Shown: piece after piece, positions 1-35,178 of the stretch
How positions within the stretch are numbered: position 1 is the stretch's first letter
Layout of the letters: every line of letters begins with the position of its first letter
NCBI GenBank assembly: GCA_014764485.1
Contig: JACXWA010000069.1
Span: 1 to 35,178 of the forward strand
Direction: 5' to 3'
Length of the DNA stretch: 35,178 bases
From: Candidatus Sulfomarinibacter kjeldsenii
GTDB lineage: Bacteria; Acidobacteriota; Thermoanaerobaculia; Thermoanaerobaculales; Sulfomarinibacteraceae
Notes under the pieces: generated by a model
Told to the model about the DNA's origin: nothing
The model's input: only the letters and a program-made list of their open reading frames with translations
The model's database searches: none
Made by a program: the position numbers and the translations under genes

Positions 1-755
1 GTGCTGTAGGACTGCAGCAAGCAGAAAACGATGCCAAGGGAACCGTCAAGGATCCCGAGTTGAAGGATGTAGGTTCGGAAGAACCTCCATGCTGGTCTCA
101 GAAGGACCTCCAGCGAGGAGGTCCGGTCGCCGTCCCTCCAGCACTGGGCGGCGTTCCAGTAACCATACTTGGCGAGGCGGAAGGCGTACTCGTCGAAACT
201 GCGATCGACCATGTAGTGCTCGATCGCGTTGTCGAGTATTGGAGTCTCTCCGGATGTGTGAAGTACCGAGTGCACCCGACGATTCTCGTAGTATGCAGCA
301 CCCTTCCGAAACAGCCTCGCAACCCGGTCATGTTGCCAACCCGAGAATCGGATCCGCTTGCCGAGGATGTACACATTGCGGTTCATCATGAAAGCGGTAT
401 GTTCGGTGCCAGTGGCCAGAAGATTGACAACCTCATCGCGAAGTTCCGGCGTGCACCTCTCATCTGAGTCGAGGAGGAAGATCCAGTCGTGTTGAACATG
501 CTGCATCGCCCAGTTTTTCTGGGCCCCAGCGCCGAAATAATTACGTTGGAAGAGCCTCACTTTGTCGTATTGTTGCGCGACTTCGAGCGTTCCGTCGGTA
601 GAGTAGGAATCGACGAGGATGATCTCATCACACCACAATAGCGACTCGATGCACTCGGCTATGTTGTGTTCCTCGTTGAATGAGGTAATGACACCACTCA
701 CCTTCGGCCGGTGCGGAATTTTTTCGGTTTCGTGGATATCGGAATTGAGTTCCAT
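1..755 (-). CDS. Glycosyltransferase family 2, LPS-core type, 3' end truncated by window edge
   Basis: Own reverse-strand translation from ATG at 755: MELNSDIHETEKIPHRPKVSGVITSFNEEHNIAECIESLLWCDEIILVDSYSTDGT...; GT-A motifs SFNEE and VDSYSTDGT, later FLLDSDE; SD-like GAGGTG upstream. Absent from ORF track because it runs off the edge. Confidence 0.85.
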   Translation of the reverse strand, partial: MELNSDIHETEKIPHRPKVSGVITSFNEEHNIAECIESLLWCDEIILVDSYSTDGTLEVAQQYDKVRLFQRNYFGAGAQKNWAMQHVQHDWIFLLDSDERCTPELRDEVVNLLATGTEHTAFMMNRNVYILGKRIRFSGWQHDRVARLFRKGAAYYENRRVHSVLHTSGETPILDNAIEHYMVDRSFDEYAFRLAKYGYWNAAQCWRDGDRTSSLEVLLRPAWRFFRTYILQLGILDGSLGIVFCLLQSYS

Positions 756-865
756 CGCGTATCACCTCGGGTTTCGCCGCGAACCAAGTCTCGAGCGGGT
801 TCATCTCGGGCGGCGAAATCCTAGCATAATCTCGATTTCGGACGGTTTAGAGGTATGATTAATTG

Positions 866-1576
866 ATGGACGAATCCCGCCAACACGTGTTGGTGGTCGG
901 CGCGAAGAAGGCCGGCCTCGAACGTGTCGCACCGATGCTGCGACGCGCGGATTTCAGCGTCCACTCGGTGGAGCCGTCTCCGTTTCTCCTCGATCTGGTT
1001 CTCAGCACGGCTTTCGAGCTGGTCATCGTCACCTACCCGTTGGACACATTGCCTCTCGACGATCTCATCGACACCATCCGCGACGCAGGCTCCGCCTGTC
1101 ACGATGCAGGTCTCCTCCTGCTTGCCGAACCCGAGCAGCTCGACGACGCCCAGTCGGTGGTCGACCTCGGTGCCAACCGCGCGATTTGCTGCGAGTGGAG
1201 CGAGGCGCGGCTCTGGCAGGCGATTGGTGATCTGATGGAAGTCGCACCCAGGATCTTCATGCGGGTCCTGATGCATGCCGATATTGAACTCAAAAACGAT
1301 AAGGACCGTGCGATCTTCCAGACAGTCAACGTGTCGGTTTCGGGAGTGCTCCTGCAGGGCTCTGATCACCTGGACCCGGGTGAGAGCTTCGACTTCCTCT
1401 TCCGCCTGCCGGGAGGTGGTCTGATCGAAGGAGCGGCGGAGGTCGTCAGGCAGACGAATCCTCTCCGAGAAGGCGTCGATGGCATCGGGACCCGCTTCGT
1501 CTCATTTCGAGATCAGTGTCAGGAGCGGTTATCGGCGCATATCGGCCGTCAGATGGAGCTCGGCAGAAACAGGTAG
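866..1576 (+). CDS. PilZ-domain protein with N-terminal degenerate receiver-like domain
   Basis: ORF 863..1576; C-terminal NVSVSGVLL matches the PilZ (D/N)xSxxG motif; N-terminus resembles a response-regulator fold. ATG at 866 preferred over TTG 863. Confidence 0.65.
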   Translation: MDESRQHVLVVGAKKAGLERVAPMLRRADFSVHSVEPSPFLLDLVLSTAFELVIVTYPLDTLPLDDLIDTIRDAGSACHDAGLLLLAEPEQLDDAQSVVDLGANRAICCEWSEARLWQAIGDLMEVAPRIFMRVLMHADIELKNDKDRAIFQTVNVSVSGVLLQGSDHLDPGESFDFLFRLPGGGLIEGAAEVVRQTNPLREGVDGIGTRFVSFRDQCQERLSAHIGRQMELGRNR

Positions 1577-2769
1577 AGCCGGCCCAGGTTGTTCATCCTG
1601 CCCGCAATCCCAGCGGCCTCTTCTCCTGCACCGATGAACAGATCAACCCGGCCCGGACCACGGATCGAACCTCCGGTGTCCTGATTGAGCACAAACCTCG
1701 AGAACCGCGTTTGTTCGCCGCCGGGGCCAGGCATGGTGCCCTCGATCCAGGCCATAACCGGTGCCGGAAAGAGCCGGCGGTCGGTAGCGATGGAACGACC
1801 GGACGTCACCGGGAGTCCGTAGCATCCGAGGGGACCACCCTCGGACGGCAATGGTCTGAAAAACACATAGGATGCGTTATAGCCAAGGACCCTTTTAATT
1901 TCGTCGGGGTGGGCTGCAAGATATGCCCTTATTGCCTGCATCGACATTTCTTCTCGAGGAATCAGCCCGTCGTCGATCAGCAGCTTGCCGATCGACCGGT
2001 ACTCCCATCCGTTTGAAACCGCGTAGCCGGCGCGGAGTCTGGTGCCGTCGGGAAAAATGAGAGTTCCTGAACCTTGGACATGAAGGAAGAAGACATCGAC
2101 CGGATCGGCCAGGTAACCAAGCACCGGGGTCGTGCTCGCCAGACCATCCCCAAAGTCGATCTCTTCTCGATCGGCAAATCGAACCAACTCGTGATCCTCC
2201 ACCCTGCCGACAACGGCCCGGGGCGATTTCTCGAGACCGAATGCTTCGAGGTCCACCATCACGAGGTCTTCTGGAACACCGTAAACCGGGTACTCGAACG
2301 GAAATTCGAGTTCCCGGCGCGCCTCGAGAAGTGGCTCATAGTAGCCGGTGAACAGCACCTCGCCACGACCATCGCGGCCCACCGAACGGAGGAGGACGAA
2401 TTCCTGTTTCAACGCCTGAGCCAGGCCCTCAGGGTTCGGTTCATCGCGAACCAGCTGTATGAAACGCCTGGCCCCCTCCGCGAGTTGACCCGCGGTACGA
2501 TTTTCAGTACCAAATGTGAACACTCTATCCCGGGGAAGCACGTCAAAGTAGGACAGCGACTGCTCCGTCGCAGCAATCAGCCCCTCCGGATCGAGATCGT
2601 CCATCAGTGCGGGCCACTCGCCGGGCGGCACGGTCTGAAGCGGACTCTCGACCGTTGGTGGAACGCGGGAGGCACAACCCACAAGCACCACACAGACCAT
2701 CAGCGCGAAAACTCGGGAGATCACTCCCGGGAACTGAGAGATCACCGAACGAGGACCAGCGACAACCAT
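1549..2769 (-). CDS. mltA: Membrane-bound lytic murein transglycosylase A (MltA) lipoprotein
   Basis: ORF 1549..3102 trimmed to ATG 2769: MVVAGPRSVISQFPGVISRVFALMVCVVLVGCAS lipobox; LFTGYYEPLLEA, VFFLHVQGSGTLIFPDG, SIGKLLIDDGLIP and QDTGGSIRGPGRVDLFIGAG are MltA/3D-domain motifs. Confidence 0.9.
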   Translation of the reverse strand: MVVAGPRSVISQFPGVISRVFALMVCVVLVGCASRVPPTVESPLQTVPPGEWPALMDDLDPEGLIAATEQSLSYFDVLPRDRVFTFGTENRTAGQLAEGARRFIQLVRDEPNPEGLAQALKQEFVLLRSVGRDGRGEVLFTGYYEPLLEARRELEFPFEYPVYGVPEDLVMVDLEAFGLEKSPRAVVGRVEDHELVRFADREEIDFGDGLASTTPVLGYLADPVDVFFLHVQGSGTLIFPDGTRLRAGYAVSNGWEYRSIGKLLIDDGLIPREEMSMQAIRAYLAAHPDEIKRVLGYNASYVFFRPLPSEGGPLGCYGLPVTSGRSIATDRRLFPAPVMAWIEGTMPGPGGEQTRFSRFVLNQDTGGSIRGPGRVDLFIGAGEEAAGIAGRMNNLGRLYLFLPSSI

Positions 2770-4004
2770 GGCCAGTAGGTAATGATAAGTACAGTCAGCA
2801 GAAGAATCGCCAGGAACGGAAGCGCCGCACGATAGAGAAGGACGATTGGTTTGTCGAAGCGGTAGCTCGCAATGAAAAGGTTCATCCCGACGGGAGGCGT
2901 GCAGTAGCCGATCTGCATGTTGGCAAGGAAGATGATGCCGAGATGGATTGGATCGATTCCATATCCCGCTGCAATTGGGAGGATCAACGGTACGACGATG
3001 ACAAGCGCCGAAAAGATGTCGAGCATCATCCCGAGCATGAGGAGGAAGACATTGAGGAGGATCAGGAAGCTCAGTTTGGACGAGATGTGGGAGGTGACCC
3101 ACTCGAAGAGCCTCATCGGCACCTGCTCATCGATCATGTAGTTCGTCGACGCGAGAGAAACACCCAGGATAATCAGGATCCCGCCGACCAGAATCATGGA
3201 ATCCCGCATCACACCCGGCAGGCGGCGAAGGGGAATGTCCCGGTTGATGAGGACCTCGACGATGAACACATAGACGACGGTTACCGCCGCCGCTTCCGAG
3301 ACCGCAAAGAAACCGCTATAGACCCCACCAAGAACGATGATAGGGAGTGGGATCTCCCACATCGATTCACGCAACGCCGCCACTATTTCACGACGGTCGA
3401 ACGGATGCCTCGTCAGTCGCGAGCGAACGACACCACCTTCGCGAATGCAATAAAGCGAAAGCAGGAAGATCATCAATAAACCGGGAAGGATGCCGGCAAC
3501 AAAGAGATCGTCTATCGACTGCTCGGCAATGATGCCGTAGAGGATCAGGGGCAGCGAGGGCGCAAAGAGCAGCCCGAGGCTGCCGGAGGTGGTGATGAGA
3601 CCGAGGTTGAATTGTTCGCGGTAACCCGCAGCTGCGATCGCCGGATATAAAAGAGCACCCATCGCGATGATAGTGACGCCAGAGGCCCCGGTAAATGCAG
3701 TAAAGAGAGCGCAAACGAAGAGCGCCACCACCGCGAGACCTCCCGGCATCCACCCGAGCAACACGTTCGTCACCCTGACCAGCCGCCGCGGGGCTTGACT
3801 CTCGCCGAGCAGGTAGCCGGCAAAGGTAAAAAGTGGAATGGCGATCAGGACCGGGATTTCGGAAACCCGGAATATCTCCATCGGTACCACCATCAGGTCG
3901 ATGTCCGAGCCCGCGAACCCGATCAGTGCACCGGCCGCGATAATCGCAAACAACGGCGCGCCGAGGATCGCGAGCACAACCAGGGCTATACCAATGAGAA
4001 TCAC
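2742..4004 (-). CDS. dctM: TRAP transporter large permease (DctM)
   Basis: 420 aa polytopic protein; GLLFAPSLPLILYGIIAEQSI and NMQIGYCTPPVGMNLFIAS are DctM motifs; overlaps the DctQ ORF by 4 nt. Confidence 0.93.
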   Translation of the reverse strand: MILIGIALVVLAILGAPLFAIIAAGALIGFAGSDIDLMVVPMEIFRVSEIPVLIAIPLFTFAGYLLGESQAPRRLVRVTNVLLGWMPGGLAVVALFVCALFTAFTGASGVTIIAMGALLYPAIAAAGYREQFNLGLITTSGSLGLLFAPSLPLILYGIIAEQSIDDLFVAGILPGLLMIFLLSLYCIREGGVVRSRLTRHPFDRREIVAALRESMWEIPLPIIVLGGVYSGFFAVSEAAAVTVVYVFIVEVLINRDIPLRRLPGVMRDSMILVGGILIILGVSLASTNYMIDEQVPMRLFEWVTSHISSKLSFLILLNVFLLMLGMMLDIFSALVIVVPLILPIAAGYGIDPIHLGIIFLANMQIGYCTPPVGMNLFIASYRFDKPIVLLYRAALPFLAILLLTVLIITYWPWLSLVLVR

Positions 4005-4519
4005 AGTTCATCCTCATTGGCGACGCTCATCTTCATGTGTTTGATGGCAAAGAGAAGATAACGCAAGGCAATTACAGCGAAGGCCACGGGGAGGATGGCC
4101 TCGCAGGCCCACACCTGAACGAAGGCGACTGCCGTGCCGCCGGCAGCTCGATCATCAAGCACGAGGCGCAGGGCGCTCCACGCGACCACCGCCGATACGC
4201 CTGCCGTAAAAAGGTCGGTAATGATTCGAACACGCGCCTTCCACCGCATCGGCAAAAACCGCGAAACTGCATCAACCGAGATCTGTTTGTCGCTTCGCGT
4301 CGCAACCATCGCACCGATCATGCCAACCCAGAGCACCCCGACTCGCAGCATCGGGTCCGCCCACAAAATGGCTCCGTCAAAGAGGTTCCGAAGGACGATC
4401 TGGGTCGCTGCAAGTCCGATCATCGCGGCCAGGATCAGCACCAGGAGTGCATCCTCAACCAGGGCCGTCACCCGCAGGAGACGGCTGATAACGGATGGTT
4501 CGGTCCGCTCCATTCTCAC
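4001..4519 (-). CDS. dctQ: TRAP transporter small permease (DctQ)
   Basis: 172 aa, four TM segments, LWVGMIGAMVATRSDKQISVDAVSRFLP is DctQ-like; sits between DctM and DctP. Confidence 0.9.
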   Translation of the reverse strand: MRMERTEPSVISRLLRVTALVEDALLVLILAAMIGLAATQIVLRNLFDGAILWADPMLRVGVLWVGMIGAMVATRSDKQISVDAVSRFLPMRWKARVRIITDLFTAGVSAVVAWSALRLVLDDRAAGGTAVAFVQVWACEAILPVAFAVIALRYLLFAIKHMKMSVANEDEL

Positions 4520-5541
4520 TCGCCGGTCGCGCCCGCCGGTTGCTGCAATCGGTATTCCTGCACGAGGTCTTCGATCATCGCCATCGTCGCCGGATTGTAA
4601 TCCCTTTGCGCGACCAGCCTTTTTGTTGCGGCGGCGGCGATCTCATCCCACTTCGCACGAGTCTCTGCCGTCGGGTCGACGAATTCTACGCCCTGAGCCA
4701 CGAGAGCCTCTCTCGCTTCAGCGTTATCACTCCGGCTCGCCGCATTGAGTTCTCGATTTGCCCGGCCCAGGACCTCGCGAACGGTCTCCTGATCCTCGGC
4801 ACTCATTCGATTGAATGCTTTGGTGCTGACGACTGTCGTCCCGCAGACATACGTGATTGGAAGGTCGGTCAAGTACTTGGCCTTTGTGAACCACTGCAGG
4901 GCGATGGCGCCAACGGCCGGGGCCGCGACAGAATCGATGAGTCCAGTCTGAAGACCTGTGAGAACATCCGAAATCGGCAGCGGCACTGGTGAAAGCCCCG
5001 CAGCCTCGACAATCGCGAGGGAAACCGGGTCATCCTGCATCATCCAGGCCTTGCGCCCTTTGAGATCTTCGAAAGTCCGCGTCGGTTTTGCGGACATCAG
5101 GTAGGTAAAGCCCGTCTCAGTCAAACCGAAGGACACGAAGCCTTTTGCCTCGAGTCCGTCGACCAGAACCTGATCCATCCGCTCACGGACAAAATCCACC
5201 TCACCGTTCGAGCGGAAGAGCAGCGGTAGGCTGTAGATCTCCATATCCGGATCAATGTCGGCTAGACTCCCGGCGAGAACGACGCCTCCGTGGAGCTGAC
5301 CGATCCGGATCTTTCGCAGCACCGCCGAGTCGGTACCCATTGTCCCGCCGGGGTAGAAGCGGAAACTGACACGGCCGTCGGTGCGCTCTGTGACCTCGTC
5401 TGCGGCCTTCTGTAGCCCCTTCATCCAGATTGTGCCGTCCGGAGCCATCGTCGCAATCTTGAGGCGAACGCTTTGCGCACCAACTGTCGGTGCGATCAGC
5501 AGAGCGATGAGGAAGGTCAAACAAATCCTGACAATAGGCAT
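4516..5541 (-). CDS. dctP: TRAP transporter substrate-binding protein (DctP)
   Basis: Signal peptide MPIVRICLTFLIALLIAPTVGAQS then LKIATMAPDGTIWMKGLQKAADEV...RVSFRFYPGGTMGTDSAVLRKIRIGQLHGG; typical DctP. Confidence 0.93.
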   Translation of the reverse strand: MPIVRICLTFLIALLIAPTVGAQSVRLKIATMAPDGTIWMKGLQKAADEVTERTDGRVSFRFYPGGTMGTDSAVLRKIRIGQLHGGVVLAGSLADIDPDMEIYSLPLLFRSNGEVDFVRERMDQVLVDGLEAKGFVSFGLTETGFTYLMSAKPTRTFEDLKGRKAWMMQDDPVSLAIVEAAGLSPVPLPISDVLTGLQTGLIDSVAAPAVGAIALQWFTKAKYLTDLPITYVCGTTVVSTKAFNRMSAEDQETVREVLGRANRELNAASRSDNAEAREALVAQGVEFVDPTAETRAKWDEIAAAATKRLVAQRDYNPATMAMIEDLVQEYRLQQPAGATGE

Positions 5542-5544
5542 TCA

Positions 5545-6322
5545 TCAATCTCCAAAGTAGTCTTCAGAGGAACCGAGCAAGGCCCTCGCTTCTTCCTGGG
5601 CCATGGTATTCGTCAGGGTCAGACCCGGTGCAACCGGGTCGGCAGCAATGACCTCGCGACAGAGGCGATCGTGAAGGTCGCGATCAAAGACCAGCCGCGC
5701 GTAAGAGTGAGCGAGCAACACCTTGGCCATCAGGTTTCTCCCGTCCGACAGTTCGATCACCCGCTCGAAGTCCACCCTCCCCTGCTCGGGCTTGCCGCCC
5801 ATCGCCTCGGGAAGAAGCGTCGCGAGAATGCCCAGATAGAGAAACGCGGTCCCTTCTTCATAGGTTTCGTCGAGTGCTACAACCCTCTGCATCATGGCGT
5901 CGACCCGGGCCTTATCGGCTATTGCCGACCAATCGTCGGTATTCGCTCTGATCCAGCTCGCCCATGCGGCGCCAGCGCTATACAAAACTGGTACATCTTT
6001 CGGCCCCATTCCATCAACAACCCGGTCAAAATCCTCGTACGGAGCCGACCAGATTTCGCAGGCGCGAGTAAAGGTTGGCGCCGGCCATCAGTAGTTCAGG
6101 ATTATTCGGATTATCTGCGATGAGGCCATCGATCAGGAGGAGGTAGGCGGGTGCACCCTGACGCACCGTCTCCGGATCATTCTGGTTGAGGACTGCACTG
6201 GTCAAACTCTCCGCGAGTCCGGTGGTGGCCGAAGTCATGATGGACGAGCATCCAACAGTCAGCACGACCGCGATCGAGAGAGCTACCGTCTTCATCCAGA
6301 AATGCATTTCCCCTTTGGTCAT
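5545..6322 (-). pseudogene. TRAP-associated TatT-family lipoprotein split by an apparent frameshift
   Basis: ORF 6026..6322 (lipobox VLTVGCSS, ends GANLYSRLRNLVGSVRGF*) and ORF 5545..6009 (MGPKDVPVLYSAGAAWASWIRAN...) read as one protein if the frame changes near 6070-6080: ...GANLYS/RACEIWSAPYEDFDRVVDGMGPKDVPVLY. Either a real mutation or a sequence error. Confidence 0.7.
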
Positions 6323-6406
6323 GATCGTCCCATTTTTTCGATTCGGTCAGGCCCCCGAGATTCGGATTCGGAACAAGATGATATTAGCCGCGTCCCGGGC
6401 TCATGG

Positions 6407-7054
6407 CTACTTCGTACCGAAACCGCCTCGTAGGGGGCCATCACCCAGCGCCGGTGAACGAATGGATGCAGTGGCGGCCGCAGTCGTATTCGTGATCACG
6501 GTGGTGCCGTTGGGATCACGCATCATCTTCACCGGTCTTGCCGGTCGGGAAGCTCCGCCCATCCGGTAGGGCTGACCGGTGTATATGGTGAGAATGCGCG
6601 AAACGTAATTTTGGGTTTCGGCATACGGCGGCACGCCTCGGTATCGAGCCACCGCTCCCTCACCCGCGTTATAGGCAGCCAACGCAAACTGGAGATTCCC
6701 GGAGTACTGGTCCAGGAGGCGCGAAAATTCCCGGACTCCACCTCGGATGTTTTTCTCCGGGTCGAAGGGGTCATCGACACCGAGACGTTTTGCGGTCGCC
6801 GGCATCAACTGCATCAAACCCATCGCTCCGCGACGGCTCACCGCATTTGGATCGTAGGCCGACTCGACCCGAACCACCGCGTCAACAAGCGAGGGGTCAA
6901 CACCATGCTCCCGGCTTATGGTCTGTACGAGCTGGCGCAAATCAGCCCTGTCCAATGCTGTACGGCCGGAATCGGCGGCAGGCGCCGCAGCTAACAGCAA
7001 GGTCGGCAGTGTAAGGAGCACACAAACCACGTGAATCGAAACGCCTCGTGTCAC
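6407..7054 (-). CDS. Lytic transglycosylase, SLT domain (MltC/Slt-like)
   Basis: HGVDPSLVDAVVRVESAYDPNAVSRRGAMGLMQLMPATAKRLGV ... FALAAYNAGEGAVARYRGVPPYAETQNYV; start taken as GTG 7054 followed by signal peptide (VTRGVSIHVVCVLLTLPTLLLAAAPAA). Confidence 0.9.
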   Translation of the reverse strand: MTRGVSIHVVCVLLTLPTLLLAAAPAADSGRTALDRADLRQLVQTISREHGVDPSLVDAVVRVESAYDPNAVSRRGAMGLMQLMPATAKRLGVDDPFDPEKNIRGGVREFSRLLDQYSGNLQFALAAYNAGEGAVARYRGVPPYAETQNYVSRILTIYTGQPYRMGGASRPARPVKMMRDPNGTTVITNTTAAATASIRSPALGDGPLRGGFGTK

Positions 7055-7095
7055 GCTACTATTATGACAGACAACCACGGTCGAAGGAGTGTCGG

Positions 7096-8505
7096 TTGCC
7101 AGAAAACCTCCTGAAAACGTCCTCGATTCAAATGTTTGTGAAACGCATGCGTGAGGCTGGCGTGTCCGCCCCGGCGATCGCCTCGTTCCGGCTCCACTAT
7201 CAACGGCTGTGTGGCGGCGAAAAGGGATTCCTGCCGGAGAAGGATATCCGTCCAATCGAATCACTACCAGATTCCGAAACATTCTATGAGTATTTCGAGG
7301 CCGGGCAATCGGTCATGGCCAGCGCTGCGGTGATCAAGCTTAACGGAGGCCTCGGCACCTCGATGGGCCTCGACCGCGCGAAGACCCTGCTCCCAGTGCG
7401 CGGAAACCTGACCTTCCTCGATCTCATCGCTCGGCAGGTGCTGTCCCTGCGAAAACAGGTGGGTACGGAGATCCCACTCGTGCTGATGAACAGCTATCGC
7501 ACCTCGCAGGACTGTGATCGGGCTCTCGCTGAATACCCGGAGTTGCAGGTCGCCAAACTGCCACTCGGTTTTCTCCAGAACATGGTGCCAAAGGTCCTCG
7601 AGGACGGGTTGACGCCCGCTGAACATGACAACCGGCCAAAACTCGGCTGGTGTCCACCGGGGCACGGCGATCTTTTTACGGCGATCAAGGGCTCTGGGCT
7701 GCTCGATCAGATGATCGAGCGCGGCGTCGAGTACTCGTTCGTATCCAACGCCGATAATCTCGGTGCGGCGCTTGACCCCTCACTCCTCGGATACATGGTC
7801 GCGAACGATCTCGACTTCATGCTGGAAGCTGCCGACCGCACCCCGGCCGACCGCAAGGGCGGTCATCTCTGCCAGTTACTCGACGGCCGTCTGGCGCTTC
7901 GCGAATCAGCACAATGTCCTACGGAGGAGGAAGAAATATTTCAGGACGTCAGCCGCCACCATTACTTCAATACCAACAATCTCTGGATCCACCTGCCAAC
8001 GCTGAATCGCCTGCTCGAAGAGCACGGCGGATTTCTGCCCCTGCCGACCGTCGTCAATCGCAAAAATCTCGACCCGAGAGATCCGATGTCGCCAAGGGTT
8101 CTCCAACTCGAGACAGTGATGGGAACTGCGATTTCGCTTTTCCCGAAGGCCGCAGCGGTCCGTGTCCCCAGACGTCGATTCTCGCCGGTCAAGAACACCA
8201 ACGACCTGCTCGGTGTCCGGTCGGATGCTTACGATCTCAGCCCTGACGGTCGAATCGTGCTCAGTGCCGGACGGAGCGAACCGCCGGTGATCCGACTCGA
8301 CGAAGATGTCTACAAGATGATCGACGAATTCGAGAAGCGGTTTCCGAGGGGGACTCCGTCGCTTCGACTGTGTGATCGCCTCGCTATCAAGGGCGACGTC
8401 ACCTTTGGTTCCGGGGTGGCCATCGAAGGCAGGGTTGAAATCCGCGCCAACAACAAGGCCTCGGTGCGCGACGGAACTGTGATTCGTGGAACCGTCGATC
8501 TGTAG
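7096..8505 (+). CDS. UTP--glucose-1-phosphate uridylyltransferase, eukaryotic-type UDPGP family
   Basis: AAVIKLNGGLGTSMGLDRAKTLLPVRGNLTFLDLIARQV is the UDPGP nucleotide-binding motif; TTG 7096 has SD AAGGAG 6 nt upstream (track ORF begins at 7048). Confidence 0.88.
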   Translation: MPENLLKTSSIQMFVKRMREAGVSAPAIASFRLHYQRLCGGEKGFLPEKDIRPIESLPDSETFYEYFEAGQSVMASAAVIKLNGGLGTSMGLDRAKTLLPVRGNLTFLDLIARQVLSLRKQVGTEIPLVLMNSYRTSQDCDRALAEYPELQVAKLPLGFLQNMVPKVLEDGLTPAEHDNRPKLGWCPPGHGDLFTAIKGSGLLDQMIERGVEYSFVSNADNLGAALDPSLLGYMVANDLDFMLEAADRTPADRKGGHLCQLLDGRLALRESAQCPTEEEEIFQDVSRHHYFNTNNLWIHLPTLNRLLEEHGGFLPLPTVVNRKNLDPRDPMSPRVLQLETVMGTAISLFPKAAAVRVPRRRFSPVKNTNDLLGVRSDAYDLSPDGRIVLSAGRSEPPVIRLDEDVYKMIDEFEKRFPRGTPSLRLCDRLAIKGDVTFGSGVAIEGRVEIRANNKASVRDGTVIRGTVDL

Positions 8506-8589
8506 CCCGCATTTCTCAACGCCTGTCAGTTGCGGCTGTAGAATTACCTGCGAACTACGACCTAGGATTCCGGAAAGGAAACCCACACC

Positions 8590-10182
8590 ATGACTGACAC
8601 GACACAGACAGAGGAAAGCAAATCCGTCGGTGAGGTCGTCCGCGAGGCATTTCAGGAACTCGGCTCGACCCTGATCGCATTCGTCAAGGCGCCAAAGGCC
8701 TTGTGGGGCGTCAACATCCCTTATGTCATCGAGGGACTCGTCTACTTCGGGATCCTGACGATTCTCGGCAAGTACTGTTCGGAAAACGTTGGCTTGAGCG
8801 ACATCCAGGCGGGGTGGGTCTATTCCGTGGTCACCGCCGGCATCACCTTCGCCATGCTTTTCCTGGGAGGGGTGTGCGACAAGATCGGAATCCCGCGGAC
8901 GCTGACGATCGCCTTCTTCATGTTTGTCGTTGGACGCGGGCTCGTTGCTCTATCGGGCACAATGGACCTCGGTCAGGGATTGGGTTCGCCGATGTTCCTG
9001 GTCATGGCGCTGGGTCTCGCTACCTACGTGGTCGCCTACGGTCTCTACCAACCGGCGGCCTACGCCGGGGTCAAGCGATACACCAACCCGAAGACCGCGG
9101 CGATGGGTTACGCGGTCGTCTACGGCCTGATGAATCTTGGCGCCTTCTTCTCGGGATTTGTTTCGCCAATCGTCCGACACCGTTTCGAAGGAGTATTCCC
9201 GCCAAATGGGCTCACCGCGGTGTTTTGGACGTACACCGCTCTGTGCGCGATCGCTCTCGTGATCACTCTGATGGTCCTGACCAGAAAAACCGATGCGGAG
9301 GCGGTCGAGCGAGTCGCACGCGAGACGGCCGAGCTTGGCGACGGCGACGAGAATACGTCGAAAGACGAGGAGACGGCTAGCGTCGCAAGACCCGCAAACC
9401 TCCTGTTCATCGTTTTCGTTTCCGTCGCCGCGATCTCGATCGGTGCCGCAATCGCCGCCACGACCGGCCGCCTCGCGATCGCTCCCTGGATCACCTATGT
9501 CGCCGCCGCCGGTCTGATCACCCTCTCCGTATTCGAGTTCCTCAGGGTCCGACCGGACCATCCTTTCCGCGACGGCAGATTCACCTTTTTCATCTTTATC
9601 CTGATACCGGTTCAAACGCTCTTCGCCCACGTCTGGTTGACCGTCCCCTACTATCTCGACCGTGCGTTCCGCGGCTCGATTGTCAGCGATTACTTCGAGT
9701 TCTTCTCGAATATCAATCCGATCGTGATCTTCATAGTGGCGCCGATCGTCGCCGGTCTGACGGCACGTGCAAATGTTTACACGATGATGATCATTGGTAC
9801 GCTGGTCATGGCGCTGCCAACCTTCCTCCTGGTCATCGGTCCACATCTGGTTCCCTTCCTCGCCTACATCTTGCTGATGTCTATTGGCGAAGCCATGTGG
9901 CAGCCGCGGTTTCTGCAGTGGATCGCCGAGGTCGCCCCACCCGGCAAGACCGGCCTCTATATGGGCATCGGCCAGTTCCCCTGGTTCCTCACCAAATTCG
10001 TCACCGGTCTTTATTCGGGCTACTTCGTGGCAACGTACATTCCACGGCCAGAAACGGGTCTGCCGACCAACACCGAGTTCATGTGGCTTATCTACGGCGT
10101 GATTGCGATGATTTCGCCCATCGCCCTCATCCTCGCTCGAAAGTGGATGATGGCCGGGATGATGGAAAAGCACGAAGGTTGA
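8590..10182 (+). CDS. MFS transporter (POT/PTR-like)
   Basis: 530 aa with about 12 TM segments; GGVCDKIGIPRTLTIAFFMFVVGRG resembles the MFS motif A region. Confidence 0.82.
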   Translation: MTDTTQTEESKSVGEVVREAFQELGSTLIAFVKAPKALWGVNIPYVIEGLVYFGILTILGKYCSENVGLSDIQAGWVYSVVTAGITFAMLFLGGVCDKIGIPRTLTIAFFMFVVGRGLVALSGTMDLGQGLGSPMFLVMALGLATYVVAYGLYQPAAYAGVKRYTNPKTAAMGYAVVYGLMNLGAFFSGFVSPIVRHRFEGVFPPNGLTAVFWTYTALCAIALVITLMVLTRKTDAEAVERVARETAELGDGDENTSKDEETASVARPANLLFIVFVSVAAISIGAAIAATTGRLAIAPWITYVAAAGLITLSVFEFLRVRPDHPFRDGRFTFFIFILIPVQTLFAHVWLTVPYYLDRAFRGSIVSDYFEFFSNINPIVIFIVAPIVAGLTARANVYTMMIIGTLVMALPTFLLVIGPHLVPFLAYILLMSIGEAMWQPRFLQWIAEVAPPGKTGLYMGIGQFPWFLTKFVTGLYSGYFVATYIPRPETGLPTNTEFMWLIYGVIAMISPIALILARKWMMAGMMEKHEG

Positions 10183-10207
10183 CACGAACGGCGCCGATTG
10201 TTAGATT
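10179..10207 (+). promoter_or_regulatory. Candidate sigma70-type promoter for tRNA-Gly
   Basis: TTGACA (10179-10184), 17-nt spacer, TAGATT (10202-10207); the -35 overlaps the MFS stop codon. Confidence 0.6.
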
Positions 10208-10231
10208 GTCGCTCCCCTTGCGGGGTGCTGA

Positions 10232-10307
<76 letters not shown>

Positions 10308-10318
10308 TTTTTCAAATT

Positions 10319-10346
10319 CGCCCGGCTGACGGCCGGGCTTTTATTT
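10319..10346 (+). terminator. Rho-independent terminator after tRNA-Gly
   Basis: GCCCGGC TGAC GGCCGGGC followed by TTTTATTT. Confidence 0.85.
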
Positions 10347-10431
10347 CAGACTCCGGCTCATTGCACAGGTTCTCATGGGTATCCGAGCGTTCTTGACCAC
10401 CATCAGCGGTTACCATAAGATCAGCTTTCCA

Positions 10432-10506
10432 GGCGACGTGGCCAAGTGGTAAGGCAGGGGCCTGCAAAGCCCTTATCCCCCGGTTCGAATCCGGGCGTCG
10501 CCTCCA
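10432..10506 (+). tRNA. tRNA-Cys (GCA), CCA encoded
   Basis: GGCGACG...GGCCTGCAAAGCC anticodon arm...CGGTTCGAATCCG T-arm...CGTCGCC T CCA. Confidence 0.96.
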
Positions 10507-10593
10507 AACTCCCCGATCCTCGATACTGGATGCTGGCGATTGGCGGACCCTCCGACAATCAGGGGCTCTCCCCACTTCCACATGACGAGGTTT

Positions 10594-10664
10594 ACCCGCA
10601 GATCACGCGGATTGACGCAGATATTCATCCTTTGGTGATCTGCGTTATCTGCGTCATCTGCGGG
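10594..10664. repeat. Palindrome with CGCAGAT/ATCTGCG tandem-repeat arms
   Basis: CGCAGATCACGCGGATTGACGCAGATATTCATCCTTTGGTGATCTGCGTTATCTGCGTCATCTGCGGG read directly. Confidence 0.85.
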
Positions 10665-10734
10665 CAGGGCTGTGAGTGGGTGGCCCGAATAGCCGAACTG
10701 CCGTATAGCCGAAAAGCCAAAGGGCGCAGGCGGG

Positions 10735-12375
10735 CTACTCCTTGTCAGCAGCCTTTTTCGTCGCGGTCTTTTTCTTCGCGGGGGCCTTCTTCTTTGCCGG
10801 GGCCTTCTTCGCAGCTGCCTTCTCTGTCGTGGTCTTTTTTGCAGTTGCTTTCTTGGTGGCTGGCTTCTTCTTCGCAACCTTCTTGGCGGTCGTCTTCTTT
10901 TCTGCCGCCTTCTTTACGGGCGTCTTCTTCGCGGGCGCCTTCTTCTTGGTTGCAGTCGCCTTCTTCGCCTCACCTTTGCCCAGCGCCGCAGCGAGCTGCG
11001 CGCCGAAACCGGTGACTGCCGGCGCCGCATCCGCCGCCGACTCCATGTGCGGTGAATATTCCTGCCGCTCCAGGTCACGCTTGAGCGCGCGCACCGACAG
11101 GCTGATCCGGCGTCGGGTGGGGTCAAGACCCATGAGCTTGAGCTTGATCTTCTCACCCGGAGAAAACGCGCCGCGGGGGTCGGCATCCCTCTCCAAACCA
11201 AGCTCGGAGATTGGGATCAATCCACTGAGACCCGGTTCGAGTTCGACAAAGACACCGAAGTCGGCCCCGTTTTCGACGGTTCCCTCGACGGTTTGGCCCT
11301 CCTGGTATCGCATCTCGATCCGCTCCCACGGGTCCCGATCGGGCATTTGGCGCATGGTGAGGCCAATACGGCGGTTTTCGACATCGACATCGCGCACCCA
11401 ACCGCGGACGGTTTCCCCGACCTCAAAATCGGGTGTGTCGAGCTCAAGACCCGGCCGTAGTTGGCTCACATGCAGCAGGCCGTCGATGCCTGACTCGAGC
11501 TGCACGAAGACGCCGAAGTCGGTCTTTCGGACCACAATGCCCTCAAAAGACGCGCGTGCCGAATACTGATCTTCCACCGCCAACCACGGGTCCTCCACCA
11601 GAGCCTTCATGCTGAGCGAGATTCGATCCTTCTCACGATCGAGATCAAGGATCTTGACCTGCACCTGCTGGTCCATTTGCAGCTCTTCGCGCGGATGGTT
11701 GACACGGTGATGGGCAATCTCGGTCACGTGAACCAGGCCATCGACCCCGCCGAGCTCGACAAAGGCACCAAAGTCAGTGATCGACCGCACCGTGCCCTCG
11801 ACCTCTGCACCTACTTCGAGCTTCGACCACGCCTCTTCGCGCAGACGCCCTTTCTCCTGATTGAGATGGGCCGCCCGTGATACCACCAACCGTTGACCGT
11901 CAGGCTGGTACTCGAGCACCTTGAACGTATAGGTCTGACCAAGGTGTTGATCGACGTCCTCGGAGCGCACATCTGAAATATGGGAGATCGGGCAGAATCC
12001 ACGTACCCCGGATACGACTACGTCGAATCCGCCTTTGCGACGGCCAACCACCTTGCCCTCGACCGGATCGCCCGAGGCCACCGCCTCATTGAGCTTTTCC
12101 TTGAGCTGTGCCTCGAGGGCCAGCCGACGGGAGACTCGAATCTCCTCCCCTGACGAGACCACCACGACCTCAACCGGATCTCCGGTACCGAGATCATCGA
12201 TCTCCGTCCGGTCAAGGACCGCTTCGGACTTTCCAGAAACATCGACCAGCGCGACATCGCCTTTGATGGCGACAATCGTTCCTTTGATGACATCGCCGAC
12301 ATTGAGGGCTTCGACTTCAAAACTCTCGCGCAGCGCTTTTTCGAACTCGTTCACGTTGTTGGGTTCTTCGCTCAT
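10735..12375 (-). CDS. rpsA: Ribosomal protein S1-like protein with Lys/Ala-rich histone-H1-like C-terminal tail
   Basis: About five S1 repeats (GDVIKGTIVAIKGDVALVDV; GAEVEGTVRSITDFGAFVELGGVDGLVHVTEI; GQTVEGTVENGADFGVFVELEPGLSGLIPISEL) then KKATATKKKAPAKKTPVKKAAEKKTTAKK... Confidence 0.88.
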   Translation of the reverse strand: MSEEPNNVNEFEKALRESFEVEALNVGDVIKGTIVAIKGDVALVDVSGKSEAVLDRTEIDDLGTGDPVEVVVVSSGEEIRVSRRLALEAQLKEKLNEAVASGDPVEGKVVGRRKGGFDVVVSGVRGFCPISHISDVRSEDVDQHLGQTYTFKVLEYQPDGQRLVVSRAAHLNQEKGRLREEAWSKLEVGAEVEGTVRSITDFGAFVELGGVDGLVHVTEIAHHRVNHPREELQMDQQVQVKILDLDREKDRISLSMKALVEDPWLAVEDQYSARASFEGIVVRKTDFGVFVQLESGIDGLLHVSQLRPGLELDTPDFEVGETVRGWVRDVDVENRRIGLTMRQMPDRDPWERIEMRYQEGQTVEGTVENGADFGVFVELEPGLSGLIPISELGLERDADPRGAFSPGEKIKLKLMGLDPTRRRISLSVRALKRDLERQEYSPHMESAADAAPAVTGFGAQLAAALGKGEAKKATATKKKAPAKKTPVKKAAEKKTTAKKVAKKKPATKKATAKKTTTEKAAAKKAPAKKKAPAKKKTATKKAADKE

Positions 12376-12438
12376 GGTAGGCCTCGCACGCAGATATCCG
12401 CGCTTTGTTTACACGGGAGGCGAAAGAATAACACAACA

Positions 12439-12552
12439 GGGAATTAGGAGTTAGGAATTATGAATTCGGAATTCCCGTCCCCCGTCCCATGATCGGACCG
12501 TCACGGGTGGTTGGGTGGCATTCCTAATTCCTAATTCCTAATTCCTCATTCA
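12439..12552. repeat. Palindrome with GGAATTA/TAATTCC tandem-repeat arms, copy A
   Basis: GAATTAGGAGTTAGGAATTATGAATTCGGAATTCC ... GGGTGGCATTCCTAATTCCTAATTCCTAATTCCTCATTC. Confidence 0.85.
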
Positions 12553-12554
12553 AT

Positions 12555-13844
12555 CTACTTTGCTTGCCAGACGATCTCGCCGCCGATGATGGTGGCCGCC
12601 GGCCATCCCTTGAGGCGCATTCCAGAAAACGGAGTATTGTGCGCCCGCGATTGGAATGTCGAGGAATCAACGGAACGAAGAGCGCGCAGATCGAGAACGG
12701 TGACGTCGGCTGGTGCACCCTCACGCAGGCTGCCCCCCGGAAGACCAAAGACTTCGGCCGGGCGCGTGGACATCAATCGCACCAATTGCATCAACCCGAT
12801 CACTCGACCATGGACCAGACGGTCGAGGGCCAGCGGGACTGCGGTCTCGAGACCTACGATTCCGAATGGTGCATCCGAAAAATCCAGCTCCTTCTCGTCG
12901 GCATGGTGAGGTTCGTGGTCGGAGACGATCGCATCCACCGTCCCGTCGTAGATGGCCTGGAGAACGGCTTCGACATCCGCCGCACTCCGCAGCGGCGGGT
13001 TGGTCTTCCAGTTTGGGTTGTAATTGGCTCCGGCCACGTCCTCGTCGGTGAGTACGAACTGGTGCGCCGCCACCTCGCAACTCACCGCCAGCCCACGCTG
13101 TTTCGCAGTACGAACCAGATCGAGAGCGGTTGAGGTCGAGAGGTGGCAGAGGTGCAGCCGGCCGCCGGTAAGCTCGGCGAGGAGGACATCGCGTGCGACC
13201 ATGACCTCTTCAGCAGAGGTTGGCATTCCGCGTAGGCCGATTCGCGAGGACACAGCCCCCTCATGCATCGAGCCACCGTCGGAGAGGTCGAGATCCTCCT
13301 CGTGTGCCGCTACTGGAACATCGAAACTGCGAGCGTACTCGAGCACCCGCCGAAAAAGCTGCGCATTCGTTACCGGTCGTCGATCGTCCGAGACGGCCAC
13401 TGCCCCGGCACCAACCATTTCGCCAATCTCGGCCATCTCTTCGCCCTCGAGTCCGACAGACACCGCGCCAACCGGATAGACCCTCGCGAGACCGATTTGT
13501 TCGGCACGCTTGAGAATGAATGACGTAACAGAGGGATCGTCGTTCACAGGATTGGTATCGGGCATGCAACAGAGAGAGGTAAAGCCGCCCGCCACCGCCG
13601 CCCGACAGCCGCTCTCGATGGTTTCCTTGTGCTCGAAGCCCGGCTCCCGAAGGTGGGTGTGGAGGTCGATGAACCCGGGAGCCACGACCAGCCCTGCGGC
13701 ATCGAGGACCCTGGTCTCGGACGGTACGTCGAGACGCTCACCGAGAGCCGCCACACTCCCGTTTTCGAGGAGTACGTCCATCCCCTGGTCGAGACCCTGC
13801 GAAGGGTCTATGACCCGGCCGTTACGAATCAGAAGCCGCTTCAC
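12555..13844 (-). CDS. pyrC: Dihydroorotase
   Basis: GTG start 13844; [74 protein letters not shown]. Confidence 0.95.
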
Positions 13845-14781
13845 TGGGTCCTCCGGCGAGTAGGTAGAGAATGGCCATGCGGACGGCGACACCGTTGGTC
13901 ACCTGTTCCAGGATCAACGACTGCGAACCGTCGGCCACGAGGGAGTCTATTTCGACCCCGCGATTCATCGGACCCGGGTGCAAAACAACCGCGCGGTCAG
14001 CGGCGAGTTTCAGACGCTCGGGTGTGAGAGCGAAGAAATCGAAATACTCACGCATCGAGGGGAAGTTGACCCGCTTTTGGCGCTCGAGTTGAATACGGAG
14101 CATCATCACGACGTCCGCGTCCTCGAGGGCTGGCTCCAATCGCAAAAAAGTACTGACACCCAGCTCTTCCACCTCGAGTGGCAGGAGTGACGCGGGGGCC
14201 ACAAAGCGCACCTCCGCACCCATTTTGTCGAGCAGAAAGGCGTTCGAACGCGCCACACGCGAATGGCGGATATCGCCGGCAACAACCACCTTGAGCCCTT
14301 CGAGACTCCCGAAGTGCTGGCGCATGGTGAAGGCATCGAGCAGGGCCTGGGTCGGGTGCTCGTTGATGCCGTCACCGGCGTTGATGATTGACGCGGGCAC
14401 CTCCTGAGCCAGCCGGTGCGGTGCCCCGGAATTTGGATGGCGAATGACGATGAAGTCTGGTGCCATCGCCATGAGATTCTGGGCCGTATCGAAGAGCGTT
14501 TCGCCCTTGCTCACCGATGACCCCGAGGCCGAGAAATTAAGAGTGTCGGCCGACAGCCGCTTTTCAGCGACCTCGAACGAGAATCGCGTCCTTGTCGAAG
14601 GCTCCATGAAGAGGTTGACCACCGTCGAACCTCTCAGAGTCGGAACCTTCTTGATCGGTCGCTTGGCTACATCGAGGAGTTCCTCTGCGGTATCAAGGAT
14701 GAGCTGTATCTCCCCGGCATCAAGCTGACTGATCCCAACCACATCCTTCCGCGCCAGAGCGGTCGCCGACTCAACCACCAT
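13822..14781 (-). CDS. pyrB: Aspartate carbamoyltransferase catalytic subunit
   Basis: [91 protein letters not shown]. Confidence 0.96.
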
Positions 14782-15346
14782 TGTCAGCCTCCCTGCCAAT
14801 CCAGACGCCATCCTCCCCGTCGACCTCGGTAAGCCGTACCTGGACATCCTCGTCTCGAGTGGTATCGAGGGCCTTGCCAACCACATCGGCGGCTATCGGC
14901 AGCTCTCGGTGGCCGCGGTCGATCAACACCGCGAGGCGAACGGCAGTCGGCCGTCCCCAGTCAGCCAGAGTGTCGAGAGCGGCACGAATTGTGCGGCCGG
15001 TGAAAAGGACATCGTCGACCAGATAGATGACCTGGTCGTCGATGGAGTCGGGCAGGACCGTTTTCTTGAGCACCGGCTGCTGGTGAGCCGGTCGCCAGGG
15101 ACCGACGTCGTCGCGGTAGAGAGTGATGTCGAGCCGGCCGACCGGCACCTCGCGGCCTGTGGCCTCGCCAAGGGCGCGAGCCAGGCGATCGGCCAACGGA
15201 ATACCGCGGGTGTGTATGCCCACCAACATCAGGGAGTCGCCATCTCGTTCGAGGATTTCTGCCGCCATCCGGGCGACTGTTCGCCCCATCGCCGCCTCAT
15301 CCAAGACTTCCGTTAGAGCGGTGCGGCTAGCCTTATCGGCAGTCAT
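14771..15346 (-). CDS. pyrR: Bifunctional pyr operon regulator / uracil phosphoribosyltransferase
   Basis: [56 protein letters not shown] (PRPP-binding motif). Confidence 0.95.
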
Positions 15347-15367
15347 CTCACCCCCACGAACTGATAC

Positions 15368-15392
15368 AAAAAAAGCTCCCCGTTCGGGAAGC
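15368..15392 (-). terminator. Rho-independent terminator in the pyrR leader (candidate attenuator)
   Basis: Minus strand: GCTTCCC GAAC GGGGAGC TTTTTTT, ending about 20 nt before the pyrR start codon. Confidence 0.8.
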
Positions 15393-15481
15393 GAATTGAC
15401 GGATTTCTATTTCTCGATCTCGCATCGGCGCGATGGTAGCACACGCGATGCCGACCCATCTCGAGGCGGCCCGCCCAATTT

Positions 15482-15602
15482 GAATGAGGAATGGGGAGTC
15501 AGGAATAAGGAACTCCCGCCCGCACGCCCGGTGGCGTGATAGTCCGTGGCGATGGGTGGGCTGCATTCCTCATTCCTAATTCCTAATTCCTAATTCTCAA
15601 TT
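15482..15602. repeat. Palindrome with GGAATTA/TAATTCC tandem-repeat arms, copy B
   Basis: GAATGAGGAATGGGGAGTCAGGAATAAGGAACTCC ... GGGTGGGCTGCATTCCTCATTCCTAATTCCTAATTCCTAATTC; core resembles copy A. Confidence 0.82.
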
Positions 15603-15626
15603 ATCTAGACGGTATGATGTGCGTCG

Positions 15627-16505
15627 ATGACCGCACACGCTTCCCCACGCGCCTCGGACCGTTTGATGGTCCTCGCTGCGGCGTTGCTTTTCTCGACCGG
15701 CGGTGCAGTGGTCAAAATGACGTCGCTCACCGGCCCACAGGTCGCATGCACCCGGGCGGCAATTGCCACGGCCGCGCTCCTCATTTTTCTCCCGAATGCC
15801 TGGCGGGGATTGAGTTGGCGATCGGTACTCGTCAGCTGCGCGTATGCGGCAACCACAGTTTCCTTCGCCCTTGCCAACAAACTGACAACCGCCGCCAACG
15901 CGGTATTTTTGCAAAGCACGGCGCCTCTTTACATCCTCATACTCAGCCCTTTACTCCTGAGCGAGCCGATCCGTCGACGGCATCTGCTTTTCATGGCCGC
16001 CCTCGCGACCGGGATGTCGATGATTGTCGGCGGCGGCCAGCCTCCGTCCTCCACCGCTCCGCAGCCGCTGCTTGGAAATCTCCTGGGCATCTTTACCGGC
16101 GTGTGTTGGGCCCTGACCGTCATCGGCCTGCGCTGGCTCGGGCGCGAACAAAAAACCGAGACCCAGAGCCACGCCGCGGCAGCCGCCGTTGTCGGTGGCA
16201 ACCTCATCGCGAGCCTTGCGACTCTCCCCGCAGCCCTACCGCTGGCGGCCACAACAGCGGTCGATTGGGCCGCGGTGAGCTTCCTCGGCATCTTTCAGAT
16301 CGCCCTCGCATATGTTTTTCTGGTGCACGGCGTCAAGCGGGTCGGTGCCCTCGAGGCCTCCCTGCTCATTCTTCTCGAGCCCGTACTGAGTCCGCTGTGG
16401 GCGTGGCTCGTCCACGGCGAACAGCCGTCCTCGCTGGCGATGGCGGGGGGTGCGATGATTGTCGTTGCAACCGCCGCCTACACGGCGTGGGGTGAGAGGT
16501 CTTAA
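15627..16505 (+). CDS. EamA/DMT-superfamily transporter
   Basis: 292 aa, about 10 TM segments: LMVLAAALLFSTGGAVVKMTSLTGPQVACTRAAIATAALLIFLP; the overlapping 15614..16495 frame is low-complexity and non-hydrophobic. Confidence 0.9.
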   Translation: MTAHASPRASDRLMVLAAALLFSTGGAVVKMTSLTGPQVACTRAAIATAALLIFLPNAWRGLSWRSVLVSCAYAATTVSFALANKLTTAANAVFLQSTAPLYILILSPLLLSEPIRRRHLLFMAALATGMSMIVGGGQPPSSTAPQPLLGNLLGIFTGVCWALTVIGLRWLGREQKTETQSHAAAAAVVGGNLIASLATLPAALPLAATTAVDWAAVSFLGIFQIALAYVFLVHGVKRVGALEASLLILLEPVLSPLWAWLVHGEQPSSLAMAGGAMIVVATAAYTAWGERS

Positions 16506-16511
16506 TGCGCC

Positions 16512-16666
16512 ACCGACGCGTCGATGCACATTGTTACTTCAACGACACAGGTGCCACTCTTCGCATTGTTTGCCCGAAACGCACTTCGAAATCCTGACGC
16601 GATCAAATCAAACAATGCGAAGGGTGGCACCATCCACGCCGACGCGGAACGCGCTCTTCACTGCTG
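16512..16666 (-). repeat. Hairpin element family 1, copy 1 (reverse orientation)
   Basis: Arms 16550-16572 GGTGCCACTCTTCGCATTGTTTG and 16609-16631 CAAACAATGCGAAGGGTGGCACC; flank CGACACAGG marks the 3' side of the element. Confidence 0.9.
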
Positions 16667-17062
16667 GTGTTTCGCGCCGTGCGCAACGGTAACAACCGTA
16701 TGGATTCCACCGCGGAGGCGATAATCGAGGGCTACCTCCATCCAGCGCGGCGAGCAGCATCCGACCAGGTCCTCGAGTACCCGGTTGGCCGCGTGTTCCT
16801 GGTAGATGCCGACGCTTCGAAAGCTCGTGAGGTAGTACTTGAAGGACTTGAGCTCGATGCAACCATCGGACGGCAGGTAGCGCACCGTCAGAGTGCCAAA
16901 GTCCGGTAGGCCGGAAAATGGACACACGCAAGTCCACTCGTCGGTGGCTATTTCCACAAGGGCCTCGCGCCCCGGGTATTCGTAGGGAAAGGTTTCGAGG
17001 ATCTCCGGGGTCAGTGCTTCGACCCCCAGGAACGGGAATTCTCTGCCTTCGGCTTCGACCAT
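16658..17062 (-). CDS. queF: NADPH-dependent 7-cyano-7-deazaguanine reductase
   Basis: EWTCVCPFSGLPDFGTLTVRYLPSDGCIELKSFKYYLTSFRSVGIYQEHAANRVLEDL is the QueF signature; start taken as ATG 17062 with SD GGAGG. Confidence 0.95.
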   Translation of the reverse strand: MVEAEGREFPFLGVEALTPEILETFPYEYPGREALVEIATDEWTCVCPFSGLPDFGTLTVRYLPSDGCIELKSFKYYLTSFRSVGIYQEHAANRVLEDLVGCCSPRWMEVALDYRLRGGIHTVVTVAHGAKHQQ

Positions 17063-17136
17063 CTGAGGTCCTCCACCCGTTATCGTAGCAACTCCCGATC
17101 GATTACACTCCAGGTAACCCACGCGCGAGGTATGAC

Positions 17137-17970
17137 ATGAGCTACGTCAAGAAATTCCAAGTCGAGCCCGGCGCCAGGATCCAACTCGACAAAATCGACG
17201 CTGACTTCAAGCCCAAGGGCCTTGATCGCGACGAGGCCGAGGAGAGAATCCGCGAACTGACCGTCGAACTTCGCGACCTCCAACACCTCATGTACGCGGA
17301 AGATCAACGATCTCTGCTGATCGTCCTCCAGGGGCGCGACGCCGCCGGCAAGGACGGAACGATCCGCCACGTCTTCGGACCCATGAATCCCCAGGGGACC
17401 CGAGTCACCAGCTTCAAGGTGCCATCAAAAGAGGAACAGGCTCACGACTTCCTGTGGCGATGCCACAAGGCCGCACCAAAGCGGGGCATGGTCGGAATCT
17501 TCAATCGCTCGCACTACGAGGACGTTCTCGTGGTGCGAGTCCACGACCTGGTGCCCAAGAAAATCTGGTCGAAACGCTTTGATCACATCAACGCCTTCGA
17601 ACGCCTTCTCGCCGACAAAGGCACCATTGTCCTCAAGTTCTACCTTCACATCGATCGCGATGAACAGCTCGAACGGTTCAAGAAGCGAATGAACAACCCG
17701 AAGAAGAACTGGAAGATCAGCGACGCCGACTACACCGAGCGGCCTTACTGGGACGCGTACACTGAAGCGTTCGAAGATGCACTTTCAAAGTGCAGCACCG
17801 ACATCGCACCATGGTTCGTCGTTCCAGCCAACCGCAAGTGGGCCCGCAATTTGGTGATCGCTGAAATCGTGGCCGACACGATGAAGGGTCTGAACATGCG
17901 TTTCCCCGAACCGGAGGTAGATATTGAAGAGATTCGGCGGAAGTACCACGAGGCGGAACGGGCTGGGTGA
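17137..17970 (+). CDS. ppk2: Polyphosphate kinase 2 family protein
   Basis: LLIVLQGRDAAGKDGTIRHVFGPMNPQGTRVTSFKVPSKEEQAHDFLWRCH...GMVGIFNRSHYEDVLVVRVH; PPK2 Walker A/B motifs. Confidence 0.95.
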   Translation: MSYVKKFQVEPGARIQLDKIDADFKPKGLDRDEAEERIRELTVELRDLQHLMYAEDQRSLLIVLQGRDAAGKDGTIRHVFGPMNPQGTRVTSFKVPSKEEQAHDFLWRCHKAAPKRGMVGIFNRSHYEDVLVVRVHDLVPKKIWSKRFDHINAFERLLADKGTIVLKFYLHIDRDEQLERFKKRMNNPKKNWKISDADYTERPYWDAYTEAFEDALSKCSTDIAPWFVVPANRKWARNLVIAEIVADTMKGLNMRFPEPEVDIEEIRRKYHEAERAG

Positions 17971-17982
17971 GGCGAAGCTGCC

Positions 17983-18113
17983 AAGCGCTTCTCATTGGAA
18001 GGAGCCGGGTGCCACCCTTCGCATTGTTTGAATTCGCAGCGCCGAAGTACCAGCAGTACCTCCGGGGCAAACAATGCGAAGAGTGGCACCTGTGTCGTCG
18101 ATGCATCAACGCG
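17983..18113 (+). repeat. Hairpin element family 1, copy 2
   Basis: Arms 18008-18030 GGTGCCACCCTTCGCATTGTTTG and 18068-18090 CAAACAATGCGAAGAGTGGCACC, followed by TGTGTCGTCGATGC. Confidence 0.9.
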
Positions 18114-18190
18114 CATCGAAGGGGTGGCACGCGAGACTTCCAGAACCCATATTCTTTGATAGCAGATTACGACAGCATAAGGGGGCCATC

Positions 18191-18577
18191 ATGCGATGGA
18201 CTTACGCGTGTCCGCATTGTCAGGCGATGCTCAACCCCGACGAGACGGTGGTGCTGATTGGGGAGTGCGGTCCCCATCGTATCCTCCTCGGCTTCCACCC
18301 CGAACCAGGCAACTACAGGGCCTTTTTCCCGCCGGAGTTCGAACTCCAGGAGGGATCGACGTGGGATTTCTCGTGTCCGGTGTGTGATCGCAGTCTGGTC
18401 GCCGGCGCCGCACCCGATCTGTGTGCTCTCGACCTGGCGACCCAGGGAGTTCGCCATCGCCTCTATTTTTCCCGCACCGCGGGCGAACAGGCCACATTCC
18501 TGATCACCGCCGAGGGCATCTCGAGCCACGGCAAGGACTCGGACCAGCACTCGTTGGAGATGCTGGAGCTGGTCTGA
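18191..18577 (+). CDS. Zinc-ribbon/CpXC-like small protein
   Basis: MRWTYACPHCQAMLNPDE...WDFSCPVCDRSLVAG; two CxxC knuckles; ATG 18191 preferred because the upstream ORF extension comes from repeat copy 2. Confidence 0.6.
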   Translation: MRWTYACPHCQAMLNPDETVVLIGECGPHRILLGFHPEPGNYRAFFPPEFELQEGSTWDFSCPVCDRSLVAGAAPDLCALDLATQGVRHRLYFSRTAGEQATFLITAEGISSHGKDSDQHSLEMLELV

Positions 18578-18595
18578 GCCTATTGCCGCAAATCC

Positions 18596-18630
18596 AGAGC
18601 GCTTCTCGCTTCGGAGAGTGAGGTGCCACC
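18596..18630 (+). repeat. Partial left end of hairpin element family 1
   Basis: AGAGCGCTTCTCGCTTCGGAGAGTGAGGTGCCACC, then directly the 3' side of reverse-oriented copy 3. Confidence 0.75.
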
Positions 18631-18790
18631 GAAGCTTCCATGCGCGCAGCGGCATCGACGACACAGGTGCCACTCTTCGCATTGTTTACCCTGTACACAC
18701 TGCCAAATTCTGACGCGATCAAATAAAACAATGCGAAGGGTGGCACCATGCTCGCCGAAGCGGGAGGCGCTCTTCATTGCCGGATGGCAC
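18631..18790 (-). repeat. Hairpin element family 1, copy 3 (reverse orientation)
   Basis: Arms 18666-18687 GGTGCCACTCTTCGCATTGTTT and 18726-18747 AAACAATGCGAAGGGTGGCACC; flank GCATCGACGACACA. Confidence 0.9.
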
Positions 18791-18857
18791 CGGTGTCGTT
18801 GATGCGGCAGAGCGCTCCAAATAGGCGTCGGGGCATCCCGCGATGTACGATAGTCAC

Positions 18858-19856
18858 GTGGACGTTAAGCGAAGAAGGATTGTTCTGCGTTCGATTGCCC
18901 TGGGCTTTCTGGTTATCTTGGTCGGGACGATCGGATACATGGTTATCGAGGGCCAGAGCGCGCTCAATGCCTTTTACATGACCGCAATCACCGTAACCAC
19001 CGTTGGTTTCAGGGAAGCGTTCGATCTTTCTCCTCCCGGCCAACTCTTTACGATCGTCCTCGCATTCGGCGGCGTCGGAGTCATTCTTCTCATTGCCTCC
19101 GAGTTCGCCCGCGCCATGCTCGATACCGACATCCGTCGCATGATCGGTATTCGAAGGGATCTGACCATGATCAAGAAGCTCTCGAACCACATTGTGGTCC
19201 TCGGATACGGCCGAATGGGCCGCGCCGTGGTGGAAGTACTCCGCGAGCGGGGGGTCTCGTTCGCTGTCGTCGATTTGGACTCGGAACGCGTCCATGACCT
19301 CGAAGAGGAGCACCAGGCTGTAGTCCGCGGCGACGCCACCCAGGACGGCGTGCTCCGTGCGGTCGGCGTGGCTCGCGCCGGCACCCTGATCACCTGCCTC
19401 GCCGACGACGCCCACAACGTCTACGCGATCCTGCTCGCAAAGCAGATCAACCCCGAAATCACCGTGATCGCGCGGGCGGTCGAGGACGGGGCCGAAGAAC
19501 GTCTTCGCCTCGCCGGAGCCGACCGTGTGCTCAACCCCTACCGAGTCGGCGGCACCCGTCTTGCCATCACCGCCCTCAAGCCGACGGTGACGGACTTCAT
19601 CGACGCATCCCTTTCAGGATCATCCATCGAGCTCGAGCTTGCTGAGGTGGTGGTTCACCCATCGAGTGACCTGGCCGGCAAGACCCTTGCTGGTGCCGAA
19701 GTCCGCCAACGATTCGGGATCATCGTCGTGGCTCTGAAGCGGGGAGAGGAAAGCACCTTCAACCCGGGTCCGCACGAACGGATCGAAGCCGGTGATGTGT
19801 TGGTGGCCCTGGGCCCACTTCAAGCGCTCGAGAGCATCGAGCAGGCGACGCAGTAG
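18858..19856 (+). CDS. Two-TM potassium channel with RCK (TrkA-N/TrkA-C) domains
   Basis: YMTAITVTTVGFREAF pore region; HIVVLGYGRMGRAVVEVL Rossmann motif; VLNPYRVGGTRLA; GTG 18858 proposed as start (track ORF 18843). Confidence 0.9.
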   Translation: MDVKRRRIVLRSIALGFLVILVGTIGYMVIEGQSALNAFYMTAITVTTVGFREAFDLSPPGQLFTIVLAFGGVGVILLIASEFARAMLDTDIRRMIGIRRDLTMIKKLSNHIVVLGYGRMGRAVVEVLRERGVSFAVVDLDSERVHDLEEEHQAVVRGDATQDGVLRAVGVARAGTLITCLADDAHNVYAILLAKQINPEITVIARAVEDGAEERLRLAGADRVLNPYRVGGTRLAITALKPTVTDFIDASLSGSSIELELAEVVVHPSSDLAGKTLAGAEVRQRFGIIVVALKRGEESTFNPGPHERIEAGDVLVALGPLQALESIEQATQ

Positions 19857-19986
19857 CGCTTCTCGCTTCGGAGTGTGAGGTGCCACACTTCGCATTGTTT
19901 GAATGCGTCGCGCCTCAGTTTGGCAGCGCCCTCCGAGCAAACAATGCGAAATGTGGCACCTGTGTCGTCGATGCAGTTTAGCGCGT
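19855..19986 (+). repeat. Hairpin element family 1, copy 4
   Basis: Arms 19879-19901 GGTGCCACACTTCGCATTGTTTG and 19938-19960 CAAACAATGCGAAATGTGGCACC; flanks AGCGCTTCTCGCTTCGG and TGTGTCGTCGATGC. Confidence 0.92.
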
Positions 19987-20001
19987 GGAATTGGCGGCTA
20001 C

Positions 20002-21213
20002 CTACGTCGTCGCCACCGCAAGGCGCCCAGGATAGGCAACTACCGAAGCATCGAGAATCCGCATCGCTCGTTTGAGCGTGTCCGCGTCATACATGAAGGC
20101 AACCCGGACTTCGTCAATACCCAGTCCGTCGGTGACGTAAAATCCCTCGCCCGGGGCCAAACACACGGTTTCCCCATCGAGGGCGAAGTCCCGAAGAAGG
20201 AATGCGGCGTACTCCTCGCAGCTATCGATTGGAAGCCGCGTCATCGTGTAGAACGAACCCTCCGATCGGTGCGGGCTCACCCCGCCGATGCCAGCAAGAC
20301 CGTTGAACACGGCGTCTCGCCTTTTTTCGTACTCGCCGCACAGGTTTTCGGAGTAGGCGCGTCCGTGCTCCAGCATCGGCACAACCATCAGCTGTTCAGC
20401 GGTCGCCACCGACAAGCGCGCCTGACAGAATCGCAAGGCGATGTCGAGAATCTCCCGGTTATGGGTCGCCATGCATCCGATGCGAACCCCACACGCGTTG
20501 AACCGTTTGGACACGCTGTCAACGACGATGATTCGCTGCGCGAGATCTGAGAATTCGGTGAACGATCGAATTTTCCCGCCGTCAAAAACGAATTCCCGAT
20601 AGACCTCGTCGCAGATGACAAAGAGGTCGTTCTCGATCGCCACCTGAGCAACCGCCTCCAGCTCTTCGACCGTGTAGACAGTTCCGGTTGGATTGGAGGG
20701 ATTGCACAACAGAATCGCTTTCGTCTTCGGTGTGACGCACGCCCTCAGTCGATCAATCGACCCGAAGTGGTAGCCGTCCTCTACCTTGAGAGTTATCGGA
20801 ACCATCGTGACGTCGGCCTGGGCGGCAAAGCTCAGATAGTTGGTATAGCAGGGCTCGAAGACCAACACCTCCCCGTCGCCACCGGCAACGATCGAGAGGA
20901 TGAAGGTGATCGCCTCGCTCGCACCCGAGGTGACGAGAATTTCGTCGGCCGCAAACTGGATGTCCCAGCTCGAAAAAAAGGCGCTCCACGCCTCACGGGC
21001 CTGCGGCAGACCCTCGCTTGGGGCGTAAGCCAGGGTCGCCAACGACAGCCCGTGCAACTCGGCGATCATCTCAGGCGGTGTCGGCATGTCGGGCTGGCCG
21101 ATGTTGAGGTGGATAACGTTGGTACCACGGGCCTCGGCGGCACGAGCTAGCGGCGCCAGCTTGCGAATCGGCGACGCCTGGAGCTTGGATGACTTGGCTG
21201 AAAGTTTCGGCAT
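20002..21213 (-). CDS. PLP-dependent aminotransferase, class I/II (aspartate aminotransferase-like)
   Basis: NVIHLNIGQPDMPTPPEMIAEL; LVTSGASEAI; ILLCNPSNPTGTVY; FVICDEVYREFVF; IIVVDSVSKRFNACGVRIG; ATG 21213 with SD GGGGAG. The N-terminal extension to 21534 is repeat copy 5. Confidence 0.93.
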   Translation of the reverse strand: MPKLSAKSSKLQASPIRKLAPLARAAEARGTNVIHLNIGQPDMPTPPEMIAELHGLSLATLAYAPSEGLPQAREAWSAFFSSWDIQFAADEILVTSGASEAITFILSIVAGGDGEVLVFEPCYTNYLSFAAQADVTMVPITLKVEDGYHFGSIDRLRACVTPKTKAILLCNPSNPTGTVYTVEELEAVAQVAIENDLFVICDEVYREFVFDGGKIRSFTEFSDLAQRIIVVDSVSKRFNACGVRIGCMATHNREILDIALRFCQARLSVATAEQLMVVPMLEHGRAYSENLCGEYEKRRDAVFNGLAGIGGVSPHRSEGSFYTMTRLPIDSCEEYAAFLLRDFALDGETVCLAPGEGFYVTDGLGIDEVRVAFMYDADTLKRAMRILDASVVAYPGRLAVATT

Positions 21214-21266
21214 GGGCATCTCCCCGCAGGACCAGATCACCGTAATTGTAGCCCAGACCCGACGTG

Positions 21267-21408
21267 AGAAGCGCCTCTCGCTTCGCCGAGCGAGGTGCCA
21301 CACTTCGCATTGTTTGGTTGATCTACACACGGTCCGGGAACGCCTCAGGAACAAACAATGCGAAATGTGGCACCTGTGCCGTCGACGCGGCACGCGCGCC
21401 TCATTGGC
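21267..21408 (+). repeat. Hairpin element family 1, copy 5
   Basis: Arms 21294-21316 GGTGCCACACTTCGCATTGTTTG and 21352-21374 CAAACAATGCGAAATGTGGCACC; left flank GAAGCGCCTCTCGCTTC. Confidence 0.92.
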
Positions 21409-21430
21409 GGCACAGTTACAATAGTCAGCG

Positions 21431-22852
21431 ATGTTTTCGTTCAAGAGATGGAGAGAAAAGTACGGCGGGCTCACACTCCGCTCGTTGTGGGACCTCTTCA
21501 TGGTGTGGGTGGTCATCATCAACCTATGCCTCATCCTCTTTGACCTGACCTACCTGTGGCTCAGACCCACCTATTTCACCTATCTCCCCCTGATCACGAG
21601 GATCTGGGATCCGGTTCTCGGCATCGAGCCCCACCCGCTCACCGAGGAGCTGGTCGAAAAAACTGAAAAAGCCGAAAAACTCTCGCAGCTCGATCCCGAC
21701 TCCGAAATCCTCGCCGAGACGCTACGGGAGATCCGAGACCTCACATTGCGGGTCTTTTTGGAAAACCCGTTTGAACGATCGGGCCAGACTGCCAATCTCG
21801 ATGCCATCAAAAGATCAATGGCCACCGAAACCGGGCACCCCCCGACTCACCTCAAAAATCCAAAGGTACTTTTCGCAGTTGCCGACGATTACTGGTCGGG
21901 CCCACCAGATCTCTTGCGCCACCGTTTCTCAGTCTTCGACGAGCAGATCGATCCCCTACTCGAGGTCAACTATTTCAGACGTTTTGACCTCGACGGCCGT
22001 CTGGTCGACCATTTCTGGAAAATCTATCTGCCCTTTCTTATCCTCTTCTGGATCGAGTTCGTCGCCCGCTGGACGCTCGCAATTCGCCGACGCACCTACG
22101 CGCGCTGGTATTTCTATCCGATTTTCTACTGGTACGACCTGCTCAGTCTGATTCCGGTCACCGCGCTGCGACCGCTCCGGCTGCTGCGCGTCGTCTCGAT
22201 CTATATGCGGCTGCGCCAGTCCGATCTCTCCCGCGTCGGCAGGGATTTCCTCAGCCGCGGGGTGGCCTATATTTCGAACATCATCACCGAGGAGGTCTCG
22301 GACAGGGTCGCGGTGCGAATCCTCGACGAGTACCGCGAGGAAATCGTCGACGGGACCCACGTGCGTATCGCCCGCGCCACCGTCGAGCCACGGCGCGCGG
22401 AGATCGAACGGGTCCTGGTCAGCCAGATCCGGGCGATCCTCACCGACGAAGACACCATCGAACGATTCCGGCAGCTTCTCCGGCTCAATCTCGCCAACGC
22501 GGTCGACCAATCGGAGAGCCTACGGTCGCTGCCGCTTCCCCACATCGTAGTCAAGCCAGTTGTCAGCACGGTTGGCGAGGTCATCCTCGACACGACGCTC
22601 GAAACAATTACGACGACCCTCGACAGCGTCGACGGCCAAGAGGCTGTCGAGGCCCTCGCGGACTCTATCCTCGAGGCCCTCTTCTACGGTCCGGCCCTCG
22701 TCGAGCTCGAGTCCCTCGCCAAGGACATCAGCATCCAGGTCATCGACCACATGAAGGAGGTCGTGGCGGTTAAGAAGTGGGCCCTTCCCGACGAGGACGG
22801 CAAGCGGCCGGCGATGCCGTGGGAAGAGGAGGAGGAAGAGGGAGAATTCTGA
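21431..22852 (+). CDS. Voltage-sensor-like membrane protein without an obvious pore, acidic C-terminus
   Basis: S1-like WDLFMVWVVIINLCLILFDLTYLWLR; S2-like PFLILFWIEFVARWTLAIRR; S3-like YPIFYWYDLLSLIP; S4-like LRPLRLLRVVSIYMRLR; ends PWEEEEEEGEF. Confidence 0.65.
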   Translation: MFSFKRWREKYGGLTLRSLWDLFMVWVVIINLCLILFDLTYLWLRPTYFTYLPLITRIWDPVLGIEPHPLTEELVEKTEKAEKLSQLDPDSEILAETLREIRDLTLRVFLENPFERSGQTANLDAIKRSMATETGHPPTHLKNPKVLFAVADDYWSGPPDLLRHRFSVFDEQIDPLLEVNYFRRFDLDGRLVDHFWKIYLPFLILFWIEFVARWTLAIRRRTYARWYFYPIFYWYDLLSLIPVTALRPLRLLRVVSIYMRLRQSDLSRVGRDFLSRGVAYISNIITEEVSDRVAVRILDEYREEIVDGTHVRIARATVEPRRAEIERVLVSQIRAILTDEDTIERFRQLLRLNLANAVDQSESLRSLPLPHIVVKPVVSTVGEVILDTTLETITTTLDSVDGQEAVEALADSILEALFYGPALVELESLAKDISIQVIDHMKEVVAVKKWALPDEDGKRPAMPWEEEEEEGEF

Positions 22853-22963
22853 ATTCGGAAATCGGAATTCGGAATTACCGCCCCCCTACCCCGGAGATTT
22901 TCGGATTTCGAATTTCCCGACTACCCGCGCAACGCAAGGCGGGAGAATAACGCGCAGAAAAAC

Positions 22964-23043
22964 GTGCCGTCTCTGACGATTTTGGGGCGTCTCGCGAACC
23001 AACGGCAAGGGCATTCTGGCCCAAACATCGTCAGAGGGGGCAC
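22964..23043. repeat. Hairpin element, divergent relative of family 1
   Basis: Arms GTGCCGTCTCTGACGATTTTGGGG (22964-22987) and GGCCCAAACATCGTCAGAGGGGGCAC (23018-23043). Confidence 0.8.
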
Positions 23044-23132
23044 TCCTCGGAAGCGCGATGGGAGAAAAGCGCACTGACGACTCTGTGGTGCTACCGGGTC
23101 GTGCGGTAGAAGGACCCGATGCGGGAAGTGTT

Positions 23133-23933
23133 TCACGGATTCCTCGACGTCATCCTATCCAACCGCAGCGTCGCGTCCGGCCCCATGAAGTGGCGGCCGG
23201 CCAACACCACGGCCAGCATCGTGCCGAGGGCCACCGCTGCGGCGATCATGAACATGACAACGATCTGGTATGCGACTGCCTGCAGGGGCGGAGATCCGGC
23301 GAGGATCTGGCCGGTCATCATCCCCGGCAGCGACACGATCCCGGCCGCCGCCATCGAGTTGACGATCGGGATCATCCCGGTGCGCACGGCATCCCTGAGA
23401 GGCGCCGCCAGCGCCTCGCGCCGGGTGGCGCCGAAGGCGATCCGCAACTCAACCTCGGCCGAGCGCACCTCGAGGTGGTCCATAAAGCGGTCGAGACAGA
23501 GCGAGATCCCGGTCAGGGAGTTGCCGAGGATCATCCCGAGCAGTGGAATCACGTACTGCGGGTCATACCAGGGTTCGACGCCGACGACCACCTGGGTCAC
23601 CATACCGCCGATCACGAAACAGGTCGCGGCCATGGTGAGCCATGCGTCGATCAGGATGCCGCGGTAACCCCGGGACGCGCGAGTCACCGCTTCCCGCGCC
23701 GCAAACATGGTCATCAAGAGCAGAAGACCGACCACGAGCAGCGGGTTATTGAGAGCAAAGATCTGTTCGAGGATGAGGCCGAGCAGACCGAGCTGGATCA
23801 CCGTCCTCAGCGCCGCCACCCCGAGACGACGCTCGACACCGAGCCGGAGCGCCATCGACACCGCTCCCGCCGCGACGATCAGGATCGTCGCGAGGGCCAG
23901 CTGCAGCGGTCCGAGCTCGATGAAATCGCTCAT
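23133..23933 (-). CDS. fetB: ABC transporter permease, UPF0014/FetB family
   Basis: MSDFIELGPLQLALATILIVAAGAVSMALRLGVERRLGVAALRTVIQLGLLG; PLLGMILGNSLTGISLCLDR; ELRIAFGATRREAL; SLPGMMTGQILAGSPP. Confidence 0.9.
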   Translation of the reverse strand: MSDFIELGPLQLALATILIVAAGAVSMALRLGVERRLGVAALRTVIQLGLLGLILEQIFALNNPLLVVGLLLLMTMFAAREAVTRASRGYRGILIDAWLTMAATCFVIGGMVTQVVVGVEPWYDPQYVIPLLGMILGNSLTGISLCLDRFMDHLEVRSAEVELRIAFGATRREALAAPLRDAVRTGMIPIVNSMAAAGIVSLPGMMTGQILAGSPPLQAVAYQIVVMFMIAAAVALGTMLAVVLAGRHFMGPDATLRLDRMTSRNP

Positions 23934-24592
23934 GCAACTCCCTTCAATTGACCATCGGCAAGCCGGAGGCGGCGGTCGGCGCGCGCGCTCATCTCGGGAT
24001 CGTGGAGGACACACAACAGCAGACGTCCGGGCTGGCGGCCGAAGCGCTGCAGAAGGTCAAGGCATACGGCGGCGATGTCCGGATCGAGCCCCGCAAGCGG
24101 CTCATCCGCAACGATCACCTTCGGGTTCCACAACAGGCCCCGAATCAGCGCCAGACGGTGTCGCTCACCGCCGGACAGGGTTCGCACCTCGCGGTCAAAG
24201 GGAAGCCTTTCGAGACCAACCTGGGTCATCAACGCCGCGGCACGATCTTCGTCGAACCGCTTCTCGCAGCCGGCTCGCTGAAGGAAGGGGAAGCTGAGGT
24301 TTTCGTACACGGCACCGGCAATCATCGGCGCGTCCTGCGCCACCAGGCTGACGTGTGATCGCCACTTCGGAAGTGCGGCGCCGTTGTAATTCTCCCCATT
24401 CAGGCGGCGTACCGAATCGGGCGAATATGCCAGGGCTGTTACGTGACGAAGGAGGGTGCTCTTGCCTCCCCCGGACGGCCCCTCCACGGAGACAAACTGC
24501 CCGTCGGCCAATGACAACGACACATCGTCGAAGAGAACCCTGCCCTCACCGTCGGCAGCCGTGAATGGCCCGCATTCCAGGAACGCACCCAT
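23930..24592 (-). CDS. fetA: ABC transporter ATP-binding protein (FetA-like)
   Basis: VEGPSGGGKSTLLRHVTAL Walker A; RTLSGGERHRLALIRGLLWNPKVIVADEPLAGLDPD; overlaps fetB by 4 nt. Confidence 0.93.
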   Translation of the reverse strand: MGAFLECGPFTAADGEGRVLFDDVSLSLADGQFVSVEGPSGGGKSTLLRHVTALAYSPDSVRRLNGENYNGAALPKWRSHVSLVAQDAPMIAGAVYENLSFPFLQRAGCEKRFDEDRAAALMTQVGLERLPFDREVRTLSGGERHRLALIRGLLWNPKVIVADEPLAGLDPDIAAVCLDLLQRFGRQPGRLLLCVLHDPEMSARADRRLRLADGQLKGVA

Positions 24593-24621
24593 GACCGAAG
24601 TGTAACGGGTTCTCGGCCCAA

Positions 24622-24701
24622 GTGATCAGTGATCAGTAATCAGTTATCAGTTTCGGATTCGGACTCGCGTTACTGATGACTGATTACTGATTACTGATAA
24701 C
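24622..24701. repeat. Palindrome with TGATCAGT/ACTGATTA tandem-repeat arms
   Basis: GTGATCAGTGATCAGTAATCAGTTATCAG...GTTACTGATGACTGATTACTGATTACTGATAAC. Confidence 0.85.
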
Positions 24702-24756
24702 TCTCCTTGACCATCCATCACTTCACACGAGAGTAAACGAGGCGTAAAATAGGGTC

Positions 24757-25842
24757 ATGACAGACCCGCCCCTCCGGCGCATCCTCCATTGCGACATGGA
24801 CTGCTTCTATGCTGCTGTCCACACCCGTGATGATCCCAGCCTTGAAGGGAAACCCGTCGTTGTGGGGGGCGATCCGTCTGGTCGGGGCGTAGTGGCGGCG
24901 GCGAACTACGAGGCACGAAAGTACGGGATCCACTCAGCGATGCCGGCCGCGCAAGCGCGGCGCAAGTGCCCGAAGACGATCTTCCTGCGGCCAGAGTTCA
25001 AACTTTACCGGGAGGAATCGCAGCAGATATTTGCAATTTACGGTGAATACACGCCCCTCATCCAACCCCTGTCGCTCGACGAGGCTTTCCTCGATGTCAG
25101 CGAGCACCTGGCTGAATTCAACAGTGCAACCGAGGTCGCAGAAGACATCCGCCGCCGCGTTCGTGAGGAACGTCGACTCACCGTCAGCGTCGGCGTCGCC
25201 CCCAACAAGCTGGTAGCCAAGATCGCTTCTGACTTCCGCAAGCCGGACGGGCTGACGGTTGTGCGGCCACATGAGGTCGAGGCGTTCCTCGCACCGCTGC
25301 CGGTGCGTCGGCTCTACGGAATCGGTCCGGCTGCAGAACGTTCGTTGCACGAGATGGGCATCACGACTGTGGAGGAGCTCCGAGGACTCTCGATCGACCG
25401 GCTGATGGCGAGGTTCGGCAATTGGGGGCGGGTGCTGTGGGAACGCGTGCGCGGGATCGACGATCGACCGGTCCATACGCACCGCGAACGCAAGAGCTTG
25501 AGCACCGAGCGCACCTTTGCCGAGAACGTCAAGGACCTCGACGAGATCGACCGCATCCTCGACACCATGGCCGACGAAGTTGCGAAGGGCCTGAAAAAGC
25601 GTCACCTCGCTGCCTCGACAATCACCGTCAAGGTTCGCTACCCCGACTTTACGACCCCGACCCGCTCACATTCGCTGCCGGTTCCAACCTCGGACGCCGC
25701 CACAATTGGCGCGGCAGCACGCGAACTCGTGCGCCGCACCGACGCCGCACGCCAATCAGTGCGCCTGCTAGGTGTCGGTGCCAGCAACCTCGTCCCCGGC
25801 GAACTCGGACAGCGGACATTGTTCGACGACTCCGCCCATTGA
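24757..25842 (+). CDS. dinB: DNA polymerase IV (Y-family)
   Basis: RILHCDMDCFYAAVHTRDDPSLEGKPVVVGGDPSGRGVVAAANYEARKYGIHSAMPAAQA; LSLDEAFLDVSE; RLYGIGPAAERSLHEMGI. Confidence 0.97.
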   Translation: MTDPPLRRILHCDMDCFYAAVHTRDDPSLEGKPVVVGGDPSGRGVVAAANYEARKYGIHSAMPAAQARRKCPKTIFLRPEFKLYREESQQIFAIYGEYTPLIQPLSLDEAFLDVSEHLAEFNSATEVAEDIRRRVREERRLTVSVGVAPNKLVAKIASDFRKPDGLTVVRPHEVEAFLAPLPVRRLYGIGPAAERSLHEMGITTVEELRGLSIDRLMARFGNWGRVLWERVRGIDDRPVHTHRERKSLSTERTFAENVKDLDEIDRILDTMADEVAKGLKKRHLAASTITVKVRYPDFTTPTRSHSLPVPTSDAATIGAAARELVRRTDAARQSVRLLGVGASNLVPGELGQRTLFDDSAH

Positions 25843-25933
25843 TATCGTCCCGCGTTAAGGCGACACAAATGCCATCTAAATCGGAGGATCTCTCTGGAGA
25901 ACCAACGATCTCTCGCGCTCTTCGCGTAGCACC

Positions 25934-27178
25934 TTAGTCTCGGGCCAAGGCGATCGCCTCGACCTGTGTGCCCTCCGGGAGTCGGTCGCTCCCTGGTGGG
26001 ATGATCGCCAACAGGTCGGCGCGAGGAACGGTGCTCAGCATGTGCGAGCCCGAGCGTCCCAGCGCCTCTGCCCATATCTCGCCGTTTCGCCAGACAATGC
26101 GGCACCAGCGGAGGTGGGTGCGAATTGCGTTCGGCCGCACTTCGGAGGCCAGACGCACGGAGATTCGCGGCAGCTGTGCGGTGGTTGCACCCATCAGGGC
26201 GAGCAGCATTGGGCGCACCAGCACGTGCCACATCGCGGCGACGGCGGCCGGGTTCCCGGGCAGCCCGATGACCCAGGTGTTGCCGCGGCACCCTGCATAG
26301 ATCGGTTTGCCGGGCTTCTGCGCGACCCTCCAGAAGACACGCTCGACACCGAACTCTTCTTCCAAAACCTGCTTCACCAAATCACGGTCGCCCACCGAGA
26401 CGCCACCCGTGACGACCAGCACCTCGGCCTCGTCCAAGGCATCTGCGAACGCGTGCCGGAGTGCCGGAGCGTTGTCCTCCAACGATGGCGCCGCAGTCAC
26501 CGGCGTGCCCAACAAGCGCTCGATCAACAGACGAAGAAGTGGACCGTTGGAGTCCACAACCTGACCCTTTCGCACCGATGTCCCTGCCGGAACCACTTCG
26601 TTGCCCGAGGTGAGCACACACACCCTCGGCCGGCGGCTCACCTCTACCTCGGTGACTCCCGACGCAGCCAGTGCTGCGATGTGGAGCGGCCCGAGGCGCT
26701 CACCGGCAGGAACCACAACCTCGCCGGCCCGCAGCTCCTCTCCTGCACGGCGAACGTGGTCGCCAGCCTTGGACGGTTGTATGGCCACGACGGAATCACC
26801 TTCCCGACGAGCCTGCTCTTTGGGGAGGACGGCATCGGCTCCAGGTGGGAGCAACCCACCAGTACCAATAGCGACCGCGGTGCCCAATTCAACGAAGGGT
26901 GGGCTGCCCGAGCCAGCGTACGCATCCCCGGCGAGCAGTCGTAGACGGGCCTGCGATCCGGTGTCTGCGCTGCGCACCGCGAAACCGTCCATGGCGGAAT
27001 TGTCCGCCATGGGGAGGTCCCAGGCGGCATTGCCGTCCGCCCTCAGGACCCGACCAACGGCCACGAGAAGCTCGGCGCGCTCACGCGGCAGTAAGCTGAT
27101 TCGTTGCGCCACCATCGGCCACGCGCTGTCGAACGGGAGGAGATCGTGAGAAGACTTGTGTTGACTAGCCATAAGCAC
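25934..27178 (-). CDS. moeA: Molybdopterin molybdotransferase MoeA
   Basis: NSAMDGFAVRSADT; GTGGLLPPGADAVLPKEQ; VVTGGVSVGDRDLVKQVL; VIGLPGNPAAVAAMWHVLVRP. Confidence 0.95.
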   Translation of the reverse strand: MLMASQHKSSHDLLPFDSAWPMVAQRISLLPRERAELLVAVGRVLRADGNAAWDLPMADNSAMDGFAVRSADTGSQARLRLLAGDAYAGSGSPPFVELGTAVAIGTGGLLPPGADAVLPKEQARREGDSVVAIQPSKAGDHVRRAGEELRAGEVVVPAGERLGPLHIAALAASGVTEVEVSRRPRVCVLTSGNEVVPAGTSVRKGQVVDSNGPLLRLLIERLLGTPVTAAPSLEDNAPALRHAFADALDEAEVLVVTGGVSVGDRDLVKQVLEEEFGVERVFWRVAQKPGKPIYAGCRGNTWVIGLPGNPAAVAAMWHVLVRPMLLALMGATTAQLPRISVRLASEVRPNAIRTHLRWCRIVWRNGEIWAEALGRSGSHMLSTVPRADLLAIIPPGSDRLPEGTQVEAIALARD

Positions 27179-27920
27179 TCACCAACAGTCGTATCGAGAC
27201 GAGGAGGACCAGCCAGCCGACGACGGCGCGCACCGTGGCGGGTCGAAAGTGGCTCGATCCGCGAAAGGCACCCAATTGGCCCGCCACGAGAACCGTCACG
27301 GCAAGCGGGAGGAATAACAACCAAGGGAAGCTCGTCCCGATGACGATCCGGCCGGCCAGTCCTGCCGCCGAGTTCACTAGAACCAGGCCCGAGCTCAGCG
27401 CCGCAGCCTCCTTGGGGGTAGACATGCGGCTCACCAGGAGCAGAGGCGCCAGATAAATACCCCCGCCGATACCAGTGAGGCCTGCCGCCGCACCCAGCAC
27501 CAGTCCGAGGAGCGACAGCAGGAATGGGTTCCTCGTATCGCGACGGGGTTGATCCTTCACCAGCAGCGGCGTCACCAGCAGTCGAACTGCTGCTAACAGC
27601 AGCAGACCGCCCAGAAGGCCCTGGAACAGGGCTCGGCTCACCGGCACCTGCGCCGCAAAGAAGGCCGCCGGTGCCGAGGTGAGGATCAATGGGGCAAAAA
27701 GATGGCGGCGAAAGTGACCGCCGCGCAGGTAGTGGGTGAAGCCGCTTCCGGCCACGATCAGGTTGAGGCTCAGGGCCACCATCGGTACCACCGTGTGGTC
27801 CATCCCGAGAAAAGCCATCGTCGCAACATAGGCTGAGCCTCCACCAAGGCCCACGGAGCCATAGACAAAGCTGATCACAGCGAAGGCGGGGATGAGAATC
27901 CACAGGAGGTCAGCGTCCAT
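27165..27920 (-). CDS. TSUP family permease (TauE/SafE/sulfite-exporter-like)
   Basis: 251 aa, 8 TM-like; VYGSVGLGGGSAYVATMAFLGM and LGAAAGLTGIGGGIYLAPLLL are the paired TSUP motifs. Confidence 0.9.
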   Translation of the reverse strand: MDADLLWILIPAFAVISFVYGSVGLGGGSAYVATMAFLGMDHTVVPMVALSLNLIVAGSGFTHYLRGGHFRRHLFAPLILTSAPAAFFAAQVPVSRALFQGLLGGLLLLAAVRLLVTPLLVKDQPRRDTRNPFLLSLLGLVLGAAAGLTGIGGGIYLAPLLLVSRMSTPKEAAALSSGLVLVNSAAGLAGRIVIGTSFPWLLFLPLAVTVLVAGQLGAFRGSSHFRPATVRAVVGWLVLLVSIRLLVSAYG

Positions 27921-28827
27921 GGCGGTAGCTTTTATCGAACACGTCGATCACATGCAGGAGCCAGGGCATGAGGGCCTGCACGGATTCGCCCGCGCCGCGG
28001 GTGGAGCCGGCGAGCGCAACGATGACGGATGTTCCCCGCTGCCCGGCGATGGTTCGGCTGAGGGCGGCGTAGGGTGTTCGCTGCTGCCCGTAGGCGCGAA
28101 CCGCCTCGGCAACGCCCGGGATCTCGCGTTCGAGCAACGGTCGCAGGGCTTCGGGTGTCCCGTCTCGCGGCCCGAGGCCCGTGCCCCCGACGGTGAACAC
28201 AAAGTCGAAGGCATCGTCATCGACCCATCTCCGCACACGATCAACGATCTGTTCGGCCTCGTCGGGTACGATTTCGAAACCCGCCACCGTGACGCCGTGG
28301 GCCTCCAGGCCAACCCGCACTGCAGCCCCGGCCCGGTCCTGGGATTTTCCCGCGGCCGTACGGTCACTAACCACCAGGATACCGGCGCGGAGTTCGCGCT
28401 CACCGCGGTGCTTGAAATCACTCGCGCCGCCTGACTTTTTCAGCAGACGTACACTCGAGATGTGGGCCGTTGGGTCCACCTGTTTGACCATATCGTAGAA
28501 GTTGAGAGCCGCCACCGCCGCTCCGGTCATGGCCTCCACTTCGACCCCGGTGCGGGCGATGGCGGCCACCTCCACCTGAATGCGAACAGTCGTCTTCTCC
28601 GCCTCGACCCTGACGTCGGCGTGGTCGACCGGTATGGGGTGGCAGAAGGGGAGCAGCTGCGGCGTTTGCTTGAGACCCAACATCGCGGTTGCCCTGGTCA
28701 TCTCCACCACGTCGCCCTTGGGGATGTCCCCCGCAAGAATAGCGGCGACAGTCTCCAGCCTCATTTCCACGGTGGACTCGGCAACGGCGCGGCGCAAGGT
28801 GGTTGGCTTGGTACTCACATCGATCAT
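27910..28827 (-). CDS. moaCB: Bifunctional MoaC-MogA/MoaB fusion (molybdenum cofactor biosynthesis)
   Basis: N-terminal MoaC: GDVVEMTRATAMLGLKQTPQLLPFCHPIPVDHADV...VEVEAMTGAAVAALNFYDMVK; C-terminal MogA: FVFTVGGTGLGPRDGTPEAL. Confidence 0.93.
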   Translation of the reverse strand: MIDVSTKPTTLRRAVAESTVEMRLETVAAILAGDIPKGDVVEMTRATAMLGLKQTPQLLPFCHPIPVDHADVRVEAEKTTVRIQVEVAAIARTGVEVEAMTGAAVAALNFYDMVKQVDPTAHISSVRLLKKSGGASDFKHRGERELRAGILVVSDRTAAGKSQDRAGAAVRVGLEAHGVTVAGFEIVPDEAEQIVDRVRRWVDDDAFDFVFTVGGTGLGPRDGTPEALRPLLEREIPGVAEAVRAYGQQRTPYAALSRTIAGQRGTSVIVALAGSTRGAGESVQALMPWLLHVIDVFDKSYRHGR

Positions 28828-28852
28828 CGCAGGAGCTCCCCCGGATCTTTCC

Positions 28853-29773
28853 TCATGCTTCGGGCGTCTTTTCGTCGATCCTGACAGTCATTGCGGTTGG
28901 GCCGGTCCGCTGGCCCCCGTTTTCGGCAGCCCGAGCCAGTCGTAGCTCCGCTATGGCACTGCCCAGGTTGGGAGCTGACGACCGAAGGCTATCGGCGCAG
29001 TGCGGCACGCTGGCGGCGACTACAATGGCCCCAGCCCCGGTGCCATAGATCAGTGACCTGGTGGCAGGAACCCTGAATGGTAGGTCCATGACTGCTCGGA
29101 GCGCCTCTCTCAGAATCGAGCATCCAGGAGAATTCGAAACCAAGGCCACGACGAGGTCCAGCCCGCGGCCGCACAGCTGGCGGAGGAGTGCGATCGCCTC
29201 ATCGGTCGATCCCGGAGCTTGGCCTCGCCAGGCAATGTGCGCGCCCAGCTCATCCTGAAGGATGGTGACGGCTTCGTCCCCAGGATTCTCTGCGCCCGTC
29301 GAAGCTATTACCGCCGCCTGGACAGTTGCCCGTGGAAGGGAGTACACGACCTCCACCTCGCTGCCAGTGTGGACGGCGCCATCGCGGGTAACGGATGCGA
29401 AGAGCCCGTGCCGCGGCATGATGCAGTCACCCGCCTGGTAGTAAATGGCGCAACGGGAGTGGCAGACTTTGCCTATCTGGGAGATTTCCACCTCCGCCTC
29501 GTCCAGCCGCAGGCGGGAGCCGATGCCGAGATTTCTGGTATTGAGCCCCGAGATCACCACATTCTCACCAAATGCACCCGGTTTCAGGCTCAAGCCCTTC
29601 GCCTTCATGTCGCTGATGTCGCCCGCGTCGAGAAGGCTGACCTGGCGGTGCCAGTTGCCCGAGTGGGCGTCCCCCTCGAGCCCGTGATGGCGTCGCAGGA
29701 AAACCCGATCGACCGCTCGCTTGGGCGTGCCCTTTCGGGTGGAAACGCACACGTTGAATATTGTTCCCTGCAT
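28853..29773 (-). CDS. MOSC-domain protein fused to a degenerate MogA/MoaB-like domain
   Basis: MOSC: GDAHSGNWHRQVSLLDAGDISDMKAKGLSLKPGAFGENVVISGL...IGKVCHSRCAIYYQAGDCIMPRHGLFASV; C-terminal region has MogA-like layout but no GGTG motif. SD AGGAGG upstream. Confidence 0.8.
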   Translation of the reverse strand: MQGTIFNVCVSTRKGTPKRAVDRVFLRRHHGLEGDAHSGNWHRQVSLLDAGDISDMKAKGLSLKPGAFGENVVISGLNTRNLGIGSRLRLDEAEVEISQIGKVCHSRCAIYYQAGDCIMPRHGLFASVTRDGAVHTGSEVEVVYSLPRATVQAAVIASTGAENPGDEAVTILQDELGAHIAWRGQAPGSTDEAIALLRQLCGRGLDLVVALVSNSPGCSILREALRAVMDLPFRVPATRSLIYGTGAGAIVVAASVPHCADSLRSSAPNLGSAIAELRLARAAENGGQRTGPTAMTVRIDEKTPEA

Positions 29774-29777
29774 GCTC

Positions 29778-30020
29778 TCAACCTCCTGAGTCGGACAAAG
29801 ACAGGTCCGCGAGCGCCTGCCCGGGTTCGAACATCGTGAATGGGACGAGGCGGCGGCGGAGAATCCCTCCGGATACTCCGCGCTCGATGGTGATATTGGT
29901 TCCGATTCCAGAGGCGGAAAACTGCCACAACCAAGACCTGAGTGCGGCCGAGGTGCCCTCTCTCATCCGGAGGGGCCAACCCTCACGGACGTTGAATTGG
30001 AAAATCTCAAAGCTATTCAT
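29778..30020 (-). CDS. Hypothetical 80-aa protein at the head of the molybdenum-cofactor operon
   Basis: ORF MNSFEIFQFNVREGWPLRMREGTSAALRSWLWQFSASG..., 4 nt from the MOSC gene; no family recognised and no strong SD. Confidence 0.4.
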   Translation of the reverse strand: MNSFEIFQFNVREGWPLRMREGTSAALRSWLWQFSASGIGTNITIERGVSGGILRRRLVPFTMFEPGQALADLSLSDSGG

Positions 30021-30111
30021 GGAGTAGTCGCTTGAATAACAGTAATGCCTCGGATACTCAATATCAAAAAAAACTCAATCCGGACGGCCCTTTGGTGGTC
30101 CAATCTGGAAA

Positions 30112-30222
30112 ATGTCGAGAAGATGTGTGACCTCAGACACTATTTCCAGAGGAAAACAATTCGACGGCCTTGCCAAAACAGTTGAAAAGCTTGCAAAAAC
30201 ATTTGAAGAGTTTATCAATTGA
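30112..30222 (+). CDS. Candidate small ORF encoding a heptad-repeat peptide (36 aa)
   Basis: Own translation: MSRRCVTSDTISRGKQFDGLAKTVEKLAKTFEEFIN*; LAKTVEK/LAKTFEE heptads encoded by two 21-bp tandem repeats (30169-30189, 30190-30210). Confidence 0.3.
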   Translation: MSRRCVTSDTISRGKQFDGLAKTVEKLAKTFEEFIN

Positions 30223-30284
30223 ATAGGAATAGTAATGACATTCATTACGAACAGCGCCCTGGAGGGCGCAGGAGGGCAATCGCT

Positions 30285-31088
30285 ATGGGGGGCAGCTCGA
30301 AGATCCTACGGGAGGGCCTGGGCTGGCTGGGCGCGGTCTTTGTTCTGGGAATCACGGTATCGGTGGCGGCGCCACCGATATTCGCCGCAGAACGGGCCGC
30401 TCCCATGCCTGGCGAACAAACGACCTGGAGTGGCGGCGGTGACGACAACGAGGAGGCGTCTTCTACCGCTGACGAAGTGACGCGAGACGGCATGGCCAGC
30501 CACAATCAGAAGAGCGACACCGCGGAAGAAGACAGTTTCGATCCGAAAGAAAACATCATCGCTATTCATGACAGCAGCTCGGAGCAATACAACAAGAAGT
30601 GCGGTGAGTGTCATGCAGAAATCCACAGCCGGCAGAGCCTGAATCCGTCGATACCTGCCGCACATCCGGGCATGGCCCCATATGCGGCCGGAAAACCTGG
30701 CGACGACAAGCAGTGCCGGTGGTGCCATCGCACGGTTGATCTCACGCAGGGCACACAGGCTTTAGATAAATCCAAGGGAAACCAGAGACGTCATGTGGAC
30801 GTGGCCCTCTGCACTCTGTGCCACGGGCCCTACCGCGGCGGACCTGGGCAGCAGTTCTACCAGTCGGGGCTCTCACCCACCGACCCCGACGGACCTGTGG
30901 TGTACGAGGTGGTCTGTGCAGGTTGCCATCGCGAGCTGGAAGACTCAGAAATGCTCGGCAAGAATGCCGAAAAAATCCAGAAAGCCATCGACGAAGACAA
31001 AGGGGGGATGGGTGTCCTCACCGTCCTGTCCACCCAGGAGATCGAGGCCATCGCCGCGGTCCTTGCAGAACCGGGCGAAGAGGACTGA
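30285..31088 (+). CDS. Tetraheme c-type cytochrome
   Basis: Four CxxCH motifs: CGECH, CRWCH, CTLCH, CAGCH; start ATG 30285 with SD GGAGG 9 nt upstream and hydrophobic signal LGWLGAVFVLGITVSVAAPPIFA. Confidence 0.88.
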   Translation: MGGSSKILREGLGWLGAVFVLGITVSVAAPPIFAAERAAPMPGEQTTWSGGGDDNEEASSTADEVTRDGMASHNQKSDTAEEDSFDPKENIIAIHDSSSEQYNKKCGECHAEIHSRQSLNPSIPAAHPGMAPYAAGKPGDDKQCRWCHRTVDLTQGTQALDKSKGNQRRHVDVALCTLCHGPYRGGPGQQFYQSGLSPTDPDGPVVYEVVCAGCHRELEDSEMLGKNAEKIQKAIDEDKGGMGVLTVLSTQEIEAIAAVLAEPGEED

Positions 31089-31091
31089 TCA

Positions 31092-34000
31092 GTGTCTAGG
31101 AAAGGACGGCATCTGAATATGAAAAGGGAAAAAGAAATTCACGGAATCAATCCGTCGGTGAACCGCAGGACCTTTGTGAAGGTGAGCGGGACGCTGGCGT
31201 CGGCAGCGGTAGCGAGCCGGGTTTTCAACCCATCGACAAGCTCCGAAGCCGCGGCGGCGGGCGTCCCGATCCTTACCGGGGAAAGCCTGCCGGACGAGAT
31301 CGAGAGTGCCGAGGACATCATCTACAGCGTCTGCCAGATGTGCCATTCACGGTGCGGCATCCGTGCCAAGGTCAAGGAAGGGGTACTCGTCAAACTGGAC
31401 GGAAATCCCTATCACCCGAACAACCGCGACGTCGACGAAAACAACAACCCGGACAGGATTTCCTACGAGACCCCCCCGGATCAGGCGTTCACAGAGCTCG
31501 GCCGGCTGTGCCTGAAAGGCCAGGCCGGAGTACAGACTCTCTACGATCCCTTCCGGATCCAACATCCGCTCAAGCGAGTGGGACCGCGAAACTCCGGCCA
31601 ATGGGAGACGATCAGCTGGGAGCAGGCCTTCTCCGAGATCGCCACCAGGATTCAGCAGCTGATCCCCGACCCGGGTGCGCTCATCGACCCAGCCATCCCG
31701 GAACTCGGAAAAAAGAGCAACCTTCTCGGTTTTGCCCCGGGCCGCAGCGTCGAAAAGGAGATGAGCGAGAGGATCTGGAAGAACGGCTGGGGTACCGCCA
31801 ACTACGGCCTGAGCCACACCTCGGTCTGCGAATCGACCCGACATGTGGCCAACGAGCTCATTACCTGGGATCCCGCGGGCAGCAAGAACAGCATGGGGGG
31901 TGGGAGGACCGAAGGCTGGCAACCGGACACCCTCGGTGCCGAGTACATCATCTTCTTTGGGGCCAACCCCCTCGAAGCAGACTTTCCGATGGTCGGCATG
32001 GCGCGAAACCTGATGCAATTCAAGCGGAACGGGGGCACGTACGTCACCGTCGATCCACGCTTCAACAACACGGCCGCACAGGCAGATCAGTGGGTCCCGA
32101 TAACCCCGGGTACGGATGCCGCCCTGGCGATGGGAATGATGAGCTGGATCCTGGAGCAGGGAGCACATCAAACCGGGTATCTCGAAAACACCAATCGAGC
32201 GGCTGCGGCTTCAGATGGCGAACCTACCTGGACCGACTCTACGTACCTCGTGGGTACCTTCAGCGACGGCGAGGGTAAGGAATACCAGCGTTACATCACC
32301 GCCAGTGAGGCCGGTATCTCCGGTCGGCCGAATGTCGCAGCCGACGACTATGTTGTCGTGGCCGGCGGAGTGCTCAAGGGTCACAACGAGGTGCCGCATG
32401 GCGATCTCGAGGTGGCGACCTCGGTCAATATCGGCGGCGTCGACACCCCGGCAAAATCCGCGTTTACCCTCCTGAGAGAGTCCGCCTTTTCCATGAGCCG
32501 CAGCGAGTACTCCTCCGTCTGCGGCGTCTCGGTGAGTGTCATGGAAGGCCTGGCCGAGGAGTTCGTGGGCCACGGCAAGAAGGCCGTCGCCATGACCTAC
32601 CGGGGCCCCATCAAGCACACCAACGGTTTTTACAACCAGCTCGCCATCCAGCATCTGAACACCCTGATCGGAAACTACGACTGGAAGGGGGGATGTACTC
32701 AAGGTGGTGGAGGCTGGAGTCAAAAATCCGGTGTCGTCAGCGTCAGCAACGTGGCCGGAGACCCCGGTCATGAGGGCGTTCGGATCGACAGGGCGAAGAC
32801 TTTCTACAGTCCAGCCGAAGCACCGAACCTGTTTTCGGGTTATCCCGCCCAGCGGCCCTGGTTTCCCTTCGGGACGCACGGCAATTACCAGGAGGTGATT
32901 CCCAGCATCCTGGACGGCTACCCCTACTCGATCAAGGCGCTGATCACATATTGGAATGCGTGGCCGTACTCGGTGCCGGCCTTGCGAGCGGTCTGGGAGC
33001 AGACCGTGGCTGACGAGAGCAAGCTGCCCCTCCTCGTGACCATCAGTCCGGTCATGGGGGAGGTCGCCGCCTGGGCGGACTACGTGCTACCGGACAGCGT
33101 CTACCTTGAGAAGTTCGGGGTTCCCGGGATTCCCTGGAGGGTCAACAAGGGAACCTCCTTCCAGCGGCCCGTCGTCGGCAAGTTCGACGGAAAATCGATC
33201 GGCGTGAAACCCGCGGACGGGGGTCTGGGAAACACAATCCCGATCAACGCCACCAACAACTACACACCGGCGTTGCCGAACACAAAGGCGGTGCTGGATA
33301 TCCAAATCGGGCTGGCGAAAGCGCTCGGCCTTCCGGGCGTCGGCGCCAACGCGCTCCTGGACGGCGATGGCACCATCGTTGGAGATCTCGACAACAATTG
33401 GGACTGGGCCAGAGCGTTGCTTGAAAACATCGCCGAAAACGCTCGCGGCAAACATCCGGGCATCACGGCCGAGGAGATCCTGTCAAAAGGAGGGGTCTTC
33501 GATTTCCCCACGGATGAATACGATGGAGATTACCTGTCATACCAGTACTCCAATATCATCCGGACCTTTGCGGACCCGGTTGCCCGTACGAGGGACTCGG
33601 TGACCGCAGCCTATTACTCGGGCGTGCCCCAGTACAAAGCGCTGACTCACTCTGACGGGTCCCCGCTTGATGATCGCGAATATCCTTTCAATCTCATCAC
33701 CTATAAGACTGTCCATCACGGTCAGGCGAGAACCAACGTCAACCCATGGCTCATGCTGATCATGCCTGAGAACCCGGTCGAGATCAGTGCCGCAGACGCG
33801 GCTGATATGGGAATCGAAACCGGGGATGTGGTGACGGTGAGCTCTCCGTCACATCGCGACGGCATCGAGGGAAGGGCTCTGGTCACCCAGAGGCTCAAAC
33901 CCGGGGTCATTGCAATCTCTCACCACTACGGACACTGGGAACAGTCCTCACGCCCGATGGAGATCGACGGCGTCACGACCGAACACGATCCCGGCCGTGG

Positions 34001-34199
34001 GGCGGGGATTCAGCCCACCCAAATAATGAGAACCGACGATCGTTACCGAAACGTGAGTCTCCAGGAGCCCGTCGGTGCGAGCTGTTCGTTCTTCGACACC
34101 TGGGTCAAAGTGAAGAAAAAAGGGATGGTAGAACCTCCTCTGGCCACAGGGATCTTCTCTGACGGCTTTGAGTCGGGGGACTCAAGCGCGTGGTCCTAG
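31092..34199 (+). CDS. Tat-exported molybdopterin oxidoreductase catalytic subunit (TtrA/PsrA/ArrA-like, DMSO reductase superfamily)
   Basis: Tat motif NRRTFVKVSG; VCQMCHSRCGIRAK...GRLCLKGQ [4Fe-4S] ligands; SHTSVCEST candidate Mo-ligand Cys; C-terminal molydopterin-binding VVTVSSPSHRDGIEGRALVTQRLKPGVIAISHHYGHW. True start may be ATG 31119. Confidence 0.92.
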   Translation: MSRKGRHLNMKREKEIHGINPSVNRRTFVKVSGTLASAAVASRVFNPSTSSEAAAAGVPILTGESLPDEIESAEDIIYSVCQMCHSRCGIRAKVKEGVLVKLDGNPYHPNNRDVDENNNPDRISYETPPDQAFTELGRLCLKGQAGVQTLYDPFRIQHPLKRVGPRNSGQWETISWEQAFSEIATRIQQLIPDPGALIDPAIPELGKKSNLLGFAPGRSVEKEMSERIWKNGWGTANYGLSHTSVCESTRHVANELITWDPAGSKNSMGGGRTEGWQPDTLGAEYIIFFGANPLEADFPMVGMARNLMQFKRNGGTYVTVDPRFNNTAAQADQWVPITPGTDAALAMGMMSWILEQGAHQTGYLENTNRAAAASDGEPTWTDSTYLVGTFSDGEGKEYQRYITASEAGISGRPNVAADDYVVVAGGVLKGHNEVPHGDLEVATSVNIGGVDTPAKSAFTLLRESAFSMSRSEYSSVCGVSVSVMEGLAEEFVGHGKKAVAMTYRGPIKHTNGFYNQLAIQHLNTLIGNYDWKGGCTQGGGGWSQKSGVVSVSNVAGDPGHEGVRIDRAKTFYSPAEAPNLFSGYPAQRPWFPFGTHGNYQEVIPSILDGYPYSIKALITYWNAWPYSVPALRAVWEQTVADESKLPLLVTISPVMGEVAAWADYVLPDSVYLEKFGVPGIPWRVNKGTSFQRPVVGKFDGKSIGVKPADGGLGNTIPINATNNYTPALPNTKAVLDIQIGLAKALGLPGVGANALLDGDGTIVGDLDNNWDWARALLENIAENARGKHPGITAEEILSKGGVFDFPTDEYDGDYLSYQYSNIIRTFADPVARTRDSVTAAYYSGVPQYKALTHSDGSPLDDREYPFNLITYKTVHHGQARTNVNPWLMLIMPENPVEISAADAADMGIETGDVVTVSSPSHRDGIEGRALVTQRLKPGVIAISHHYGHWEQSSRPMEIDGVTTEHDPGRGAGIQPTQIMRTDDRYRNVSLQEPVGASCSFFDTWVKVKKKGMVEPPLATGIFSDGFESGDSSAWS

Positions 34200-34257
34200 A
34201 TTTTCCACAGATAAACCGAGCCACCCTCAGTGTGCTCTGACAGGAAGGTAGACCCAA

Positions 34258-34890
34258 ATGGCGCAACTCGGCTGGTTGATTGATTTGGACAAATGTACCG
34301 GGTGCGACTCCTGTACGATCGCGTGCAAATCGGAGAACAACACCCGTCCGCTGACCTCGCCCGTGCCGTCCAAGAACGGCAGGGGCGTCCTTCCGGACCA
34401 CGTGAGCTACCGCTGGCTCGTCAAACAAGAAGCGGGCGTCTATCCCCTTCCGAGATTGACGTTCACGACCAGCGCCTGCAACCACTGCGAGCACCCGGGG
34501 TGTCTCGCGTCATGTCCGAAGGCGGATGTCAACGATCCCCACAACGAGAACAATGCGATCTTCAAGCGGGCGGAGGACGGCATCGTGCTGATCAACCAGA
34601 ACGTCTGTATCGGGTGCAGGAACTGCATCCACGCCTGCCCCTACGGAGCGCCACAGTTCAACTCGTCCACCGAGCTGGTGGAGAAGTGCACCTTCTGCAT
34701 CCACCGTCTGTACGACGGTAGCGGGATACGGACGGATTTCGAGCCCGCATGCGTCACGACGTGTGTCGGGAATGCGCTGCATCTGGTGGAGGATTTCGAT
34801 CCGACCCAGACAGGGCAGAATGCTCCGACCGGTTTTGCCGATCCATCGTACACAGTTCCCTCGACCCGGTTTGCAACGGGAAGCCCATAG
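34258..34890 (+). CDS. 4x[4Fe-4S] electron-transfer subunit (TtrB/PsrB/DmsB-like)
   Basis: CTGCDSCTIAC; CNHCEHPGCLASCPK; CIGCRNCIHACPYG; CTFC...ACVTTC. Confidence 0.94.
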   Translation: MAQLGWLIDLDKCTGCDSCTIACKSENNTRPLTSPVPSKNGRGVLPDHVSYRWLVKQEAGVYPLPRLTFTTSACNHCEHPGCLASCPKADVNDPHNENNAIFKRAEDGIVLINQNVCIGCRNCIHACPYGAPQFNSSTELVEKCTFCIHRLYDGSGIRTDFEPACVTTCVGNALHLVEDFDPTQTGQNAPTGFADPSYTVPSTRFATGSP

Positions 34891-34912
34891 GCATGCGCAT
34901 GAGGGGACCAGC

Positions 34913-35178
34913 ATGACGGTTGATCCAGAAGCCTGTGATGTCTTGAACAGAGTAGATTCGAACACCTCCCGAGAGGCCACTTTGGCGGGTAGAGAAGTGT
35001 CCGGTACACGAGCGATCGGGTCCTCGGAGCACCAGAGCTCCGAGGCGCGGGCCAACATGTACCGGTTCTTTTCCGCCGTCTACCTCTCCCCCATCGATGA
35101 GGATCTCCTACGGCGGCTGGTTGACGACGTGTTCCTTGACGAGCTCTCCACACTGTTCGGCGAACAGGCGGTGGCGGA
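34913..35178 (+). CDS. TorD/DmsD-family redox enzyme maturation chaperone, 3' truncated
   Basis: Own translation from ATG 34913: MTVDPEACDVLNRVDS...SSEARANMYRFFSAVYLSPIDEDLLRRLVDDVFLDEL; RANMYRFFSAVYL resembles TorD helix 1. Runs off the window edge. Confidence 0.65.
   Translation, partial: MTVDPEACDVLNRVDSNTSREATLAGREVSGTRAIGSSEHQSSEARANMYRFFSAVYLSPIDEDLLRRLVDDVFLDELSTLFGEQAVA

Follow-up and report, generated by a model that had tools for sequence, protein, structure and literature searches.

C-terminal sorting tags such as PEP-CTERM, GlyGly-CTERM, and MYXO-CTERM, paired with exosortase, rhombosortase, and myxosortase, respectively, are short C-terminal homology regions carried by many otherwise unrelated exported proteins, with a many-to-one pairing to a co-distributed partner, and occur in protein families also found elsewhere with other anchors (PMC3237569, PMC11980579). 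These tags are tripartite, i.e., composed of a motif, a transmembrane helix, and a basic cluster. The C-terminal domain (CTD) of type IX secretion (T9SS) is a C-terminal export and anchoring module related to a beta-sandwich, the signal being described as a whole conserved C-terminal beta-sandwich domain (PMC4804311). In chaperone-usher and type V pili, subunits of one fold are polymerised through donor-strand complementation and exchange, in which a strand from one protein completes an incomplete beta-sandwich of another, while in cohesin-dockerin assembly many enzymes are plugged non-covalently onto an envelope-bound receptor through a calcium-binding dockerin. Here, we examined a window of 35,178 nucleotides (the whole contig JACXWA010000069.1 of Candidatus Sulfomarinibacter kjeldsenii), in which a molybdoenzyme ends in an unusual tail, and compared this tail to these systems. 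Genomes, loci, and families examined are denoted by the prefixes G, L, and f, respectively. The relevant features of the window are as follows.

30219-31088, plus strand: multihaem c-type cytochrome, the upstream operon partner, found in the same position in orthologue operons
31092-34199, plus strand: TtrA/PhsA-like molybdopterin oxidoreductase (1035 aa), the tagged protein
31119-31262, plus strand: Tat-type signal region (MKREKEIHGINPSVNRRTFVKVSGTLASAAVASRVF...) of this protein; orthologues share the RR(T/S)F motif
34119-34151, plus strand: 11-residue linker KGMVEPPLATG, the first part of a lineage-specific C-terminal extension
34152-34196, plus strand: C-terminal tag IFSDGFESGDSSAWS, followed by the stop codon TAG at 34197-34199
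34258-34890, plus strand: TtrB/DmsB-like 4Fe-4S subunit without its own signal peptide
34913-35178, plus strand: start of a probable TorD-type chaperone gene, cut by the contig end, assigned from its position and its similarity to the third gene of orthologue operons (no Pfam match for the 88-aa fragment)

The molybdoenzyme, in which Pfam models identified Molybdopterin, Molydop_binding, and Molybdop_Fe4S4 domains, had TtrA as its best NCBIfam match (2e-120), but at 403 bits against an equivalog cut-off of 1750, and is thus best called TtrA-like. The corresponding operon (cytochrome, TtrA-like, TtrB-like, TorD-like, and in orthologues a ferredoxin-type protein) showed no obvious NrfD/TtrC membrane anchor in the stretches read (window positions 30219-35178 and loci L064, L065, L068, and L070). 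The protein ends in ...DTWVKVKKKGMVEPPLATGIFSDGFESGDSSAWS and a stop codon, which confirms the tail reported in the original prediction; its position there (34149-34199) was right to within a codon. Absence of the tail from orthologues had been proposed in advance as a test, and an integral tail as grounds for rejecting the idea of a tag. Ten relatives were found in public genomes (Delta-, Gamma-, and Betaproteobacteria, Nitrospinota, and Acidobacteriota; 57-77% identity over the best segment), and the nine that reach the C-terminus (64-77% identity) all stop at or just after ...KV(K/T/S/R)K, i.e., the residue aligned to position 1009, with none of the last 26 residues (34119-34196). A tail integral to the enzyme family is therefore rejected. 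Within the GTDB family of the window's own genome, the closest other homologue is only 41% identical, from which we infer that the gene was probably acquired from elsewhere and tagged in this lineage.

To evaluate whether this tail recurs, we searched genomes with a degenerate DNA pattern for DGFE[ST]G[DN]xxxW. Hits were found in 14 of 20 genomes of the family and in 60 of 149 genomes of the class, with 1-125 hits per genome, far beyond chance, since the reversed control pattern gave 0 hits in every genome. Outside the class, only 4 of about 350 genomes of the phylum had one hit each, and no recurrent neighbour gene was seen beside singleton tags outside the class (G156, G304) or in G014. In fetched loci, the stop codon followed within 12 residues in 99 of 113 motif copies. 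The window's own genome yielded a single tail, so that a condition stated beforehand as refuting a tag (no other tailed protein in the genome) would formally apply; however, this assembly is only 67% complete, and the genome of a sister species (G016) carries at least 15 tails once looser forms are allowed. The 130 distinct tails collected, almost all within 9 residues of a stop, define the consensus [IL]-F-x-D-G-F-E-[ST]-G-[DN]-T-S-A-W-S-x-x-x-P-stop, with 83 tails having exactly five residues after the W, of which 74 end in P. Synonymous codons vary freely and DNA downstream of the stop is not conserved, so selection acts on the peptide, which rules out a DNA-level element such as a terminator or mobile repeat. 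In one case (L129 and L140; G078:C1:45542-45628), two tagged genes converge such that their tag-coding ends face each other about 20 bases apart.

Tagged proteins are mostly exported and otherwise unrelated. Using a simple heuristic, export signals were detected in 34 of 39 tagged ORFs against 115 of 284 untagged ORFs in the same loci; this heuristic is loose, but the signals listed are mostly textbook ones, including a Tat-like one (L077). Cargo proteins include M36 (fungalysin) and S8 (subtilase) peptidases, LVIVD, FG-GAP, and BNR proteins, and glucose/sorbosone dehydrogenases, several of which match NCBIfam families named for a choice of anchor or for rhombosortase, myxosortase, or T9SS dependence. 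Use of the M36 family as a choice-of-anchor test was partly informative: some members are tagged, some carry diverged tails, and some are untagged. In particular, M36 peptidases of family f7 (L205, L207, and L209) end in IFADGFGMGSTVRWS, IFADSFGIGTDRWS, and IFSSSFGHGDFAHWS, which shows which positions tolerate change. The motif was occasionally found in other positions, i.e., inside RHS/YD-repeat-like proteins far from the C-terminus (L101, L103), and directly after the signal peptide of a PET-hydrolase-like protein (L109).

Comparison to described tags identified differences. No Pfam or NCBIfam model covered the tail in the 39 tagged proteins scanned, and no family was common to them. Compared to the PEP-, GlyGly-, and MYXO-CTERM tags, a 19-residue hydrophobic stretch was found in the last 45 or so residues of only 1 of 130 tails, and three or more K/R in the last 10 residues of 1 of 130; the tag is instead soluble and acidic (mean charge -2.9). 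Exosortase (PF09721) does not follow the tag, being absent from tag-rich G061, G062, and G018 and from G016 but present in tag-free families f2, f3, and f18, and secretins do not discriminate, as they are present in all genomes. Whereas the T9SS signal is a whole domain, only about 15-20 residues of a sandwich are carried by the cargo here, and the rest is a separate protein; T9SS components were not searched for in these genomes. Searches of an open-access full-text library, which lacks most subscription papers, returned no description of the motif and nothing matching such a system. What is already known is thus the general principle of C-terminal sorting tags, while the tag itself and its co-distributed partner, a secreted beta-sandwich instead of a membrane protease, are undescribed in the literature searched.

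The same motif also starts a complete domain in other proteins, in which it is followed by 180-260 conserved residues with no convincing Pfam or NCBIfam match. A scan of viral contigs (IMG/VR) added about 30 homologous proteins beginning with the motif, and many proteins on such contigs (L307-L367) begin with (M)xxIFxDGFESGD followed by a complete sandwich domain, forming a large, unnamed family. The tail was also found at the C-terminus of proteins on contigs classed as viral, with unknown hosts (L316, L317, L323, L325, L327, L334, L338, L340, L342, L345, L350, L357, L363), hence the tag is not strictly confined to this class. While an initial AlphaFold model based on 4 sequences was poor (pLDDT 60), AlphaFold2 applied to one of the viral-contig proteins with 31 sequences gave a pLDDT of 94.4 and a pTM of 0.91, with the motif segment ordered (strand at residues 4-6, pLDDT about 95 for residues 11-30). 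The predicted fold matches ConA-like sandwiches such as alginate lyase and calreticulin.

Searching the class with the part of this domain located after the motif revealed a small secreted protein, in which a signal peptide is, in most cases, directly followed by the domain starting at the second strand (...SLDVNADAAIVGNFGLEV...), usually ending in ...DEFESFRTLAP or ...SYR. The motif was found in 0 of 33 of these strandless proteins. In a profile alignment of the complete and strandless families, columns 25-200 aligned to 2-183 (E 3.9e-18), so only the first 24 columns, which hold the motif, and a short C-terminal end are left out. Hence, at the sequence level, the strandless protein lacks a strand-bearing segment that the tag would supply. 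One or two strandless partners were identified in 37 of 46 genomes with at least 5 tags and in 3 of 89 genomes with none (Fisher 4e-21; 0 of 20,000 within-family permutations), using the tag counts and partner assignments from the searches above. These statistics are not fully corrected for ancestry, and the strandless class was assigned by reading sequences, in a few genomes from ORF length alone. Nine genomes with at least 5 tags gave no partner, some of which are incomplete MAGs, although G012 (94% complete, 38 tags) is not, and no partner was found in the window's own genome, which its incompleteness may explain. Conversely, two complete genomes (G039 and G040) carry a strandless homologue without any detected tag, no alternative tail being found in the portions read (only 15 signal-bearing ORFs were checked for G040), and G110 has a homologue without strict tags, so the domain may have another role. 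Stand-alone partners have no visible membrane anchor; however, the strandless domain is followed by SLH repeats in four genomes checked by Pfam (G047, G048, G108, and G109), and by a dockerin (PF00404) in one (L275, G014).

Partner genes often lie beside sulfatase genes. Twenty-two of 40 domain loci contain sulfatase-family ORFs, with 38 such ORFs in 268 kb of partner loci against 3 in 742 kb of control loci (PF00884 confirmed in the five scanned). In loci L287-L295, L397-L408, and L415, these neighbouring genes often have lipoprotein-like N-termini, and their products share the C-terminal ending L(R/K)xLGY(L/I/V).

Taken together, these results are best explained by a C-terminal envelope-sorting tag acting as a detached segment of a beta-sandwich, an explanation we consider about as likely as not. 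In the intact ConA-like domain, the segment (I/L)FxDGFESGDxSAWS forms the N-terminal strand and clasp, whereas many proteins of this class exported through Sec or Tat end in this segment alone and the strandless partner carries the rest of the sandwich. After export, the tag (e.g., the peptide IFADGFESGDTSAWSSTVP) is proposed to slot into the open edge of the strandless domain, in a donor-strand-like complementation, attaching the cargo non-covalently to an envelope-bound receptor, which in some lineages is fused to SLH repeats. Such a mechanism would differ from pilus assembly in that the donor is a tail on dozens of unrelated enzymes and the acceptor a ConA-like domain, with no usher or pilus subunit identified, and from cohesin-dockerin assembly in that the tag is a segment of the receptor's own fold. 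Our analysis shows the tag family, its C-terminal position, the export signals on most carriers, its absence from orthologues, the homology of tag and partner to adjacent parts of one domain, and their co-distribution. Physical docking, location at the envelope or surface (suggested by SLH fusions and cargo families), and the step across the outer membrane are inferences; how cargo crosses the outer membrane, if it does, is open. Neither binding nor localisation was measured and no model of the complex was obtained. The original prediction of a sorting or anchoring tag added by fusion is supported by the absence of the tail from orthologues, its recurrence at the extreme C-terminus of unrelated exported proteins in sister genomes, and its co-distribution with a dedicated secreted partner, although that the tag sorts or anchors anything is still inferred, and its origin as a detached beta-sandwich segment had not been recognised.

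Alternatively, the tail could be a secretion or sorting signal read by another dedicated machine, for example an outer-membrane exporter or processing enzyme, with the strandless protein in the same pathway or just another component instead of the tag receptor. The extreme C-terminal position and many-per-genome distribution do resemble other sorting tags, the universal secretins mean that an export route may exist, and the partner occurs without tags in a few genomes. We nevertheless consider this less likely, given the lack of correlation with exosortase or secretins and the near absence of transmembrane helices and basic ends, and because it does not explain why the tag equals the very segment missing from the co-distributed protein. 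A link that is ecological instead of physical, with the strandless protein acting together with neighbouring sulfatases on envelope or environmental polysaccharides, appears more doubtful still. It is consistent with the sulfatase-rich loci, with G039 encoding partner and sulfatases but no tag, and with a predicted fold resembling lectins and polysaccharide lyases, but co-distribution holds within families, the missing segment is exactly the tag region, and SLH-linked versions lack sulfatase neighbours in the loci read. Finally, tails could be non-functional, eroded remnants of complete C-terminal domains, since complete C-terminal copies exist, mainly in family f8. This is very unlikely, as stop position and terminal proline are conserved across tails while codons vary, tails reach 125 copies per genome, and one was added to a gene with no close homologue elsewhere in the family.

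In its broadest form, which we consider possible but slightly less likely than not, bacteria of this class would use a split beta-sandwich as a general anchoring system, with dozens of exported enzymes each ending in the missing strand segment and snapping non-covalently into a shared, secreted, SLH- or otherwise envelope-bound strandless receptor. This would be a natural tag/catcher system unlike sortase-type, exosortase-type, or T9SS anchoring, and would be categorically new if docking by strand complementation is proved. These results provide a large set of exported proteins of uncultured bacteria with a common, testable sorting signal and a candidate receptor. If the docking is right, it adds a transmembrane-free and protease-free anchoring principle to bacterial cell biology, with a natural peptide-and-catcher pair that could serve as a protein-joining tool. 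It also shows a respiratory-type enzyme, apparently acquired from elsewhere, being fitted with the sorting tag of its new host lineage.
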